From Acidovorax sp. Leaf78 (lineage in GTDB: Bacteria > Pseudomonadota > Gammaproteobacteria > Burkholderiales > Burkholderiaceae_C), in NCBI RefSeq assembly GCF_001422735.1, contig NZ_LMLZ01000012.1:468517-532516 (forward strand): a stretch of 64,000 nt of DNA. Direction: 5' to 3'. The notes under the pieces were generated by a model. It had not been told where the DNA came from. It saw only the letters and a list, made by a program, of their open reading frames with translations, and made no database searches. The stretch's first letter is position 1. The number at the start of each line of letters is the position of its first letter. This document shows positions 1-64,000 of this stretch, piece by piece. The position numbers and the translations under genes are program-made.

Positions 1-532
1 CAACGCCGCGGAAGTCGCCTTCCACGCCGATGGGGATCTGTAGCGGTACCACACGCACGCCCAGGCGGTCTTCCATCATGGCCACCACGCGGTGGAAGTC
101 GGCACCCACGCGGTCGAGCTTGTTGATGAAGGCGATGCGCGGCACGCGGTACTTGTCGGCCAGGCGCCAGTTGGTCTCGGTCTGCGGCTCCACGCCGGCC
201 ACGCCGTCGAACACGACGACCGCGCCATCGAGCACGCGCAGCGAGCGGTTCACCTCGATGTTGAAGTCGATGTGGCCGGGCGTGTCGATCAGGTTCAGCT
301 GCGTGCCCTTCCAGTGCACGGTGACGGCAGCGCTGTTGATGGTGATGCCGCGCTTTTGCTCTTGCGGGTCGAAGTCCATGTGCGCCGTGCCGTCGTGCAC
401 TTCGCCGATGCGATGGCTTTCGCCTGTATAAAAAAGGATGCGTTCGGTGGTCGTGGTCTTGCCCGCGTCTACATGGGCAATGACACCGAGGTTGCGCAGA
501 TGGGCGTTGCTGGTGTTGCGTGAATTTCTCAT
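1..532 (-). CDS. fusA: elongation factor G, second-type paralogue (N-terminal part)
   Basis: Translational GTPase that drives ribosomal translocation. The window holds about 177 N-terminal residues and the rest lies off the left edge. Visible GTPase motifs are AHVDAGKTT (residues 19-27), [13 protein letters not shown] and NKLD. The N-terminus ([17 protein letters not shown]) and the HMDFDPQEQ stretch differ from the usual fusA of the str operon, and no rpsL, rpsG or tuf lies beside it, so I read it as a second EF-G copy. The start is the ATG at 532. Its leader is long, carrying a short ORF and an intrinsic terminator. EF-G identity is secure; the paralogue assignment is an inference. Confidence 0.9.
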
Positions 533-623
533 GGCGAATCTTTCTTGCGGCTGCACTCGTCTCTGCGAGCAGCTGCCGCCTGGTTGGCATTACGCCAGCC
601 CAGGCGATGGATTCGCCTGATGG

Positions 624-725
624 CTAGCGTCGATGGGAAGTTGTGCTGTCGCCGGAGCCCGGGCGCACGGAACTCAAGCTCCGGCGGTCGGGAATCGTGG
701 CGATCAACTTGTCGTAGGTACGCAT
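624..725 (-). CDS. possible 33-aa leader ORF between terminator and EF-G
   Basis: Short ORF (starts MRTYDKLIATIP) between the terminator hairpin and the EF-G start. No convincing ribosome binding site or known family. It may be a leader peptide or chance; listed because it lies in the transcribed leader. Confidence 0.15.
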   Translation of the reverse strand: MRTYDKLIATIPDRRSLSSVRPGSGDSTTSHRR

Positions 726-747
726 AGGTTGGTGATGAGAAGTCAGA

Positions 748-784
748 AAACAAAAAACCCCGGAGGGGGAGCCTGCCGGGGTTT
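748..784 (-). terminator. intrinsic terminator in the EF-G leader
   Basis: Read on the minus strand, the arms AAACCCCGG and CCGGGGTTT (plus positions 776-784 and 755-763) are followed by a run of six T, then more T. It lies about 220 bases upstream of the EF-G start on the same strand, so it either ends an upstream short transcript or works as an attenuator. Confidence 0.7.
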
Positions 785-833
785 CCTGGACCGGAAGGCG
801 CAAAGCCCTCCGACACGCGATCGAGGGGCGCAA

Positions 834-878
834 CTAGCTGGCGAACGATGCCTTGATCACGTTGGTGAGAATTTTCAT
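834..878 (-). CDS. candidate 14-aa leader peptide
   Basis: The reading frame MKILTNVIKASFAS lies just upstream of the intrinsic terminator and is transcribed towards EF-G. A strong AGGAGG occurs upstream but 13 bases from the ATG, longer than usual. No run of one amino acid is present, so a classical amino-acid attenuator is not evident. Reported as a possible upstream ORF. Confidence 0.35.
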   Translation of the reverse strand: MKILTNVIKASFAS

Positions 879-1021
879 AAGTGCGAATTATCCTCCTCGA
901 GCAGAAAGCTTGCAAGCGACCCGTCGGGAGTTGTCGCCTTCAGACGGGTTGCAGTCATGCGCTGACCGCAAACAAACGAGTACTAACGGCCATGATTGCC
1001 ATTCGGTGCGACTATTCCGCC

Positions 1022-1468
1022 ATGAAGATATCTTTGCCACAAATTCGACCTGCAGCCGTCACGGATGTGAGCGCAATGTTCAAGGTCAGAGCGTCGGTTG
1101 GTGAAAACACCATGACTCCTGCCGAGCTGTCAGCAATAGGTATCACTCCGGAAGCCATCGCGTTCGCAGTGGAAAGCGCACAGTGTGCGTGGGTAGCGAC
1201 TGTTGATGAGGAAGTCGTTGGTTTCGCAATGGTCGACTTGGATAGTGCGTGCCTCTTTGCCTTGTTTGTGCTCCCCGAATATGAGGGTCGCGGGATTGGC
1301 ACGAGCCTGACCAAGACCTGTGAACTTGCCCTGTTTGAACAACACTCCACCGCGTGGCTTGAGACTGCGAATGGTAGCCGCGCCGCGCAGCTCTATCGGC
1401 ATCTGGGATGGGGTAACGAGAGCGAGATTGGTGGCGGAGACATCCGACTGGAAAAGCAGCGAGCATGA
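1022..1468 (+). CDS. GNAT family N-acetyltransferase
   Basis: 148-residue acetyltransferase using acetyl-CoA; substrate unknown. The acetyl-CoA loop is in LPEYEGRGIGTSL, followed by a C-terminal GWGNESEIGGGDIRLEK strand, typical of GNAT enzymes. The start at 1022 (MKISLPQIRPA) begins just before the first beta strand. An ATG at 992 in the same frame is possible, and no clear ribosome binding site decides between them. It is divergent from the EF-G leader. The family is clear; the role is not. Confidence 0.8.
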   Translation: MKISLPQIRPAAVTDVSAMFKVRASVGENTMTPAELSAIGITPEAIAFAVESAQCAWVATVDEEVVGFAMVDLDSACLFALFVLPEYEGRGIGTSLTKTCELALFEQHSTAWLETANGSRAAQLYRHLGWGNESEIGGGDIRLEKQRA

Positions 1469-1582
1469 TGGCCTTGGGTTAGCAAAGCACTCCCATGTAA
1501 TGCATTTCCCGGCCTGGTGCCGTCGCTAACCCTACACATGGCCGCCGTGATTCCGACATGGGGATTGACTGCGAGGTGGCGT

Positions 1583-1950
1583 TCACGGAGCCTTCGTCAG
1601 ACGCTTCAGGTCTGCAGCAAAGTGTTGCCCAAGCAGCAGGCTCGTCGCGCCAAAAGCGATGCACATCCCCAGCCACGCTCCCTCTGCACCCCGGCCCAAC
1701 CCTTCGCTGCCAACGAAGATGGCCGGAAGCCGATCGCGCCATAGCCTGCGGCGGTGCGAGTCAGACCTGATGCGGTGTTGCCCAGGCCGCGCAGCAAGCC
1801 GATGAAAATGTTTTGCGTTGCCGCCAGAACCTGGCTCATCGCGCCCAGCCACAGCAGCGCAGCGGCCGCGGCGTACACGGCGGGGCAAGGTGGGCTACAA
1901 GAAACGGCAGCATGAGGTACACCAGACCAATGCTGACGCGAGGAGAATGT
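1583..1950 (-). pseudogene. remnant of a MATE-family efflux pump gene
   Basis: Minus-strand translation shows pieces of the C-terminal half of a MATE (multidrug and toxin extrusion) transporter spread over different frames. One frame gives AAALLWLGAMSQ, NIFIGLLRGLGNT and AAGYGAIGF. A second frame continues with GAWLGMCIAFGATSLLLGQH and a plausible stop at 1583. Upstream, at about 1880-1950, another frame gives YLMLPFLVAHLAP. At least two frameshifts and loss of the N-terminal half make this a decayed fragment. An intact MATE gene, not obviously its parent, lies at 12615-14048. Confidence 0.65.
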
Positions 1951-1988
1951 GGCTAGTCGGCGGAGGTCAAAAATAAGCAGGCCACGGC

Positions 1989-3302
1989 TCAGGTGAACAG
2001 ATTTCGCTCTGCTTGAATGGCGGCTACCAAGCGGTCCAGCTCGTCGGTGGTGTTAAACAGCGAGGGGGTGACTCGCATGACAGGTCCGGAAGCTAACCCT
2101 GACTTAGCTACGACCAAAACGCCGTGCTTTGAAATAAAGCGCGCTTGCACTTGGCGCGCCTGCTCCATGGTCCGCAGGCCCGCCAAGCGAAATGCGCTGA
2201 TCGCGCCATAGTTGTCGCGCTCCTGCGGCAGCATGAGTTCGACACCTGGCACGTCCCGAACCCTGTTGACCCAATAGTCACGAAGGGCGCGTAGATGCGC
2301 AAACTTACGCTCCAGACCAATGCGCTCTTGCACGGCCAAGGCTTTGGGAATGGTGAGTCGGGCGGCCACGTCCACGGTACCGGTTGGAATGCGCGAGCGG
2401 AGGTCCTCTGCTTTGTAGAGCTTGTTGCCCAGCCACTGCTGAATGTCTGCCTGCCTTTCCTTCTTGATGTAAATGGCGCCGGTGCCCAGCGGCGCAGCCA
2501 CCCACTTGTGCAGTGAGAAACCTACGAAGTCCGCGCCATAGGTTTTGACATCGAAAGGCATGTGGCCTACAGCCTGGGCGCTGTCCAGAATCACATCCAC
2601 GCCCCGCGCTTTGGCCATGGCCACAATCTCCGCGACCGGTGGCACAAGGCCATTGCGGTTGGAGACATTTGTCAGCAGCAGCAACTTGGCGCGCGGTGTG
2701 TTGCGCAAGACGCGGTCATACGCTTCCAGCACATTGGCGCGCGTATGAGGCTCAGGCAGATCAAAGCGCACGGCTTTGGCACCCCGGCTTTGCTCCAGGT
2801 AGTCCATGGCGTACTGCATTTCGTCGTAGTCGGTGTCGGCGTAGATCACCGCATCGCCCGCCTTGAGTGGCCGGTAGTTGACGATGAGTGAATACAGTGC
2901 TTCCGTTCCCCCGCCGCACAGCGTGACCTCGTCGGGTGTCGCACCGATGAGGTGCGCCACTGCTGCACGGGACTTGTTGAGTTCAGGATCCCTCGGAATG
3001 CCTTGCACGGCGCTGCGCAAGAACGTGGAGTTGTACCGGTTGACCCACATCAGTCGCTCTAAGTAGTGCGTTTGGACTTCGCGGGTCATCGCGCCGTAGT
3101 ACGCCGCGTCCAGATTGATCACCGTGCGGTCCACGTCGTAGAGTCCGGAAAGTTCCGTTTGCAGTGTGCTGGAACCGGCAGCTGCAGACATCGAGGTTTC
3201 GCCAGTTATTGCTGTGACAGAAGTGGTTGCTGATGCAGTGCCCATGGCCATCGCCAGTGAGCTGGCAGAGGCGTAGCGGAAAAATTCGCGTCGTTCGGTC
3301 AT
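1989..3302 (-). CDS. class V aminotransferase-fold PLP enzyme with Tat-like signal
   Basis: 437-residue PLP enzyme of the class V (isopenicillin N epimerase/cysteine desulfurase-like) group. The cofactor lysine is K266 in FSLHKWVAAPLGTG, and the ring-binding aspartate is D240 in DVILDSAQAVGH. The N-terminus, RREFFRYASASS followed by an Ala/Thr-rich stretch, looks like a twin-arginine export signal, so the folded holoenzyme may be periplasmic. It is the last gene of a three-gene run behind a Bug receptor and a cystathionine lyase-like enzyme, 42 bases from the latter. Substrate unknown; the context suggests a sulfur or amino-acid compound. Confidence 0.85.
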   Translation of the reverse strand: MTERREFFRYASASSLAMAMGTASATTSVTAITGETSMSAAAGSSTLQTELSGLYDVDRTVINLDAAYYGAMTREVQTHYLERLMWVNRYNSTFLRSAVQGIPRDPELNKSRAAVAHLIGATPDEVTLCGGGTEALYSLIVNYRPLKAGDAVIYADTDYDEMQYAMDYLEQSRGAKAVRFDLPEPHTRANVLEAYDRVLRNTPRAKLLLLTNVSNRNGLVPPVAEIVAMAKARGVDVILDSAQAVGHMPFDVKTYGADFVGFSLHKWVAAPLGTGAIYIKKERQADIQQWLGNKLYKAEDLRSRIPTGTVDVAARLTIPKALAVQERIGLERKFAHLRALRDYWVNRVRDVPGVELMLPQERDNYGAISAFRLAGLRTMEQARQVQARFISKHGVLVVAKSGLASGPVMRVTPSLFNTTDELDRLVAAIQAERNLFT

Positions 3303-3344
3303 AGATGGCTCTCTCTCTCTTTCTGGGGGTAACGGGTCAGGACG

Positions 3345-4505
3345 TCATTGCGCTGAAGCGGCTTGCAGGGCTTGCTCAAGATCTGCGATGAGCTTGTCAG
3401 GGGACTCGACACCGATGGACAGGCGGACGATGCCCGCACTGAATGCGCAGTGCTTGCGCTTGCGTTGCTCTGCTACGGGGTAGAAGGCTGCCAGGCTGTG
3501 AACCCCGCCCCAGCTGGCCCCGATCTGGAACACGCGCAGGGCCGAGAAGAACTGGTGAACCGCTGTATCACTATGGAAGCGAGGTACCAAAGAAAGCACG
3601 CACCCACCACCGGCGAACGATGCTGCCCAGCGTGCGTGGCTGCGGTCCCCGGGCCGCGGAGGAAAGAGGACTTCCGCCACCGCGTCATGGCTGTCGAGTG
3701 TTGATGCGACAGCCAGCGCACTGGCGCACTGGCGGGTGTAGCGCACCTCCAGTGTGTCCATGCCCCGCAAGGCGAGGAAGCAGTCTTCGGCACTTACGGC
3801 CTGTCCCAAGACGCTCTGCGTCGTCCTGAACGCCTCGTACAGCGATCGGTTGTCCGTTGCGATGGTGCCCAACAGCAGATCGGAGTGGCCGCTCAGAAGT
3901 TTCGATGCCGCTTCCACAACTATGTCCACCCCCGCTGGAATTCCGCGAAACCCCAGGGGCGAGGCCCAGCTGTTGTCGAGCACCGTGCGCACACCCGCAG
4001 CCTGGGCCACTTTCACGATGGCCGGAATGTCCTGCATCTCCATCGTGACGGAGCCGGGGGATTCGAGAAACACCAGCTGGGTCTGGGGGCGCAGCAAGGC
4101 CGCAAGGTCTGCACCGGCTGATGGATCAAAGGTTTCGTGCTCAATGCCAAAGCGCTGCAGGTAGTCGCGGGCGAAGGTGCGCAGCGGCCCATAGGCGGAG
4201 TCTGCGATGAGCACATGGTCCCCCGCCTTGAGCAGAGACAGGGCGATCAAACACAGCGCCGCCTGCCCGGAAGGCATGGCGACGCAATGGTGGGCTCCTT
4301 CCAGCGCCGCCACTCGTTCTTCCAAAGCGCGCGTGGTGGGTGTACCAGTAACGCCGTAGGTGTAGCCGTCAAACAGACGGTCTTTTCGGGACGTGAAGTC
4401 TGCAACGGTGTCGAACAGCACGGTGGAAGCCCGCCACACGGCGGGTGACAGGCTGCGAAACTGATCGCTGGGCGCTTCGGGAGAAACGTTGGCTTGTGGC
4501 GTCAT
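3345..4505 (-). CDS. metC: cystathionine beta-lyase-like trans-sulfuration enzyme
   Basis: 386-residue Cys/Met-metabolism PLP enzyme that likely cleaves a carbon-sulfur bond in a cystathionine-like substrate to give a thiol, pyruvate and ammonia. Visible motifs are YTYGVTGTPTTRALEERVA, MPSGQAA (PLP phosphate contact), LDNSWASPLGF with D177, and EAASKLLSGHSD with PLP lysine K202. Its length suits the family. It lies between a Tat-type PLP enzyme and a Bug receptor on one strand, so it probably serves a catabolic cluster rather than core methionine synthesis. The gene symbol is by family only. Confidence 0.85.
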   Translation of the reverse strand: MTPQANVSPEAPSDQFRSLSPAVWRASTVLFDTVADFTSRKDRLFDGYTYGVTGTPTTRALEERVAALEGAHHCVAMPSGQAALCLIALSLLKAGDHVLIADSAYGPLRTFARDYLQRFGIEHETFDPSAGADLAALLRPQTQLVFLESPGSVTMEMQDIPAIVKVAQAAGVRTVLDNSWASPLGFRGIPAGVDIVVEAASKLLSGHSDLLLGTIATDNRSLYEAFRTTQSVLGQAVSAEDCFLALRGMDTLEVRYTRQCASALAVASTLDSHDAVAEVLFPPRPGDRSHARWAASFAGGGCVLSLVPRFHSDTAVHQFFSALRVFQIGASWGGVHSLAAFYPVAEQRKRKHCAFSAGIVRLSIGVESPDKLIADLEQALQAASAQ

Positions 4506-4527
4506 ACGGAGGCTCTTGCTGTGCTGC

Positions 4528-5511
4528 TCATTCGGGCTTGATGCCCAGGCTGTTGACTACCTTGGCCCATTTGATGGCCTCGGCGCGAATGAATGCCTGG
4601 GTTTCGTCGGGCGAGCGACTACCCAGCAGGATGGCGAGACTGGAAATGCGGGACTGCACCTGCTTGTCCGCCAATGCAGTGGCCGTCGCTTTGTGCAGTG
4701 TGGTGATGATGGGCTTGGGCACTTTGGCCGGCGCCATCAACGCCCACCACTGTCCAAAGTCCATGGTGTTCAGCCCCAGTTCGCTGGCGCACGGCACATT
4801 CGCAAGCTGTGGCACGCGCCGGCTGCCCGTCACCACCAGGGGCACGATCTTTCCGGCGCTGAACAGGCTGCTGGCGCTTGCCAAAGTGCAGAAGTGACCG
4901 CTCAGAACGCCTGCCGCCACATCGGTCAATGCGGGCGCAGAGCCTTTGTACGGAACCATCTGCAATTCCAGCTTGGCCTCTTTTGCATACAGGCCCGCCG
5001 CCAGGTGACTGATGCTGCCCGTACCGCTGGTGGCAATGCTCAGAGGCTCGGTCGCCTTTTTCGCATCTGCCACAAACTTCTGGTGCTGTCCCGCCTGGTA
5101 CTTCTGCGCATTCACGAAGAGAACCAGGGGAGACACACCGAGGGTGGAGATTGCCGCCGCTTCGTTCATGATGTCGTAGGGCATCTTTTGATAGATCGAC
5201 GGTGCAATCGCGTGCGCCAACTCGATGATGGCGACCGTGTATCCGTCCGCTGCCGACTTCACCATCGCGTCCACACCCAGGCGCCCTGCAGCGCCGGGGC
5301 GGTTGTCAATCACCACAGGTTTGCCAAGCCCATCAGCCATGTTCTGGCCGACCGCACGGGCCAGAACATCGGTGCTACCTCCCGCAGACCACGGAACAAT
5401 CAGCTTGATAGGTTTGTCGGGGTATGCCGTCTGCGCCCACAGCGACCTACCGGGTAGCCACATCGCTGCGGTGGCGGCACCGGCCTTCTGTAGTAACGAT
5501 CGACGATTCAT
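4528..5511 (-). CDS. Bug-type tripartite tricarboxylate transporter receptor
   Basis: 327-residue periplasmic solute-binding protein of the Bug/TctC family. It has an export signal (MNRRSLLQKAGAATAAMWLPG) and the family motifs YPDKPIKLIVPWSAGGSTD, VVIDNRPGAAGRLG and SGTGSISHLAAGLY. No TctA or TctB membrane subunits are nearby, which is usual for the many orphan Bug proteins of this family. It is first in the run reading into the two PLP enzymes and faces a divergent LysR gene. The ligand is unknown, perhaps an organic acid or amino-acid derivative. Confidence 0.92.
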   Translation of the reverse strand: MNRRSLLQKAGAATAAMWLPGRSLWAQTAYPDKPIKLIVPWSAGGSTDVLARAVGQNMADGLGKPVVIDNRPGAAGRLGVDAMVKSAADGYTVAIIELAHAIAPSIYQKMPYDIMNEAAAISTLGVSPLVLFVNAQKYQAGQHQKFVADAKKATEPLSIATSGTGSISHLAAGLYAKEAKLELQMVPYKGSAPALTDVAAGVLSGHFCTLASASSLFSAGKIVPLVVTGSRRVPQLANVPCASELGLNTMDFGQWWALMAPAKVPKPIITTLHKATATALADKQVQSRISSLAILLGSRSPDETQAFIRAEAIKWAKVVNSLGIKPE

Positions 5512-5623
5512 GGCTCTGGTCCTTTCAAGGGCTGTGGGGCCGTCCCGCCATCACCATGGATCAGTGCGCCAGGGCCCGTGGGTCGGTAGAGGAGAGGAGA
5601 GGACTTTAGAATCCAAGTCGATA

Positions 5624-5656
5624 TCAATCAATGATCTGATTGACATGATCTATGTC
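5624..5656. promoter_or_regulatory. tandem dyads, probable LysR operator
   Basis: Two adjacent inverted repeats lie in the 164-base divergent gap, next to the regulator start at 5676. TCAATCA (5624-5630) pairs with TGATTGA (5637-5643), and GACAT (5642-5646) pairs with ATGTC (5652-5656). The layout fits LysR recognition and activation sites. Confidence 0.6.
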
Positions 5657-5675
5657 AAAAGCTGATAGGTGCTGA

Positions 5676-6578
5676 ATGAACTTTCGTCAAGTTGAAGCGT
5701 TTCGCGCGGTGATGGTGACGGGCTCTGCGTCCCGCGCGGCGGACCTGCTGCAGATCAGCCAACCGGCCATCAGCCGCAGCATCCTGGAGTTGGAGAAGAT
5801 CACAGGGTTTGCACTGTTTGATCGGGTGCGTGGGCGACTGGTGCCCACCGCAGAAGGCCATCTCTTCTTTCGGGATGTGGAGACCACCTTCCAGGGCCTG
5901 GACAGGCTGCGCATCAGCGCAGCGCGCATTCGCGACTTTGGTACGGGAGACATTCGGATTGCGAGCCTGGCGGCTATGGGGTCGACGCTGGTACCCCATG
6001 CGCTTCGCTTGTTCCGGGAACAGTACCCTTCGATCGCGGTCACTCTGCAGGTGGCCAGCTCAGCCACCGTGCGCGAGCTCGTGGTGAGCAGCCGTTTCGA
6101 TGTGGGTCTGGCAGCAGACGAGATCGATGTAGCGGGGCTGGAGCATCAGCTGTTTGCCACGCCCAAAGCAGTCTGCGCCATGCCCGCAGGGCACAGGCTG
6201 TGCGCACGCAAGGTGGTCAAGCCCGAAGACCTTCACGACGAGGCCTTCATAGCGCTCTCGCCGGAGGACACGGCGCGCAGAAAGCTGACGCAAATTCTGG
6301 AGGGAAGCAACGTCAGGCCGAAGGTGGTAGCAGAGACACCCAACTCATCCACCGTGTGCGCGCTCGCCATGGAGGGACTGGGCCTGGGGCTGGTCAATCC
6401 CTATGCCACGGACGGTTATGCACAGCGGGGTGTGGTGTTCCGGCCCTTCTCTGCCGCTGTGCACTTTCGGACATTGCTGATATTCCGACCGGATCTTCCG
6501 AAGTCTCGCATCGTGCGTGACTTTACGGCTTATCTGCTGAGTGCGCGCAATGAGCGGGCAGATAGGGCAGGGGGATAA
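5676..6578 (+). CDS. LysR family transcriptional regulator
   Basis: 300-residue regulator. The N-terminal winged helix-turn-helix covers about residues 1-60 (MNFRQVEAFRAVMVTGSASR, QISQPAISRSILELE), followed by a substrate-binding co-inducer domain (about 90-295). It is transcribed away from the Bug/metC-like/PLP gene run and probably controls it, since two dyads lie between them. The ligand is probably the compound taken up or processed by the cluster. The start at 5676 gives the canonical helix-turn-helix N-terminus. Confidence 0.93.
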   Translation: MNFRQVEAFRAVMVTGSASRAADLLQISQPAISRSILELEKITGFALFDRVRGRLVPTAEGHLFFRDVETTFQGLDRLRISAARIRDFGTGDIRIASLAAMGSTLVPHALRLFREQYPSIAVTLQVASSATVRELVVSSRFDVGLAADEIDVAGLEHQLFATPKAVCAMPAGHRLCARKVVKPEDLHDEAFIALSPEDTARRKLTQILEGSNVRPKVVAETPNSSTVCALAMEGLGLGLVNPYATDGYAQRGVVFRPFSAAVHFRTLLIFRPDLPKSRIVRDFTAYLLSARNERADRAGG

Positions 6579-7171
6579 ACCACTTAGAAGAAGGGCCTGC
6601 TTCTGGGCTGGTGCCTACTTCCTAGAAGTCACGAGGATGCCCTGAATCTCAGCTGGCAACGCACACAAAGTCAATATGAACTATGGCGCTCCCGCAAATG
6701 AGATTTTTTCTGCAGTTTTTCTGTTGTTGCAAGAAACTGAGACTGCCTCTGATCGCAGAAGGCCCGCCCGTTGTGCTTTGGGCGGTGGCGCTTTAGCTTT
6801 TACTTGATGACGCTGGCGCGTCCTGTAAGAACGCTTGCCGACCCAGCTCACGCGCGTTGATGATGTGGTGGGCGGTGGACTCATTGTCGAAGCTGTCCGA
6901 CATGAGTTTCCCTGTCCATCCACAAAGGAGCAACTAATAAAAACAATCACTTAGCTGCTGCCGTTACTTACGGAAGAGGGTGAATTCTGTCGCGATCAGC
7001 GACATAAGAGTCCTATCGGAATGACACGCGTCACGATTGTCCTTGCGGATCCGACTCTTTTCCCATCAAAGGCAGCTCCCACATGTTGCGGTGCATCGGT
7101 TTCCCGACGCGGTTTTTGAGTGAAGGCACAATGAATTAACAAAGAAAACCTAATTTGAGGGATCAACCCAC
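6579..7171. other. AT-richer gap at the left edge of a foreign patch
   Basis: Nearly 600 bases without a large gene. It contains one possible 36-aa minus-strand ORF (6793-6903) and a GC hairpin just after it (about 6763-6786, arms CCGCCC and GGGCGG). Base composition drops toward 7100. No transposase or direct repeat was recognised. Confidence 0.5.
6793..6903 (-). CDS. possible small protein of 36 aa
   Basis: ORF starting MSDSFDNESTAHHIINAREL with an AGGG 8 bases before the ATG and a GC hairpin after the stop. The segment ARELGRQAFLQDAPASS is faintly like the repeat found in small RMF/CrpP-like proteins, but it is too short to assign. Coding status is uncertain. Confidence 0.3.
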   Translation of the reverse strand: MSDSFDNESTAHHIINARELGRQAFLQDAPASSSKS

Positions 7172-7444
7172 ATGCCCCATCAGCTTCGCCGCATCATCGC
7201 GATCAACATCAGGAACCCCAGCGACAGCAACCCTTCAGGGCGGATCTCGGAGCTGGACCCACGCGGCGGTGTTCTGGCGGTGGGCGACAACGGGGTGGGC
7301 AAGACCACTTTTCTGCGTCTGATCCCTCTTCTTCTATGGCGCAACCTACGTTATTGGGCTGACAGCGTATGCAGATGGTGCTGCGGCGGCACAATCGGCG
7401 TTCTCGATGCCGCTTTGGAAACTTTTGGTATTCTCCTTTTCTAA
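7172..7444 (+). pseudogene. truncated P-loop ATPase, N-terminal stub
   Basis: The first 60 or so residues look like the N-terminus of a large SMC/RecF-like ATPase: RRIIAINIRNPSD, then ELDPRGGVLAVGDNGVGKTT with a Walker A motif (GDNGVGKTT), then FLRLIPL. A GAGGG precedes the ATG. The family is expected to continue LFYGA; here those codons appear one frame away, after a CTTCTTCT slip site near 7328. Homology ends at about 7345, where the sequence becomes receiver-domain-like. The remaining residues up to 7444 are out-of-frame readthrough. This is the 5' end of a gene cut off by recombination. Confidence 0.6.
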
Positions 7445-8324
7445 CGATACCTGGAAGTCATCCGTTCAAGAGGCGGTTCGTTATCTAGGGCTGAAGCGTG
7501 CTCCACCCTACTTCAACGATGGAAGGACCTATCACTATGACGTTGGAGTGGTGGTTGCTCTCGAAGGAGAGGAGCTCGAGGGCATCCGGAAGCTACCTTT
7601 TGACTGGACGGAATGTCCCGTTGCACACGACCCCTCTCGTTATTTCATCGGTACGGTTGTCACGCCCACTCGCTCGTTGAGGATTGTCGCAGTAGCGTCT
7701 CCGCGGATGGGACTGACTCCTGCGGCAATAACAGCAACTAAGCTCATTTCTTTATTTAGGCCGCGTATGCTTGTGATGACCGGAATATGTGCTGGCGTTC
7801 GAGGAAAGTCGGCTCTTGGCGATATTTTGGTTGCAGACCCATGTTTCGATTGGGGTGGCGGTAAGTGGATATTTGACAAGCTTTCTGGAAAGCAGAGTTT
7901 TTTGCCGGCGCCGTACCAATGGAGATTGAATGAGTCTGTGCGCTCGGCGGTGCGCGCCGCTGGTGACGATGCGGAGCTAATGGCGGACGTGCACGCCTCG
8001 TTTAAGGGGGGAAAGCCTGCTTCGCCGCCCAAGGTAATAATTGATGCTATGGCGAGCGGCGCCGCAGTCCTTCAATCCCAGCAAGCGATGGATGAGGTTC
8101 GTGCTCAGCACAAGAATCTGGTCGGCATCGAGATGGAAAGCTATGCTGTTTTTTGCGCAGCCGAATATGCGGGAAATCCGCAGCCTCTTGTTTTGTCGCT
8201 TAAATCCGTGTGCGACTTTGGAGACGATAAGAAAAGCGATGATTTCCACGAGTATTCTGTCTTTACAAGTTCGGAGTTCCTTCGGGGACTTTTGATGAGT
8301 GATCGCGTCCCAATCGGATATTAA
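7407..8324 (+). CDS. phosphorylase-superfamily nucleosidase with truncated receiver domain (Detocs DtcC-like remnant)
   Basis: 305 residues from the first ATG. From about residue 44 (YDVGVVVALEGEELEGI) it is a PNP/UDP-phosphorylase-superfamily nucleosidase, with MTGICAGVRGKSALGDILVA and the ribose-binding VGIEMESYA. The start of the ORF (SMPLWKLLVFS, DTWKSSVQEAVRYL) and the same-frame codons just upstream (YVIGLTAYADG) look like the last strand and helix of a response-regulator receiver domain. Receiver-nucleosidase fusions are the effectors (DtcC) of the Detocs anti-phage system and cleave ATP. The phospho-acceptor half is absent, and no kinase or DtcB partner is adjacent. AT-richer than its neighbours; probably a relic. 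Confidence 0.65.
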   Translation: MPLWKLLVFSFSNDTWKSSVQEAVRYLGLKRAPPYFNDGRTYHYDVGVVVALEGEELEGIRKLPFDWTECPVAHDPSRYFIGTVVTPTRSLRIVAVASPRMGLTPAAITATKLISLFRPRMLVMTGICAGVRGKSALGDILVADPCFDWGGGKWIFDKLSGKQSFLPAPYQWRLNESVRSAVRAAGDDAELMADVHASFKGGKPASPPKVIIDAMASGAAVLQSQQAMDEVRAQHKNLVGIEMESYAVFCAAEYAGNPQPLVLSLKSVCDFGDDKKSDDFHEYSVFTSSEFLRGLLMSDRVPIGY

Positions 8325-8650
8325 TTAAGAGCGCATCGCATACAGTTGCAGCGGCTATCCACATAGCCCACCAGTCGGATCAAGGAACTGTTGCCGCATC
8401 GCTGGGCACCCTTGGCTGTGGCTCACTGCCAGCTCGGCTAAGTCAAGATGACTTCGCCGGACACTTACCCGTCGAGCGGCCGACAGGCCACTTGGCCGGC
8501 TGCATCGCGCACGAAAACGGTCGTCGCTACTGGCACTGCTGCACGCATACGTATGACGGCTTCACGCGCCGCAGCGTGAAGTTAGCGACCTGCCGAGTAA
8601 GAGCGCTTCCGCTGCGCTGAGGCCACCAGGAGAACAACAGATACCGTTTG
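8325..8650. other. non-coding gap between nucleosidase and recombinase
   Basis: About 330 bases with no supported gene. Short frames exist on both strands but lack ribosome binding sites or recognisable motifs. It may contain the recombination edge of the foreign patch. Confidence 0.4.
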
Positions 8651-9703
8651 TCAAAGCAACTTCGCAGCTGGGTTGTCATTGGAAGGGCGGTAGTAGCCCA
8701 CAACGCTGGCAACGCTCCTGTGCCCCGTCATCGCCATCGTGTCTGCCAAAGGCACTTTCTGGACAGCCGCCTCAGTCACAAATCCAGACCTCAGCGAGTG
8801 CGCAGAAAACACCTCCGGCAGCCCGGCAAGTTTTACTCGCTCTCGAACAATATCCCGCACGGCGGCAGGGGAGAGGGGTTCACCAAGGTGACTGCCTTTC
8901 CTGACCTGCCTGAATATTGCTCCGTCCACGATGCCCGAAGTCGTCAACCAGGTCTGCAGAGCTTCACCTGCAATGCCCTCCAGCGGCTTCACGTTCTCCG
9001 GACGATCCGCCGCAGTCTGGTTGCTCTTGGAATAGGCGAGGGTGTAGGTGAAGCTGCTCGGCCCCACGCGGTGAAGATTCTTCATCGTCGCCCCGGTCAC
9101 TTCAGAGCGGCGGCGCCCGCCCGACGCCCAGGCAAAGAGGAGGAGGGCGCGGTCACGGATGCCCTTGAGTGATTCGTCGCAGGTGTCGAGGATGGCCATC
9201 AATGGGTCCTTGGTCAGCGCATCCTTCTTCTTAGGAAGCTCGCCGCGTTTACCGTAGGCCCGGCGAGTCTTGGCCAACAATTCGCGGACTTTGGGGTCCT
9301 GGCAAGGGTTTTTCAGCTCTCGGAGCTGGTGGGCCTTGGACAGCACGGCAATCCGGTGGATCAAGGTATTGAGCGCCATCGGGCCCGGTTTGCCTTTGAA
9401 TCCCGCATCCACCAGCGCTTGGTCAATGGCTGGCGGTAGCTCGTGAGCCAGGCCATCGGCGGTCGTCCGCTGTGCGTGATCCACGATGAACTGCAGGACG
9501 GCGTTCGCAGGCAGCGGCAGCGTGATGCCTTGCCCGTACCGAACGCCAAACCAGGCAACCCAGTAGCGCAGCGCAGAGCGATAGCTGGCCAGCGTGTTCA
9601 CGGACTCGCCCTCGCGCATCAACTCCTCAACAGCCTTCGCGGTCACTTGCGACAGTGAAGAGGGCTCCAGCGAGGAGCTATTTCTCAGAGACGGCAGGCG
9701 CAT
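8651..9703 (-). CDS. tyrosine recombinase/integrase
   Basis: 350-residue site-specific recombinase. The N-terminal SAM-like core-binding domain covers about residues 20-150 (EGESVNTLASYRSALRYWVAW). The catalytic domain has the first Arg in ASGGRRRSEV (about 197-199), HSLRSG (H302, R305), TGHRS (H328) and the nucleophile Tyr in VVGYYRPS (337/338). All catalytic positions are present, so it could be active. It is divergent from a KfrA-like gene across a 130-base AT-rich spacer with repeats. This type is common on plasmids and integrated islands; the target site is unknown. Confidence 0.9.
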   Translation of the reverse strand: MRLPSLRNSSSLEPSSLSQVTAKAVEELMREGESVNTLASYRSALRYWVAWFGVRYGQGITLPLPANAVLQFIVDHAQRTTADGLAHELPPAIDQALVDAGFKGKPGPMALNTLIHRIAVLSKAHQLRELKNPCQDPKVRELLAKTRRAYGKRGELPKKKDALTKDPLMAILDTCDESLKGIRDRALLLFAWASGGRRRSEVTGATMKNLHRVGPSSFTYTLAYSKSNQTAADRPENVKPLEGIAGEALQTWLTTSGIVDGAIFRQVRKGSHLGEPLSPAAVRDIVRERVKLAGLPEVFSAHSLRSGFVTEAAVQKVPLADTMAMTGHRSVASVVGYYRPSNDNPAAKLL

Positions 9704-9833
9704 GGTTGAAATCAGTCTTGTGTAAGTAAAATTTCCATAAACACTAAATATGATGTATTGTTTACAACAACTTTTGTTGATAAGTCATGATAAGCATCGA
9801 TTATCGTGGGTAAAATTTTAGTGGAGTAGGGCG
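9704..9833. promoter_or_regulatory. AT-rich divergent control region with repeats
   Basis: The spacer between recombinase and kfrA-like genes. GTAAAATTT occurs as a direct repeat at 9726-9734 and 9810-9818, 84 bases apart. CAACAA and TTGTTG form a dyad around 9765-9779, and GATAA with TTATC another around 9790-9806. It probably holds both promoters and may be an operator for the KfrA-like protein or a recombination site. Confidence 0.45.
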
Positions 9834-10829
9834 ATGCAGTCAAAAATTGTGCGAGGCCCGCGTGGTGTGCAAACGGAAGAGGTCTGGGCAGCCGCCGACA
9901 CCGTTCTCAGACTCGGGGAGCGGCCGACGATCGAGCGCGTGCGCCAACAGCTCGGCCGTGGTTCCCCCAATACTGTGGGACCAATGCTTGATGGTTGGTA
10001 TGGCTCGCTGGCCCAGCGGCTGCATTCGCCGGTGGATGCATTTGAGCAAGATGGCGGCGCCGAAATCCCTTTGCCCGCGCCGGTTGTCAGGGCTGCAAAA
10101 GCCATCTGGGGCAGGGCCCTCCAGCACGCAGACGAGCGTGCAACGGCTCAATTCACTGAAGCTCGTAAAGAGCTGAGTGCGCAAGCCGAGACGTTACGCC
10201 AGGCGCAAGACCTCCTGGCACAGGAAACACAGCGCCTGACCGACCGAAGCGAAGCCTATGATCTGGCAATGCAGGCCAGGGATGCGCAGATCGCCGAGAT
10301 GAGCCGTCTTATCCAGGAGCTGCAGCAGCAACTTGCTGGAACCCAGGAAATGCTGGCTGCGTCACGCTCAGAGAGCAAGCAGCTCCGACTGGCAGCGGAT
10401 GCAGAGCGTCGGCGCCAAGAGGAAATGGAGATTAACCACCGGGGAGAACGCACGCGTCTAGAGGAGCGTGCGCAGGCTCAGGAGCGCAGACTTAATGCAG
10501 AGGTGGACCGTGCGCGCCAAGAATCGAAGCGGCTGACACTCAAACTGGAGGGCGACGCCCGGGAGTCTGCCAAGTCCTTGTCGGCTTCGCTGGAGAAAGC
10601 TCGAGAGCTGGAGGCCCTCGTGGGGGCACTGCAGGCGGAGAAAGCAGGTCTGGTCAAAGATCTGCACGCGGCCAGAGACGAGACGAAGGACTTGCGAGGA
10701 AAGCTTGAACAGCGCAGCACTGAGATGTTCGCCGTCCTCAACGAACTTCGCGATCGATTGCCGACTAGCGATTCGGTGAAGCCCACCGTGAAAACTCGCA
10801 AAGCAAGAGCGAGTAATCGCACTAGTTAA
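9834..10829 (+). CDS. KfrA-like DNA-binding coiled-coil protein
   Basis: 331 residues. The N-terminal part (about 10-110: VWAAADTVLRLGERPTIERV, LGRGSPNTVGPMLDGWYG) matches the KfrA_N DNA-binding domain of plasmid replication/partition regulators. It is followed by a long Gln/Glu/Arg-rich coiled coil (about 120-310) and a basic tail. KfrA proteins bind their own promoter and support stable plasmid inheritance. It stands divergent from a tyrosine recombinase, so the pair is probably a plasmid- or island-derived maintenance module. Confidence 0.85.
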   Translation: MQSKIVRGPRGVQTEEVWAAADTVLRLGERPTIERVRQQLGRGSPNTVGPMLDGWYGSLAQRLHSPVDAFEQDGGAEIPLPAPVVRAAKAIWGRALQHADERATAQFTEARKELSAQAETLRQAQDLLAQETQRLTDRSEAYDLAMQARDAQIAEMSRLIQELQQQLAGTQEMLAASRSESKQLRLAADAERRRQEEMEINHRGERTRLEERAQAQERRLNAEVDRARQESKRLTLKLEGDARESAKSLSASLEKARELEALVGALQAEKAGLVKDLHAARDETKDLRGKLEQRSTEMFAVLNELRDRLPTSDSVKPTVKTRKARASNRTS

Positions 10830-11279
10830 TCAATGAGCCTCCGCAGTTGCCAGTGCCAAGATGCGCTGCGCATTCACGCCTTGTTCTAGTGCGGTCCGCG
10901 GCGTCTCTCCGCCTAAAGCCAGTGCTCGTGTCTCTAAAAAGACCAGCACCTGCCAGCCATCAGTCGCGCAAAGAGCCGATGTCAGAGACTGCAGAACATT
11001 CCACACGTTGGGCTCTAACTGCCAGCGAGGCAATTTGTACTGACGGCATCGATCGAAAACGGCAATGCAGCGATGCGACTTGATCCACTCCTCAATCTCA
11101 TTCCGACTAGTCCCAGCCACCTCGGCCGCTTCCTCAATCGAGAGCATGTCGGCTGCGTCCATGCGGTCGCGCCGATACTTGTCGCCAGCGCGCAAAAAAC
11201 CCGCCGACTGTGCTGCGGACGCGTAGCAAGCCGATGAGCGACTTTTATCGGTCGAGAAGTTATCTGGCGGAGCCGTCAT
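10830..11279 (-). CDS. MbcA/ParS/Xre (DUF2384)-like domain protein
   Basis: 149 residues from the ATG at 11279 (MTAPPDNFSTDKSR). The middle, MLSIEEAAEVAGTSRNEIEEWI, looks like a helix-turn-helix. The C-terminal part, ATDGWQVLVFLETRALAL followed by GGETPRTALEQG, resembles the toxin-binding domain of Xre/MbcA/ParS antitoxins. No RES-type toxin is adjacent. It converges on the KfrA-like gene and appears to belong to the same foreign module. The frame stays open upstream to 11534 but that part has no domain character. An internal start (MDAADMLS) is also possible. Confidence 0.6.
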   Translation of the reverse strand: MTAPPDNFSTDKSRSSACYASAAQSAGFLRAGDKYRRDRMDAADMLSIEEAAEVAGTSRNEIEEWIKSHRCIAVFDRCRQYKLPRWQLEPNVWNVLQSLTSALCATDGWQVLVFLETRALALGGETPRTALEQGVNAQRILALATAEAH

Positions 11280-11683
11280 TCTGCCGAGATTACACGATGG
11301 GCTAAACGTGGATGCGACTTCTCCGGCATCTAGCGTTGAGGAGCGATCTCTGTTCCCGTGTCCCAAAAGATCGCGACAAGATTGGGCTCCCACGCCGAGT
11401 CCGCGTGCGACACGAAAGAGGTTCAAGTTTCCGGCCCAATTTCTGTCGGCCGTCTCCCGACGCCGCTGGCTTATCTGAGGGTACGTCCTAGATACCGCTT
11501 TAACGTACAACTTTCCTGTGCTTTTAGCGTACAAGTTTGCTTAGGTACTCGTTGTCGATGCCGTACAGGATGCCAATGTGTTCACGTCATTTAACATAAT
11601 ATACATCGTATAAAGTAAAACATGATGCATCTGACTTCACCGCCAACTGTCTGGACTCGTGCCATCACCGCTACCATCAAGCC
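11280..11683. other. gap with iteron-like repeats at the right edge of the foreign patch
   Basis: About 400 bases without a convincing gene. Two near-identical 18-mers start TTTAACGTACAA (11499-11516) and TTTAGCGTACAA (11523-11540), 24 bases apart. Downstream, TATAC and GTATA form a dyad at 11600-11612, a candidate operator in the promoter of the following dehydrogenase gene. Confidence 0.45.
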
Positions 11684-12487
11684 ATGACCATAACTTCCCA
11701 GCCCGCTCCTGCACACCCATCCAAAATTCACTTCGGCCACCAGGGCCGTGTCTGCATCGTCACGGGCGGCGCGCAAGGCATTGGCGAGGCTTGCGTGCGG
11801 CGGTTCGCGGCCGAAGGCGCCAAGCCGGTCATTGTGGATGTGGACGATGTTCGTGGCGCGGCGCTGGCGCAGGAACTGGGTGTGCTGTACGTGCACTGCG
11901 ATGTGGGCGAAAAATCCCAGGTGGACGCCCTGGTGGCACAGGTGCTGGCCGCCCACGGGCGCATCGACGTGCTGGTGAACAACGCCGGCATCTTCAGGGC
12001 TGCGGACTTTCTCGATGTGACCGAGGCGGATTTCGACGCTGTGCTGCGCGTCAACCTCAAGGGCTCCTTCCTGGTGGGCCAAGCCGTGGCGCGGGCCATG
12101 GTGGCATCCGGCGGCGGGTCCATCGTCAACATGAGCTCGGTGAACGGCGTGCTGACCATTCCCAGCATCTCCAGCTACAACGTGAGCAAGGGCGGCGTGA
12201 ACCAGCTGACCCGCGTCATGGCCCTGGCACTGGCGGACAAGAACATCCGCGTGAATGCCGTCGCGCCGGGCACCATCGCTACCGAGCTGGCTGCCAAGGC
12301 CGTGCTGACCAGCGATGACGCCAAGAACAAGATCCTGAGCCGCACGCCCATGAAGCGGCTGGGCGAGCCGTCGGAAATTGCCGATGTGGTGGCCTGGCTG
12401 GCGAGTGACGCGGCCAGTTACGTCACAGGTGAGATCGTCACGGTGGATGGCGGGCGGATGACGCTGAACTACACCGTGCCGGTGTAA
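11684..12487 (+). CDS. short-chain dehydrogenase/reductase
   Basis: 267-residue classical SDR oxidoreductase using NAD(P). Motifs are TGGAQGIG (cofactor loop), NNAG, the catalytic Ser in NMSSVNG and YNVSK (YxxxK), with a C-terminal VTGEIVTVDGG that is highly conserved in the family. The substrate cannot be told; it most resembles glucose 1-dehydrogenase/3-oxoacyl reductase-type SDRs. It stands alone and is followed by an interspersed repeat that may end its transcript. Confidence 0.92.
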   Translation: MTITSQPAPAHPSKIHFGHQGRVCIVTGGAQGIGEACVRRFAAEGAKPVIVDVDDVRGAALAQELGVLYVHCDVGEKSQVDALVAQVLAAHGRIDVLVNNAGIFRAADFLDVTEADFDAVLRVNLKGSFLVGQAVARAMVASGGGSIVNMSSVNGVLTIPSISSYNVSKGGVNQLTRVMALALADKNIRVNAVAPGTIATELAAKAVLTSDDAKNKILSRTPMKRLGEPSEIADVVAWLASDAASYVTGEIVTVDGGRMTLNYTVPV

Positions 12488-12508
12488 CGCTAAGACCCGC
12501 TGCACCAG

Positions 12509-12570
12509 TAGCTATCAAATCAATAGCTGCTAGCGCAAGCCTAGTGCGCGGTAGGGCCTGTTTTTAGGCC
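12509..12570 (+). repeat. interspersed repeat, copy 1
   Basis: Copy of an approximately 57-base element with core AATAGCTGCTAGCGC, then GCGGTAGGGCC and a T5 run. It lies just after the SDR stop codon, between convergent genes. Related copies lie at 17430, 31430 and 43254. Confidence 0.75.
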
Positions 12571-12614
12571 AATTCGGCACCACCCGGACCCTGCGCAGCC
12601 CTGTGCAAACCGAT

Positions 12615-14048
12615 TCAGCCCTGCGGCACGCGGCTGAGCAGGCCCGACATGCTGCGTGGCCATCCCACCCGGCCGAACCAGGCGCCGCCCGCAATGGCCC
12701 AGGCGTTGATCAACCCATAGAGCACCAGCGCCACGCCCTGCGCGGCGAACACGGCGGTCAACCCGCCGCCCCAGCGCAAGGCCAGCCAGCCACCCGTGAC
12801 CGCCACTACCAGCCGGGCGATGTTGCCGATGACCGGCCACAACAGGCGCCCTGCCCCTTGCGAGGCAAAGTACAGCACCAGGCCCAGCCCGAAGAACCCG
12901 TACACCGGGCCCACCGTGCGCAGGTACAGCGCACCGGCCTCCAGCATGGCCGGGTCACTGTTGAATAGCCGCAACCACGTGCCCGGGAAGGCGGCGGCCC
13001 ACAGTCCGATGGCCTCGGCCATGGCAAACGCGATGGCAGCGCCGATCCAGGTGGCGCGCAGGGCCCGCTCGCGCTGGCCCGCGCCGATGCAGGTGCCGAC
13101 CATGGCCACCAGCGGTGCGCCCAGGCCGAACACCAGCGGCACCAGCAAATACTCGAGCCGCGACGCGGTGCCGTAGCCCGCGATGGCTGCGGTGCCGAAA
13201 CCGCCCACCAGCGCCGTCGTCACGCCGATCGCCAGGTTGGTAGCCACGGTGGACACCGTTCCCACCAGGCCCACCCGCAAGATGTCCTTGAACAGTGCCC
13301 AGCGAAACCGGATCTGCGCCAACGACGGCCGCAGCAGGCTGCGCGGCGACCACAAATAGGCGGCCAGCACGGCGCTGCCCACGGCGTAGTACGCCATCAG
13401 CGCGATGGCGCCGCCTGCAATGCCCAGGCCCGGCACAGGGCCCCAGCCAAAGATCAGCAACGGCGACAGCGGCACCAGCACCACCGCGCCCAGCACCGTC
13501 ACATACGCGGGCACCGCCATGTTGCCGGTACCGCGGATCACGGCCGAGAGCGTGTTGAACAGCCAGACCAGAAACGCCCCAGCGAAAACCCAGTTGGAGT
13601 AGATCAGCGCAGCCTCCAGCGCGCCGCCGGTGCCACCCATGCGGGTGTACAGCCAGCGCCCTCCTCCCACCACCGCCACCGTGAACACCAGCGCAAACAC
13701 CGCCGCAATGGCCAGCGCGTGCAGCACCAGCGCATCGGCATCGTCACGCCGGCGCGCCCCCAGCGCCCGCGCAATGGCCGACGCAATGCCCCCGCCCATG
13801 GCGCCTGCCGACGTCATCTGCATCAGCATGACCACGGGGAATACCAGCGCCATGCCCGCCAGCGCATCGGTGCCCAGTTGACCCACGAAATAGGTTTCGA
13901 TCAGACCCACACCCGCCTGCGCCAGCATCACCAGCACATTGGGCATGGCCAGGCGCAGCAAGGTGGGCGCAATGGGCGCCTCCAGCAGCATGCGGGTGCG
14001 TACGTCGAGCGGCGCGGGCGCGGCTGGCGCCGTGGCTGCGCTGCTCAT
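12615..14048 (-). CDS. MATE family efflux transporter
   Basis: 477-residue inner-membrane antiporter of the multidrug and toxin extrusion family with about 12 hydrophobic segments. The two-fold repeated architecture is visible: LAMPNVLVMLAQAGVGLIET and YFVGQLGTDALAGMA in the first half, ILRVGLVGTVSTVATNLAIG with FGTAAIAGYGTASRLE in the second. The start overlaps the MaoC stop by four bases (ATGA), so the two are translated together. Exported substrate unknown. Confidence 0.92.
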   Translation of the reverse strand: MSSAATAPAAPAPLDVRTRMLLEAPIAPTLLRLAMPNVLVMLAQAGVGLIETYFVGQLGTDALAGMALVFPVVMLMQMTSAGAMGGGIASAIARALGARRRDDADALVLHALAIAAVFALVFTVAVVGGGRWLYTRMGGTGGALEAALIYSNWVFAGAFLVWLFNTLSAVIRGTGNMAVPAYVTVLGAVVLVPLSPLLIFGWGPVPGLGIAGGAIALMAYYAVGSAVLAAYLWSPRSLLRPSLAQIRFRWALFKDILRVGLVGTVSTVATNLAIGVTTALVGGFGTAAIAGYGTASRLEYLLVPLVFGLGAPLVAMVGTCIGAGQRERALRATWIGAAIAFAMAEAIGLWAAAFPGTWLRLFNSDPAMLEAGALYLRTVGPVYGFFGLGLVLYFASQGAGRLLWPVIGNIARLVVAVTGGWLALRWGGGLTAVFAAQGVALVLYGLINAWAIAGGAWFGRVGWPRSMSGLLSRVPQG

Positions 14049-14569
14049 GAAGCCGCCCCCGGGGTCACTGCCACCTGCCTGCGCGGCACCACGATGCGCA
14101 CGGTGGACAGCTGGAGCACATCGCCCTGCTGGTTGCGGGTTTCGCTGCGCACGGTGACCATGCCGCGGTCGGGCTTGGATCGGGACGGCTGGATCTCCAG
14201 CACCTCGCTCACCACGTGCAGCACGTCAGTGGCGCGGGTGGGTCGCGGCCAGCTGATTTCTGCCCCGGCGCCGATGATGCCGCCGGCAATCGGCAGGCCC
14301 GTGGTCACCTGCAAGCGCATGGTGATGGCCGCTGTGTGCCAGCCGCTGGCGGCCAGGCCGCCGAACAGCGTGGCGCGGCCCGCGGCCTCGTCCAGGTGAA
14401 AAGGCTGCGGGTCGAATTGGGTTGCAAACGCTTTGATCTGGGCTTCGTCCATGGCATGTTCACCGCTGGTGAAGCGGTCGCCCACGGCCAGGTCGTCCAG
14501 GTACAGCGGCAGGGGTTGGGGTTGTGTGGAGTCGGGCAATGCGGCGGCTGCCGCCAGGGTGGTTGTCAT
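14045..14569 (-). CDS. MaoC-like (R)-hydratase
   Basis: 174-residue hot-dog-fold protein of the MaoC/hydratase 2 family, which hydrates enoyl-thioesters. The catalytic motif is ATQFDPQPFHLDEAAG, and the family glycine segment is FGGLAASGWHTAAI. It overlaps the MATE gene by four bases and lies 55 bases beyond the MFS gene on the same strand. Whether it works on acyl-CoA chains or a small substituted acid is open. Confidence 0.9.
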   Translation of the reverse strand: MTTTLAAAAALPDSTQPQPLPLYLDDLAVGDRFTSGEHAMDEAQIKAFATQFDPQPFHLDEAAGRATLFGGLAASGWHTAAITMRLQVTTGLPIAGGIIGAGAEISWPRPTRATDVLHVVSEVLEIQPSRSKPDRGMVTVRSETRNQQGDVLQLSTVRIVVPRRQVAVTPGAAS

Positions 14570-14624
14570 GGCAGTTTGCTTTCAGCTAAGGATCAACGGA
14601 TGAAATGGCTTGGCTCGGCTTGGC

Positions 14625-15905
14625 TCAGGCCGCAGCAGCTGCAGGGCTGCGCGCCAGCGGGGCCTCGCGGATGGGCAGGTTCACCAGCGCCGCACCTGCA
14701 GCCAGGGCGATGTCGATGTACCAGACCCAGTCGTAGCTGCCGGTGGCCTGGAAGACGCTGCCGCCCAGGTACGCGCCCAGAAAGCCGCCGATCTGGTGCG
14801 AGAGCATCACCACGCCAAACAGCATCGCCATGTTGGCGGTGCCAAACATCTTGGCCACCAGGCCCGCGGTGGGCGGCACCGTGGAGAGGAACGTCACGCC
14901 CATCACCGCCGCAAAAATCATCACCACAGGGGTCGTCTTGGGCGCGAACAAAAACACCAGCACCGCCAAGCCGCGCACGGCGTACAGCAGCGACAACAGC
15001 GACTTCATGCGCCAGCGCCCCACGGCCCAGCCCATCGCCAGGCTGCCCACGATGTTGAAGAGGCCGATCACGGCCAACGCCCAGCCGCCCACTTGCGGCG
15101 GCAATCCGCACGCAGCAATCACCCCGGGCAGGTGCGTGGCCAGAAAGGCCACATGAAAGCCGCACACCAAGAATCCGATGGCCAGGTAGCGGTAGCTCGG
15201 CGTGGCCAGCGCCTGGGCCACGGCCTCGCGGGCGGTCAATGCCTTTTGGCCCGACGCGGCAGCGGCCTGTGCGGCCAGCGCCTTGGAGTTGCCCTTCAGC
15301 ACCCACACCGCTGGCAGCGCCAGCAGCACCAGCACACCCAGCCACTGCATGGCGCTGGCCCAGCCCAGCGCGGCGGTCAGGCTGATGGCGATGGGCGCCA
15401 TGATGAACTGGCCGAAAGAGCCGCCCGCGTTCACGATGCCGGTGGCCAGGCCACGCTGGTGGGCCGGAACCAGGCGTGAGGTGGCGGCCATCAGCACCGA
15501 CGGCCCCGCCATCCCTGCCCCGCCCGCGGCCAGCACGCCAATGGCGAAGATAAGGCCGACGGTCGTGGTCATGTAGGGCGTGATGAAAGTGCCCAGCGCC
15601 ACCAGCGCCACGCCCAGCAGGATCACGCGGCCGGTACCGATGCGGTCGGCCACCGCACCCGCAAAGGGCTGGGTCAGCCCCCACCACAGTTGGCCGAACG
15701 CAAACGCCAGGCTGATGCTGCCAATGCCCAGCGCGGTGGAGGTGTTGAGCGCCGACAGGAACAGGCCCATCGTCTGGCGCGTGCCCATGGTCAGTGCAAA
15801 GGCGCCCGCTGCGGCCAGCAGCACCAGCCACAGGGACAAGGGCAGCGCGGGCGCAGCAGCGCGTGCGGACCCTGCGGGGGCGGTGTTACGGGTGTCATTG
15901 GTCAT
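14625..15905 (-). CDS. MFS transporter
   Basis: 426 residues from MTNDTRNTAP with about 12 hydrophobic segments. GRQTMGLFLS-type TM1 features (TMGTRQTMGLFLSAL) and the loop VADRIGTGRVIL are typical of major facilitator carriers of the oxalate/formate-like group. The start overlaps the end of the upstream MarR gene by 11 bases, so it is translated with its regulator. A start 18 bases earlier is possible. Substrate unknown; an organic acid carrier or exporter controlled by MarR is likely. Confidence 0.92.
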   Translation of the reverse strand: MTNDTRNTAPAGSARAAAPALPLSLWLVLLAAAGAFALTMGTRQTMGLFLSALNTSTALGIGSISLAFAFGQLWWGLTQPFAGAVADRIGTGRVILLGVALVALGTFITPYMTTTVGLIFAIGVLAAGGAGMAGPSVLMAATSRLVPAHQRGLATGIVNAGGSFGQFIMAPIAISLTAALGWASAMQWLGVLVLLALPAVWVLKGNSKALAAQAAAASGQKALTAREAVAQALATPSYRYLAIGFLVCGFHVAFLATHLPGVIAACGLPPQVGGWALAVIGLFNIVGSLAMGWAVGRWRMKSLLSLLYAVRGLAVLVFLFAPKTTPVVMIFAAVMGVTFLSTVPPTAGLVAKMFGTANMAMLFGVVMLSHQIGGFLGAYLGGSVFQATGSYDWVWYIDIALAAGAALVNLPIREAPLARSPAAAAA

Positions 15906-16377
15906 CGCCGGGCTCCTGGGCACTGGCCAGCAGGGCCAGGGAATCGTCGACCAAGGCGTGCAGCGCGTTCACCCGCCCTGCCCCCAGGGTGTCGTTGAGC
16001 GCCAGTTGCGCGGCCTTCCAGTGGCGCTGGGCCTCGGCACGCTTGTCGCGGCCGGCATCGGTGATGTGCACCAGCCGGCTGCGTGCATCGGCCCCAGCTT
16101 CGAGCGTGACCCAGCCGACATCGACCAGCGGGCGCAGGTTGCGGGTTAGCGTCGAGGCGTCCATCTTCATCGCCGCGGCCAGATCCCCCGGGCGAATCGG
16201 CCCCAGCTTGAGCACATGCGACAGCAGCGAATACTGCGTGGTCTTGAGGCCGCACCGCGCCATCTCGGTGTCGTAGTGCTGCGCCACCCGCCGCATCAGC
16301 TGGCGCAGTTTGAAGTTAGTGCAGCCCTGGGGGAGCGCACCGGCGACAGCTTCGGGTGGAGTGATTTCAGCTTGCAT
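15895..16377 (-). CDS. MarR family transcriptional regulator
   Basis: 160-residue winged-helix repressor. Recognition elements are RCGLKTTQYSLLSHVLKLG, GDLAAAMKMDASTLTRNLRP (recognition helix) and the wing LEAGADARSRLVHIT. It overlaps the MFS gene it probably controls and faces the thioesterase gene across an 82-base gap that holds two overlapping palindromes. MarR proteins usually repress neighbouring genes until a small, often aromatic, ligand binds. Confidence 0.92.
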   Translation of the reverse strand: MQAEITPPEAVAGALPQGCTNFKLRQLMRRVAQHYDTEMARCGLKTTQYSLLSHVLKLGPIRPGDLAAAMKMDASTLTRNLRPLVDVGWVTLEAGADARSRLVHITDAGRDKRAEAQRHWKAAQLALNDTLGAGRVNALHALVDDSLALLASAQEPGDDQ

Positions 16378-16392
16378 GCTATAAATTGTATC

Positions 16393-16412
16393 TGCAATAA
16401 TTGCATATGCAA
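16393..16412. promoter_or_regulatory. overlapping palindromes, probable MarR operator
   Basis: TGCAATAATTGCA (16393-16405) and TTGCATATGCAA (16401-16412) are both perfect palindromes and overlap by five bases. They lie 16 to 35 bases from the MarR start and 48 bases before the thioesterase start, so one site could control both directions. Confidence 0.6.
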
Positions 16413-16459
16413 GTTATTCGTTTGGCTTTCACCCCACTCCCATCCAAGGCACCGTACCT

Positions 16460-17011
16460 ATGACGCAGAACAACCAGCTTGAACAATGGCTCGCCCAGGA
16501 ACGCGACATCGCCGCCCGGCTGGAGGCCGGCGTGGGACCGGGCGTCTCGCGCCCCGACCAGGTGGCGGGCTTGACGGGTTTGCAGATGATGCAGGCCATG
16601 CTGCGCGGAGAGCTGCCCTACCCGCCCATCGCCCGCACGCTGGACTTCCAGTTGATGGAGGTGGACGAAGGGCTGGCCGTCTTCCAGGGCACGCCGGGGC
16701 CGGCCCACCTGAACCCCATGGGCACCGTGCACGGCGGCTGGTTTGCCACCCTGCTGGACTCGGCCCTGGGCTGCGCCGTGCACACCCGCATGCTGCCCGG
16801 CCGCGGCTACACCACCGCCGAGCTGGGCGTGAACCTGGTCAAGGCCCTCACGCCCAAAGTGCAGCGCGTGCGCGCCGAAGGCCGGGTGATCCACTGCGGC
16901 CGCCAACTGGCCACGGCCGAAGCCCGCCTGGTGGGCCCGGACGGCACGCTGTACGCCCACGCCACCACCACCTGCTTGGTCTTTGATCTGCCGGCACAAT
17001 CGAAGGCATGA
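16460..17011 (+). CDS. PaaI-type acyl-CoA thioesterase
   Basis: 183-residue hot-dog-fold thioesterase that likely hydrolyses a (phenylacetyl-like) acyl-CoA. The catalytic region is [20 protein letters not shown], with the typical HGG followed by an acidic residue in the helix (D in LLDSALG). The C-terminal strand is [21 protein letters not shown]. It overlaps the following glyoxalase gene by four bases. Divergent from MarR and possibly under the same operator. Confidence 0.9.
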
Positions 17012-17421
17012 GATTCCTCCACACGATGCTGCGCGTTGGCAACCTTCAACGCTCGATTGACTTCTACACCCAGGTGCTGGGCATGCAACTGCTGCGCCAG
17101 TCCGAAAACCCCGAGTACAAATACTCGCTGGCCTTTCTGGGCTTTGACGGCGGCAACCCCGGCCAGGCCGAGATCGAGCTGACCTACAACTGGGGCACCG
17201 AGAGCTACGACCTGGGCACGGCCTACGGCCACATTGCCCTGGGCGTGCCAGACGCTTATGCGGCCTGCGAGAAGATCAAGGCAGCCAGCGGCAACGTGAC
17301 GCGCGAAGCGGGCCCCGTGAAGGGCGGCACCACGGTCATCGCCTTCGTCACGGACCCGGACGGGTACAAAATTGAATTGATACAAAGGGCCGAGGGTTCG
17401 GCAGGCGGTGGTCTGCGATGA
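17008..17421 (+). CDS. gloA: lactoylglutathione lyase (glyoxalase I)
   Basis: 137-residue glyoxalase I converting the methylglyoxal-glutathione hemithioacetal to S-lactoylglutathione. The start [20 protein letters not shown] (metal-ligand H5), the E in IELTYNWG, H in YGHIALGV and E in YKIELIQR give the four metal ligands. Length matches the proteobacterial Ni-type enzyme. It is coupled to the thioesterase gene by an ATGA overlap and followed by a repeat element and a strong terminator. Confidence 0.95.
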
Positions 17422-17429
17422 ATTGGCGG

Positions 17430-17495
17430 TTGCTATTGAACTAATAGCTGGCAGCGCTTGCCAGACAGGCGGTAGAGCCAGTTTTTATTCAATTC
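17430..17495 (+). repeat. interspersed repeat, copy 2
   Basis: Contains CTAATAGCTGGCAGCGC, GCGGTAGAGCC and a T5 run, matching the copies at 12509, 31430 and 43254. It begins nine bases after the gloA stop and is oriented with gloA. Confidence 0.75.
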
Positions 17496-17516
17496 AGTGG
17501 CCCATTGAGCGCCCGT

Positions 17517-17543
17517 AAAAAAGCCCGGCATTGCCGGGCTTTT
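17517..17543. terminator. bidirectional intrinsic terminator
   Basis: Stem AAAGCCCGGC and GCCGGGCTTT around a three-base loop, with A-run before and T-run after. It separates the convergent gloA and OmpA-like genes and would stop transcription in both directions. Confidence 0.85.
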
Positions 17544-17572
17544 CATTGGGTCGGCGGTGGACCGCCGCTGAA

Positions 17573-18124
17573 TTACTGCGCGCTCAGGGCCACTTCCACG
17601 CGGCGGGCTTCGGCGTTGTTGCCGCTGGCCGTGGTTTCTTCGGGCTTCTTCAGCTCGATCTTGTCGTCGGCCACGCCCAGGCCCTTGAGGGCATCACGCA
17701 CCGCAAAGGCGCGTTGCTTGGCCAGTTCGGCGTTCAGCGCGGCGTCGCCCGTGGCGTCGTGAAAGCCCGACACGACGGCCTTCTTGCCCTCGGCCACGCC
17801 CTTGACCACGTCGGCCAGCGCTTCGTTGGCGCCGACAGCCAGGTCGGCCTTGGCGCTGGCAAAGTAGAACTTCACCACGCCGTTGTCCACCCGCACGCTG
17901 GCCGCATCGTCAGCGACCAGGGCCGCTGGCGCGTTGCTTGCAACAGCGGGTGCGGCAGGTGCAGCCGAGGTTGCTGCTGCCACCGCCACCGGCTTGGCGG
18001 CACCGGCAGCGCCCACGCGCTTGACCACCACGGTGCCGACCACGGCAGAGATCACCAGCGCGATGAGCGCAAACAGGAAACCCAAAGCAAAACGTTCTTG
18101 GCTATCGTCGTCGGAACTGGACAT
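17573..18124 (-). CDS. OmpA-like peptidoglycan-binding protein with N-terminal membrane anchor
   Basis: 183 residues. One membrane segment near the N-terminus (ALGFLFALIALVISAVVGT) is followed by an Ala/Pro/Val linker and a C-terminal OmpA-like domain (about 85-183: VKFYFASAKADLAVGANEAL, GFHDATGDAALNAELAKQRA, RRVEVALSA). Such proteins sit in the inner membrane and bind the cell wall. The usual domain NxxLSxxRA is present as NAELAKQRA. The start at 18124 (MSSSDDDSQERF) precedes the membrane helix; longer in-frame extensions have no protein character. Confidence 0.88.
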   Translation of the reverse strand: MSSSDDDSQERFALGFLFALIALVISAVVGTVVVKRVGAAGAAKPVAVAAATSAAPAAPAVASNAPAALVADDAASVRVDNGVVKFYFASAKADLAVGANEALADVVKGVAEGKKAVVSGFHDATGDAALNAELAKQRAFAVRDALKGLGVADDKIELKKPEETTASGNNAEARRVEVALSAQ

Positions 18125-18253
18125 GAAAACTCCCGCAGTCGTGATGTTGATTGATGTTGAAAAAGGTCCGGTGTGCCCATGCCGCTGCACTGTCTGTGGC
18201 GGGTACAAGACCCTGGCATGCCGCACCAAAGCCTTCAATTGTAAAGTGCTCCC

Positions 18254-18847
18254 ATGACGAATCTTCCCGCGCCCCTTCGCGACCCGGCTCCCATGCTGGA
18301 GCGTGCACTGGATGAGTGGGGCGGCGACACCGACCTGTGGGTGTTCGGCTATGGCTCGCTGATCTGGCGGCCCGACTTCGATTTCACCGAGCGCCGCCCG
18401 GCCACCGTGCACGGCTGGCACCGGGCGCTCAAGATGTGGAGCCGCATCAACCGCGGCACGCCCGAGTGCCCAGGGCTGGTGTTCGGCATGCTGTCCGGCG
18501 GCAGCTGCCGGGGCATGGTGTTCCGGGTGGACAAGGCGCAGGCGCGGCAGGTGCTCATCAACCTGTGGCAGCGCGAGATGGTCACCGCCGTGTACGACCC
18601 GCGCTGGCTGCCCTGCCGCACACCGCAGGGCACCGTGCAGGCGCTGGCCTTCACCCTGTCGCGCAAAAGCCCCAACCACACGGGCGAGCTGCCTGACGAA
18701 GAGTACTGCCGCATCTTCGAGCAGGCCTGCGGGCGTTTTGGCACCACGCGGGACTACGCCCAGGCCACGTACGACGAGCTGCGCAGGCACGGTATCCATG
18801 ACCGCGCCTTGGCCAAGTTGATTGCACTGGCCCGCAAAGAGGCTTAG
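18254..18847 (+). CDS. chaC: glutathione-specific gamma-glutamylcyclotransferase
   Basis: 197-residue ChaC protein that cleaves glutathione to 5-oxoproline and Cys-Gly. The substrate loop VFGYGSLIWRPDFDF is near the N-terminus, and the catalytic Glu lies in NLWQREM. Length and motifs fit bacterial ChaC. It is divergent from the OmpA-like gene and followed by sodC. Confidence 0.93.
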   Translation: MTNLPAPLRDPAPMLERALDEWGGDTDLWVFGYGSLIWRPDFDFTERRPATVHGWHRALKMWSRINRGTPECPGLVFGMLSGGSCRGMVFRVDKAQARQVLINLWQREMVTAVYDPRWLPCRTPQGTVQALAFTLSRKSPNHTGELPDEEYCRIFEQACGRFGTTRDYAQATYDELRRHGIHDRALAKLIALARKEA

Positions 18848-18900
18848 ACGCTTTGGCATCGGGTGCCTCGGCAGCATGTGCGGACGGCGCCGTGTCCTGC

Positions 18901-18924
18901 GGCGCGGCGCGGCGCGGCGCGGCG
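18901..18924 (+). repeat. pentanucleotide tandem repeat (GGCGC)n
   Basis: Almost five tandem copies of GGCGC lie about 50 bases upstream of the sodC start codon, just before TGCACAAT, in the expected promoter area. Such tracts can change length by slippage. Confidence 0.8.
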
Positions 18925-18972
18925 GGTGCACAATGCGGCGGTCTCTCACCCCTCAGCCAAGGAGCCTGACCC

Positions 18973-19500
18973 ATGAAAAATGTTCGTTCAGCCGGAGTTC
19001 TGTCCCTCATCGCCGCTGCCGCCCTGATGGGCTGCGCCGGTTATTCCTCCGGCCCCACGGCCAGCGCCACGCTGGAGCCCACGCGCGGCAGCACCACCAC
19101 CGGTACGGTGAAGTTCGTGCAAGCCGGCGATGTGGTGAAGGTGTCCGGCGAAATCCGTGGCCTCAAGGCGGGTGCCGAGCACGGCTTTCACATCCATGAA
19201 AAAGGCGACTGCTCCAGCGGCGACGGCATGAGCGCCGGCGGCCACTTCAACCCTGGCGGCAAGCCCCACGGCCACCACGGCGCGGGCGAGCACCACACGG
19301 GCGACCTGCCCAGCCTCAATGCCGACGCCAACGGCGTGGCCACCTTCAGCTTCGAGTCGCGCACCATCCGCGTGGGCAGCACCGCCAACGACATCGTGGG
19401 CAAGGGCCTGATCGTGCACCGCGACCCCGACGACTACAAGACCCAGCCCACGGGCAACGCCGGCCCCCGCCTGGCCTGTGCCGTGATCGCGGCCAAGTAA
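18973..19500 (+). CDS. sodC: Cu/Zn superoxide dismutase, lipoprotein
   Basis: 175-residue periplasmic superoxide dismutase. It has a lipoprotein signal with lipobox ALMGC at about residue 23. Metal ligands are visible in HGFHIHEKGDC (Cu), GGHFNPGGKPHG (Zn and bridging His) and GLIVHRDPDDY; the disulfide pairs the Cys in EKGDC with that in LACAVIA. It detoxifies superoxide at the cell envelope. Preceded by a GGCGC repeat tract and followed by an intrinsic terminator. Confidence 0.95.
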   Translation: MKNVRSAGVLSLIAAAALMGCAGYSSGPTASATLEPTRGSTTTGTVKFVQAGDVVKVSGEIRGLKAGAEHGFHIHEKGDCSSGDGMSAGGHFNPGGKPHGHHGAGEHHTGDLPSLNADANGVATFSFESRTIRVGSTANDIVGKGLIVHRDPDDYKTQPTGNAGPRLACAVIAAK

Positions 19501-19587
19501 CGGTCGCACGCAGGCAGGGCGCTGGAGCCGCACCGATCCGCCCGCCTGCCTGCCTGCAAAGCTTTTGCCCGCCGTTGCGCTGGCCAT

Positions 19588-19625
19588 AACCCGCCCCAAT
19601 GCATCGGCCGGCGGGTTTGCTTTTT
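19588..19625 (+). terminator. intrinsic terminator after sodC
   Basis: Arms AACCCGCC (19588-19595) and GGCGGGTT (19610-19617) are followed by TGC and T5. It ends the sodC transcript just before the convergent MobA-like gene. Confidence 0.75.
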
Positions 19626-19634
19626 GGGGAGCCC

Positions 19635-20189
19635 TCAGGTCCGGCGCGCCGCCAGCAGGCCTTCGGCGCGCGCCAGATCCTGCACGGTGTCGATGTCCGT
19701 CACCGTGCCTACGTCTTCCACTTCCAGCCAACGCACTCTTTCTTGCTGCGCCTGATGGAGCACCACGCTGGCAGCGCCCTGCTCTCCCGCCAGGGCCAGC
19801 AGTCCAGACAGGCATTCGGCGGCAAAACCCACGGGGTGGCCGCGGTTGCCCTGGTGCACCGGCACCGCCACGGCGCAGTCCGCCAAGACGGCGGCGATGG
19901 AACTTAGCGTTTCGGGGAGCACCAGCGGCAAATCTCCGGGCAGTACCAGCCAACCCGGCGCCGTTGCCGTCGCGCGCACCGCCGCTGCAATCGAATCGCC
20001 CATGCCGGGGTGGCCCTCGTCCTCCACATGCCAAGGCAAACCACTGGCCCGCACGGCAGCCAGGGTGTGCTCCAGCACGGTAGTGCTGCCCAAGGGCGCG
20101 CGCAGCTTGTGTACCGCGCCGCCCGATGCGGTAAACCGTTCGCCCCGGCCGGAGGCGAGGATCAGGACCGTGGGAAGGTGGTGTCGCAT
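19635..20189 (-). CDS. MobA-like nucleotidyltransferase (MocA type)
   Basis: 184-residue NTP-transferase family protein. LILASGRGERF near the N-terminus is the nucleotide loop and LVLPGDLPLVLPE carries the metal-binding Asp. HQGNRGHPVGFAAE and DVGTVTDIDTVQDL are typical of the MocA branch, which attaches CMP to the molybdenum cofactor. A molybdenum hydroxylase (25209-27982) lies 5 kb away, which fits such a role, but they are not adjacent. Substrate specificity is inferred. Confidence 0.82.
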   Translation of the reverse strand: MRHHLPTVLILASGRGERFTASGGAVHKLRAPLGSTTVLEHTLAAVRASGLPWHVEDEGHPGMGDSIAAAVRATATAPGWLVLPGDLPLVLPETLSSIAAVLADCAVAVPVHQGNRGHPVGFAAECLSGLLALAGEQGAASVVLHQAQQERVRWLEVEDVGTVTDIDTVQDLARAEGLLAARRT

Positions 20190-20413
20190 GGACGCAATTG
20201 CCTGTGGGATCGAAAAAGATGTTCTCGCCAGTTTCCCGTACGGCAGAAAATGCGAAGCAACGCAGCAATGAATGGCCCATCGCTTGCGAGCGCCAGTGAT
20301 CTACGCACGCTTGGTCAATTCAGGCTTCGGCCCCAATGGCCTGCTCGATTGCCTCAACTTTCCCCAAGGCACGCCACCGTAAGCGCCGCCCGCCAATGCG
20401 CCCGAGTGGCCTT

Positions 20414-21970
20414 TTAGACCTTTGGATAACGGCGGATGCCCAACCACGCCAGCAAGGTCGCCAGCAGCACCAAAGCCCATTGCGATAAAGTAGGAATCTT
20501 GCTGGCAGTATCGGTTGGTACAAAGGGTTGAATCTCCACCGCACCCATATCGATGGTGCCGCCCACGATGCGCGTCAATCCTCGCTGGTCGGTTGAAGCC
20601 ACGGTCACGAACGTGTTTGAGCCTGCATTGCGTGCCGGGCTCGTACTGGCAATCAAGCGTGTGAGCGTGGCGCCACCATTGTTGGCCAGCGATCCTAATT
20701 GGGGGTCCACGTTACCGATATTATTGCCACCCACCACCACAGCGGCCGATGTGCTTTGCAGCAGCGAGTAGTTCATATTGATGGTGGCGTTTCCCGTGTT
20801 GATATCGGGGCCCGTCGGCGCGGTGCCACCAGCAAATATGGAATTCGTGATGTTGATGGTGTTGGCGCTGTTCCCTCCGTCGAGATTACCCCCCGATGTG
20901 CTCGCCGTGTTGGATGCCAGCGTGGAGGAACGTATGTCGGTCAACTGGCTACCGCCAAAAGAACCCTTCAAATAAATGCCGCCACCCTTTCCCGCATTGG
21001 CGGCGTTACCCGATATGGTGGTATTTTCCAGACGCAACGTGGAGTTGGTTCTGTAAAAAAAGAAGCCGCCCCCTTGGCCTGCAGTGTTACCACTGATCGT
21101 CGAACGATCAACGGTCAGTGTGCCAAGTGCGGACGATTTATAAAAGAACACGCCACCACCACGACCATTGGCGTTGCTATTACCGGAAATCGTAGTATCA
21201 CTGATCGTCAATGGCGCATTAATTTTATACAAAAAGATGCCGCTGCCCCGAGATCCGCCGGAATTTCCTGAAATCGTGGAACTGGTGATGCTGCTGGAGC
21301 CAGCTACGTTATACAAAAACAATCCCGCGCCACCAGAAGTTGCGGTGTTATTGCTGACCCTGGTGTTGCTGATGTTGACCCCACCTGCATTGGATCTGAA
21401 AAACAGCGCGCCACCTTTGCTGGTCGACACATTGCCCGTGATGACGGACTGGTCGATCGTCAAGCTTCCCGATTGCTCAAAACGAATAGCAGCGCCACTG
21501 CTATTTCTACCCGCCGTCAGCGTCAGACGGCTGATGGTGACGTTTACACCGGCACTTCTGACATAAAAAATGCGGGAAGTGCTATTGCCATTGATGCTCA
21601 GTGTCCCTGTCGTGGGTCCTTGCACCGTGACCGAATCGGTAAGACGCAGATGGGTACCACCCAATGTGATGGTGCCGGTCAACGCAGACAGGTCAATGGT
21701 GTCGGTGCCCGCGCCTGCAACGCAATCTCCCCCGGTGGTGTCGCTGTTGGTGTTGGCATTGTTCACCGCCTCGCGCAGCGTGCACAAGTTGTCGCCTGCC
21801 GTGACATCGTCAGCCAGAGAATCCACTTCGATGACCGCTGCCGATGCGTGCCCGCCCATGGCTGCGAGCGCCGCGCCCGCAGCCAGTACCGCGCTTTTTC
21901 CTGTCCGTTTTGCATCGGACTTACGATCCCATGCACCACCCTGTGTCAGGTATACCGCCATATCCCTCAT
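20414..21970 (-). CDS. secreted parallel beta-helix protein with IPTL-CTERM sorting tail
   Basis: 518 residues. An export signal is followed by a CSLREA-like motif (NLCTLREAVNNANT), then many repeated strands of the type STISGN, GGGVFFYKS and GGGFFFYRT, typical of right-handed parallel beta-helices. The C-terminus (about 492-518) is IPTLSQWALVLLATLLAWLG plus a basic tail, the IPTL-CTERM signal that is recognised and cut by an exosortase-like system. It should be exported and anchored or released at the surface. No exosortase gene is in the window. It is divergent by 76 bases from the 995-residue hydroxylase-sulfotransferase gene. Confidence 0.9.
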   Translation of the reverse strand: MRDMAVYLTQGGAWDRKSDAKRTGKSAVLAAGAALAAMGGHASAAVIEVDSLADDVTAGDNLCTLREAVNNANTNSDTTGGDCVAGAGTDTIDLSALTGTITLGGTHLRLTDSVTVQGPTTGTLSINGNSTSRIFYVRSAGVNVTISRLTLTAGRNSSGAAIRFEQSGSLTIDQSVITGNVSTSKGGALFFRSNAGGVNISNTRVSNNTATSGGAGLFLYNVAGSSSITSSTISGNSGGSRGSGIFLYKINAPLTISDTTISGNSNANGRGGGVFFYKSSALGTLTVDRSTISGNTAGQGGGFFFYRTNSTLRLENTTISGNAANAGKGGGIYLKGSFGGSQLTDIRSSTLASNTASTSGGNLDGGNSANTINITNSIFAGGTAPTGPDINTGNATINMNYSLLQSTSAAVVVGGNNIGNVDPQLGSLANNGGATLTRLIASTSPARNAGSNTFVTVASTDQRGLTRIVGGTIDMGAVEIQPFVPTDTASKIPTLSQWALVLLATLLAWLGIRRYPKV

Positions 21971-22046
21971 CCCTTAGTGATGCTAACTTTGCTGTTGGCC
22001 AGATTCTACGAACAATGGGCACGAAAGTAACCGGTGCCTGACCCTT

Positions 22047-25034
22047 ATGCGCCTGAACACAGAATTCATCCGACTCCCCCTGGCCTTCGATGCGGCCCGC
22101 TTGGCCAGCGAGATCCGCGCCCTGCCCGAAGTGGCGTGGCAGCCACACCCCGAAGGGCACGCCGGCAATGCGGCCTTGCCGCTGATGGCTGTGGAGGGCG
22201 ACCCTCTGAACAACGGTGTCAAAGGGGTGATGCAACCCACGCCGCAACTGCTTGATTGCCCGTACCTGCGACAAGTGATGTCGGTACTGCAAGCCCCCAT
22301 CGGCCGCACCCGCCTGATGCGCATTGATGGCCGGGCCGAGGCCAGCTTGCATGTGGATGTCAATTACTACTGGCAGCAGCACATGCGCGTGCATGTGCCC
22401 ATCGTGACCGATCCTGCGGTGCAATTTATCTGCGGCGGCCAAGCGTTGCACATGGCAGCCGGTCAAGCCTGGGTGTTCGATACCTGGCGGGAGCACAACG
22501 TCATCAATCCCACCCACTTGCAGCGCATCCACCTGGTGATCGACACCACGGGTTCGGCGGCACTGTCGGCACTGCTCGCGCAAGGCGGCCGCCCCACGGA
22601 TCCGCAAGCGCCAGCCATGGGCCCGGTCCGCACGGTGGCCTTCGAGCCCGGCGCCCATCCGAAAATTTGGCATGAGGTCGACAATTTTCCTGTGGTGATG
22701 TCGCCTGCAGAGCAGCAAACGCTGTTTGCAAACATCCAGGCCGAGCTGCCCAGCACAAATTCGGGCGAAGCCCTGCGTGCCGAAGTGGCCGGTTTTTTCG
22801 ACCAATGGCGGCAGCTCTGGGACCGGCACCAGTCAGCCCCTTCGGGTTGGCGCGCCTATGCCGATCTGCTGGAAAGTACCGGCGACAGGATGGGCCGACT
22901 GCGCAGCAGCGTGACGCTTTCCAACGGGGTGGACGGCGCGTTCGCGGTGCAGCAGATATTACTGGCACCCGCCCTCAACACCGATCTCGCCGATCGGGTG
23001 GTGCCGTCGGTGCGCGGCGCCCAGACGCGATTCGACCGGCCCGTTTTCATCGTTTCGTCTCCGCGCTCAGGGTCGTCGCTGCTGTTTGAGACGCTGAGCC
23101 AGGCGAAGGACGTGTTCTCCATCGGCGGTGAGAGCCATGCACTGATCGAGGGCATCGAGGCGCTGCATCCCGCCGCCCACCAATGGCACTCCAACCAACT
23201 GGGCAGCGCAGATGCCACCCCCGAGGTGATGCAGGAGCTTGCATCCCGATTTGCCACCGCTGCCCATGACCGCGAAGGGCGGCCCACGGCGGACCGGGAT
23301 AGCTTTCGGTTTCTGGAAAAAACCCCGAAAAACAGCCTGCGCATTCCTTTTTTGCGCGCCATGTTTCCGGATGCCATGTTCATCTACCTGTACCGCGATG
23401 AACGCGCCACCATCAGCAGCATGCTGGACGCCTGGCGCTCCGGGCACTTTGTCACCTACGACTTGCCTGGCTGGCGCGGCACACCTTGGTCGCTGGCTTT
23501 GGTACAAGGATGGCGTGACATGGCTGGCATGTCCACGGCAGAGGTTGCCGTGCGCCAATGGGAGTCCATTACCCGCACCGTGCTGGATGACCTGCAGACG
23601 CTGCCACCCGACAGCTGGTGCGTGGCCAGCTACGACCAACTGGTGGCTCACCCGGAGCAAGAAGTGCGCAGGCTCAGCCAGTTCGTTCGCTTGCCGTGGG
23701 ATCGCAACTTGACCGCACCGCTGCCGCCTTCGCGGCATACCCTCACGCCAGCCAACCCCGACAAATGGCGAGCCAACGCCACCGAAATCGAGCCTCTGAT
23801 GCACCTGGTCTCGGCCACTGCCGAGCGCGCCCGGGCACTGTTTGCCCACGAGCCCCTGCGCCGCCCCCCTACGCCGGTGGCGCCCGTCGCTCCCGCTCCC
23901 ATGCCTGCCGCCGGCCCCCACCCGGCCACTGCCCACCCCATGCCAACGCCCGCCCCCAGCGCCGCCCCCGCCCAGCCGCACGACCACCAGGACTTTCGCA
24001 GCGTTCACACCACATCCTTGCCGCAACTGCTCAATGAGTTGGGCGCATCGCTGCTGGTGACCACGTACCAAAGCGGCCGCCTCATCACCCTGCGTGCAGA
24101 TGGCCCGAAGCTCAACACCCACCTGACCTACTTTCCCAGTCCCATGGGCATGGCCTATGACGGCAACCGCTTGGCCATCGGCACGCTGCAAGCCGTCTGG
24201 GACTACCGAAACATGCCCGACGTCGCCTCCCGTCTGCACCCCAACAAGCACGACGGCTGCTTCATACCGCGCAACATGCACGTCACTGGCGACATCAGAG
24301 TGCATGAGCTGGCTTTTGATGCGGGTGGAGAACTATGGGTGGTCAACACCCGGTTTTCGGCGCTGTGCACGCTCGATCGCGACCACAGCTTTGTGCCGCG
24401 CTGGCGACCATCGTTTGTCACCGCGCTGGCGGCCGAAGACCGATGCCACCTCAATGGCCTGGGGATGCGCGATGGCACCCCCACCTTGGTCACGGCCCTG
24501 GGCAGCACCAACACCCCTGAAGGCTGGCGGCACCACAAAGCCCAAGGCGGCATCGTCATGGACATCGCCAGCAACGAAATCGTCACCCAAGGCCTTGGCA
24601 TGCCGCACTCCCCGCGCTGGCATAACGGCCAATGGTGGTTGCTCGAGAGCGCCAAAGGCACGCTCATCACGTTCGATCCGGCCACCGGAAAAACACAAAC
24701 CGTCGCCCACATGCCCGGCTTTACCCGCGGCCTGGCCATGCATGGTTCGTTGGCCTTCGTGGGACTGTCCCAGGTGCGCGAGAGCGTGTTCGACGGCATT
24801 GCCTTGAGCCAGCGCCTCAAGCCTGACGAGCGTAGCTGTGGCGTCTGGGTCATTGACCTGAATACCGGCAATACGGTGGGCTTTATCCGTTTCGAGGGCA
24901 TCGTGCAGGAGATCTTCGACATCCAGATACTGCCCGACCTGCGCTACCCCGAGGTGCTGGAGCCCGATGCCGATGTCATTGGCGGCTCGTTCGTCCTGTC
25001 GGACGAGGCCATGAAGGATGTGGCGAGGGACTGA
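22047..25034 (+). CDS. three-domain protein: Asp/Asn hydroxylase-like, sulfotransferase, TIGR03032
   Basis: 995 residues. Residues 1-190 resemble the aspartyl/asparaginyl beta-hydroxylase cupin fold (SLHVDVNYYWQQHMRVHVPI, with a later TWREHNVINP). Residues 330-610 are a sulfotransferase with the PAPS loop FIVSSPRSGSSLLFETL and FIYLYRDERATISSML. A Pro/Ala-rich linker (about 614-650) leads to a TIGR03032/DUF4915 domain (about 651-995: LLVTTYQSGRLI, SPMGMAYDGNRLAIGT, MPHSPRW). No signal peptide is seen, so it is probably cytoplasmic. It may hydroxylate and sulfate a protein or polymer; the divergent beta-helix protein is a candidate partner. Confidence 0.85.
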   Translation: MRLNTEFIRLPLAFDAARLASEIRALPEVAWQPHPEGHAGNAALPLMAVEGDPLNNGVKGVMQPTPQLLDCPYLRQVMSVLQAPIGRTRLMRIDGRAEASLHVDVNYYWQQHMRVHVPIVTDPAVQFICGGQALHMAAGQAWVFDTWREHNVINPTHLQRIHLVIDTTGSAALSALLAQGGRPTDPQAPAMGPVRTVAFEPGAHPKIWHEVDNFPVVMSPAEQQTLFANIQAELPSTNSGEALRAEVAGFFDQWRQLWDRHQSAPSGWRAYADLLESTGDRMGRLRSSVTLSNGVDGAFAVQQILLAPALNTDLADRVVPSVRGAQTRFDRPVFIVSSPRSGSSLLFETLSQAKDVFSIGGESHALIEGIEALHPAAHQWHSNQLGSADATPEVMQELASRFATAAHDREGRPTADRDSFRFLEKTPKNSLRIPFLRAMFPDAMFIYLYRDERATISSMLDAWRSGHFVTYDLPGWRGTPWSLALVQGWRDMAGMSTAEVAVRQWESITRTVLDDLQTLPPDSWCVASYDQLVAHPEQEVRRLSQFVRLPWDRNLTAPLPPSRHTLTPANPDKWRANATEIEPLMHLVSATAERARALFAHEPLRRPPTPVAPVAPAPMPAAGPHPATAHPMPTPAPSAAPAQPHDHQDFRSVHTTSLPQLLNELGASLLVTTYQSGRLITLRADGPKLNTHLTYFPSPMGMAYDGNRLAIGTLQAVWDYRNMPDVASRLHPNKHDGCFIPRNMHVTGDIRVHELAFDAGGELWVVNTRFSALCTLDRDHSFVPRWRPSFVTALAAEDRCHLNGLGMRDGTPTLVTALGSTNTPEGWRHHKAQGGIVMDIASNEIVTQGLGMPHSPRWHNGQWWLLESAKGTLITFDPATGKTQTVAHMPGFTRGLAMHGSLAFVGLSQVRESVFDGIALSQRLKPDERSCGVWVIDLNTGNTVGFIRFEGIVQEIFDIQILPDLRYPEVLEPDADVIGGSFVLSDEAMKDVARD

Positions 25035-25208
25035 GATGGCGAACGCGCACGGGGCAGGCGGCTGAATCCAGCCGCGGGGGCGGCGGCGTGTCCCTCCGCC
25101 TGTCCAGCGTGCGCACCTTGGACAAAGGGCGGCGCGCCGGGCGCGCGGCCACCTGACGCCCGAAAGACTCGGCCGCCTATTCGCTCCCGGCCCGGCGCTT
25201 GGGCCCTC

Positions 25209-27497
25209 TCACGCCAGCTGAAACGGCAACGCCCTCGGTGTCTTCCCGGTCAACCGCGCTACCGCGTTGGCGAACGCCGGCGCCAGCGGTGGCAGGCCTG
25301 GCTCGCCCATGCCCGTGGGCGGCTCGGCACTAGGCACGATGTGCACGGCCACCTGGGGCATGTCGGTGATGCGCGGCACGGCGAAGTCACCAAAATTGCT
25401 CTGCTCCACCACGCCGTCCTTGAGGGTGATGGCCGCGCCCGGCAGGCACATCGACAGGCCCATCAGCGCACCGCCCTGCACCTGCGCTTCCACGCTCCTG
25501 GGGTTGACCACCAGGTTGCAGTGCACGCCCGCGGTCACGCTGTGCAGTTTGGGGGTGCCGTCCTTGACCGACGCCTCGACCACATAGGCCACCACGGACT
25601 GGAACGACTCATGCACCGCCACGCCCCAGGCGCGGCCGGCGGCGAGCTTCTTCTTGCCGTAGCCCGACTGCGCCACGGCCAGCTGCAGCGCCGCCTTGTG
25701 GCGCGGGTGCTTGTCGCCCATCAGGGCCAGGCGGTAGGCCACCGGGTCTTGCTGGGTGGTGCGGGCCACTTCGTCGATCAGTGTCTCCATCGCGTAGGCG
25801 GTGTGGGTGGAGCCCACGCTGCGCCACCACAGCACGGGCACGTTGACGTCCGGGTGGTGCACCGACAGCTTCATGGGCACGTTGTAGGGCTCTTTCATGC
25901 CCTCGATGGCGGTGGCGTCGATGCCGTTCTTGACCATGAAGGCCTCGAACGGTGAGCCCTTGGTGATGGACTGCCCGACGATGGTGTGGTCCCACGCCAG
26001 GATCTTGCCCTGCGCGTCGAAGCCGATCTCGGCGCGGTGCACGTGCATGGGGCGGTAGTAGCCGCCCTTGATGTCGTCCTCGCGGCTCCACAGCGTGCGC
26101 ACCGGGGCCGTGATGCCCGCCGTGCGTGCGGCCTTGGCCACGCCGCAGGCTTCCACCACGTAGTCGCTGGTGGGGATGGCGCGGCGGCCGAAGCCGCCAC
26201 CGGCCATCTGGGTGTGGACCTTGACGTTCTGCGGCTCAAGCCCCAGCGTCTTGGCAGCGGCCATGGCGTCCAGGCCCGGCATCTGCGTGCCCATCCACAG
26301 CTCAGCTTTATCGCCGTCGAGCTTGACGGTGCAGTTGAGCGGCTCCATGGGCGCATGCGCCAGGTACGGAAAGACGAACTCGGCGCTGATCTTGTGCGAT
26401 GAGCCTGCCAATGGCGCCGTATCGGCCTGCATCGCGACCAGGCCGGGCTTGGCGGCCAGCTCGCGGTACTGCGCCAGTTGCTGCGCGGAGTCGGTGGGCT
26501 TGACGCCGCTGTTGTCCCATTCAGCCTTCAGGGCATCGCGCCCCTGCTTGGCAGCCCAGTAGCCATCGGCCACCACCGCCACGCCTTCGCCGCCCCGGTC
26601 GGTGGGCACGCGCAGCACGGCTTTGACGCCCTTGACGGCCTTGGCCGCCGAGTCGTCCAGCGTCTTGAGCCGGGCGCCGAACACCGGTGGGCGCGCCACC
26701 ACGGCGGTGAGCATGCCGGGCAGGCGCACGTCGATGCCGTAGTCCTGCCGGCCGCTCGACTTGGCCTTGGCGTCGAGCCGGCCCGTGGGCTTGCCGATCA
26801 GGCGGAACTGCTTGGGGTCCTTGAGCACCACTTTCTCGGGCACGGGCTGCTTCATCGCGGCCTCGGCCAGCGCGCCGTAGCCCAGCTTCTTGCCGCCGGG
26901 GCCGACCACAAAGCCGTTGCTGGTGCGCAGTGCCGATGCGTCCACACCCCACTGCGCGGCAGCGGCGCCGACCAGCATGGCCCGGGTGCGCGCGCCCAGT
27001 TCGCGGTACTGGGTGTACGAGTTCTTGATGGAGCCGGAGCCGCCGGTGATGTGCATGCCGAAAGCCGGGTCCACATAGGCCGGGTTGGCGTCTCCATGCA
27101 CGCTGCGCACCTTGGACCAGTCCGCGTCCAGCTCTTCGGCCAGGATCATGGGCAGGCCGGTCTGCACGCCCTGGCCGAAGTCCAGGCGGTTGATGGTGAC
27201 GGTGACGATGCCGTCGGCATCGATGCGCACGAAGGCCGAGGGCTGCTCGAAGGGCTTGAGCCCGGCGGGTGCCGCAGCTGGCGCACCCTGCGCGGTGGCT
27301 GCCAGCGGGAAGGCGCCCAGCGCAAACCCAGAGGCTGCGGTGACTTTGAGGAAGGTGCGGCGTGCAAAGCCGCCGGCACCGTCGATGGCGTCGTCTGCTC
27401 CTGAATCAGTAGCGCCTTGCGCCCTGTCCATGAGCGCCAGAAGGTTCTTGGGCATGCTGCTGCGCGCTGCCTCTACCACTTGAGGGTCGAAATGCAT
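25209..27497 (-). CDS. molybdopterin-dependent aldehyde/heterocycle oxidase, large subunit (IorB-like)
   Basis: 762 residues. An internal twin-arginine signal (FARRTFLKVTAASGFALG, about 45-62) marks export to the periplasm. The molybdopterin-binding domain follows, with RLDFGQGVQTGLPMILAEEL, TGGSGSIKNSYTQYRELG, GGGFGRRAIPTSDYV and GMGEPGLPPLAPAFANAV. It pairs with the 2Fe-2S subunit 23 bases upstream, as in isoquinoline 1-oxidoreductase and periplasmic aldehyde oxidases. No third FAD subunit is present, as expected for this type. The start at 27497 is chosen because it precedes the Tat signal by a normal distance. Probably controlled by the TetR gene upstream. Confidence 0.9.
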   Translation of the reverse strand: MHFDPQVVEAARSSMPKNLLALMDRAQGATDSGADDAIDGAGGFARRTFLKVTAASGFALGAFPLAATAQGAPAAAPAGLKPFEQPSAFVRIDADGIVTVTINRLDFGQGVQTGLPMILAEELDADWSKVRSVHGDANPAYVDPAFGMHITGGSGSIKNSYTQYRELGARTRAMLVGAAAAQWGVDASALRTSNGFVVGPGGKKLGYGALAEAAMKQPVPEKVVLKDPKQFRLIGKPTGRLDAKAKSSGRQDYGIDVRLPGMLTAVVARPPVFGARLKTLDDSAAKAVKGVKAVLRVPTDRGGEGVAVVADGYWAAKQGRDALKAEWDNSGVKPTDSAQQLAQYRELAAKPGLVAMQADTAPLAGSSHKISAEFVFPYLAHAPMEPLNCTVKLDGDKAELWMGTQMPGLDAMAAAKTLGLEPQNVKVHTQMAGGGFGRRAIPTSDYVVEACGVAKAARTAGITAPVRTLWSREDDIKGGYYRPMHVHRAEIGFDAQGKILAWDHTIVGQSITKGSPFEAFMVKNGIDATAIEGMKEPYNVPMKLSVHHPDVNVPVLWWRSVGSTHTAYAMETLIDEVARTTQQDPVAYRLALMGDKHPRHKAALQLAVAQSGYGKKKLAAGRAWGVAVHESFQSVVAYVVEASVKDGTPKLHSVTAGVHCNLVVNPRSVEAQVQGGALMGLSMCLPGAAITLKDGVVEQSNFGDFAVPRITDMPQVAVHIVPSAEPPTGMGEPGLPPLAPAFANAVARLTGKTPRALPFQLA

Positions 27498-27520
27498 GGT
27501 GTTCTCCTTCGGTGCTTGGG

Positions 27521-27982
27521 TCAGGCCAGCGTCTTGGCGGCGTCGTGGATGGCGGCGCGGATGCGCACATAGGTTCCGCAGCGGCACACGTTGCCGGCCA
27601 TGGCGGAGTCGATGTCGGCGTCGCTCGGTTTCTTCTTGCCCTTGAGCAGTGCGGTGGCGCTCATGATCTGGCCGCTCTGGCAGTAGCCGCACTGGGCCAC
27701 GTCGTGCTTGACCCAGGCCGCGTGCACGGCCTTGCCCACCTTGTCGCTCTCCGTGACGGCCTCGATGGTGGTGATCTTCTGCCCCGCCGCCGCCGAGATC
27801 GGCGTGATGCACGAGCGGATCGGCGCGCCGTTCAGGTGCACCGTGCAGGCACCGCACAAGGCCTGGCCGCAGCCGAACTTGGTGCCGGTCATGCCCAGCG
27901 TGTCGCGCAGGGCCCAGAGGATGGGGGTGGATTCGTCGGCGTCGACGGGCGTGTCTTTGCCATTGATGTTCAGGGTGGGCAT
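27521..27982 (-). CDS. 2Fe-2S subunit of molybdenum hydroxylase (IorA-like)
   Basis: 153-residue iron-sulfur subunit that passes electrons from the molybdenum site. The first cluster motif is GCGQALCGACTVHLNG with a later C in RSCITP, and the second is QCGYCQSGQIM with GNVCRCGTYVRIR. This matches the xanthine-oxidase-type small subunit. It is followed directly by the large subunit and lacks its own signal, so it is presumably co-exported with the Tat-bearing partner. Confidence 0.94.
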   Translation of the reverse strand: MPTLNINGKDTPVDADESTPILWALRDTLGMTGTKFGCGQALCGACTVHLNGAPIRSCITPISAAAGQKITTIEAVTESDKVGKAVHAAWVKHDVAQCGYCQSGQIMSATALLKGKKKPSDADIDSAMAGNVCRCGTYVRIRAAIHDAAKTLA

Positions 27983-28074
27983 CGTGGGACTCCAGGGGTG
28001 AAGGTCAGCGCCTGCAAAAGACGGCGCAATCAGGTGCGGCTGTATCGCCGCTTGGTTTTTTCGTTTTTTTAAGA

Positions 28075-28087
28075 GAATATTTATTCG
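28075..28087. promoter_or_regulatory. probable TetR operator, copy 1
   Basis: GAATATTTATTCG carries the dyad GAAT-N4-ATTC and lies about 90 bases upstream of the Fe-S subunit start. A close match lies before the TetR gene itself. Confidence 0.5.
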
Positions 28088-28171
28088 ATTAAATCCGAAA
28101 TTCTGAGTTTGTGCTGGCGGTCAGGCTGGCGGGGCGGTGTTGCGCATTGCATTCACGGGCGGCCAGGGCCT

Positions 28172-28744
28172 TCATGCCTTGAGTGCATCCCAGCACAGGC
28201 CAAACGCCATCTGGTGCACGGCGTCGTCGTCGGGCAGCGTCTTCGATCGGATCAGACTGGCCGTCTCGCGCACCGAGCCGACAAAGCTGGCCGTGAGCAG
28301 CGGCACCGGCACGGCCTTGAGGATCTCTTGCTGCTGCCCTTCGGCCATCAGCGCAAAAAAACCGGCCATCAGCCGGGTGGAGAATTCGCGGTTGCCGTCG
28401 GTGAACCAGGGCGAGTTGTAGTACTGCTCCTGGAACACCACCTCGGCATACTGGTCCAGCCGGTGGCGCAGCAGGTTGCACCAGCTGCGGCGCACGCGGG
28501 CGCGGTAGGGCATGTCGGGCAGCACGCCCTCCATGAGGCGCGTGGCCGTCACGGTCTTGGCGTCCTGGTAGAGCTGGCTGATGAGTTCGTCCTTGGACGG
28601 GTGGTACACGTAGAGCGTGCTGGTAGCAATGCCCGCGGCCCGCGCGATCTCGGCCATGGTCAGGCCGCTCAGGCCCGTGCGGGCCACCAGGTCGAAGGTG
28701 GCCTGCGCAATGGCGCGCTGTTTCTCATCGTCCTTGGGTTTCAT
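28172..28744 (-). CDS. TetR family transcriptional regulator
   Basis: 190-residue repressor with an N-terminal helix-turn-helix (AIAQATFDLVARTGLSGLTM, EIARAAGIATSTLYVYHPSK) and a ligand domain. It lies upstream of the molybdenum hydroxylase genes on the same strand. Matching dyads lie in front of both it and them, so autoregulation and control of the oxidase are likely. The ligand may be the oxidase substrate, perhaps an aldehyde. Confidence 0.92.
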   Translation of the reverse strand: MKPKDDEKQRAIAQATFDLVARTGLSGLTMAEIARAAGIATSTLYVYHPSKDELISQLYQDAKTVTATRLMEGVLPDMPYRARVRRSWCNLLRHRLDQYAEVVFQEQYYNSPWFTDGNREFSTRLMAGFFALMAEGQQQEILKAVPVPLLTASFVGSVRETASLIRSKTLPDDDAVHQMAFGLCWDALKA

Positions 28745-28761
28745 GGCGGGGCGACTATAAG

Positions 28762-28775
28762 CGAATAATCATTCG
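28762..28775. promoter_or_regulatory. probable TetR operator, copy 2
   Basis: The dyad CGAATAATCATTCG (CGAAT-N4-ATTCG) lies 17 bases upstream of the TetR start codon and matches the site at 28075. Confidence 0.6.
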
Positions 28776-28859
28776 GCCACAACCAGCGGGTGCCAAGCCC
28801 GGCGCAAACGCCTGCCGTAGCGCAAGGCGTGATGGTACGGGCGATGCACAATCGCTGCC

Positions 28860-29501
28860 ATGACCACGCACTCCATCGCCGACCTGCGCAAGAGCTACGA
28901 GCGCGCAGAACTCAACGAAGACGCCTCGCACGCCGCGCCGCTGCAGCAGTTCGACCAGTGGCTGCAAGAGGCCATCAAGGCCGAGATCCCCGAGCCCAAC
29001 GCCATGACGCTGGCCACCGTGGGCAGCGACCTGCGCCCCAGCACCCGCATCGTGCTCATCAAGGGCTACGACGAGCGCGGCATCGTCTGGTTCACCAACT
29101 ACGACAGCCGCAAGGGCCGCCAGATCGGCGGCAACCCGTTCGCCGCGCTGCAGTTCCATTGGGTGGAGCTCGAGCGCGTGGTGCGCATCGAAGGCACGGT
29201 GGAGAAAGTGAGCGACGAGGAAAGCGACGCGTATTTTCACAGCCGCCCGCTCGACTCCCGCATCGGCGCCTGGGCCAGCCCGCAGAGCCAGGTGATCGCA
29301 GGCCGCAGCGTGCTGGTGGCCAATGCGGCCAAGTACGGCGCGCAGTTCCTGCTCAAGCCGCCGCGCCCGCCGCACTGGGGCGGCTACCGCCTCAAGCCCG
29401 AGCAATGGGAGTTCTGGCAGGGCCGCAAGAGCCGCCTGCACGACCGCCTGCGCTACCGCCTGGACCAGGGCGAGTGGGTGCGGGAGCGCCTCGCACCCTG
29501 A
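28860..29501 (+). CDS. pdxH: pyridoxamine/pyridoxine 5'-phosphate oxidase
   Basis: 213-residue FMN enzyme forming pyridoxal phosphate. Family motifs are [19 protein letters not shown] at the N-terminus, [42 protein letters not shown] (FMN contacts), [16 protein letters not shown] and [17 protein letters not shown] near the end. Length is standard. It is divergent from TetR and supplies the cofactor for PLP enzymes such as those at 1989-4505. Confidence 0.97.
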
Positions 29502-29540
29502 GCGAGGCCTGGCCGCCCCACCCGGGGCGCGCCAAGGGCG

Positions 29541-29580
29541 CACACAGGAGCACACAGGAGCACACAGGAGCGCACGGGAG
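29541..29580 (+). repeat. 10-base tandem repeat
   Basis: Three exact copies of CACACAGGAG followed by a degenerate CGCACGGGAG, in the gap after pdxH. No function is apparent. Confidence 0.85.
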
Positions 29581-29731
29581 CCCAAGGGCGGTGGGGGCCC
29601 TGTTCATCTTCCGTTCATGTCCCGCTTCGTCGCGGTTCATGGGCGCATCACGTTCTGTCCACCCCTGCCCGGTTCAATGGGAACCGCTGACTTCGCAGTC
29701 GGCGTCAACAACTCACAACCATTGAACTTCC

Positions 29732-30292
29732 ATGAAAATCAACCGCCTGGCACTGGCCGCTTTCCTCGTCACCGCCGCTTCTTTGCAAGCCCACGCCAAG
29801 ACACCCGTGGTCAACCACGCGATCAATGAGGCCGAAGTGCTGACCGCGCAGCAGAACTGGTGCAAGGCGCTGCTCGACATCAGTGCCGTCCACCAGCGCG
29901 ACGGCGTCGCTGCCGCCACTGCGCTCGCGGCCAAGGTGATCGACAGCGCCTACGGCTACCAGTTCGGCGCCGTACTGTTCAAGCCCACGCTCACCGTGGC
30001 GCCGCAGACCTTCCGCACCGACCGCGCCGGTGCGCTGGCGTACTTTGTGGGCGGCAACCCCAGCTACCCCAACGACACCGGCTTTGCGCTCAAGGGCTGG
30101 AAGAAGTGCGATGTCGACAATGCTGCGGTCTACATCTCTGGCGACGTGGCCATGACCATGGGCAACGTGCGCTTCACCGGGCCGGACGGCACGGTCACCA
30201 CGGTGGACAAGACCTGGAGCTTCGCCAAGGACGATGCGGGCCAGTTGCGCATCGTGGTGCACCACTCGTCGCTGCCGTACGCGGCCCGATAA
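29732..30292 (+). CDS. exported SnoaL-like protein of unknown role
   Basis: 186 residues with a Sec signal (LALAAFLVTAASLQAHA). The mature part contains NWCKALLDIS, VIDSAYGYQFGAVLFKPTLT, ALAYFVGGNPSYPNDTGFAL and DKTWSFAKDDAGQLRIVVHH. The end resembles the cone-shaped SnoaL/NTF2-like fold. Similar exported proteins are often auto-annotated as phosphoribosyl-AMP cyclohydrolase, which I see no reason to believe. Single gene. A real secreted protein, but function unknown. Confidence 0.78.
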   Translation: MKINRLALAAFLVTAASLQAHAKTPVVNHAINEAEVLTAQQNWCKALLDISAVHQRDGVAAATALAAKVIDSAYGYQFGAVLFKPTLTVAPQTFRTDRAGALAYFVGGNPSYPNDTGFALKGWKKCDVDNAAVYISGDVAMTMGNVRFTGPDGTVTTVDKTWSFAKDDAGQLRIVVHHSSLPYAAR

Positions 30293-30363
30293 GGCGCATC
30301 GCATCGCACCGGCCCGGCCGGTTTGCCTTGCTGCCTACAGGTAGCCATTGCGCCGGCCGCGCC

Positions 30364-31332
30364 TTACACGGCGAAGAACTTCGTCACCCCGAGGATCACC
30401 ACCGGCATGGTGATGAGCGCCAGCGCCGTGGACACCGCCACGCTGGCGGTCACCTCGTCCTCGGCCACCTGGTAGCGCTGGGCGAACAGGAACACGTTGG
30501 CGCCCACCGGCAGCGACGCCGCCACGATCATCACCGCCAGCGGCATGCCCGACAGGCCCAGTGCCCAGGCCAGCGCCACCAGCACCAGCGGGTGCACCAC
30601 GCACTTGACCACCGCGATGCGCAGGGCCGCCTTGAAATGGTGGCCCACCTTGGTGAACGCCAGCGTCACGCCCACCAGCAGCAGCGAGATGGGCCCGAGC
30701 GCCTGGCCCAGCAGCAGCATGGGCTTGTCCACCACGGCCGGGATGGCGAGGCCCGTCTGCGCAAACAGCAGGCCCGCGATGATGGGCAGCGGCACCGGGT
30801 GCACGATGCCGTTGCGCACCGCCTGCAGCACGGTGCGCCACATGGCCTGCTGCGTGCCCCCGGCGCGGCCCGCATGCTCGCGCGCAGAGGCCAGCTCGAA
30901 CACCACGGTGGCGGCGGTCAGCAGGATGAGCGCGTGCACCGAGATCAGGGTGAACAGCGTCACCAGCCCGGCCTCGCCAAACACCAGGCTTACCAGCGGC
31001 ACGCCGATCATGATGGTGTTGCTGAAGGTGTTGGCCAGCGCGCGCGCCGCCGCCAGGCTGGAGAAGCCCAGCACCGCCATGGTCACGCCAAAGACGAGCA
31101 TCGCCGCCGCGAAGTAGATGGCGATGGGGCCGAAGTCCAGGTCCTGCACATGCACCGAGCTCATGGTGCGAAACAGCAGCGCGGGGGTGAGCACCATGAA
31201 CACGAGGTTGGCCAGGTCCTTCACGGCCTCGGCCCGTATCCACCCGCGCCGCCCCGTGTAGAAGCCGATGACGATGAACAGGATGACGGGGAGCAGCGAG
31301 GTGACGACGGGCGAGTTCACGGTGGGCGGCAC
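30364..31332 (-). CDS. AEC family auxin-efflux-type carrier
   Basis: 322-residue membrane protein with about ten hydrophobic segments. It starts SPVVTSLLPVILFIVIGFYT and has conserved segments NLVFMVLTPALLFRTM, FSNTIMIGVPLVSLVFGEAG and LPVGANVFLFAQRYQ. The AEC family exports or imports carboxylates such as malate or malonate. The start at 31332 gives a short N-terminus ahead of the first helix. Single gene, divergent from a DUF1697 gene. Confidence 0.9.
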   Translation of the reverse strand: MPPTVNSPVVTSLLPVILFIVIGFYTGRRGWIRAEAVKDLANLVFMVLTPALLFRTMSSVHVQDLDFGPIAIYFAAAMLVFGVTMAVLGFSSLAAARALANTFSNTIMIGVPLVSLVFGEAGLVTLFTLISVHALILLTAATVVFELASAREHAGRAGGTQQAMWRTVLQAVRNGIVHPVPLPIIAGLLFAQTGLAIPAVVDKPMLLLGQALGPISLLLVGVTLAFTKVGHHFKAALRIAVVKCVVHPLVLVALAWALGLSGMPLAVMIVAASLPVGANVFLFAQRYQVAEDEVTASVAVSTALALITMPVVILGVTKFFAV

Positions 31333-31429
31333 GGCGCGCTGGGGCGGCCGGCAAAGGGGTGGACGACAGCGCGGCCGGTGGTGGCCGCGGCCGGTATTGT
31401 GGCCTCTGCCGCAGGTGCATCACAGCCTT

Positions 31430-31485
31430 TGCTATGAATTGAATAGCTGCTCCCGCAATCCCATCAAGCGGTAGGTGCCATTTTT
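31430..31485 (+). repeat. interspersed repeat, copy 3
   Basis: Contains TTGAATAGCTGCTCCCGC, AGCGGTAGGTGCC and T5, matching the other copies at 12509, 17430 and 43254. It lies in a divergent intergenic gap. Confidence 0.7.
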
Positions 31486-31627
31486 CTTCAGTTTTTGGCA
31501 TTCACCCGGGCATGCAGCCACCCACAGGCCAGCATGCGCCGCCCGCTGAAGGGGCCGGCGCCACAGGTGCAACACGCTTTGGAGCGCCCTATAGTGCCAG
31601 CCAGCATCCGCCACAGCGTGCATCGAC

Positions 31628-32170
31628 ATGAAGTTCGCCGCCTTCTTTCGCAACCTCAACCTGGGCCACGGCGCCGCGCCGTCGCGCGCTGAACTCGAGA
31701 GCATCTTCACGCGAGCCGGCGCCGGAGAGGCGGCATCGTTCCAGACCAACGGCACGGTGGCCTTCACCGCACGCGGTGTGCGGCCCGCGCGCCAGGTCCT
31801 GCGGGCGGTGCAGGCGATGCTGGTGCACGAGCGCGGGTTCGACGAGCCCGTCTTTCTGCGCGACATGCCCGGCCTGCTGTCCCTGCGCTTCCGCGACCCG
31901 TTTACCGGCCTGAGCAAGAGCCCGCCCGTGTACGACTTCTACGTGACCTTTCTGCACGACGACGCGCAGGTGGTGCCCGGCCTGCCGCAGAGCAACGCCC
32001 GCGGCGATGTGCAGGTGCTGCTGTACACCGACACCGCGTTGCTGTCGGTGAGCCACGCGCACGGCCTGACCATGGGCAGCCCGAACGTGTGGGCCGAAAA
32101 GCTCTTCGGCCTGCCCGCCACCACCCGCACCTGGGGCACGCTGTGCCGGCTGCTGGAGCGCCATGCGTGA
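31628..32170 (+). CDS. DUF1697 family protein
   Basis: 180-residue cytoplasmic protein of the DUF1697 family. Typical features are MKFAAFFRNLNLGHG at the start, the SRAELESIFTRAGAGEAASF segment with FQTNGTVAF, and a later TDTALLSVSHAH. The family has no firmly known activity. It stands alone and its start is fixed by the conserved N-terminus. Confidence 0.8.
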   Translation: MKFAAFFRNLNLGHGAAPSRAELESIFTRAGAGEAASFQTNGTVAFTARGVRPARQVLRAVQAMLVHERGFDEPVFLRDMPGLLSLRFRDPFTGLSKSPPVYDFYVTFLHDDAQVVPGLPQSNARGDVQVLLYTDTALLSVSHAHGLTMGSPNVWAEKLFGLPATTRTWGTLCRLLERHA

Positions 32171-32388
32171 CTGCCCGTGGAACGAACTGCCCGGGGTTTG
32201 CCTGTCTCCTTGGCCGTTTGCCCTGCGCGCAGGCTGGCAAGCTGGCGGGGCTGACTGGGCGCCTGCCGCGGCCCGCCCCCTGGGCGCTTCGGCACCGCCA
32301 CAAGTCAGCGCGCACAGGGCGCCCTTCCCTGCCCCCGTTGGTGACGGGCGGTGGAGCCGGGCGTACACCACGACATCCGGAGGGCTCC

Positions 32389-32505
32389 ATGCTGTACACA
32401 GAACTTGAGATCCACGCGGCCGTGAAGCGGCTGATCCGCGAAGGCTACGCGGCGCTGACCCGGCGCCAGCAGCACATCGTGGACTCGCTCTCGGCCATCT
32501 GCTGA
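32389..32505 (+). CDS. possible small protein, 38 aa
   Basis: ORF beginning MLYTELEIHAAVKRLIREGY with an ideal ribosome binding site (GGAGGG, six bases before ATG). It is predicted helical and basic, with no recognised family. The upstream gap (32171-32388) has no gene. It is followed by a short repeat of CTGACGCTG. The good start context makes translation plausible. Confidence 0.5.
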   Translation: MLYTELEIHAAVKRLIREGYAALTRRQQHIVDSLSAIC

Positions 32506-32553
32506 CGCTGCTGACGCTGCGGCCAGCGTGGCCCGGCCGGTAGCGCCCAGCCG

Positions 32554-33240
32554 TTACTGCGGTGCCGGCGCCGCCGACAGCAGCCGCGCCACCCCTTCCA
32601 GGCCCATGACCTGGTGGTCGGCCCCGTCCCAGGGGCTGACGCCGGGCCGCACGGTCTGCACCGTCACCATGCCCAGCGCGCGCCCCGCGCCCAGCTCGGA
32701 CAGCGGGTTGTCGCCCACCACCAGCACCTGCCGGGGTGCACACCCTTCCTGGGCCAGGATGTCCGCAAAGATGCGGCCCTTGCCGTGCGGCCCGGGCTCG
32801 TCGATCGCGTCGATCACCACGCGCTCGAACCACGGCGCAATGCCCAGCGCGTCGATCTTGCTCTGCTGCAGCCGCCGAAACCCGCTGGTCACCAGGTACT
32901 TGCGCACCGGCAAGCCGGGCAACTGGCCGATGTCGGCGTAGCCCGACAGCGGCGGGCGCATCTCCATGCGGCAAAACTCCTGCCAGCCCGCGTCGCGCAT
33001 CGCGGCGCTGAAGCCGAAGCGCTCGGCCACCAGGTCGAAGGCCGTGTACCAGCACTCGCCAATGGCTTCTTCCAGCACCTCGGGCGACAGGGTGCCCTGG
33101 TTGGCCTTACGGATGGCCACGAAGGCCGACTCGAACAGCGTGCCCATGGCGCGGGCGTCCAGCAGGCAGTTGTCCAGATCAAAAATCGCCACGGTGCAGG
33201 GCTTGCGGTGGGCGGGCACGAGGGGGATGGGCTCAGTCAT
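32554..33240 (-). CDS. HAD family hydrolase
   Basis: 228-residue haloacid-dehalogenase-type phosphatase. Motif I is AIFDLDNCLLDA (nucleophile Asp), motif II is the Ser in LVTSGFRRLQQ, motif III includes the Lys in GKGRIFADI, and motif IV is LVVGDNPLSELGAG. It lies 31 bases after the ABC ATPase gene on the same strand. The substrate is unknown. Confidence 0.9.
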   Translation of the reverse strand: MTEPIPLVPAHRKPCTVAIFDLDNCLLDARAMGTLFESAFVAIRKANQGTLSPEVLEEAIGECWYTAFDLVAERFGFSAAMRDAGWQEFCRMEMRPPLSGYADIGQLPGLPVRKYLVTSGFRRLQQSKIDALGIAPWFERVVIDAIDEPGPHGKGRIFADILAQEGCAPRQVLVVGDNPLSELGAGRALGMVTVQTVRPGVSPWDGADHQVMGLEGVARLLSAAPAPQ

Positions 33241-33271
33241 TGCGGGGTTCGTTGTTGCAGTTCATCTGGGT

Positions 33272-34378
33272 CTAGCCAGCCACCACGGACACGCCGTGGT
33301 CCGCCAGCGTCAGGCTCACCGGCGCGCCCACATCCAGCGGTGCCTTGACCAGGGGCGAGACGACGAAGATCTCGCCCAGCGCGCTGGCAAACGTGTATTC
33401 CATGATGCTGCCCAGGTAGGTGCGCTTGGTCAGCCGGGCGGCCAGGCCCGCCGTGGTGGCCGGGCCGATGATCCAGGCCTCGGGCCGCACGGCGATCTTC
33501 ACGGGGCCGGACGGCAGCGAGGGCGGAGACGGCACGCGCAGCGGGCCCAGGTCGGCATGGCCCGGGGCGCCGCCATCCGCATGGCTTCGCTGGCTGGCTT
33601 GGTTGGTGCCCTCGAACAGCATGGCCTCGCCCATGAAGCCGGCCACGAACTCCGACGCGGGCTGCTCGTACAGCTCGCTGGGCGCGCCGCGCTGGGCGAT
33701 GGCGCCCTTGTTCATCACGATGATCTGGTCGCTGACCGCCAATGCCTCGCTCTGGTCGTGCGTCACGTACGCCACGGTGAGCGACAGCCGCTGCTGCAGC
33801 GTGCGGATCTCTTCGCGCATCGCGCGGCGCAGGCGGGCGTCCAGGTTGGACAGCGGCTCGTCGAACAGCAGCACCGCCGGCTCCAGCGCCAGCGCCCGGG
33901 CGAGCGCCACCCGCTGCTGCTGGCCGCCCGACAGCTCCGCGGGCCGGCGCTGGTCCAGCCCGTGCAGGCCCACGGTATCCAGCATGGCGCGCGCCTTCTC
34001 GCGCACCTGGGCCTTGCCCAGGCCCGACATGCGCAGGCCATAGCACACGTTGTCGATCACGTTCATGTGCGGAAACAGCGCGTAGCTCTGGAACACCAGG
34101 CTCACATTGCGCTGGGCCGGGCCCAGGGTGGTCACGTCGTGGCCGTCGATGAAAATGCGCCCGGCCGTAGGCGACTCCAGCCCGGCGATCATGCGCAGCG
34201 TGGTGGTCTTGCCGCAGCCCGACGGCCCGAGGATGGTGGTGAGCGTGCCTCGGGGCACGGCAAAGCTGATGTGGTCCACCACCAACGGGTCGCTGTCGGC
34301 GGGGCCAAAGCGCTTGCACACGCCCTGGAACTCGATGCCGTGGGACGCCAGGGGCGGTGGGAATGAAGACAGGGTCAT
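33272..34378 (-). CDS. ABC transporter ATP-binding protein, PotA/FbpC type
   Basis: 368 residues: an ABC ATPase domain followed by a TOBE-like regulatory tail. Walker A is LGPSGCGKTTTLRMI, the Q-loop FQSYALFPHMNV, the signature LSGGQQQRVALARAL, and Walker B VLLFDEPLSNLDARLR with VTHDQSEAL. This is the importer class for iron(III), polyamine, sulfate or phosphonate. No permease or binding protein is adjacent. It is 13 bases downstream of a sensor kinase gene, an unusual arrangement suggesting loss of partner genes or service to a distant transporter. Confidence 0.92.
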   Translation of the reverse strand: MTLSSFPPPLASHGIEFQGVCKRFGPADSDPLVVDHISFAVPRGTLTTILGPSGCGKTTTLRMIAGLESPTAGRIFIDGHDVTTLGPAQRNVSLVFQSYALFPHMNVIDNVCYGLRMSGLGKAQVREKARAMLDTVGLHGLDQRRPAELSGGQQQRVALARALALEPAVLLFDEPLSNLDARLRRAMREEIRTLQQRLSLTVAYVTHDQSEALAVSDQIIVMNKGAIAQRGAPSELYEQPASEFVAGFMGEAMLFEGTNQASQRSHADGGAPGHADLGPLRVPSPPSLPSGPVKIAVRPEAWIIGPATTAGLAARLTKRTYLGSIMEYTFASALGEIFVVSPLVKAPLDVGAPVSLTLADHGVSVVAG

Positions 34379-34391
34379 AGCAGTGGTTTCC

Positions 34392-35870
34392 TCAGGCAGG
34401 CGCGGCGCCTGGCGCTGCCGGCAGGCCGCCCGGGGCCAGCGTGGCGCCGGTGTCCCCCGGCGCCGCCGACGGCCCCCAGGTCACGAGTGCATCCACGCCC
34501 ACCACCCGCCCCGCGTCCTGCCGGTTGAACAGGGTGACCTCGGCGCCCATCGACTCGGCGATCTGCTTGCAGATCGACAGGCCCAGGCCCACGCCGCCCT
34601 TGCCCGCAGAAAACGGCTGGAACAGGCGCTGGCGCACCCCGTCCTCGATGCCGGGGCCTTCGTCCCACACCAGCATTTCGCGCCAGCCGGTGCTGTCGCG
34701 CAGCAGCACGCCCAGCCGGCCGTGCGCCGGTGTGTGGTGAATGGCGTTGGCCAGCAGGTTGCGCATCAGCTCGCCCAGCAAGGCAGCGTCGCCGGGCACT
34801 GAGAGGTCAGGCCCCTCCAGCGCAAAGTCCAGGCGCTTGGCGGCGATCAGCGGTGCCAGCTCCATCACCGCCTCGCGCGCCACGGCGTTCAGGTCCACGC
34901 AGGGCAGCTCGCCCATGCGCTTGAGCTGCTCCACCTTGCTCAGGCTGAGCAGTTGGTTGGCCAGGCCCGAGGCCCTGTCCACCGTGTGCAGCATCTGCTG
35001 CAAGGCGTCGGCCGGCAACACGTCGCCATGGATGGCCGACTGCAGCTGCGTGCGCAGCACCGCCATGGGGGTGCGAAGCTGGTGCGTGGCGTCGGCCAGA
35101 AAGCGCCGCTGCTCCTCGATCCAGCGGCTTTGCCCCGCCTGCAGCGTGCGCAGGTGCACCACGGCAGGCGCCAGTTCCGACGGCCCTTCGTACGGCGCCA
35201 CGGCCGCGCCCGCCGGCCGCTCCAGCGACGCATCCGCGCGGCGCAGCCAGGCGGACGCCACATGCGCCAGCGCCACCGACACGGCGCTCATCGCCAGCGC
35301 CAGGGCGTAGACGGCGCGCAAGACCGGGTTGTCCAGCATCTGCCCCGCGGTGGGCAGGCGCTCGTTCCAGCGGCGCGCCACCTGCCGCACGACGGGCTCG
35401 CCGCCAGCGGCAACCCCTGCGGGCTGGTACAGCGTGGCGCCCACGCGGGCCAGTTGGCCATCAATCTCTGCCAGGTAGAAGTGCACCTGCCCGGGCGCGC
35501 CGAGTTCGTGCACCGACAGCAAGGGCGGCACCGCCGCGCTGCCGGCCAGGCGCTCGCCGCCCAGCCGGGTCTCGCGCAGCCACTGCGGCCGGACCGATGG
35601 GGTGGCGTAGGCTGGCGCACCGGTATCGGCGTCGCTGTCGGTGCCCTGCCCTGTGGGCCAGGCCAGCAGGGCCACGCGCAGGGTGTTGTCCTGCCAGTCG
35701 GCATTGGTACGCATCTGTTGCACCGCATGCACGCCGATGAACAGCGCCACCAGGCCCCACAGCGCCGCCAGCGGCCACACCACCAGCAGCCGCCGCAGCG
35801 AGCCGCCGCGCGGCTGCCAGCGCTTTGGCCCATGCCACGCACCCCACCGGCGCCGCAGCCACAGCGTCAC
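34392..35870 (-). CDS. sensor histidine kinase, TctE-like
   Basis: 492 residues from a GTG start at 35870 that overlaps the response-regulator stop by four bases. Two membrane helices (LLVVWPLAALWGLVALFIGV and VLRAVYALALAMSAVSVALA) enclose a periplasmic sensor region of about 170 residues. The phospho-acceptor His is in FLADATHQLRTPMAVLR (near residue 260). Catalytic boxes are NLLANAIHHTPA, VWDEGPGIEDG and GGVGLGLSICKQ. It pairs with the upstream regulator. An upstream ATG at 35915 is possible but would overlap more. Confidence 0.9.
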   Translation of the reverse strand: MTLWLRRRWGAWHGPKRWQPRGGSLRRLLVVWPLAALWGLVALFIGVHAVQQMRTNADWQDNTLRVALLAWPTGQGTDSDADTGAPAYATPSVRPQWLRETRLGGERLAGSAAVPPLLSVHELGAPGQVHFYLAEIDGQLARVGATLYQPAGVAAGGEPVVRQVARRWNERLPTAGQMLDNPVLRAVYALALAMSAVSVALAHVASAWLRRADASLERPAGAAVAPYEGPSELAPAVVHLRTLQAGQSRWIEEQRRFLADATHQLRTPMAVLRTQLQSAIHGDVLPADALQQMLHTVDRASGLANQLLSLSKVEQLKRMGELPCVDLNAVAREAVMELAPLIAAKRLDFALEGPDLSVPGDAALLGELMRNLLANAIHHTPAHGRLGVLLRDSTGWREMLVWDEGPGIEDGVRQRLFQPFSAGKGGVGLGLSICKQIAESMGAEVTLFNRQDAGRVVGVDALVTWGPSAAPGDTGATLAPGGLPAAPGAAPA

Positions 35871-36568
35871 CGGGGCGCCCCGCCCTTTTGCGCGGCCATG
35901 CTGTCGCCGTCGCACAGCAGGTAGCCCACGCCGCGCAGGGTCACGATCTCGGCATTGGTGCCCACCAGCTTCTTGCGCAGGCGGTGTACGACCACCTCCA
36001 CCGCGTCGGCCTGCACCTGCTGCTCGCCCGTGTCGGCAAACACCTGTGTGCGCAGCTCTTCCTTGCTCACCACCCGGTCCACGCGGGACATCAGCAGCCG
36101 CAGCAGTTCGGCCTCGCGCTGCGACAGGTCCAGCGGCAGCGCATCGTTGTAGAACACCCCGGTGCCGGGCTCGCGGTACAGCGCGCCGCAGCGCAACTGC
36201 CCGTCGCGCCCCACCCGCCGCGTGAGCGCCCGAAGGCGCGCCACCAGCTCGTCCAGGTCGAACGGCTTGGCCAGGTAGTCATCGGCGCCCGCCTCCAGCC
36301 CCGCGATCCGGTCCGTGACCGCCGCGCGGGCCGTGAGCGCCAGCACAGGCGTGGTGCTGCCGCCGTCGCGCAGGCGGCGCAGCACCTCCAGGCCGTCCAG
36401 CCCGGGCAGCGACAGGTCGAGCGTGATCACGTCGAACACGGTGCGACGGGCTGCCGCCAGCGCCTCCTTGCCGTCCGCGCAGCACAGCACCTCGAAGCCG
36501 CGCGCCGCCAGGCTGCGGCTCAGGGCGCCGGCCAGATCAAAATCGTCTTCGACCAAGAGGAGTTTCAT
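35867..36568 (-). CDS. OmpR family response regulator
   Basis: 233 residues. The receiver domain (MKLLLVEDDFDLAGAL, phospho-acceptor D51 in VITLDLSLPGLDG, ADDYLAKPFD) is followed by a winged-helix DNA-binding domain (LSQREAELLRLLMSRVDRVV, RRLRKK-type VHRLRKKL and TLRGVGYLL). It is translationally coupled to the sensor kinase. The start at 36568 gives the standard receiver N-terminus. It probably controls the operon with the kinase, the ATPase and the HAD genes, or a carboxylate or metal transporter elsewhere. Confidence 0.94.
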   Translation of the reverse strand: MKLLLVEDDFDLAGALSRSLAARGFEVLCCADGKEALAAARRTVFDVITLDLSLPGLDGLEVLRRLRDGGSTTPVLALTARAAVTDRIAGLEAGADDYLAKPFDLDELVARLRALTRRVGRDGQLRCGALYREPGTGVFYNDALPLDLSQREAELLRLLMSRVDRVVSKEELRTQVFADTGEQQVQADAVEVVVHRLRKKLVGTNAEIVTLRGVGYLLCDGDSMAAQKGGAPR

Positions 36569-36700
36569 AAGCAGGGGATCATGCCGCGTGCGCACAGGGG
36601 CTGCCATTGTGCTTTCACCAAGGGCGGGTGAAAGCAAGTCGAAAGCGGGTGGACCAGATGAGATGCACGACAAGGCCACCGGTTGGCCTGCTACGGTGCA

Positions 36701-37009
36701 CTACCCGCCGCTGCAAGCGCCCAGCCGCTCCCTCACCCTCTCCACCTCCTGAGCCACCCGTGCGCCCAGGCCCTGGACAGTGAACGGGCCCGCGATCAGC
36801 ACCGCGTTGTTATTGTCGGACGATGCACACAGCTGGATGCGGTTGGGCTGGCCGTCGGCACCGAAGAGAACACGCAGCACGCGGGAACTGCGCGCCGGAT
36901 GCCACTCCACAGTTTTATAGAAGTAGGTGCGCGACACAGAGTTGACCGCCGGCTCCGGCACCAGCCCTGCGGTTGCCACCAGCCAGTCATGCAGCTGCTG
37001 GCGCGTCAT
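36701..37009 (-). CDS. hypothetical protein, 102 aa
   Basis: Soluble 102-residue protein starting MTRQQLHDWLVATAGLVP, with strands FYKTVEWHPARSSRVLRVLF and NAVLIAGPFTVQGLG and a helical end. I do not recognise a family. It begins 13 bases after the MAPEG gene on the same strand, so the two are probably co-transcribed. Open frame and spacing support a real gene. Confidence 0.6.
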   Translation of the reverse strand: MTRQQLHDWLVATAGLVPEPAVNSVSRTYFYKTVEWHPARSSRVLRVLFGADGQPNRIQLCASSDNNNAVLIAGPFTVQGLGARVAQEVERVRERLGACSGG

Positions 37010-37022
37010 GGTCTGCTGCAAG

Positions 37023-37445
37023 CTAACGGCCCACCAGACCGGACTGCCCGGCCACCAGCCAGCCCCACATGCCCAGCACCGCCAGAAAGTTGATGGTGAA
37101 GACCAGGCCGCGCAAGCGCACGTTGGTCGTCCCCACCTGCACGACGCTGTGCGCAACCCGCCCCGCGATGAACACCCACGCCAGCGCAAGCTGCACTCCG
37201 TCGACCGCCTGGAGTTGCCACAGCACCAGGCAAGCGGCGTAGAAAAACAGCGGCCACTCGAACTGGTTGGAGAGATTGGCGCTCACCCTGCGCTCCAGCG
37301 CCGCCCAGGGGTTGGAGCCATCGGCGCTGCGGCCAATGCCCCAGACCGACGGGGCGCGCACTGCGGTGAGCAGCATGTAGAGCACCGTGGCAAGGGCGAC
37401 GTGCAGTGCCATGGGGTAGAGCAACAGGTGGGAAAGGTGGGACAT
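37023..37445 (-). CDS. MAPEG family membrane protein
   Basis: 140 residues with four hydrophobic helices (LLLYPMALHVALATVLYMLL and onwards). The MAPEG signature region is ERRVSANLSNQFEWPLFFYA and AGRVAHSVVQVGTTNVRLRG. The family includes membrane glutathione S-transferases, but most bacterial members are uncharacterised. The start at 37445 precedes the first helix. Confidence 0.85.
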   Translation of the reverse strand: MSHLSHLLLYPMALHVALATVLYMLLTAVRAPSVWGIGRSADGSNPWAALERRVSANLSNQFEWPLFFYAACLVLWQLQAVDGVQLALAWVFIAGRVAHSVVQVGTTNVRLRGLVFTINFLAVLGMWGWLVAGQSGLVGR

Positions 37446-37540
37446 GGTGGGGCGCGGCGAAGGGATGACAAAAAACCAGTGTCGGCGATTGTGCGTTGGC
37501 AAGCTGCATGTTTGCGGTATGGCGCCTGCACCCCGCCGCA

Positions 37541-38473
37541 TCAGTGGCCAGCCTGGAACGGGCGCTCGGACGCCAGTGGCTCCCTGTCGAGCAGGCAGTC
37601 GATCAACGCGGCCAGGGCCGGCGACGGGTGCCGCCGGTTCGAGTAGTAGAGAAACAGGCCGGGACGCGTGACGGACCAATCGGCGAGGACCTGCACGAGC
37701 CGCCCCTGGCGCAGGTGCTCGTCCATCTGGTCGCGTTCGAACACATAGGCGATCCCCAGCCCTTGCAGGGCCGCGGCCACCCCCAGGTCCGAATGGTTGG
37801 TGACCAGAGGCCCGTCCACAGCCACCTCCACGCGTTTTCCGGCCTGCTCGAACTCCCACCGGTAGGCGCTGCCATCGGCCTGCAGGCGCCAGTTGATGCA
37901 GGCATGGTGATGCAGGTCGTCGGGGGACTGGGGCACGCCGCGTCGCGCTAGGTAGTCTCTGGACGCAACGGCAATCATGTGGATGTCCGGGGTCAGGCGC
38001 ACGGCAATCATGTCCTTCTCCAGCCGCCCGCCCACGCGAATCCCGGCATCGAAACGCCCCGCCACGATATCGCTCAAGCCGTCGTCCACCACGATGTCCA
38101 GCTGCACATCCGGGTGCGCCCGGTGAAACCGCCCCAGCCGCGGCGCAATGACCTGGCGGGCCGCCATGCCCAGGGTGTTGATGCGCAGTTTTCCGCGCAT
38201 CTGGCCGGCCGCCGCGCTGGCCTCGGCCACGGCATCGGCCATGTCCCGAAACAAGGGCGCCAGTCGCGCGTACAGAAGGTCTCCCGTGGGCGTGGGCGCC
38301 ACGCTGCGCGTGGTGCGGTTGAGCAGCCGGGCGCCCATGCGGGCTTCGAGCAGGCGGATGGTCTGGCTCAACGCCGACGGCGACAGGCCCAGGTGTTCCG
38401 CCGCCCGGGCAAAGCTCGCCCGCTCCACCACTGCGGCAAAGGCCTTCAGTTCCGCAAACTCCGCTCCACGCAT
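37541..38473 (-). CDS. LysR family transcriptional regulator
   Basis: 310 residues, with the helix-turn-helix at the N-terminus (FAAVVERASFARAAEHLGLS, SALSQTIRLLEARMG) and LysR substrate domain. It is of the CrgA/DsdC-like branch with RTTRSVAPTPTGDLLY. It is divergent from an NTF2-like/SDR gene pair across about 100 bases, and probably regulates it. Confidence 0.93.
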   Translation of the reverse strand: MRGAEFAELKAFAAVVERASFARAAEHLGLSPSALSQTIRLLEARMGARLLNRTTRSVAPTPTGDLLYARLAPLFRDMADAVAEASAAAGQMRGKLRINTLGMAARQVIAPRLGRFHRAHPDVQLDIVVDDGLSDIVAGRFDAGIRVGGRLEKDMIAVRLTPDIHMIAVASRDYLARRGVPQSPDDLHHHACINWRLQADGSAYRWEFEQAGKRVEVAVDGPLVTNHSDLGVAAALQGLGIAYVFERDQMDEHLRQGRLVQVLADWSVTRPGLFLYYSNRRHPSPALAALIDCLLDREPLASERPFQAGH

Positions 38474-38574
38474 TGTGTATTCGTTTCTACATAGCTCATT
38501 CGTATTCTAGGCCATTCACTAAACTCTTCAGAGGCGTCAATCTCACGGCTTCCACCACTCAGGAGTTTGTCGCC

Positions 38575-38904
38575 ATGACCAAATTGCACCTTCCCGACCC
38601 CATTGCCGCCTATTTCGCGGCCGACAGGCAGAGCTCCGAAGCCCTGGCCCAGTGCTTCACGCCAGGGGCCGTCGTCCAGGATGAGGGCCACACCCACCAA
38701 GGCCGCGAGGCCATCGCGGCGTGGCGCACAGCAGCGTCTGCCAAGTACACGTACACGGCCAGCCCTGTGGCGCTGGAGCAGCACCACGGGCAGCACGTGG
38801 TGACGAGCCGTGTGGAGGGCAACTTCCCTGGCAGCCCGTTGGACCTGCGCTACTACTTTCGCCTCGAGCGTGGCCTGATCGCCTCGCTGGAGGTCACGGT
38901 ATGA
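38575..38904 (+). CDS. NTF2/SnoaL-like protein
   Basis: 109 residues of the NTF2-like fold: PIAAYFAADRQSSEALAQCF, DEGHTHQGREAIAAWRTAAS and DLRYYFRLERGLIASLEV. An AGGAG lies upstream of the ATG at 38575. It overlaps the following SDR gene by four bases (ATGA), so the two products are made together. The fold can be an enzyme or a ligand binder; role unknown. Confidence 0.85.
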   Translation: MTKLHLPDPIAAYFAADRQSSEALAQCFTPGAVVQDEGHTHQGREAIAAWRTAASAKYTYTASPVALEQHHGQHVVTSRVEGNFPGSPLDLRYYFRLERGLIASLEVTV

Positions 38905-39683
38905 GCTTCGACCTTCAACTGCAAGGGCAACGCGCCCTGATCACCGGCGGCACCAAAGGGGTCGGAGCCGCCGTCGTCAGCGCGCTGCGCAGTGCGGGTG
39001 CGCAGGTCATGGCCACCGCGCGCGCGGTGCCTGTGCAACCGGCCGACGGCGTGCTCTATGTGGCAGCCGACATCACCACCGCGCAGGGCGTGGAAACAGT
39101 CGCCCAATCGGTGTTGCAGCACTGGGGCAGTGTCGATACTTTGGTCAACGTGGTGGGCGGCTCCAGCGCCCCGGGCGGCGGCTTTGCCGCGCTGGACGAT
39201 GTGCAGTGGTTCAGCGAAATCAACCAGAACCTGATGCCGGCCGTGCGGCTGGACCGCGCCCTGCTGCCCGGCATGCTGGCCCGCGGCTCGGGCGTCATCG
39301 TCCACGTCAGCTCCATCCAGCGGCTGCTGCCGCTGCCGGAATCCACCACCGCCTACGCGGCGGCCAAGGCGGCGTTGTCCACGTACAGCAAAGCGTTGTC
39401 GAAAGAGGTCACGCCCCAGGGCGTGCGGGTGCTGAGCGTCGCTCCCGGCTGGATCGAGACCGAGGCCTCGGTGGCACTGGCCCAGCGCCTGGCCGATCAG
39501 GCCGGTACCGACTACGCGGGCGGGCAACGGATCATCATGCAGTCGCTCGGCGGCATCCCGCTCGGCCGGCCAGCTAGGCCGCAGGAAGTGGCAGACCTGA
39601 TCACCTTCCTGGTCTCGCCGAGGGCCGCAGCGATCTCGGGCTCGGAGCACATCATCGATGGGGGCACGGTGCCTACGGTGTAG
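38901..39683 (+). CDS. short-chain dehydrogenase/reductase
   Basis: 260-residue SDR oxidoreductase. ITGGTKGVGAAV is the cofactor loop; VNVVGGSSAPGG replaces the usual NNAG. The catalytic Ser lies in HVSSIQRL, and YAAAKAAL is the YxxxK. The C-terminus is SGSEHIIDGGTVPTV. It is coupled to the NTF2-like gene and probably controlled by the divergent LysR regulator. The substrate is not evident. Confidence 0.92.
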   Translation: MSFDLQLQGQRALITGGTKGVGAAVVSALRSAGAQVMATARAVPVQPADGVLYVAADITTAQGVETVAQSVLQHWGSVDTLVNVVGGSSAPGGGFAALDDVQWFSEINQNLMPAVRLDRALLPGMLARGSGVIVHVSSIQRLLPLPESTTAYAAAKAALSTYSKALSKEVTPQGVRVLSVAPGWIETEASVALAQRLADQAGTDYAGGQRIIMQSLGGIPLGRPARPQEVADLITFLVSPRAAAISGSEHIIDGGTVPTV

Positions 39684-39782
39684 AGGGGCGCCGGTAGCGG
39701 GCGCATCACAAGCGGCAACACAGCGGCCGCTGTTGCGGCCCGGTCAATGCGGACTGTGGGTGTTGTGGCCAGACACGGGGTC

Positions 39783-40634
39783 TCAAACCTTCAGCGATCG
39801 CTCCAGGTCAGTCAGCCGGTAGCGGGCCAGGGCCAGGTTGCCCTTGCTGCGGTCAAGCACCAGGTACAGGAACAGGCCTTCGTTGTTGGGGATCAGGCGG
39901 ATCAGGTGGTATTGCTCGGCCAGCGTGATCAGGATGTCTTCGATTCCGCGGCGGATGCCCAGGGATTCCATGGTCTTGAGCTTGGCCTGCACAACCTGCG
40001 TGTTGCCTGCGGCGGCAAGGTCCAGGTTCATGCCGCTGCCGGCCTGCGCCAGGCACATGCCGCTGCGGTAGTCCACCACCGCCACGGCCAGCGCGCCGTC
40101 GATCGTCATGGCTGCGTCCATGGAACTCTTCAGATTCGAACTCATACCGTCTGTGCCTTTTTTCTCTTCGTTGAAATACTCATTGACCGTCTTGACCTTG
40201 CCCACCTGCTCCATCAGCACGAACCACAGCGTCTGCGGGTCGCTGTTGGGCAACTGGTATTTGTGAACCCCCGCGCGCGGGTGGGTGCGCAGGAACTTGG
40301 CGATCTCCATGTCTTCCATCACGGCGTTGGGCAGCAGGAAGAACCACACCGCCCGCGCGTCCAGCAGCGGCTGCAGCGCCAGCACCGCCGGCAGCATGGT
40401 GAAGGCGCCGGGGCCCACCAGGATGGCCACGGCGTCGGGCTGGGCTGGCAGCTGGGACAGATCCGGCACGTTGGCAGGCCGGTACCAGCTGATCTCCGGA
40501 GACCCCGCCACACCGCCCAGTGGCATCTTTTCCCAGGCGCCGTGGCCGGTGGTGCCGGTCACACCGAGCTGGGCCAGCGCGTAGCCGCCAATGCGTGAAG
40601 TCAGGTCCAGGACGGCAATTTCGGGTACGGGCAT
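39783..40634 (-). CDS. protein with C-terminal Roadblock/LC7-like domain
   Basis: 283 residues from MPVPEIAVLDLTSRIGGYAL. The C-terminal 120 residues (SSMDAAMTIDGALAVAVVDY, GNTQVVQAKLKTMESLGIRR, EDILITLAEQYHLIRLIPNN) resemble the Roadblock/LC7 fold used by small-GTPase regulators such as MglB. The N-terminal half (with ISWYRPANVPDLSQLP and a helical middle) is not recognised. No MglA-like GTPase is adjacent. The assignment is tentative. Confidence 0.6.
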   Translation of the reverse strand: MPVPEIAVLDLTSRIGGYALAQLGVTGTTGHGAWEKMPLGGVAGSPEISWYRPANVPDLSQLPAQPDAVAILVGPGAFTMLPAVLALQPLLDARAVWFFLLPNAVMEDMEIAKFLRTHPRAGVHKYQLPNSDPQTLWFVLMEQVGKVKTVNEYFNEEKKGTDGMSSNLKSSMDAAMTIDGALAVAVVDYRSGMCLAQAGSGMNLDLAAAGNTQVVQAKLKTMESLGIRRGIEDILITLAEQYHLIRLIPNNEGLFLYLVLDRSKGNLALARYRLTDLERSLKV

Positions 40635-41019
40635 CGACGGTCGGCTCGGTAATAAAGAGGGAAAGTGGCTGATCTGGACATCGGGGTTGGTGGACGGGGA
40701 CTTATCCCCTCGCCCCATGTGGCAGTGCCGGATGTCGGCGGACAGACCCCCACGAAGCTTCGTCAGCGGCGCGGGTGGGTGTCCGGGTGGCCCGATCCCC
40801 CAACGCCCGGCGCGGGACGCCGTGGGGACGATCGGTTTTTGATCAGGTGCTGGGTCTCAAACCAGGGTTTTCACCTAGGATTTTATGACTTGTATCCAGT
40901 TATTGCAAACAGTTGAATTTTGTTAACAATTGGAATGAACTGGCGAGACTTCCCATCCATTCCTGCTCAACACGGCCCGGGCGCGGGCTGCCAACCCGCA
41001 TGGCGCCCGGGCCCGTCCA
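40635..41019. other. intergenic region upstream of the Roadblock-like gene
   Basis: No gene seen. The first 200 bases are GC-rich; about 40860-40945 is AT-rich (GTTAACAATTG) and promoter-like. A long GC hairpin (arms GCCCGGGCGC 40975-40984 and GCGCCCGGGC 41003-41012) lies just after the TonB receptor stop and may end that transcript, although no T-run follows. Confidence 0.5.
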
Positions 41020-43158
41020 TCAAAACGCTACCTTTACCCCCACCGTCACGTTGCGCCCCATCAGCGGCGCCGCGTTCTTGATGAACGAGGTGTGCGCATA
41101 CGCCAGGCGGTCGGTCAGGTTGTTCGCCTTCACATACACCTGCCACGGTGTGCCGCCGCTGAACTGGCCGCTGTAGCTCACGCCCACATTCAGCATGCCG
41201 TACCCGGGCGTGGCGGTTTCGAACTCCGCCACACGACCCTGGCGGGCCACCTGCACCCATTCGACCTGGCCTTCCCAGGCGTTCCAGTTGCCGTCCAGGC
41301 GCAGGCCGGCGCGGGTGGCGGGGATGCGGGGCAGCAGGCCGCCGCCGGCCAGGCGCGCGCGCACGGTGTCGCCGAACAGGGTGATGCCGAAGTGGCGGTT
41401 CAGGCGCTGGCGCACCTGGCCTTCGATGCCGGTGAAGGTGGCGTCGGCCTGGCTGTACTGAAGCAGCTGCAGGCCATCGACCTCGTCCAGCGTGCGGCCG
41501 TAGATGTAGTTGCTGATACGGTTGCGGAACACGCTGACGCCGAAGGTGGTGTCGCCGCTGGTCTTCTTCAGGCTGACGTCGATGTTCTGCGAGATCTCGG
41601 AGCGCAGGTCGGGGTTGCCGCGCTCGTACGTGCTGGTGGCCATGTGCAGGCCCTGGGCGTACAGCTCTTCGGCCGACGGAGCCCGGCTGGCGCGGGTGAA
41701 CGAGGTGCCCACCTGGTAGCCGGGCGTGAACTTCCACACCGCACCCAGCGACGCGGACGTGCCGTTGTGGCTGCGCTCGATGCCGCTGGTCTGCGCCTCG
41801 GCCGTCTGGCGGTCGTGCCGCAGGGCGGCTTCGAAGCGCCAGTCGCCCAGGCGGTATTCCTCCAGTGCGAAGAAGCCGAGCTTGCGGGTGATGGTGGGCT
41901 CCACATAGGCCTCGTCGCCCTCGGCGCTGAACTTGCGCTGCGAGGTCTGCAGGCCGATCAGTCCCTTGAAGCCGGCGATGGGCTCGTGCTGCAGCTCGAT
42001 GCGGGTGTCGTAGGCCTTGTTCTTGAAGGTGGTGCTGATGGCGCCGTCCTCGACCTCGTCGTGCACGTAGTCGGTGACGCCGGCGCGCAGGCGCAGCGCC
42101 GAGAAGCCTGCAAAGGGGTTGCGCAGCTCACCGCGGATGTCGAAGCGTTCGCTGCGCAGGTCCACCACCGGCACGTCACCGGCCTCGGCGCCGTGGTCAT
42201 GGTCGTGGCCGTCCTCGCCTTCGTCGGCATGGGCACCGCAATGCAGGTGGTCGCCGTGGGTGTGGCAGCCCTCGAAGCTGTGGTTGTGGCCCGGCAGGCC
42301 GTACTTGGCAGTCTGGCGGGTGTAGGCCGCGCCCAGGTAGCCGCGGTCGCCCACCCACGACAGGCCCACGCTGCCGGTGTCGGTGCGGTTGAAGCTGCCC
42401 AGCACCTTGCGGGCGGGCTCGCCATTGGGCGCCCAGCCTTTGCCCACGCGGTAGTCGCTGGCGTCGCGCGAGACGCCTTCCACGTGCACGGCCAGGTTGC
42501 CAGTGCCGCCCGTGAGCGAAAAGGCCCCTGCCCCTTCGCGCGCGCCGGTGTTGGCGCGCAGCTCGGCGCTGCCTTCGTAGCCCTTCTCCGGCACGGCGGT
42601 GGGGATCTTGCCGTCCAGCACGTTGACCACGCCGCCCACGGCACCGTTGCCGTAGACCAGGGCCGACGGGCCGCGCAGCACCTCGATCTGCGTGGCCAGC
42701 AAGGGCTCGGACACCACCGCGTGGTCTGGGCTGATGGTGGAGGCATCGTGCAGCTCGGCCCCATCGGACAGCACCTTGACGCGCGGGCCGTCCATGCCGC
42801 GGATGATGGGGCGGCTGGCGCCCGCGCCGAAATGGCTGCTGGTGATGCCGGGCTCGCTGTTGAGCGTCTCGCCCAGCGTGGCCTCACGGCGGCGCACAAG
42901 CTCGTCGCCTTCCAGCACGGTGGCGGGCGTGGTCATCTCCGTGGCCCCCAGTTGCAGGCCGCTGGCAGACACGGTGACGGGCGGCAGGCTGGGCGCGGTA
43001 TCGGCCGACACCGGTGCCGATGGTGCCGCAGCAGGTGCGGCCTGCGCATGCGCGATGCCGGTGCCCGACAGCGCCAGCATGGCCGCGAAGGCCACGGGAC
43101 GAAGGGCTGGGCAGCTGCGGTGGGCGGCAGAACGGGGGGCGAGAAGGGTGTGTGTCAT
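41020..43158 (-). CDS. ZnuD-like TonB-dependent outer-membrane receptor
   Basis: 712 residues. It has a signal peptide ending near IAHAQA, a plug domain (LGETLNSEPGITSSHFGAGA, RPIIRGMDGPRVKVLSDG, EVLRGPSALVYGNGAVGGVV) and a beta-barrel ending with F. An extracellular loop at about 287-327 is crowded with His, Asp, Glu and Cys (GHNHSFEGCHTHGDHLHCG, then DGHDHDHG), the hallmark of zinc receptors like ZnuD. It lies downstream of Zur and a Zrg-type ABC system on the same strand. The start at 43158 gives the proper signal; an upstream ATG at 43191 is less likely. Confidence 0.9.
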   Translation of the reverse strand: MTHTLLAPRSAAHRSCPALRPVAFAAMLALSGTGIAHAQAAPAAAPSAPVSADTAPSLPPVTVSASGLQLGATEMTTPATVLEGDELVRRREATLGETLNSEPGITSSHFGAGASRPIIRGMDGPRVKVLSDGAELHDASTISPDHAVVSEPLLATQIEVLRGPSALVYGNGAVGGVVNVLDGKIPTAVPEKGYEGSAELRANTGAREGAGAFSLTGGTGNLAVHVEGVSRDASDYRVGKGWAPNGEPARKVLGSFNRTDTGSVGLSWVGDRGYLGAAYTRQTAKYGLPGHNHSFEGCHTHGDHLHCGAHADEGEDGHDHDHGAEAGDVPVVDLRSERFDIRGELRNPFAGFSALRLRAGVTDYVHDEVEDGAISTTFKNKAYDTRIELQHEPIAGFKGLIGLQTSQRKFSAEGDEAYVEPTITRKLGFFALEEYRLGDWRFEAALRHDRQTAEAQTSGIERSHNGTSASLGAVWKFTPGYQVGTSFTRASRAPSAEELYAQGLHMATSTYERGNPDLRSEISQNIDVSLKKTSGDTTFGVSVFRNRISNYIYGRTLDEVDGLQLLQYSQADATFTGIEGQVRQRLNRHFGITLFGDTVRARLAGGGLLPRIPATRAGLRLDGNWNAWEGQVEWVQVARQGRVAEFETATPGYGMLNVGVSYSGQFSGGTPWQVYVKANNLTDRLAYAHTSFIKNAAPLMGRNVTVGVKVAF

Positions 43159-43221
43159 GGTGGTGCTTGCTTGCAACGGGCAGGTGCGCACCGCAATGGC
43201 AAAGCCAGGTGTGCGGCGCGC

Positions 43222-43247
43222 GGCTTTACGCCATGGGGCGTAAAGCC
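43222..43247. promoter_or_regulatory. perfect 11-bp inverted repeat upstream of the zinc receptor
   Basis: GGCTTTACGCC (43222-43232) and GGCGTAAAGCC (43237-43247) flank a four-base centre. It lies 64 bases before the receptor start. It may be an operator or an RNA hairpin; it does not resemble the palindrome before zur. Confidence 0.5.
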
Positions 43248-43253
43248 ATGAAC

Positions 43254-43310
43254 AAAAATGGCCTCCAGCGCTTGATGGTCAAGCGCTAGCAGCTATGAAA
43301 TCAGGAGTTA
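43254..43310 (-). repeat. interspersed repeat, copy 4
   Basis: Inverted relative to the other copies: on the minus strand it reads CATAGCTGCTAGCGCTTG, then CAAGCGCTGGAGGCC and T5. It lies between the DUF2946-like gene and the receptor gene, oriented with both. Confidence 0.75.
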
Positions 43311-43476
43311 ACTGAAGGAAGAAGCAGTGACGGCCGCGATAAACGGCGGCCCGTGGTCGCGCCTACGGCTGCACGGCGATCCCATCCGATCAAGTGCGGT
43401 GCAGTGCTGTCAGGCGACAAGGCTCAGGCAGGCACTGGACGGGCCAGCCGCCAAAGAGCCTGGGGCGTGGTGCTTC

Positions 43477-43950
43477 TCAGCCCCGAGGCGGGCCGCGCGC
43501 CTGGAACAGCGCGACATGCGCAGCGGCGGTGCGCAGCGCATGGTCGGCAGGCGGTGCGTGCGCAGGCACCGCGTCGGGCAGCGCCAGGGTGGCACTGTGC
43601 AGGGCATCGCCCAGCGCAAGCTGGTCGAGCAAAAGGCAATCCACGGGCGCGTGCTGCCCCAGGAACAGCGACCAGAGCCCGTGGCCGTGGGACGCAGCGG
43701 GCAGCGGCGCGGCATTGGCCGTGCCAGAGGCTGTCGCTGCCGATGCCAAGGGCAACGAAGACGCCAGGGCCGCGCTGTGCGCCAGCGCCTGCCCGGCATG
43801 CACCCGGTCCAACGCGCCGCCGTGCGCCACCTGGTGCAGCCGCCCCAGTGTCGGCACCACCACCAGGGCCAGCAGCAGCCACGCCAGCGCCAGCCGCACC
43901 AGGGCCTGGGTCTGCAGGCGGCCCGTCCACCGGCCCACACCGCCCGGCAT
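43477..43950 (-). CDS. DUF2946-like membrane-anchored protein
   Basis: 157 residues from ATG 43950. One N-terminal hydrophobic segment (ALVRLALAWLLLALVVVPTL) is followed by LHQVAHGG, an Ala-rich middle and conserved late elements HGHGLWSLFLGQHAPVDCLL, DQLALGDALHS and ALFQARGPPRG. The His and Cys residues and the FQARGPP end fit the DUF2946-type proteins often found beside metal-uptake receptors. It lies between DUF3299 and the zinc receptor. The frame stays open upstream to a TTG at 44088, so the start is uncertain. Confidence 0.65.
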   Translation of the reverse strand: MPGGVGRWTGRLQTQALVRLALAWLLLALVVVPTLGRLHQVAHGGALDRVHAGQALAHSAALASSLPLASAATASGTANAAPLPAASHGHGLWSLFLGQHAPVDCLLLDQLALGDALHSATLALPDAVPAHAPPADHALRTAAAHVALFQARGPPRG

Positions 43951-44106
43951 CTGCCAAGGCGCACCCTGCCCCGCGCTGCGGCGGGCAGGCGATGGCAGAT
44001 GCCGGCGTGGGCGGGATGGAACAGTCACGACAAGATGCAGTGCAAAAACGAAAGGGAATCCACCATTGAGGCAAGGCGCATGGCGCAAAACGCTGCGCCC
44101 CTGCGA

Positions 44107-44703
44107 TTATTTCACCGGCACGGCCTCCACCACGCGGTAATACAGGCCGTACTGGTCATTGTGGAGCACGGTGAACTTGCCCTCGACCACCACGGGCTCC
44201 ATCGAATAGCGCACGGGGGTCTTGGCCTTCACCTCGACCATGCTCTCGGGCCCCCCCGGCAGGCAGAACGAGCAGGTCAGCGGCACCGAAGTGAGCAGAA
44301 AGTGCGTCTGCGTGGCCTTGGCATCCAGCGGCATCATGAAACCCTGGATGCGCTGCGTGGTCTTGTCCATGCCCTTTTGCGCATCGCTGAACACGGGCAG
44401 GATGCCGTCCTTGGTGGTCTTCTTGGTCAGGTCGGTCAGCACCGACCAAGGAATCACATCCGTGCGCTGGGGCAGCGGCGCGATGGGACTGTTCGGGCTG
44501 TGATACCCCGCCCCCGAGCCCGACGGCACACCCGCCACCGGCGCTCCACCAGCACCCGCCGGCAACGGCGAACTGAGCACGGGCGCTGCGGAAGGCTTGG
44601 CTTGTGCCAGCGCGGTGCCAGAGACACCGACACCCAACGCCAGGGCCAAAGGCAGAGCGATAGAGCGCCCGGGCACAAACCGAGGCAACAAACGATGGTG
44701 CAT
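44107..44703 (-). CDS. DUF3299 exported protein (ZrgD-like)
   Basis: 198 residues with a signal peptide (SIALPLALALGVGVSGTALA). The DUF3299 domain has DVIPWSVLTDLTKK, RIQGFMMPLDAKATQTHFLL and the CSFCLPGGPESMVEVK motif, a likely metal- or thiol-active CxxC. In Vibrio, a DUF3299 protein belongs to the Zrg zinc uptake operon. Here it follows a Zur-ABC group and precedes the ZnuD-like receptor, which supports a role in periplasmic zinc handling. Confidence 0.85.
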   Translation of the reverse strand: MHHRLLPRFVPGRSIALPLALALGVGVSGTALAQAKPSAAPVLSSPLPAGAGGAPVAGVPSGSGAGYHSPNSPIAPLPQRTDVIPWSVLTDLTKKTTKDGILPVFSDAQKGMDKTTQRIQGFMMPLDAKATQTHFLLTSVPLTCSFCLPGGPESMVEVKAKTPVRYSMEPVVVEGKFTVLHNDQYGLYYRVVEAVPVK

Positions 44704-44861
44704 ATAAATCCCTTCCGTGAACGCCCTGCAAACACAAGGCCAGCCATTCCATCACCGCATCAACGCTGTCGATCAGCGGCTTGATTCCCCCCGAGCTTAT
44801 TTGCGGCTGCGCACTGCAAAACCGGCGCGCCCCCATACCAGTGCCCCCGTGGAACCGGCTC

Positions 44862-44920
44862 CGCCGGGCCACCGGGGGCGTCCCCCTCAGGGGGAAGGCG
44901 CGTAGCGCCTCAGGGGGAGC
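44862..44920. repeat. GC-rich palindromic repeat (REP-like)
   Basis: Composed of CCCCCTCAGGGGG, then GGCGCGTAGCGCC and CTCAGGGGG, giving nested hairpins. It sits just downstream of the small secreted protein gene. The type resembles repetitive extragenic elements in related genomes; only one copy was noticed in this window. Confidence 0.5.
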
Positions 44921-44921
44921 A

Positions 44922-45179
44922 TCAGTGCACGTGGCGCATCCCACAATACTTGCCAATCCCCAGACCCTTGCACGCGGTCTGGAGTTCCTTCTGGCAGGTG
45001 TCGTGGTCCTTGCCGGATTCCAGGCACTTGGCAGCGGCCTCGTGCGCGGCGGCCATGGCCCGGTGGCGCTCGATGTCGGCCTTGGTTTCCTTGTCGGAAT
45101 GCGCGCCCTGCGCGTTGGCCACGGCACCGGCCAACAGCAGCAATGGCACCAGGGCCAGGGTGGTGAACAGTTTTTTCAT
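44922..45179 (-). CDS. small secreted Cys/His-rich protein
   Basis: 85 residues with a Sec signal (KKLFTTLALVPLLLLAGAVA, cut near ANAQG). The mature part of about 60 residues holds four Cys (AKCLES, DTCQKE, TACKGL, KYCGM), seven His and a C-terminal MRHVH. A good ribosome binding site (GAAAGG) precedes the ATG. It lies 74 bases after the FtsX-type permease in the Zur-led gene run. I do not recognise a named family. The metal-ligand-rich composition and position suggest a periplasmic zinc carrier. Confidence 0.8.
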   Translation of the reverse strand: MKKLFTTLALVPLLLLAGAVANAQGAHSDKETKADIERHRAMAAAHEAAAKCLESGKDHDTCQKELQTACKGLGIGKYCGMRHVH

Positions 45180-45253
45180 GAAGAACCTTTCGAAGGATGG
45201 GGAGTGAAGTGAATGAAACGAAATGAACTGACGTGAAATGAAGAAGAGGAAGC

Positions 45254-46489
45254 TCAGGGCTGGCTCAGCAGGTCCGCCACCTCGGTGCGGTAGGCCTGCA
45301 TGGCTGGCAACAGCGCCGCCAGCGCCGCCACGGCACCGGCCAGCAGCGGCACGCCCGCCTCGGCCGGCAGCCACACCAGGCCGCTGACCGGCAGCAGGCC
45401 TTGAGACTGCAGCACCCAGCCCAGCGTGTGCGCCAGGGCGTGGCCCATCAGCAAGCCCAGGGCCGACGCCATGGCGGCCAGCCACAGCGCCTCCCACAGC
45501 ACCAGCCCGGCCACGCGGCCGGGGGGGGCGCCCAGCATGCGCAGCATGGCCAGGTCGGCCCGGCGCTCGCGCACCGCGTTCCACAGCGCAATGAACACGC
45601 TGAGCGCGGCCACGGCCAGCAGCACGCCGCCAAACGCGCGCAGCACATCGGCTCCCACACCCAGCAGGCGCAGCAGGCGCGTCACCTCGATGGCGGGCGC
45701 GGCGGCCTGCAAGGCGGTGTCGGCATTGATCTGGCGCGGCAGCGTGACGGCGGCCAGGGGCGTGCGGTAGCGCAGCAGTGCCACGGTCACTTCGCGCTCT
45801 TCCTTCAATATCTCCAGGTCCTCGGGCTCGGTGGCCGTGGCGGTCTCGTGCACCATCCAGACGGATTCGGTGCTGGTCAGCACAAGGCGGTCGAGCACGC
45901 AGGCGCAAGGCGCCAGCACGCCGCTCACGCGGTAGGGATGGTCGCCGTGCGCGTGCCCTCCCCCGCCCAGGCCGTGGCTGCCGATGAAGGTGGCGCCCAC
46001 CAGCGGCGCACCGCCGTGGTCGGGCTTGACAATGCCGCGCGCCACGCTGGCGCCCAGCACGGCGTCCATGGGCTGCTGCCACAAGCCGCCTTCGGCCAGG
46101 GTGGCGCCGTAGTGCGACACATAGTCCGGCGTGGTGCCCACGATGCGGTAGCCCTGGTAGCTGTCGCCCAGGCTCAGCGGGATGACCTGCGCCACCAGCG
46201 GGTTCTTTTGCAGCGCCTGCACCTCTTGCAGCGGGATGTTGCCCGTGGGCACGTCGATGTGGAACACGCCCGCCAGGATCAGTTGCAGCGGGCTGCCCTT
46301 GGCGCCCACCACCAGGTCGATGCCGTCGAGGTCGCGCTCAAAAGCTGTGTCGAGCTGCGTGGCCACCAGCAGCACCAGCGTGATGGCGGCCAGGCCCAGC
46401 GTGAGCACCAGCAGGTTGAGCACGGCGGCCAGCGGACGGGACCACAGGTAGCGCCATGACAGGGATGCGAGCTTTACTATGTTTTTCAT
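45254..46489 (-). CDS. FtsX-type ABC permease (ZrgC-like)
   Basis: 411 residues of the FtsX/MacB permease fold. One N-terminal helix (AVLNLLVLTLGLAAITLVLL) is followed by a large periplasmic domain (about 45-275), then three C-terminal helices (VLLAVAALSVFIALWNAVRE onward). The periplasmic part includes a His-rich stretch GSHGLGGGGHAHGDHPYR and CAC. The start overlaps the ATPase stop by four bases. With Zur and the ATPase it forms a zinc-related ABC module like ZrgBC. Confidence 0.88.
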   Translation of the reverse strand: MKNIVKLASLSWRYLWSRPLAAVLNLLVLTLGLAAITLVLLVATQLDTAFERDLDGIDLVVGAKGSPLQLILAGVFHIDVPTGNIPLQEVQALQKNPLVAQVIPLSLGDSYQGYRIVGTTPDYVSHYGATLAEGGLWQQPMDAVLGASVARGIVKPDHGGAPLVGATFIGSHGLGGGGHAHGDHPYRVSGVLAPCACVLDRLVLTSTESVWMVHETATATEPEDLEILKEEREVTVALLRYRTPLAAVTLPRQINADTALQAAAPAIEVTRLLRLLGVGADVLRAFGGVLLAVAALSVFIALWNAVRERRADLAMLRMLGAPPGRVAGLVLWEALWLAAMASALGLLMGHALAHTLGWVLQSQGLLPVSGLVWLPAEAGVPLLAGAVAALAALLPAMQAYRTEVADLLSQP

Positions 46490-47166
46490 AGCTGGTTGCG
46501 CCCGTCCAGAGCGCGGTGGGCCGCTGTTTCATTCAAATCCAGCTGCTGCGCGCCGGCCAGCGCCTGCACCACGCGCTGGTCGTGCGTGGCGATGACCAGG
46601 CTGGCGCCACACGCGGCGGCGCTGCGCTGCAGCAGGGACAGCGCGTCGGCGGCGGCTTCGTCGTCCAGGCTGGCGGTGGGTTCGTCGGCCAGCAGCAGCT
46701 CGGGCGCCAGCAGCACCGCCCGCGCCAGCGCCACGCGCTGCGCCTGCCCGCCCGAGATCTGGTGCGGCTTGCGCGCGGCCAGCTCTGCCACACCCAGTTG
46801 CGCCAGCGCGCGGGCTATTGCAGAGTCGTCGCGCGGCAGCCCGGCTGCAAAGTAGACCAGGCCCAGGTTGTCCGCCACGGTGAGCGCGCTGGACAGGTGC
46901 AGCTTTTGCGGCAAGAACCCGATGCTGCGCGCGCGCCAGGCATCGAGCTCCGCGCCGCGCTGCGTGCCCAGCTGCAGGCCGCCCACGAACAGGTCACCGC
47001 CGCTCGCGCCGCGCAGGCCGGCAATGAGCGACAGCCAGGTGGACTTGCCCGTGCCCGAACGGCCGCGCAGCAGCAGCGTGCCGCCCTGGTTCAGGTCCAC
47101 ATCCGGAAAGCGCAGCGGCGCATCGCCCGTGGGGTAGGTGTAGGCAAGCCCTCGGGTCCGGATCAT
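46486..47166 (-). CDS. ABC transporter ATP-binding protein (ZrgB/LolD-like)
   Basis: 226 residues. Walker A is RGRSGTGKSTWLSLIAGL, the Q-loop area is FLPQKLHLSSAL, the signature ISGGQAQRVALARAV, and Walker B ELLLADEPTASLDDEA with ATHDQRV. This is the ATPase type that partners FtsX/MacB permeases. The start at 47166 overlaps the Zur stop by four bases, and its own stop overlaps the permease start, so three genes are translationally coupled. Confidence 0.9.
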   Translation of the reverse strand: MIRTRGLAYTYPTGDAPLRFPDVDLNQGGTLLLRGRSGTGKSTWLSLIAGLRGASGGDLFVGGLQLGTQRGAELDAWRARSIGFLPQKLHLSSALTVADNLGLVYFAAGLPRDDSAIARALAQLGVAELAARKPHQISGGQAQRVALARAVLLAPELLLADEPTASLDDEAAADALSLLQRSAAACGASLVIATHDQRVVQALAGAQQLDLNETAAHRALDGRNQL

Positions 47167-47642
47167 GCCGCCGCGCCCTCGGCAGGGTGCGCGCAGCCCG
47201 CGCAGCGGCCCCGCACGGCGATGTCCACCGCCAGGCTCTCGTGCCCTGCGGTGGCCAGCGCCTGCAGCACCTGCTTCAACGCTGTCTGCACCTTGGCAGA
47301 GCCTTGCGACAGGCGGAACTGGCGGTGGCAGTCGTCGCATTCAAAGCGCGGTGCAGCGCCGTCCTCGCCTTGGGGTGCGAGCGCATACCGCGTCACGCGG
47401 GCGGCATCCACCTGCTTGTGCAGCAGTCCGGCCGCGGCAAAACGGTCGAGCATGCGATAGACGGTGACTTTGTTGACCGGGGCGCCGGCAGTGGCCAGGG
47501 CGGCCTCGACTTCGGGTTCGGAGAAGGCTGCGTCTGGGCGGGCTGCGTACAGCGCTGCCAGTGCGCGTGTGGCACGGGTCGCACGCATACCTGCGGGCAG
47601 CGACCAAGTGGGGCTGGATGGGCGTGAAGACGTGGCAGGCAT
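47163..47642 (-). CDS. zur: Fur family zinc uptake regulator
   Basis: 159 residues. The winged-helix recognition region is GAPVNKVTVYRMLDRFAAAG, and the C-terminal domain has FECDDCHRQ and CAGCAHP, the two CxxC pairs that hold structural zinc. It leads a coupled operon with an ABC transporter, and a good palindrome lies just upstream, so it probably represses its own operon when zinc is sufficient. The start at 47642 (MPATSSRPSSPTW) is the best of several; there is no strong ribosome binding site. Confidence 0.9.
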   Translation of the reverse strand: MPATSSRPSSPTWSLPAGMRATRATRALAALYAARPDAAFSEPEVEAALATAGAPVNKVTVYRMLDRFAAAGLLHKQVDAARVTRYALAPQGEDGAAPRFECDDCHRQFRLSQGSAKVQTALKQVLQALATAGHESLAVDIAVRGRCAGCAHPAEGAAA

Positions 47643-47667
47643 GGACAGCGATGGGCAAGCAGAGTGG

Positions 47668-47690
47668 ATAACGCAATCGGGTTGCATTAT
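47668..47690. promoter_or_regulatory. palindrome upstream of zur, probable Zur box
   Basis: ATAACGCAA (47668-47676) and TTGCATTAT (47682-47690) form an inverted repeat (8 of 9 pairs) around TCGGG, 26 bases before the zur start. Position and AT-type half-sites fit an autoregulatory Fur-family operator. Confidence 0.6.
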
Positions 47691-47801
47691 GCCTGCCGTG
47701 TTCGTCGCTGAACCTGGGTGTACCCAGGAACTGCAAGGGCACTTTGCAACATCCGCATGGGCCACGCAGGTCGCAGCGCTTCAGGCGCCCGGGGCGAGTG
47801 G

Positions 47802-48290
47802 CTAGATGCGCAGCATCAGCGTCATGGGATGCAGGGGCGATTCCTTGAACCCGTAGTGCTCGTAAAAACGCTTGGCTTTCTCATGCAACGCGTGGACGAG
47901 AACGGCACGAACCCCGGCGTTTTGCGACACCGCCACGGCCCTGTGCACGGCATCCTGCAGCAGTGCGCCCCCCAGTTGAAGGCCCTGGGCCTGCCGGGCG
48001 ACCGCGAGCCGCGCCAGCACCATCACAGGAATGGGGTCCGGCATATTGCGGCGCACGCCGCTGGTCGCCATCTGGTGCGACACAGCGCCTGCCGCCATGG
48101 CGTAGTAACCCACGACACGCCCGTCAGCGCCTGCCACCACGAACGTGCGGCTTGCCCCGCTCAATTGATTGGCCAGAGCGCGGCGCTTGAGCCAGTCATC
48201 GAGCGTAGGCTCTCCGCAGGCAAAACCGTCGAGCTGATGGTGGGTGGCCAGAGGCTGTGGCGCACTGCACTGCAAACCCATGCCGCTCAT
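47802..48290 (-). CDS. GNAT toxin of a type II toxin-antitoxin pair (TacT-like)
   Basis: 162-residue acetyltransferase. Family features are LDGFACGEPTLDDWLKRRAL at the start, TFVVAGADGRVVGYYAMAAG, and the acetyl-CoA region VLARLAVARQAQGLQLGGAL with YEHYGFKESP. TacT-type toxins acetylate aminoacyl-tRNA and stop translation. It is five bases after a DUF1778 antitoxin gene, the usual partner and order. Both genes appear intact. Confidence 0.9.
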   Translation of the reverse strand: MSGMGLQCSAPQPLATHHQLDGFACGEPTLDDWLKRRALANQLSGASRTFVVAGADGRVVGYYAMAAGAVSHQMATSGVRRNMPDPIPVMVLARLAVARQAQGLQLGGALLQDAVHRAVAVSQNAGVRAVLVHALHEKAKRFYEHYGFKESPLHPMTLMLRI

Positions 48291-48295
48291 GCTGC

Positions 48296-48559
48296 TTACG
48301 CGGTCCAGGGAGCCTTGACGGCCATGAGTCGTTCCAAACCTTCGTTGGAGGTACGGGGGGCGTCCAGCAGGGCTGTGAACTGCTTGAACTTGTCTGTATC
48401 CAGGCTGAAGAACACCTGATCGAGCACCACAGCCTGCGCGCGGTCACAAGCCGCTTCCAGCATGAAATCGGAGCGGTTTTTGCCGAGCAGGCTGGCCGCA
48501 TGGTCGATCAAGTCACGTTGCTCGGGCAGCGCCCTGAGATTGATGGCAGCGTCGCGCAT
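48296..48559 (-). CDS. DUF1778 ribbon-helix-helix antitoxin (TacA-like)
   Basis: 87 residues from MRDAAINLRALPEQ with an AGGAG before the ATG. The N-terminal ribbon-helix-helix (NLRALPEQRDLIDHAASLLG, SDFMLEAACDRA) binds DNA, and the C-terminal tail (LDAPRTSNEGLERLM) binds the toxin. Two dyads built on TGTAT lie upstream and are probable autoregulatory operators. An upstream ATG in the same frame is less likely. Confidence 0.9.
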   Translation of the reverse strand: MRDAAINLRALPEQRDLIDHAASLLGKNRSDFMLEAACDRAQAVVLDQVFFSLDTDKFKQFTALLDAPRTSNEGLERLMAVKAPWTA

Positions 48560-48570
48560 GGCAACTCCTG

Positions 48571-48626
48571 TGTGTATGCAATAGATACACAAACTTTAGA
48601 TCAATGTATATCCGTTGTCAATACAT
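48571..48626. promoter_or_regulatory. two dyads, probable antitoxin operators
   Basis: TGTGTAT and ATACACA (48571-48577, 48585-48591) and ATGTAT and ATACAT (48604-48609, 48621-48626) lie directly before the antitoxin start. They share the TGTAT half-site and fit cooperative binding by a ribbon-helix-helix protein. Confidence 0.6.
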
Positions 48627-48661
48627 ACGCCAGCGCATCATTGCACGACCGCAGTCCCAGC

Positions 48662-49204
48662 TCAACCCTTCACGTACCGCGCAAACGTCTTCCTGAACTT
48701 CTCCACCTTCGGCCCCACCACAAACGCGCAGTAACCCGCATTCGGGTTCCGCGCAAAGTAGTCCTGGTGGTAGGCCTCGGCCGTGCTGTAGTTCTGCAGC
48801 GGCTTGACCTCGGTGGTGATGGGCGCGCCGAACAGCTTGTCCTGCGACATCTGGCGGATCATCGCGTTGGCTGCCTCGCCATCCTCGGGCTTGTCGAAGT
48901 AGATGCCGCTGCGGTACTGCGTGCCCACGTCGTTGCCCTGGCGGTTGAGGGTGGTCGGGTCGTGGGTGTGAAAGAAGATTTCCAGCACTTCTTCCAGGCT
49001 GATCTCGTCAGCGTCGTACGTCAGCCGCACCACCTCGGCGTGGCCGGTGTCGCCCTGGCAGATCTGCTCGTAGGTGGGGTTGATGGTCTGGCCGTTGGTG
49101 TAGCCGCTTTCCACGTCGGTGATGCCGCGCACGCGGTCGAACACGGCCTCGGTGCACCAGAAGCAGCCGCCGCCCAGGGTGATGGTTTGAAGGTTCTGTG
49201 CCAT
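48662..49204 (-). CDS. msrA: peptide methionine (S)-S-oxide reductase
   Basis: 180 residues. The active site is GGGCFWCTEAVF (catalytic C14), with the family motifs SGYTNGQTINPTYEQICQG, GHAEVV, FFHTHDPTTLNRQGNDVGTQ and QDYFARNP. It repairs oxidised methionine using thioredoxin. The start at 49204 has GGAG six to nine bases upstream; a second ATG four codons earlier is possible. Confidence 0.96.
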   Translation of the reverse strand: MAQNLQTITLGGGCFWCTEAVFDRVRGITDVESGYTNGQTINPTYEQICQGDTGHAEVVRLTYDADEISLEEVLEIFFHTHDPTTLNRQGNDVGTQYRSGIYFDKPEDGEAANAMIRQMSQDKLFGAPITTEVKPLQNYSTAEAYHQDYFARNPNAGYCAFVVGPKVEKFRKTFARYVKG

Positions 49205-49297
49205 GTGGGTCTCCATGCGATGAATGGTTTCAGGGGCATGGTACGCGGCGCCCGGTAACGCAGTGCGGGCGGGGGCATTGGGCCGCCCGCTGGTTCG

Positions 49298-50170
49298 TCA
49301 TTCGTACTGTCTGCCCTGCTCCATCAGCTCGGGCGTGCCGATCAGCGCGTTGAGCCCGTCGAAATCGAGCATCTGGTCCTTGAACGGCGCCGTGGTCTGG
49401 TGCGCGTGCAGGCTGGCGTAGTAGCCCTGCAGGGTATGGGCCACCGCCCGTGCTGTGCCACCGGGGAAGATGGCGATGCGAAAACCGCGCTCGCCCAGCT
49501 CCTGCGCGCTTTGCACCGGGGTCTTGCCGCCCTCGACCATGTTGGCCAGCAAGGGGATGCGGTGGGCGAAACGCTGGCAGGCGGCGTCCATCTGTTCGGG
49601 CGTGCGCAGGGCTTCGATGAAGAGCGCATCCACGCCGCACTCCAGGTAGCGCTCGGCCCGGTCGAACGCGGCCTCTATGCCCTCGACCGCCAGCGCGTCG
49701 GTGCGCGCCAGGATCAGGGTGCTGGCGTCGCGGCGGGCGTCGAGCGCGGCGCGCAGCTTGCCGCACATCTCGGCGGCGGGCACCACGGTCTTGCCGTCCA
49801 GGTGGCCGCAGCGTTTGGGAAAGCCCTGGTCCTCGATCTGCACCATGGCCGCGCCCGCGCGCTCGAAGCCGCGCACCGTGCGCTGCACGTTCAGCGCGTT
49901 GCCAAAGCCGGTGTCGGCATCCACGATGACGGGCTTGCGCACCCGCTCGGTGATGCGCGCCAGGGTGTCTTCCACCTCGGTGTAGGTGGTCAGGCCCACA
50001 TCGGAGCGGCCCAGCCGTGTGTAGGCGATGGAGGCGCCGGAGAGGTACAGCGCCTCGAAGCCGGCCTGCTCGGCCACCAGGGCGCTCAACGCGTCGTAGA
50101 TGCCTGGGGCCAGAAGGATGTTCGGCTGCTGCAGCCGTTCGTGCAGGGTCATGGCAGTCATGGCGGTCAT
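49298..50170 (-). CDS. isocitrate lyase/PEP mutase family enzyme (2,3-dimethylmalate lyase-like)
   Basis: 290 residues of the PEP mutase/isocitrate lyase superfamily. Metal-binding DADTGFGN, the lyase loop PKRCGHLDGK (with catalytic Cys) and ARTDALAVEGIEAAFDRAER are present. The KRCGH loop marks carbon-carbon lyases that split substituted malates into pyruvate and a carboxylic acid. It is the last gene of the catabolic operon and overlaps the flavoprotein stop by four bases. The exact substrate is inferred, perhaps 2,3-dimethylmalate or a relative. Three in-frame ATG codons lie at the start. Confidence 0.88.
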   Translation of the reverse strand: MTAMTAMTLHERLQQPNILLAPGIYDALSALVAEQAGFEALYLSGASIAYTRLGRSDVGLTTYTEVEDTLARITERVRKPVIVDADTGFGNALNVQRTVRGFERAGAAMVQIEDQGFPKRCGHLDGKTVVPAAEMCGKLRAALDARRDASTLILARTDALAVEGIEAAFDRAERYLECGVDALFIEALRTPEQMDAACQRFAHRIPLLANMVEGGKTPVQSAQELGERGFRIAIFPGGTARAVAHTLQGYYASLHAHQTTAPFKDQMLDFDGLNALIGTPELMEQGRQYE

Positions 50171-51573
50171 GGTTTGGAACCCGTAGGGGGACGAAGCAGA
50201 TGGGCGGCGGTGTAGGCCGCCAGGTAGCCGCCGGCCACGGCGCTCAGCAGGCCGTTGCCCGAGAGGTAACCCCAGACGGCATCGCCCGAGACACCACGCG
50301 CCGCGCCGCCTGCGGCCAGCAGGTTGGGAAACGGGCGGCCCTGGGTGTCGAGCACGCGGCACTGCGCGTCGATGTCGAGCCCGCCCTGGGTATGGAACAG
50401 CGCGCCGGTGACCTTGACGGCGCAAAACGGCGCCTGCAGCGCTCGCGTGCCCGGGCGGGGGTACGGGCCCTGCCCTGCCAGCGTGGCCGCCAGCGCGGTG
50501 TCGTCGCAGCCTATCAAGGCCGCCAGCGCCTGCACGCTGTCGCAGTGCTTCACCGCGCCCGCGGCTTCGGCGTCGACGAAGTCCGGAAAGCCGCGCGCCA
50601 GGGCCAGAATGGGCGCGTCGAACACGTTCCAGGCCACGCCGCCCGGCTGGGCCAGCACATGCACCGAGGCCTCGGAGTAGCCCTGTGTCTCGTCATGAAA
50701 GCGACGGCCCTGCGCGTTGACCTGCATTCCGCCTTCCATCATCAGCGCCCACGAGATCAGCGCGCCCTGCGGTATGGCCCACGAGCCGTGGCCCTGGTAG
50801 CCACCCAGGTCCGCCAGGCGCGCGCCCAGTGCGCGGCCCCAGGCGATGGCGCTGCCGTCGTTGCCGGTGTGGCCGGCGAACAGGGCGTCGCGCATTTCGG
50901 GCAACAGTTCGCGCACCATGGCGGCATTGCCGCCGAAGCCGTTGCAGGCCAGGATGACCGCATCGCACGACAGATGCTCCAGCGTGCCGTCCGGCCGCTC
51001 GTAGCCCACGCCCAGCAGCAGGCCGGTGTCGTCGGCCCACAGCTCGCGCACGGCGGCGTCGGTGACCAGGGGAATGTCGGCGGCCGCCACCGCGTTGGCC
51101 AGCCGGTCCATCAGGCCCACACCGGTCTTCTCGGGCACCGCGTGCATGCGGCGCACGCTGTGGCCGGGGTACAAGAATCCATCGAGCACCTGCCATTCCA
51201 GGCCATGGCGGTCCTGCAGCGCATCGAGCGCGGGGCCGATGGCGCGGGCGTAGGCCTGCACCAGTTGCGGCGCTGCCCTGCCCTTGGCCTTGGCGGTGAT
51301 GTCGGCGGCAAAACGTTCGGCGCTGTCCGCAATGCCCAGATCCTTTTGCACTTGTGTGCCCGGTGCCGGGATGAAGCCTGAGGACAGCGCTGATGAGCCC
51401 GTGGGCGTGGCGTCGCGCTCCAGCACGGCGCAGTCCACACCCAGGTCGTGCAGCATCAGCGCCGCGGTCAGGCCGCAGGCGCCACCGCCCACGATGGCGA
51501 CAGGCACATGGTTGTCCTGCGCGGCCGCCGGCATGCTGTCGGCGCGGCGGATGGTCGGCAGCGTGCTGCTCAT
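50167..51573 (-). CDS. FAD-dependent oxidoreductase, fumarate reductase/KstD-like
   Basis: 468 residues. The N-terminal dinucleotide motif is VAIVGGGACGLTAALML followed by VLERDATPTGSSALSSG. The substrate cap domain has HGSWAIPQGALISWALMMEG, and the C-terminal FAD closure is NLLAAGGAARGVSGDAVWGY with SGNGLLSAVAGG. Members reduce or introduce a C=C bond next to a carboxyl or keto group. No signal peptide, so it is cytoplasmic. Coupled on both sides by four-base overlaps. It may act on the unsaturated or saturated acid intermediate of the operon pathway. Confidence 0.85.
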   Translation of the reverse strand: MSSTLPTIRRADSMPAAAQDNHVPVAIVGGGACGLTAALMLHDLGVDCAVLERDATPTGSSALSSGFIPAPGTQVQKDLGIADSAERFAADITAKAKGRAAPQLVQAYARAIGPALDALQDRHGLEWQVLDGFLYPGHSVRRMHAVPEKTGVGLMDRLANAVAAADIPLVTDAAVRELWADDTGLLLGVGYERPDGTLEHLSCDAVILACNGFGGNAAMVRELLPEMRDALFAGHTGNDGSAIAWGRALGARLADLGGYQGHGSWAIPQGALISWALMMEGGMQVNAQGRRFHDETQGYSEASVHVLAQPGGVAWNVFDAPILALARGFPDFVDAEAAGAVKHCDSVQALAALIGCDDTALAATLAGQGPYPRPGTRALQAPFCAVKVTGALFHTQGGLDIDAQCRVLDTQGRPFPNLLAAGGAARGVSGDAVWGYLSGNGLLSAVAGGYLAAYTAAHLLRPPTGSKP

Positions 51574-52208
51574 GGCGTGCCTGCAGCCAATGCGGCGGTG
51601 AAGTCGTTGCAGGTCAGCACCTGCGCCACGGTGCCCATGTCCGCCAGCGCGGTGTCGTGCACCTCCTGGCGGAAGGCAGCACAACCGTCGGACAACACCA
51701 GGGTGCGGTAGTCGCGCATGTGGGCGTCGCGCACCGTGCTGGCCACGCCGCCGTTGGTGACGATGCCGCAAACCGCCACGGTGTCGATGCCCGCGCGGCG
51801 CAGCACCCAGTCGAGCTGGGTGTTGAAAAAGGCCGAGTACGCCACCTTGCAGACCGCCACATCGACCCACGGCGCAATGTCGGACACCATCGCCTGACCC
51901 GCGCTGCCCGGCGCGAAGTCGCCGCGGCGCAGGAACGGGCGCAGGGTTTTGAGGTGGGGCGAGATCATGGGTTCGCCCTGCGCATCGGGCCACAGGGTGA
52001 ACTGGCTGCCCACCACCATGCCGCCCGCCGCTTTCAGCGCCTGGGCCACGGCGGCCACGCGCGGCGGCAGGGCCTGTGCGGCAGCGCTCACCGCACCGCC
52101 CCGGGCATAGGCGCCTTCGGGTGCGAGGAAGTCGTCCTGCAGGTCGATGATGACCAGGGCCGTGCGGCGCAGGTTCAGCGGGGACAACGGTGTGGCGCTG
52201 CTGCTCAT
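51570..52208 (-). CDS. isochorismatase-family cysteine hydrolase (amidase)
   Basis: 212 residues. The catalytic triad is visible: Asp in ALVIIDLQDDFLAPEGAYA, Lys in AVCKVAYSAFFNT and Cys in VCGIVTNGGVASTVRDAHM. Enzymes of this group hydrolyse C-N bonds, such as maleamate or N-carbamoyl acids. Coupled by overlaps to hyuA upstream and the flavoprotein gene downstream. In this operon it could release ammonia from an acid-amide formed by hydantoinase-type ring opening. Confidence 0.9.
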   Translation of the reverse strand: MSSSATPLSPLNLRRTALVIIDLQDDFLAPEGAYARGGAVSAAAQALPPRVAAVAQALKAAGGMVVGSQFTLWPDAQGEPMISPHLKTLRPFLRRGDFAPGSAGQAMVSDIAPWVDVAVCKVAYSAFFNTQLDWVLRRAGIDTVAVCGIVTNGGVASTVRDAHMRDYRTLVLSDGCAAFRQEVHDTALADMGTVAQVLTCNDFTAALAAGTP

Positions 52209-54247
52209 GCTGCACGCACCAGCAGGTTGCCCAGCGTGTCCACCGTGGCATGAAAGCCCGGCTCCAGCCACACCGTGGTGTCGGGCTGCTCCAGGATGGC
52301 GGGGCCGTCGATGCGGGTGCCCACCGGCAGGTCCAGCCGCGCGTGGCGCGCCGCGTCCCACCACTGGCCGGCGTGGAACACGCGCTGCACGCCCAGGGAG
52401 GGGTTCAGTGTGATCGATTGCGGTGCCAGCACCGTCAGGTCGAATTTGGGCCGCACGCCCACGCGGGCGTAGCGCAGGTTCATCACCCGCACGGCGATGC
52501 CGTCGAGCACCCGGCCGAAGGCGGCGCGGTAGGCGGCCTCGAAAGCGGCCTGGATGCCTTCGCGGCTCAGTGCCTGCGCCGCCAGCGGCACCTGCACGGT
52601 GTGCGTCTGCCCGGCGTAGAGCATGTCCAGCGCAATGATTTCCTGCACCTGTACGAACTGCACGCCCGCCGAGTCCAGGCGCTGCTGGCAGGCGGCCGAC
52701 AGGGCCTGCACGCGCTCGCGAAGGTCGGCCACGTCCAGCTCGGCCAGGGGTTTGTTCAGGGTCTGCACCGCGTCGTGGCGCATGTCGGCCATGACGCAGC
52801 CCAGGGCCGAGGTGACGCCGGGGTAGCGCGGCACGATGCCCGTGCCCACGCCCACCTCGCGCATCATGGCGCACACGTGCAAAGCGCCGCCACCGCCGAA
52901 CGGCATGTAGGCGAACTGGCGCGGGTCGTGCCCGCGCTCGATGGAGACCACCCGCACGGCGCCGGCCATCTTGGCGTTGGCCACCGTCAGGATGGCTTCG
53001 GCTGCGGCCATCACGTCCAGGCCCAGGGGCTGGGCCACGTGGGTGTTGATGGCGTCGCGGGACTTGGCCGCATCCATGGCGGCCAGCAGCCCGCCACCCA
53101 GCGGCCGGTCGGCCGCGATGCGGCCCAGCAGCACGTTGGCATCGGTCACCGTGGGGCGGGTGTTGCCGCGCCCGTAACACGCGGGGCCGGGCACGCTGCC
53201 CGCCGACTCGGGGCCCACCTGCAGCATGCCGCTGGCGTCCACCGACGCAATGGAGCCGCCGCCCGCGCCGATGGTCTCGATCTGGATCATGGGCGAGCGC
53301 ACGACCATGCCGAACTCGATGGCGGTCTGCGCGGCCAGGGCCGCCTCGCCACCCGCCACCAGCGACACGTCGAACGAGGTGCCGCCCATGTCGCCGGTGA
53401 TCGCATCCGGAAAGCCGGCCGCCCGCGCAATGGCTGCGCAGGCGATCACCCCAGCCGCCGGGCCCGACAGCGCGGTGCGCACCGGCACGTCGCACGCCGT
53501 CTGGCGCGACATCACGCCGCCGTTGCTCTGCACGATGAGCAGCTCGCCGCCAAAGCCCTGGGTGCGCAGGTCGCCCTCGAGCCGCTCCAGGTAGCTGCCC
53601 ACCACGGGTTGCAGGGCGGCATTGAGCGTGGCGGTGGAGCAGCGTTCGAACTCGCGGATCTCGGGCAGCACCTCGCTGGCCGCGGTCACGTGCGGGTTGG
53701 GCCACAGGCTGCGCACCGCGGCCACGGCCGCCTGCTCGTTGGCCGGGTTGGCGTAGGTGTTGATGAAGAACACGCAGACCGCCTCGCAGCCAGCGTCCAG
53801 CAAGGCCTGGGCCTGGGCTTTCACCTGGTCCAGATCGACCGGTGTGTGCACCGATCCATCGGCCAGCACGCGCTCGTCCACCTCCAGGCGCAGGTCGCGC
53901 GGCACGATGGGCTCGAAGCTGCCGCGCAGGCCCCAGGTCTGGGGCCGGTCGCGGCGGCGCATCTCCAGCACATCGCGAAAGCCGCGCGTGGTGATGATGC
54001 CGGTGCGTGCCACCTTGCGCTCCAGCAGCGCATTGGTGCCCACGGTGGTGCCGTGCACGATGGTGGCGATGGCCGATGCCGAATCCGCCACCCGTGCCAC
54101 GCCGTTCATGAAGCCGCGGGCCTCTTCCCCGCGGGTCGAGGGCACCTTGACGATGCGGGCGCTGCCGTCGGACTCGTCCAGCACAAAAAGATCGGTGAAG
54201 GTGCCACCCACGTCCACACCCACCACAAAGGAAGCCTTGCCGCTCAT
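52205..54247 (-). CDS. hyuA: hydantoinase/oxoprolinase subunit A
   Basis: 680-residue ATP-binding subunit. The actin-like ATPase fold shows VVGVDVGGTFTDLFVLDESD, VHGTTVGTNALLERK, IVQSNGGVMSRQTACDVPVR, TGDMGGTSFDVSLVAGG and MPFGGGGALHVCAMMREVG. With HyuB it hydrolyses cyclic amides, hydantoins or 5-oxoproline using ATP. It overlaps hyuB and the isochorismatase gene by four bases each. The order and coupling support one pathway. Confidence 0.95.
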   Translation of the reverse strand: MSGKASFVVGVDVGGTFTDLFVLDESDGSARIVKVPSTRGEEARGFMNGVARVADSASAIATIVHGTTVGTNALLERKVARTGIITTRGFRDVLEMRRRDRPQTWGLRGSFEPIVPRDLRLEVDERVLADGSVHTPVDLDQVKAQAQALLDAGCEAVCVFFINTYANPANEQAAVAAVRSLWPNPHVTAASEVLPEIREFERCSTATLNAALQPVVGSYLERLEGDLRTQGFGGELLIVQSNGGVMSRQTACDVPVRTALSGPAAGVIACAAIARAAGFPDAITGDMGGTSFDVSLVAGGEAALAAQTAIEFGMVVRSPMIQIETIGAGGGSIASVDASGMLQVGPESAGSVPGPACYGRGNTRPTVTDANVLLGRIAADRPLGGGLLAAMDAAKSRDAINTHVAQPLGLDVMAAAEAILTVANAKMAGAVRVVSIERGHDPRQFAYMPFGGGGALHVCAMMREVGVGTGIVPRYPGVTSALGCVMADMRHDAVQTLNKPLAELDVADLRERVQALSAACQQRLDSAGVQFVQVQEIIALDMLYAGQTHTVQVPLAAQALSREGIQAAFEAAYRAAFGRVLDGIAVRVMNLRYARVGVRPKFDLTVLAPQSITLNPSLGVQRVFHAGQWWDAARHARLDLPVGTRIDGPAILEQPDTTVWLEPGFHATVDTLGNLLVRAA

Positions 54248-55950
54248 GCTGCGCCTTTCATTGCTGCTGCGCTGTTGTCCGCCACCACATAACCCATCGC
54301 CTCGTCGCTGTGGCGCGCTGCTGCGGCCCGCGCCGACGGGGCGCCGTAACCGCCGCCGCCGGGTGTTTCCAGCCGCACACGCTCGCCTTTTTTCAGCTGG
54401 ATGCCGATCATCTTGGAGCGCATGGGCGGCGTCTTCCACTCGCCCGCGTTCTCGTAGCTGAAGACGTTCATCGCGGCCTCTCCGCCTCCGGCGATGCCCT
54501 GCGGTGCGGCCTTGCCGCGCTCGCCGAAGATGAAGACCTCGGCGTCCTGCTCCAGCAGCTCGATCTCGTAAATGGCGCCCAGGCCACCGCGGTGCTGGCC
54601 GTCGCCGCCCGAGCCCGGGCGCAGCGCCCATTGCGTGAAGCGCACGGGGTACGCGGCCTCCAGAATTTCGAGTGGCGGGATGGTCGCCGTGGAGATGGGC
54701 GCGTTGCCGTGGCTCATGCCGTCGCCATCGGAATGCCCGCCGTGGCCACCGCCGAAGAAGCTGAACATCACCCAGCGCTGGCCTTTGCGTGCCGCATCGG
54801 TGCGGTGTCCGGCGATGGACAGCGCATTGATGGTGCCGTAGGCCTGGGCCATGGCGCGCTCGGGCGCGGCCAGGGCCGTGGCGCTGAAGATCACATCGAT
54901 CATGCGCAAAATGGTCTCGGTGTAACCGCCCACCGGGCGTGGCCGAGCGGCGCTGATCACCAGGCCGTCCGGCAGCACGAAATCCACCGCATCCAGCACG
55001 CCGGCATTGGCGGGCACGTCCGGGAACAGGTGCTTCAAGGCCACGTAGCAGGCCGCGATGGCCGTGGCGCGCGAGATGTTCACCGGCCCGGCGCACTGCG
55101 GCGAGGTGCGCGAAAAATCGAGCGTGAGCCGGTCGCCTGCGACAGTCATGTCCAGGGCGATGGTCAGCGCCTCGTCCTTCACGCCGTCGTTGTCCAGCAT
55201 GTCGCTGAAGCTGTAGCGCCCATCGGGCAGCGCCGCGATATGCGAGCGCATGAGCTTGACGGCGCGCGTGCGCAGCTCACCCATGGCCTGCAGCACCACG
55301 GCGTCGCCATACTGGTCCAGCAGGTCGTTCAGGCGGCGCTCGCCCAGGTCCAGCGCGGAGAGCTGTCCGTTCAGGTCGCCCCACAGGCTGTCGGGCAGGC
55401 GGGTATTGGCTTTCAGGATGGCCAGCACGTCCTCGTCCAGCGCACCGCCGCGCACGATGCGCACGGGCGGAATCTGCACCGCCTCCTGCCAGCACTCGGT
55501 GGCGGCGGGGTTGTAGTTGCCGGGCACATTGCCACCCACGTCGTGCCAGTGCGCGGCCGACGCGAGAAAGCAGTACAGCCGGCCGTCGCGAAAGAACGGC
55601 CGCACCAGCTTGAAGTCGTTGGCGTGCGTGCCGCCCTCGTACGGGTCGTTGAACAGCCAGGTGTCGCCCTGCGCCATGCCGCCACGCTCTGCGGCGATGC
55701 GCATGGCCGCGCGCACCGCAAAGGCCATGGCGCCCACGAACACCGGCAGGCCCGACTTGCCCTGCACCAGGGTGTCGCCGCTGGCCGCGTCGTACAGGCC
55801 ATGGCAGGCGTCGTGCGCCTCGGCGATGATGGGGTTGAATGCGCTGCGGTACAGCGTGGCATCCATCTCGTCGGCCACCTGCTCCAGCCGCCCGCGCAGC
55901 ACGGCCAGCGTGACCGGGTCCATCGATGTTGCTACCTTGTTGTCAGCCAT
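54244..55950 (-). CDS. hyuB: hydantoinase/oxoprolinase subunit B
   Basis: 568 residues of the hydantoinase B family: MDATLYRSAFNPIIAEAHDA, GGTHANDFKLVRPFFRDGRL, HWHDVGGNVPGNY, FSFFGGGHGGHSDGDGMSHG and LETPGGGGYGAPSAR. It forms the catalytic partner of HyuA. The start at 55950 (MADNKVATSMDP) overlaps the LeuD-like stop by eight bases; an ATG six codons earlier is possible. Confidence 0.95.
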   Translation of the reverse strand: MADNKVATSMDPVTLAVLRGRLEQVADEMDATLYRSAFNPIIAEAHDACHGLYDAASGDTLVQGKSGLPVFVGAMAFAVRAAMRIAAERGGMAQGDTWLFNDPYEGGTHANDFKLVRPFFRDGRLYCFLASAAHWHDVGGNVPGNYNPAATECWQEAVQIPPVRIVRGGALDEDVLAILKANTRLPDSLWGDLNGQLSALDLGERRLNDLLDQYGDAVVLQAMGELRTRAVKLMRSHIAALPDGRYSFSDMLDNDGVKDEALTIALDMTVAGDRLTLDFSRTSPQCAGPVNISRATAIAACYVALKHLFPDVPANAGVLDAVDFVLPDGLVISAARPRPVGGYTETILRMIDVIFSATALAAPERAMAQAYGTINALSIAGHRTDAARKGQRWVMFSFFGGGHGGHSDGDGMSHGNAPISTATIPPLEILEAAYPVRFTQWALRPGSGGDGQHRGGLGAIYEIELLEQDAEVFIFGERGKAAPQGIAGGGEAAMNVFSYENAGEWKTPPMRSKMIGIQLKKGERVRLETPGGGGYGAPSARAAAARHSDEAMGYVVADNSAAAMKGAA

Positions 55951-56446
55951 TGACGGCCTCCTTGCCAAATCGGGCGCGCAGCTGGTTCAGCAAACCGCCG
56001 GCGCGCACCATGTCCATGAGAAACGGGGGAATCGGATCGCACGCCAGGCGCGTGCCATCCGCAGTGATCACGGCCGGGACCTGCCAGTCGAGCGCGACTT
56101 GCTCGCCCTCGGCCACCCTGTCCGCCTCGGGGCAGGTCAGCAGCAGCAACCCCAGGTTGAAGGCATTGCGAAAGTACAGGCCGCTGAACGACGGCGCGAT
56201 GACTGCCACGATGCCCAGCCGCACCAGCACGGCAGCTGCCTGCTCGCGCGACGAACCGATGCCGAAGTTGGGGCCGGCCACGATCACGTCACCATGGCGC
56301 ACGCCGCCCACAAAGTCCGGGCGTACCGATTCAAGGCAGTGGCGGGCCAGCACATCAATGCCGTGCTTCATGGCATGGCCGGGGGCCAGCACATCGGTGT
56401 CGATGTCGGCGCCCAGCTTCCAGACCCTGTGTGGTGCGGCGCTCAT
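55943..56446 (-). CDS. LeuD-like small subunit of an aconitase-family hydratase
   Basis: 167 residues of the swivel-domain subunit: VWKLGADIDTDVLAPGHAMK, GPNFGIGSSREQAAAVLVRL and APSFSGLYFRNAFNLGLLLL. It is complete and pairs with the large subunit through a four-base overlap. It is distinct from leucine synthesis because no leuA or leuB is present, and the setting is catabolic. A dimethylmaleate- or methylmaleate-type hydratase role is inferred. Confidence 0.88.
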   Translation of the reverse strand: MSAAPHRVWKLGADIDTDVLAPGHAMKHGIDVLARHCLESVRPDFVGGVRHGDVIVAGPNFGIGSSREQAAAVLVRLGIVAVIAPSFSGLYFRNAFNLGLLLLTCPEADRVAEGEQVALDWQVPAVITADGTRLACDPIPPFLMDMVRAGGLLNQLRARFGKEAVNG

Positions 56447-57720
56447 GCCAGCACCTCCCGCGGGTCGGCAATGTGCCCCTGCAGGGCCGATGCGGCCACG
56501 GTGTAGGGCGACGCCAGGTACACCTGAGCGGTGGCCGAGCCCATGCGCCCCTTGAAGTTGCGCGCCGTGCTGGAGATCACGGTGGTGCCGTCGCCCACCG
56601 TGTCGCCATAGCCGGCGCAGGCGCCGCAGGTGGTCGGAAAGAGTTCTGCCCCCGCGTCCTCCAGCACCTGCAGCACGCCTTCGGCGCGCGCGGCGGCTTG
56701 GTCCTGCTGGCTGGCGGGCGCCACCATCAGGCGCACGCCACTGGCCACGCGGTGGCCGCGCAGCACGCTGGCGGCGGCGCGCAGGTCGTCGAGCTTGGCA
56801 CCCGTGCAGGCGCCGATGTAGGCCACGTCGATGCGCGTGCCGGCATGCTGGCCCACGGCACCGGTATTGGCGGGGCTGTGGGGCGCGGCTACCTGGGGCG
56901 CCAGGGTGTAGGCGTCGAAGTCGTGCCGGGTCAGCGGCGCGCCGGGGTCCGTCACCCAGGTGTCCAGGCCTTGCAGGTCGACCTCGGGCACGCCGTGGAC
57001 GGCCAGCCAGTCGTGTGTGGTCGCGTCGGGGGCAATCAGGCCGGCCTGCGCGCCCAGCTCCGCGCTCATGTTGGAGAGGGTCATGCGCTCCTGCATCGAC
57101 AGGGCCTGTACCGCAGGCCCGGCAAACTCCACAGCTTGGTACTGGCCGCCGTTCATGCCGAAGCGCCCGACCATGTGCAGCATCATGTCCTTGGCGGTGA
57201 CGCCAGCGGCCAGGCGCCCGCTCCAGTGCATCTGCAGGGTGTGGGGCACGCGCAGCCAGATCTCGCCGGTGACCACCACGCCCAGCATCTCGGTGCTGCC
57301 GATGCCGAACATGTAGGCACCGAACGCCCCGCCCGTGGGCGAGTGCGAGTCGCCCCCCACGCAGAACATGCCCGGGCGGATGTGGCCGTGCTGCGGCACC
57401 ACCACGTGGCAGATGCCCTGGCCGTCGTAGACGTGGGGCAGCGCCTGCTCCTTGGCCCAGTCGCGGGCAATGCGCACGATGCGGCGGGATTCGTCGTCGC
57501 GCTCGGGCAGGTAGTGGTCCATGACCAGCACCACGCGCGACTTGTCCCAGATGCTCGCGCCCAGCTCGTCGAGCATGGGTTTGAGGCGCCGGGGACCGGA
57601 CGAGTCGTGGAACATGGCCAGGTCGACCTGGCAGTTGACGATCTCCCCGGGCGTGACGGCGTTGCGACCGCTGGCGCGGGCCACCAGCTTTTGCGCCAGG
57701 GTACTGAGGGCGGTGGTCAT
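56443..57720 (-). CDS. LeuC-like large subunit of an aconitase-family hydratase
   Basis: 425-residue iron-sulfur hydratase subunit. Cluster cysteines are visible in VAYIGACTGAKLDDLRAA and FPTTCGACAGYGDTVGDGTT. Other motifs are CVGGDSHSPTGGAFGAYMFG and VISSTARNFKGRMGS. It dehydrates or hydrates dicarboxylic acids. Its start overlaps the Bug receptor stop and its stop overlaps the small-subunit start by four bases. The combination with a PEP-mutase-family lyase recalls the dimethylmaleate hydratase and dimethylmalate lyase of nicotinate fermenters. Confidence 0.9.
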   Translation of the reverse strand: MTTALSTLAQKLVARASGRNAVTPGEIVNCQVDLAMFHDSSGPRRLKPMLDELGASIWDKSRVVLVMDHYLPERDDESRRIVRIARDWAKEQALPHVYDGQGICHVVVPQHGHIRPGMFCVGGDSHSPTGGAFGAYMFGIGSTEMLGVVVTGEIWLRVPHTLQMHWSGRLAAGVTAKDMMLHMVGRFGMNGGQYQAVEFAGPAVQALSMQERMTLSNMSAELGAQAGLIAPDATTHDWLAVHGVPEVDLQGLDTWVTDPGAPLTRHDFDAYTLAPQVAAPHSPANTGAVGQHAGTRIDVAYIGACTGAKLDDLRAAASVLRGHRVASGVRLMVAPASQQDQAAARAEGVLQVLEDAGAELFPTTCGACAGYGDTVGDGTTVISSTARNFKGRMGSATAQVYLASPYTVAASALQGHIADPREVLA

Positions 57721-58676
57721 TCGGGCTTGGCTCCGGCAAAACGCACGACCTTGGCCCAGCGCGTGATCTCGGCCTGCACGAAGCGCGCGAATTCCTCAGG
57801 GCTGTTGCCCACGGGCACGGCGCCTTCGGTCTCCAGGCGCTTCTTGACCTCGGGCGTGGCAATCGCCTGGCGGGCCGCGTCGCTCAACCTCTTGGCGAGC
57901 TCGGGGTTCATGTTGCCGGGGCCGAACAAGCCGAACCAGGCGCTCGACTCGTAGCCGGGCAGCACCTCGGCGATGGCCGGCACGTCCGGAAAGGCCGGCA
58001 GCCGCTTGGCGCTGGTCACGCCCAGCGCCTTGAGCTTGCCTGCGCGGATCTGCGACTGGGCGTTGCCCACGGCGGCGAACATCAGCTCCACCTGCCCGGC
58101 CAGTACGTCCTGCAGCGCGGGCGCGGTGCCTCTGTACGGGATGTTGACGATGTACGCGCCCGACTGCATCTTGAAAGCGTCGCCCGCCAGGTGCAGCGAC
58201 GAGCCCACGGCGCCGATGGCGAAGTTGAGCTGGCCCGGCCTGGCCTTGGCCAGTGCGATCAGCTCGCGCACATCCTTGGCCGGCACCGCGGGGTTGGCCA
58301 CCAGGATGGACGGCGAGGTCGCCACGCAGGTCAGCGGCGTGAAGTCCTTGATGGGGTCGAACGGCAGCGACGGGTACAGGCTCGCATTGATGGCGTGGCT
58401 CGTGAAGCTCATCAGCAGCGTGTTGCCGTCCGGCACGGCCTTGGCCACCGCGTCGGCCGCGATGTTGCCACCCGCGCCCGGGCGGTTTTCCACCACCACG
58501 GTGCGGCCGAGCTGGCGACCCATCTCGGTGGCCAGGTTGCGCGCCAGCGTGTCGGTGGAGCCACCGGCAGGCGCGCCCACCAGGATGCGGATGGGGGCAC
58601 TGCCCTGGGCCAGGGCCCGCCCGAGCGGAAGCACGGCGGGCAACGCCAGCAGCAGTTTTCGGCGTGGAATGGTCAT
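57717..58676 (-). CDS. Bug-type tripartite tricarboxylate transporter receptor
   Basis: 319-residue periplasmic receptor with an export signal (PRRKLLLALPAVLPLGRALA) and the Bug motifs IRILVGAPAGGSTDTLARNL, VVVENRPGAGGNIAADAVAK and GAVGSSLHLAGDAFK. It is embedded in the same operon as a complete Liv-type ABC importer, so the locus has two solute receptors. No TctAB subunits are present. Its four-base overlap with the LeuC-like gene ties it to the catabolic pathway. Confidence 0.93.
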   Translation of the reverse strand: MTIPRRKLLLALPAVLPLGRALAQGSAPIRILVGAPAGGSTDTLARNLATEMGRQLGRTVVVENRPGAGGNIAADAVAKAVPDGNTLLMSFTSHAINASLYPSLPFDPIKDFTPLTCVATSPSILVANPAVPAKDVRELIALAKARPGQLNFAIGAVGSSLHLAGDAFKMQSGAYIVNIPYRGTAPALQDVLAGQVELMFAAVGNAQSQIRAGKLKALGVTSAKRLPAFPDVPAIAEVLPGYESSAWFGLFGPGNMNPELAKRLSDAARQAIATPEVKKRLETEGAVPVGNSPEEFARFVQAEITRWAKVVRFAGAKPE

Positions 58677-58691
58677 GTGGTTGTCTCCTTC

Positions 58692-59408
58692 TCAAAGGCC
58701 CAGATAGGCCCGGCGCAGTTCGTCGCTGCGCAGCAGTTCGTCGGGCGCGCCGGAAAAGCGGATGCTCCCGTTTTCCATCACGTAGGCGCGGTCGGCGATC
58801 TCCAGCGACTGCCCCACGTTCTGTTCGACCAGCAGCACCGCCAGGCCCGTGGAGCGCAACTGGCGGATCAGGCCGAACATCTCTTCGACCAGCAGGGGCG
58901 ACAGGCCCAGCGAGGGCTCGTCCAGGATCAACAGGCGCGGCTCGGCCATCAGGCCGCGGCCGATGGCCAGCATCTGCTGCTCGCCCCCGCTCATGGTGCC
59001 GGCCAGCTGTGCGGTGCGCTCCTTCAGGCGCGGGAAGGTGGCGAACACCTTGTCGATGTTCTCGGCTCGGCGCTCCCGGGCGCGCGAGAAGCTGCCGAGC
59101 GACAGGTTCTCCAGCACGCTCAGGTTCGGGAAGATCTTGCGCCCCTCGGGCACCTGGATCAGCCCGGCCTTGACGACCTCGGTGTAGTGCGCACCGCTCA
59201 GGTCGGCGCCGCCAAAGGCCACGCGCCCGGCCCAGGCCGGGTAGATGCCGCAGACCACATTGTTGAGCGTGGACTTGCCCGCGCCGTTGCTGCCCAGCAA
59301 GGCCACGGTTTCTCCCGGGTTCACCTGCAGGTCCACCCCGCGCAGCACTTCCACACGGCCATAACCGCCGCGCAGGCCCGCAATATCCAGCAGTGGGCCC
59401 GTGCTCAT
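58692..59408 (-). CDS. livF: branched-chain amino acid-type ABC ATPase
   Basis: 238-residue ATPase of the LivF type. Walker A is LLGSNGAGKSTLNNVVCGIY, signature MSGGEQQMLAIGRGL, Walker B RLLILDEPSLGLSPLL and a switch LLVEQNVGQSLEIADR. Partner of LivG, LivM and LivH in the same operon. The actual substrate may be a carboxylate or amide rather than a branched-chain amino acid. Confidence 0.95.
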   Translation of the reverse strand: MSTGPLLDIAGLRGGYGRVEVLRGVDLQVNPGETVALLGSNGAGKSTLNNVVCGIYPAWAGRVAFGGADLSGAHYTEVVKAGLIQVPEGRKIFPNLSVLENLSLGSFSRARERRAENIDKVFATFPRLKERTAQLAGTMSGGEQQMLAIGRGLMAEPRLLILDEPSLGLSPLLVEEMFGLIRQLRSTGLAVLLVEQNVGQSLEIADRAYVMENGSIRFSGAPDELLRSDELRRAYLGL

Positions 59409-60178
59409 GCGGCCTCCTTCGAGGAGGAGGAGGCCGCAGCCGCGCGCAGGCGGGCTGCGGTGCCGTGGCCGAGATACGCCTCGATCACGCGCTCATCGGA
59501 CGTCACCACGCCCGGGCTGCCCTCGGCGATCAACTGGCCCTGCGCCAGCACCCACACGTGCTCGGCCAGGTTCATCACGGCCTGCATGACGTGCTCGATC
59601 ATCAGCACCGTCACGCCGCCCTGGGCAATGCCACGCACCACGGGAATCATCTCGGCAATCTCCTGGGGGTTGAGGCCGGCCAGCACTTCGTCCAGCAGCA
59701 AAAGGCGCGGCCGGGTGGCCAGCGCCCGCGCCAGCTCCAACCGCTTGCGCCCGGCCACGGTCAGGTCGGATGCGGGCTTGTCGAGCTGCGCCGTCAAGCC
59801 CACGCGCGCCGCCACCTCGGTGGCCAGCGCCAGCGCTGCCGCGCGGCGCGGCTCGTGCAGATGGGCGCCCACGGCGATGTTCTCGCGCACGGTCTGGGCG
59901 GCAAAGGGCTGCACGATCTGGAAGGTGCGCGCCATGCCCAGGCGGGCATTAAGGTGCGGCGCCTGGCCGGTGATGTCGCGCCCGGCGAACTGCACCGTGC
60001 CCGCGTCGGGCTTCACGAAACCGGTCATCAGCGCGAACAGCGTGGTCTTGCCGGCGCCATTGGGGCCGATCAGCGCGGTGAGCGAGCCTTCGGGTACCGT
60101 GAGGCTCACGTTCTGCACGGCCTTCAGGCCGCCGAAGGACTTGCCCAGTCCCGTCAGAGTCAGCAGGTCATTGGCCAT
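59405..60178 (-). CDS. livG: branched-chain amino acid-type ABC ATPase
   Basis: 257-residue ATPase of the LivG type, with Walker A LIGPNGAGKTTLFALMTGFV, GMARTFQIVQPFAAQTVREN, signature DLTVAGRKRLELARAL and Walker B LLLLDEVLAGLNPQE. The signature has VAGRK in place of the usual SGGQ-like core, a common variant in this subfamily. It overlaps livM by 11 bases and livF by four. Confidence 0.95.
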   Translation of the reverse strand: MANDLLTLTGLGKSFGGLKAVQNVSLTVPEGSLTALIGPNGAGKTTLFALMTGFVKPDAGTVQFAGRDITGQAPHLNARLGMARTFQIVQPFAAQTVRENIAVGAHLHEPRRAAALALATEVAARVGLTAQLDKPASDLTVAGRKRLELARALATRPRLLLLDEVLAGLNPQEIAEMIPVVRGIAQGGVTVLMIEHVMQAVMNLAEHVWVLAQGQLIAEGSPGVVTSDERVIEAYLGHGTAARLRAAAASSSSKEAA

Positions 60179-61139
60179 GGCGGCCTCCCGAACGTTTCCA
60201 CAGATGCACCACCGACTGTCCCAGGCCCGCGATGCCGCGCGGCAGGAACATGACGATGACCACCAGCACCACCCCGTAGATCACCATGTTGATGCCGGGC
60301 AGCTGGCCGAACAGGTTGCGCGTGAGGTCGGCCAGCACGTGCAGCACCAGGGCGCCCAGCACTGGCCCCCAGATGGTGCCGATGCCGCCCACGATGGCCG
60401 CCACCAGCGCTTCCACCGAGGTCACCGAGCCGTAGGCGATGCCCGGGTCGATGTACTGGAAGACCTGCACATAGAACGCCCCCGCCGCGCCCATGAAGCC
60501 GCCCGACAGCGCGATGGCACCCATCTTCACGGTGAACGGATTGACGCCGATGGCGCGGGCCGCGTCTTCGTTGTCGCGCACGGCCTGCAGCCAGGCACCG
60601 AAGCGAGAGTTCTTGAGCCACCAGCTGGCCAGCAGCGCCAGCGTGACCAGCGCCAGGATCAGGAAGACATAGCCCTTGCGCGAGCCGAACTGCATGTTCG
60701 CCACCGATTCCTTGAGCGGCAGCATCAGGCCCACGCCCGCGCCGGTGAAGGGCACCGACAGCGCCAGGATGCGGAACACCTCGGCAAAAGCCAGGGTGAC
60801 CAGCGCGAAGTACGATCCCTTAAGCCCGTAGCGGAACGACAGCCCGCCCACGAACAGCCCCACCAGCGCGCTGCCGCCCACGGCCATGGGCAGCGCCACC
60901 CAGGCGTTGATGCCGCCCTGCATCTGCGCAATGGCCTGGATGTAGGCGCCCGTGCCGAAGAACAGCGCATGGCCGAACGAGAACTGCCCGCCGAAGCCGC
61001 CCAGGATGTTCCAGGCCTGCGCCAGCAAGGCGGCATACAGGGCCATCATGATGAAGTTCAGCAGCACGCCGGAGTCGGACGCGAAGGTGATGGCCGACAC
61101 GGCCAGCGCGAAGAGCGCGATGGATGCGAGCTGCTTCAT
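60168..61139 (-). CDS. livM: branched-chain amino acid-type ABC permease
   Basis: 323-residue permease with about eight membrane segments: LAQAWNILGGFGGQFSFGHA and the EAA-like loop GAWLQAVRDNEDAARAIGVN, then VEALVAAIVGGIGTIWGPVL. Start at 61139 overlaps the livH stop by four bases. Confidence 0.95.
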   Translation of the reverse strand: MKQLASIALFALAVSAITFASDSGVLLNFIMMALYAALLAQAWNILGGFGGQFSFGHALFFGTGAYIQAIAQMQGGINAWVALPMAVGGSALVGLFVGGLSFRYGLKGSYFALVTLAFAEVFRILALSVPFTGAGVGLMLPLKESVANMQFGSRKGYVFLILALVTLALLASWWLKNSRFGAWLQAVRDNEDAARAIGVNPFTVKMGAIALSGGFMGAAGAFYVQVFQYIDPGIAYGSVTSVEALVAAIVGGIGTIWGPVLGALVLHVLADLTRNLFGQLPGINMVIYGVVLVVIVMFLPRGIAGLGQSVVHLWKRSGGRHGQ

Positions 61140-62008
61140 TGACGGGCTCCAAACAGGCCCTGCGGGCGAAACAGCAGCACGGCGATAAAGATGGCGAAGA
61201 TCCCGATCTGCCCCAGCGATTCGCCCAGGTACAGGCCGCCCAGCGACTCCACCACGCCGATCAGCAGCCCGCCGACCAGCGCGCCCGCAAAACTGCCCAT
61301 GCCGCCGAGCACCACGATGGTGAAGGCCACCAGCACGAAGCCGCTGCCCACCTGCGGGTTGACGTAGTAGGCCGGCAGCAGAAAGCACGCGGCCGCGCCC
61401 AGGCAGGCCAGGCCGATGCCGAAGCTCATGGCGTAGACATGGTCCACATGGATGCCCATGAGCTTGGCGCCGTGCTTCTCGCGCGCCACCGCGCGGATGG
61501 CCCGGCCCAGGTCGGTGCGCCCCACGATCCACAGCAGCAGGCCCGATACGACCAGCGCGCCAGCAAAGGACACGAGCTTGGGCAGCGCGATCATCGCCGG
61601 GCCGATGGCCACGGTGGTGAGGGTGTAGCTGGTCTCGATGGTGCGCGTGTCGGACTTGAAGAACAGCAGCGCCAGGTTCTCCATGACGATGGAGATGCCC
61701 AGAGTGACGAGCAGGATGTTCTCGTGCTTGCCGTGGCTGGCGCGGTTGATGACCACGCGCTGCAGCACGTAGCCCAGGGCGAACATGCCCGGCACGACGA
61801 TGGGCAGCGCCAGGTAGGGGTCGATCCCCCAGTGCTGCTTGAGCAGGTAGACGGCGTACAGCGCCAACATCAGCGACGCGCCGTGCGCGAAGTTGATGAT
61901 GTGCAGCACGCCGTAGATCAAGGTCAGGCCCAGGGCGATCAGCGCGTAGACCGCGCCGGTCGTCAGGCCGTTCAGGACCGAGGGGAAGAGGATGCTGAGA
62001 TCGAACAT
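61136..62008 (-). CDS. livH: branched-chain amino acid-type ABC permease
   Basis: 290-residue permease: GLTTGAVYALIALGLTLIYG and VLHIINFAHGASLMLALYAV, typical of LivH, then LGRAIRAVAREKHGAKLMGI (cytoplasmic loop) and FTIVVLGGMGSFAGALVGGL. First membrane subunit of the importer, about 100 bases after the receptor gene. The gap shows no strong terminator. Confidence 0.95.
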   Translation of the reverse strand: MFDLSILFPSVLNGLTTGAVYALIALGLTLIYGVLHIINFAHGASLMLALYAVYLLKQHWGIDPYLALPIVVPGMFALGYVLQRVVINRASHGKHENILLVTLGISIVMENLALLFFKSDTRTIETSYTLTTVAIGPAMIALPKLVSFAGALVVSGLLLWIVGRTDLGRAIRAVAREKHGAKLMGIHVDHVYAMSFGIGLACLGAAACFLLPAYYVNPQVGSGFVLVAFTIVVLGGMGSFAGALVGGLLIGVVESLGGLYLGESLGQIGIFAIFIAVLLFRPQGLFGARQ

Positions 62009-62106
62009 GGGTGTGGTGTGTCCGGCTGTTCAGGCAAAGGCGCGGCCTGGCACCAGGTGCTCTGGCGCCGCGCTGGCCGTTGCAGGCATGGCCGGAGGTG
62101 GGTTTC

Positions 62107-63309
62107 TCAGGCCTTCAAGGGGAAGAGCGGGTCTGCTTCGCGGTAGTCGCGCGGGATGATGACCTTGATGTCCTTGTTCAGCACCTGGGTCATGAGTGGC
62201 TGGGCTCCCTGGTTCTGTCCGGCGACGAACTTGGTGGGGCCGTACGGCATGATGTGGTCGGCAAACGTGCTCTTTTCCAGCGCGTCGATCAGGGCGGCGC
62301 GGTCCATCGATTTGGCGCGCTCCAGGGCATCGGCCAGCAGCCACATGGACGTGTAGGTCATGAACAGTTCGTAGCTGAAGAACAGGCCCTTGGCCTCCAC
62401 CCGCTTCTTGAGGTCCTGCGCGCGCTTGTCCTTGGGGTTGAACCAGTGGTTGCAGTCGATGATGCCGTTGGCTGCGTCCGGAAACTCCTTGACGAACTTG
62501 TAGCTCGACGCGGCGCCGCCCAGCACCGAGTAGATGGCCTTGGGCGTGACCTTTTGCTGCTGCATGGTGCGCACCAGCAGCGCGTACTCGTTGTAGTAGT
62601 TGGCGGGGATCACGATGTCGGGGTTGACCGCCTTCATGCGCAGCACGATGTTGTTGAAGTCGCGCGTGGGGTTGGCGTGCTTGACGACTTCCTTGACCTC
62701 GTAGCCGTAGCCCGGCAGCTCGCGCGACAGCAATTGGGCCGTACCGGAGCCGAACAGCGATTCCTCGTGGATGATCATCACCGTCTTGGCTGGCTTGCCG
62801 GCGGCGGTGTTGAGCACGTGCAGGTTGGCCATGGCCGTCTCGGTGCATTTCTTGTAGCCGGGGCCGAAGCGGAAGGTGTTTTTGAGGCCCCGCTCCACGA
62901 TCTGGTCGGCCACGCCCACGTCCACGATGTGCGGCAGGTTGTACTTGGCGGCGGCCTGCGTGGTGGCCAGGCAGATGGCCGACGCGAAGGCGCCGACCAC
63001 GGCGGACACGCCCGCCTCGTTCATCTTCTCGACCTCGGCCGCGCCGGCCTGGGGCTGCGACTGCGCGTCGCCCAGCAGGGCCTCGAGCTTGGCGCCGCCC
63101 AGGGACTTGATGCCACCGGCCTTGTTGATGTCCTCGATGGCCATCATCGCGCCCTCGCGGCACTGCTGGCCCGAGTACGCCAGCGCGCCCGTCACCGGGT
63201 GCAGCACACCCACCTTGATGGCCTTGGCCTGGGCCCCGCCCACCAGGGGGAAGGCCAGGGCCGATGCGGCGGCAGCCGACTGGGATAGGAAATGGCGGCG
63301 GTTACTCAT
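62107..63309 (-). CDS. branched-chain amino acid-type ABC substrate-binding protein
   Basis: 400 residues. A Tat/Sec-type signal (NRRHFLSQSAAAASALAFPL) is followed by a periplasmic-binding fold: IKVGVLHPVTGALAYSGQQC, INKAGGIKSLGGAKLEALLG, VSAVVGAFASAICLATTQAA and RDFNNIVLRMKAVNPDIVIP. It differs from LivJ/K of E. coli and belongs to the broad family that also binds amides and aromatic acids. It begins the transport part of the operon. Confidence 0.93.
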   Translation of the reverse strand: MSNRRHFLSQSAAAASALAFPLVGGAQAKAIKVGVLHPVTGALAYSGQQCREGAMMAIEDINKAGGIKSLGGAKLEALLGDAQSQPQAGAAEVEKMNEAGVSAVVGAFASAICLATTQAAAKYNLPHIVDVGVADQIVERGLKNTFRFGPGYKKCTETAMANLHVLNTAAGKPAKTVMIIHEESLFGSGTAQLLSRELPGYGYEVKEVVKHANPTRDFNNIVLRMKAVNPDIVIPANYYNEYALLVRTMQQQKVTPKAIYSVLGGAASSYKFVKEFPDAANGIIDCNHWFNPKDKRAQDLKKRVEAKGLFFSYELFMTYTSMWLLADALERAKSMDRAALIDALEKSTFADHIMPYGPTKFVAGQNQGAQPLMTQVLNKDIKVIIPRDYREADPLFPLKA

Positions 63310-63352
63310 GGGCGTTCTCCTTGGGGGGTGGGTCGGGGGGCGGTCGTTGTGA

Positions 63353-64000
63353 TCAGTGGAACTGGGCGGACAGCTCTTTGCTGACCCAGACCTTGGCGTC
63401 GATGCTGCCGACGCGCGACAGCTGCATCTCGTATTCGTAGCGGTCCGGCCGGTACAGGCCGTGCAGCCATTGCACCGGCCGCTCCTGGTCGTCCAGGATC
63501 AGGCGGCGCACCGCCAGCAGGGCCGAGCCCACGGCCACATCCAGGTGGCGGGCGACGACGGCATCGGCCAGCTTGGCGGAAATCGTCTGGTGGGCGCGGC
63601 CCACCTTCACGCCGGATTCCTCCAGCAACACCAGGATGGGCTTGCGGGCCAGCTCGCGCCGGCCGAACTGGCGGGCGATGTCGGCGGGCACGTAGGTGGT
63701 GATGTGCGACAGAGGGCCTTCACGCGTGCTGCGCACCCGCACTGCCTTCTGCACCGAGTCGCCCACGGCGATCTGCAGCGCACCGGCCACGGCGCGCGAT
63801 GCGGTCACCGTCTCCACATCGAGCACCTTGACCGAGGTGCGCAGACCCATGCTGACCAGATTTTCGAGCAGGCCTGTGAGTTGCGCGCGGTTGCTGTGGG
63901 GGGAGCCTTCCGCGCTGCCCTGCCCTGCGTCGGGCTGCGGCACAGGCCGGGTGCCGCGGCCGGGCTGGCGAGAGATCAGGCCTTCGCCCTGCAGCAGCTC
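63353..64000 (-). CDS. GntR family regulator with UTRA domain (N-terminus missing at window edge)
   Basis: About 215 C-terminal residues. The tail of a winged helix (ELLQGEGLISRQPGRGTRPV) lies at the window edge, followed by a UTRA effector domain (about the last 160 residues: EGPLSHITTYVPADIARQFG, VLLEESGVKVGRAHQTISAK, RRLILDDQERPVQWLHGLYR). It lies 43 bases upstream of the receptor gene on the same strand, so it is likely the regulator of the whole operon. The DNA-binding end is outside the window. Confidence 0.9.
   Translation of the reverse strand, partial: ELLQGEGLISRQPGRGTRPVPQPDAGQGSAEGSPHSNRAQLTGLLENLVSMGLRTSVKVLDVETVTASRAVAGALQIAVGDSVQKAVRVRSTREGPLSHITTYVPADIARQFGRRELARKPILVLLEESGVKVGRAHQTISAKLADAVVARHLDVAVGSALLAVRRLILDDQERPVQWLHGLYRPDRYEYEMQLSRVGSIDAKVWVSKELSAQFH

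Follow-up and report, generated by a model that had tools for sequence, protein, structure and literature searches.

A probable zinc-starvation operon related to Vibrio Zrg in Acidovorax sp. Leaf78, with a small Cys/His protein and no match to ZrgA

Introduction

Among described systems, the closest to the locus studied here are ZrgABCDE of Vibrio cholerae and Vibrio parahaemolyticus, which includes an ATPase, an FtsX-type permease and a DUF3299 protein under Zur control, and PA4063-PA4066 of Pseudomonas aeruginosa, which combines a MacB-type pair with PA4066, the protein of structure 4hsp (PMC8561739). The function of Zrg-type systems is disputed. Zinc import is argued for Vibrio, where zrgA is reported as essential to operon function in zinc-deficient V. 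cholerae growth (PMC9820375), and metallophore export is argued for Pseudomonas, where PA4063-PA4066 is reported to export a pyochelin-cobalt complex (PMC11481552). Two further systems bear on the comparison: ZnuD of Neisseria meningitidis (4rdr), a TonB receptor with a His-rich loop and four zinc ligands given as Asp99, His100, Glu340 and His499 (PMC4557270), and the Zur-controlled znuCBA-cobW genes.

We analysed a 64 kb stretch of Acidovorax sp. Leaf78, hereafter the window, and found a zinc-starvation operon of soil and water bacteria that is related to Vibrio Zrg. Compared with ZrgABCDE, the genome has no match to ZrgA (DUF2796), the permease falls outside the clade of the ZrgA-associated permeases tested, and the run adds a linked Zur gene, a ZnuD-type receptor and an 85-residue protein, p85. 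A match to DUF2607 (ZrgD) was likewise not found among the eight window proteins scanned, up to E 1; some Vibrionaceae, too, are reported to lack ZrgD (PMC9817125). Compared with PA4063-PA4066, the run carries p85 and no relative of PA4063 (ZrgA). The variant separates the constant parts of such systems, namely the ATPase, the permease with its Asp/His set and the DUF3299 protein, from those that change, and since it is a natural ZrgA-less form with another Cys/His protein, the dispute over function becomes testable.

Gene order and domain content

The operon is a minus-strand run from 47642 to 41020, in the order and at the coordinates that the initial annotation had given. The features are as follows.

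47669..47689, no strand: Zur box without mismatch to TAAYGCAA-N5-TTGCRTTA; the zur start codon follows 26 bases downstream
47163..47642, minus: regulator of the Fur family, divergent and taken to be Zur; its two CxxC motifs do not vary across 45 sequences
46486..47166, minus: ZrgC-like ABC ATPase; its start and the stop of zur overlap
45254..46489, minus: ZrgB-like permease of MacB/FtsX (type VII) fold; FtsX and MacB_PCD domains
44922..45179, minus: p85, 85 residues, apparently secreted; conserved Cys/His set, no named family
44107..44703, minus: DUF3299 protein (PA4066 family); conserved CxFCxPGGPES motif
43477..44013, minus: small His-rich protein, a hydrophobic stretch being visible by eye; the start codon is not certain, and Pfam gave no match
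41020..43158, minus: ZnuD-type TonB-dependent receptor; four zinc-ligand positions and a His-rich loop
48662..49216, minus: msrA, often found upstream of the system; no working role in it is claimed

Terminator-like sites across the region were as frequent as chance predicts (4 found, against an expectation of 4.3), and a search at the operon head gave no promoter-like site. These results neither show a break in the run nor prove it to be a single transcript.

Domain matches in the window proteins agreed with the initial calls of Zur, ATPase, FtsX-type permease, DUF3299 protein and TonB receptor. Using Pfam, the regulator scored 24.3 bits for the FUR domain (cut-off 23.1) and the DUF3299 domain scored 27.9 bits (cut-off 22); the DUF3299 protein profile also matched 4hsp at E 0.0015. 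The description of the small His-rich protein as DUF2946-like was not upheld, as it had no Pfam match at E up to 1; three proteins at the same position in other loci gave no Pfam match up to E 0.01.

The absence of ZrgA, for which a genome-wide search had been named as the check, held up: searching the whole genome with PF10986 (ZrgA/DUF2796) gave 0 matches, as it did in 14 control genomes, and the same search exceeded the cut-off in 34 of 200 family genomes. ZnuA was also not found in the genome by a search whose control was positive in 11 of 14, and two ZIP loci are present.

A regulator box shared with zinc-uptake genes

The four Cys of the regulator, forming two structural CxxC pairs, are invariant in the window protein and those of 44 other loci. 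The regulatory zinc site of E. coli Zur is His/Cys/His/Glu. In our alignments the first-position regulatory His varies, and against 7dh7 the second position has no Cys.

Zur binding had been proposed at 47668-47690, and a conserved palindrome was indeed found upstream of the regulator at 47669-47689. It is the sole site with up to 3 mismatches within the window and the only exact site in the genome, where one further site has 2 mismatches; Markov-shuffled loci (428 kb) held none with up to 2. Of 80 named loci, 6 cut by contig ends were set aside, and among the 74 scorable loci the box (up to 2 mismatches) was present in 45/45 with the regulator and 0/29 without it.

The same box lies at zinc genes in relatives. 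In one locus (L107) it separates the operon from divergent znuC, znuB, znuA and cobW (genes by Pfam), and znuB and znuA occupy that position in 7/80 named loci. Across 200 genomes we counted 46 box sites, 22 of them near neither the permease nor ZnuA. By eye, single boxes precede a cobW gene (L213) or a TonB receptor (L186), or have znuCB on one side and a regulator of this type on the other (L201); three that lie between TetR-like and MFS genes (L205, L207, L210) were taken as the palindrome of another regulator. Unlike the znuCBA-cobW arrangement of these relatives, in which those genes diverge from the operon, the present genome yielded no ZnuA and keeps its one exact Zur box at the operon, which makes this bacterium of note.

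The receptor points to zinc

The nearest solved structure for the receptor is ZnuD (4rdr; E 8.2e-114), and residues D145, H146, E368 and H505 align with its four zinc ligands, positions that we assigned manually from the HMMER alignment. All four were kept in 50/50 receptors, 20 of which are only 32-36% identical, in a set that holds no non-zinc receptor. A His-rich loop spans residues 290-323, and the His-rich stretches claimed earlier for receptor and permease are both present. In contrast to neisserial ZnuD, this receptor scores below the cut-off of the NCBIfam ZnuD model (676.7 against 950 bits; model type 'exception') and is encoded with a Zrg-like set. Models of haem, B12 and copper receptors match it as well, though with scores far under their cut-offs; we reject a copper or haem receptor on the zinc ligands.

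These sub-cut-off matches, together with a divergent regulator that lacks an invariant canonical sensor site, could be taken to favour copper, cobalt, manganese or iron as the metal. We consider this most improbable, given the ligands in 50/50 receptors and the same box at znuCBA and cobW. Zinc, the metal proposed from the start, agrees with both lines of evidence, and from the sequences it is very likely that the operon handles zinc under the control of Zur.

An ABC pair with the predicted permease fold of exporters and periplasmic machines

Foldseek searches with the predicted permease (model pLDDT 79.6) returned MacB, LolCDE and HrtBA as best matches and gave no importer-type membrane fold; the modelled fold belongs with those of exporters and periplasmic machines. 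The sequence profile matched five chains only, those of a non-canonical ABC permease, YtrF and LolF. The permease is homologous to the ZrgA-associated permeases (31-44% identity class), yet forms a separate clade. In a tree rooted by our choice on a Deinococcus sequence, p85-type and ZrgA-type permeases separate with support of 0.981 at the node over all p85-type tips; one very long branch (L240) has a placement that we do not trust. Residues D109, H172, H181, D200 and H214 are invariant in 84/84 p85-class and 16/16 ZrgA-class sequences, counts that leave out L236, L240 and L242.

Gene neighbourhoods follow the same division: p85 adjoins 45/62 close-class and 0/42 distant permeases, and ZrgA adjoins 0/62 and 27/42, respectively. 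The Fisher p of ~1e-5 for these counts ignores kinship and is not relied on.

The fold matches and profile hits, with the reported export by PA4063-PA4066, would suit an exporter or extruder that is switched on in zinc scarcity and, as argued for PA4064-PA4065, exports a complex of metal and ligand or else a client from the periplasm, p85 and the DUF3299 protein serving as its periplasmic adaptors. Set against this are the lack of any metallophore-synthesis or MacA-like family match in the eight window proteins scanned and the reported need for zrgA in V. cholerae, and we regard such an exporter as unlikely, if worth keeping in view. The initial reading of the set as a variant zinc importer with a new periplasmic carrier stands for zinc and for the relation to Zrg; import is unproven, given the fold and the Pseudomonas exporter. 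Direct import of zinc through the permease is possible, but we lean against it. A more tentative suggestion, which we would not expect to hold in full, is that p85 is the founding member of a family of secreted zinc metallochaperones for ZnuD-type receptors, and that the ABC pair is an ATP-driven periplasmic machine, not an importer, whose clients are exchangeable (ZrgA or p85, by clade).

p85 is a conserved protein linked to zinc genes

The initial annotation described p85 as having 85 residues, four Cys and seven His; the length and Cys count are right, and the His number six. Judging from its N-terminus the protein is apparently secreted. Differences at codon positions 3, 1 and 2 number 342, 113 and 110 (16 comparisons, last 55 codons), a pattern that indicates a real gene under purifying selection. 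Matches at E ≤0.001 were found in 53/200 family genomes, beyond chance. A phylum search matched 11/398 genomes, of which three (E 0.003-0.006) were discarded as chance and 8 kept, 2 of these outside the family.

No named family was found for p85 in the libraries searched. Pfam matches to Conotoxin (19.6 bits, cut-off 25.1) and DUF6488 (15.1 bits, cut-off 27) were rejected, as was the single PDB sequence match (E 0.21). Weak Conotoxin matches recur in 23/43 family members (best E 0.00038) and were taken as chance, given the signal peptide and Cys pattern. The protein therefore adds a conserved small family, new and so far unnamed.

The conserved residues are H39, H46, C52, C62, C70, C79 and H83. 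An AlphaFold model predicts a helical hairpin of modest confidence (mean pLDDT 76) that shows no metal site and has no PDB fold match at E ≤0.001. Cysteines in a helical hairpin are a common layout of disulfide-braced helices, and with four conserved Cys in such a model, p85 could partner the receptor or the DUF3299 protein in structure or folding, itself held by two periplasmic disulfides. A structural role of this kind has no clear need for His 39, 46 and 83, which are as well conserved as the Cys (the last in 92/99 sequences), and it is, in our estimate, rather less than an even bet and indeed doubtful. Zinc binding by p85 in the periplasm is, on its residues, a somewhat better than even prospect.

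The contexts of p85 extend beyond the transporter. It is missing beside the permease in 17/62 close-class loci, a few of which are split or cut permease matches, with one genome (G083) carrying p85 elsewhere. Five loci (L155, L156, L157, L159, L176) pair p85 with a ZnuD-type receptor with no relatives of the ABC genes nearby, and in three (L158, L160, L161) the gene stands alone. The two Polaromonas plasmids examined have the order ZnuA, p85, TonB receptor, with two 1-mismatch boxes upstream. Gene neighbourhoods thereby link p85 to zinc genes across several distinct arrangements. The proposal that p85 takes the place of ZrgA survives as a ZrgA-less, Zrg-related set; as p85 is missing beside 17/62 permeases, occurs with the receptor without the transporter, and lies between ZnuA and a receptor on plasmids, it is not a simple replacement of ZrgA as the carrier of the transporter. 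The reading that its neighbours and residues most favour is that p85 carries or buffers periplasmic zinc for the ZnuD pathway.

A proposed account of the operon

We propose a Zur-controlled zinc-scarcity operon of ZrgA-less form, related to Zrg and PA4063-PA4066, and judge the account as a whole to be moderately probable. When zinc is scarce, Zur would leave its box and the receptor would draw Zn2+ across the outer membrane. The conserved His/Cys set of p85 would take the incoming periplasmic Zn2+ and buffer it or pass it on. The ATPase may move the periplasmic domain of the permease, with its own Asp/His set, and so load or unload zinc carriers there, the DUF3299 protein presumably acting as a helper. 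Zinc could then enter the cytoplasm through the permease, a ZIP carrier or, in relatives, ZnuABC.

The msrA neighbourhood

The ATPase lies directly behind msrA in 23/80 named loci, a further 35 have msrA elsewhere in the locus, and in one (L143) the msrA stop and ATPase start overlap. With the 29/74 scorable loci where regulator and box are both missing from the operon, the 23/80 loci indicate that this zinc control is not universal. The coupling to msrA might suggest that the system and MsrA form an oxidative envelope repair unit to which the zinc link is secondary. We give this little credence, since the regulator, where present, is the first gene of the operon and has a box of its own, and the receptors of msrA-coupled loci keep the zinc ligands (e.g. 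L122).

A predicted zinc-scarcity operon related to Zrg

The operon lies on the minus strand of a 5.75 Mb genome assembled in 26 contigs, and among the best 80 of 115 loci its permease is nearest to that of Acidovorax sp. Leaf191 (99% identity). We propose that this run is a zinc-scarcity operon and represents a new form of Zrg-type system.

Features of the operon and its upstream neighbourhood (all minus strand)
47642-47163: Fur-family regulator, read as Zur (Pfam FUR, 24.3 bits; cut-off 23.1)
47166-46486: ATPase (Pfam ABC_tran)
46489-45254: permease (Pfam FtsX and MacB_PCD)
45179-44922: p85, an 85-residue Cys/His protein (Pfam and NCBIfam: no match above cut-off)
44703-44107: DUF3299 protein (Pfam DUF3299, 27.9 bits; cut-off 22)
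44013-43477, start codon uncertain: small His-rich protein (Pfam and NCBIfam: no match above cut-off)
43158-41020: ZnuD-type receptor (Pfam plug and barrel of TonB receptors)
48290-47802 and 48592-48296: GNAT and TacA1 pair, upstream of the operon
49216-48662: msrA, upstream of the operon

Successive genes from regulator to permease share stop/start overlaps, and the gaps after the permease measure, in order, 74, 218, roughly 93 (depending on an uncertain start codon) and 318 bases; the count of terminator-like sites in the operon region was at chance level. The TacA1-type antitoxin and GNAT acetyltransferase genes (47802-48592, minus strand), which sit between msrA and the operon, have a GC content of 0.63 versus 0.69 in the operon and look like an inserted toxin-antitoxin module.

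In Vibrio, ZrgABCDE is described as transporting zinc, with ZrgA the component that probably binds it (PMC9817125, PMC9820375). Unlike Zrg, the operon here has no ZrgA match and carries the conserved small protein p85. The initial annotation had noted the absence of ZrgA (DUF2796), and this was upheld by the genome-wide search set beforehand as its check: PF10986 gave zero matches in the genome, and 0 of 14 control genomes were positive. The search itself works, since 34 of 200 genomes of the same family scored over the cut-off (39 with any match). The ZnuA profile PF01297 likewise had zero matches in the genome; it was positive in 11 of 14 control genomes and found in 84 of the 200. The genome also holds two ZIP loci and four Fur-family genes, the weakest match among them being the regulator of the operon.

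The related Pseudomonas aeruginosa operon PA4063-PA4066 has been argued to export a pyochelin-cobalt complex (PMC11481552), and PA4063 is reported to have micromolar zinc sites (PMC8561739). For the ABC pair studied here, import and export are both possible. Structure 4hsp, named as PA4066 (PMC8561739), was retrieved by the DUF3299 profile at E 0.0015. DUF3299 proteins of this clade (44107-44703 in the window) share an invariant C-x-F-C-x-P-G-G-P-E-S stretch, in which aligned 4hsp has one of the two Cys only. The label 'DUF2946-like', earlier attached to the small His-rich protein, was not borne out: Pfam gave no match at E ≤1 for this protein, nor at E ≤0.01 for three proteins in the equivalent place at other loci. 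By eye, a stretch resembling H-x(2,4)-C-x-L-x-D is kept between this protein (43477-44013) and those of five loci in other genomes (L107, L120, L156, L157, L176).

Distribution of the predicted Zur box

The palindrome at 47669-47689 (TAAYGCAA-N5-TTGCRTTA) is the only site in the window at ≤3 mismatches and the sole perfect match genome-wide, with one 2-mismatch site lying elsewhere in the genome; 428 kb of Markov-shuffled loci contained none at ≤2 mismatches. We compared 80 named loci, which are close relatives because they are the best 80 of 115. Setting aside six cut by contig ends, the box (≤2 mismatches) was present in 45/45 loci with the regulator and absent from 29/29 without it. At one locus, L107, znuC, znuB, znuA and cobW diverge from the operon with boxes in between, and znuB and znuA occupy that divergent place in 7 of the 80.

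Across the 200 family genomes, 46 sites at ≤1 mismatch were found in 32 genomes (control with the pattern reversed: three genomes, one site each). The permease alone was nearby at eight sites, ZnuA alone at 6, both at 10 and neither at 22. Seven of these 22, in five loci, were inspected by eye: one precedes cobW (L213), one precedes a TonB receptor (L186), and five lie between TetR-like and MFS genes (L205, L207, L210), where they probably represent another regulon with a look-alike box. The sites in these three loci resemble TAACGCAA-N5-TTGCGTTA or TTGCTTTA, and in two of the three they are doubled, some 46 bases apart.

ZnuD is the closest solved relative of the receptor, and its four buried zinc ligands, identified in PMC4557270, are kept in 50/50 receptors found. 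Both CxxC motifs are present in the regulator in 45/45 sequences, among which an invariant canonical set of sensor His was not found; its nearest solved relatives match weakly (best E 0.00037). The predicted zinc control is not universal. The regulator went unmatched in 34 of the named loci, and in 23 of these the ATPase sits directly behind msrA (for example L111, L122, L129 and L143, the last with a stop/start overlap between the two genes), and these msrA-headed loci are not under this box.

Two classes of permease

A permease relative (E ≤1e-20) occurs in 102 of the 200 family genomes. Dividing the loci at 44% identity gave 62 close and 42 distant loci, with the second pieces of five split matches dropped and one short match placed in the distant class. 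p85 lies within 500 bases of the permease in 45/62 close and 0/42 distant loci, and ZrgA within 3 kb in 0/62 close and 27/42 distant loci. p85 was detected in 53 of the 200 genomes and ZrgA in 34, both together in none. One genome (G013) combines a close permease with ZrgA, which adjoins its second permease, of the distant class. In a tree of 49 permeases, with the root picked by us, the 20 p85-type tips separate from the nine ZrgA-type tips; the node spanning every p85 tip (support 0.981) includes no ZrgA tip and 10 tips with neither.

Permease residues D109, H172, H181, D200 and H214 are invariant in 84/84 p85-class and 16/16 ZrgA-class sequences (three distant loci excluded), and four of the five are also present in all of four further sequences; the five may make up a metal site or a working site in the periplasm. 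Only in the p85 class is a CxC motif common (53/72 sequences with p85, 10/12 without), ZrgA-class permeases having TGT in its place. The permease model (pLDDT 79.6) resembles MacB, LolCDE and HrtBA in structure comparison. On a Catenovulum plasmid (L243, 2621-6558), relatives of the ATPase and the permease are accompanied by divergent DUF3299 plus a cytochrome c gene; neither ZrgA nor p85 was found there, and this arrangement is a third form of the system.

p85 is conserved and not tied to the transporter

p85 is a new conserved small protein; no description of it or of the ZrgA-less form was found among the literature matches listed, judged by title and start of abstract. H39, H46, C52, C62 and C70 are present in 99/99 distinct sequences, and C79 and H83 in 98/99, the remaining sequence being truncated at the end of a contig; by eye, all seven are kept in five more distant members (L152, L163, L174, L175, L176). 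Its model is a helical hairpin behind an N-terminal hydrophobic stretch, with no PDB fold match at E ≤0.001. Outside the family, p85 was found in two genomes of one other family (398 phylum genomes searched), where it follows DUF3299 (L174, L175); one of the two contigs also carries the permease.

Eight of 53 p85 loci do not adjoin a permease: p85 adjoins the receptor in four (L155, L156, L157, L159), stands beside DUF3299 at a contig end in one (L162) and is alone in three (L158, L160, L161). In a further genome, one locus (L176) holds regulator, p85, small His-rich protein and receptor, with no ABC-gene relative within 16 kb. Conversely, 17/62 close permease loci have no adjacent p85; in some of them the permease match is split or cut, and in one of their genomes p85 is found elsewhere. 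p85 is thus not tied to the transporter; our best inference is that it would serve as a zinc carrier of the ZnuD path.

p85 was also detected by tblastn on three Antarctic Polaromonas plasmids; in the two examined, ZnuA and a TonB receptor flank it, and two boxes with one mismatch each lie upstream. On pE19SP1 (L152, 8276-12305), two tandem boxes are followed by 0.55 kb in which no gene is evident and then by ZnuA, p85 and the TonB receptor, an order repeated on pE10SP1 (L153).
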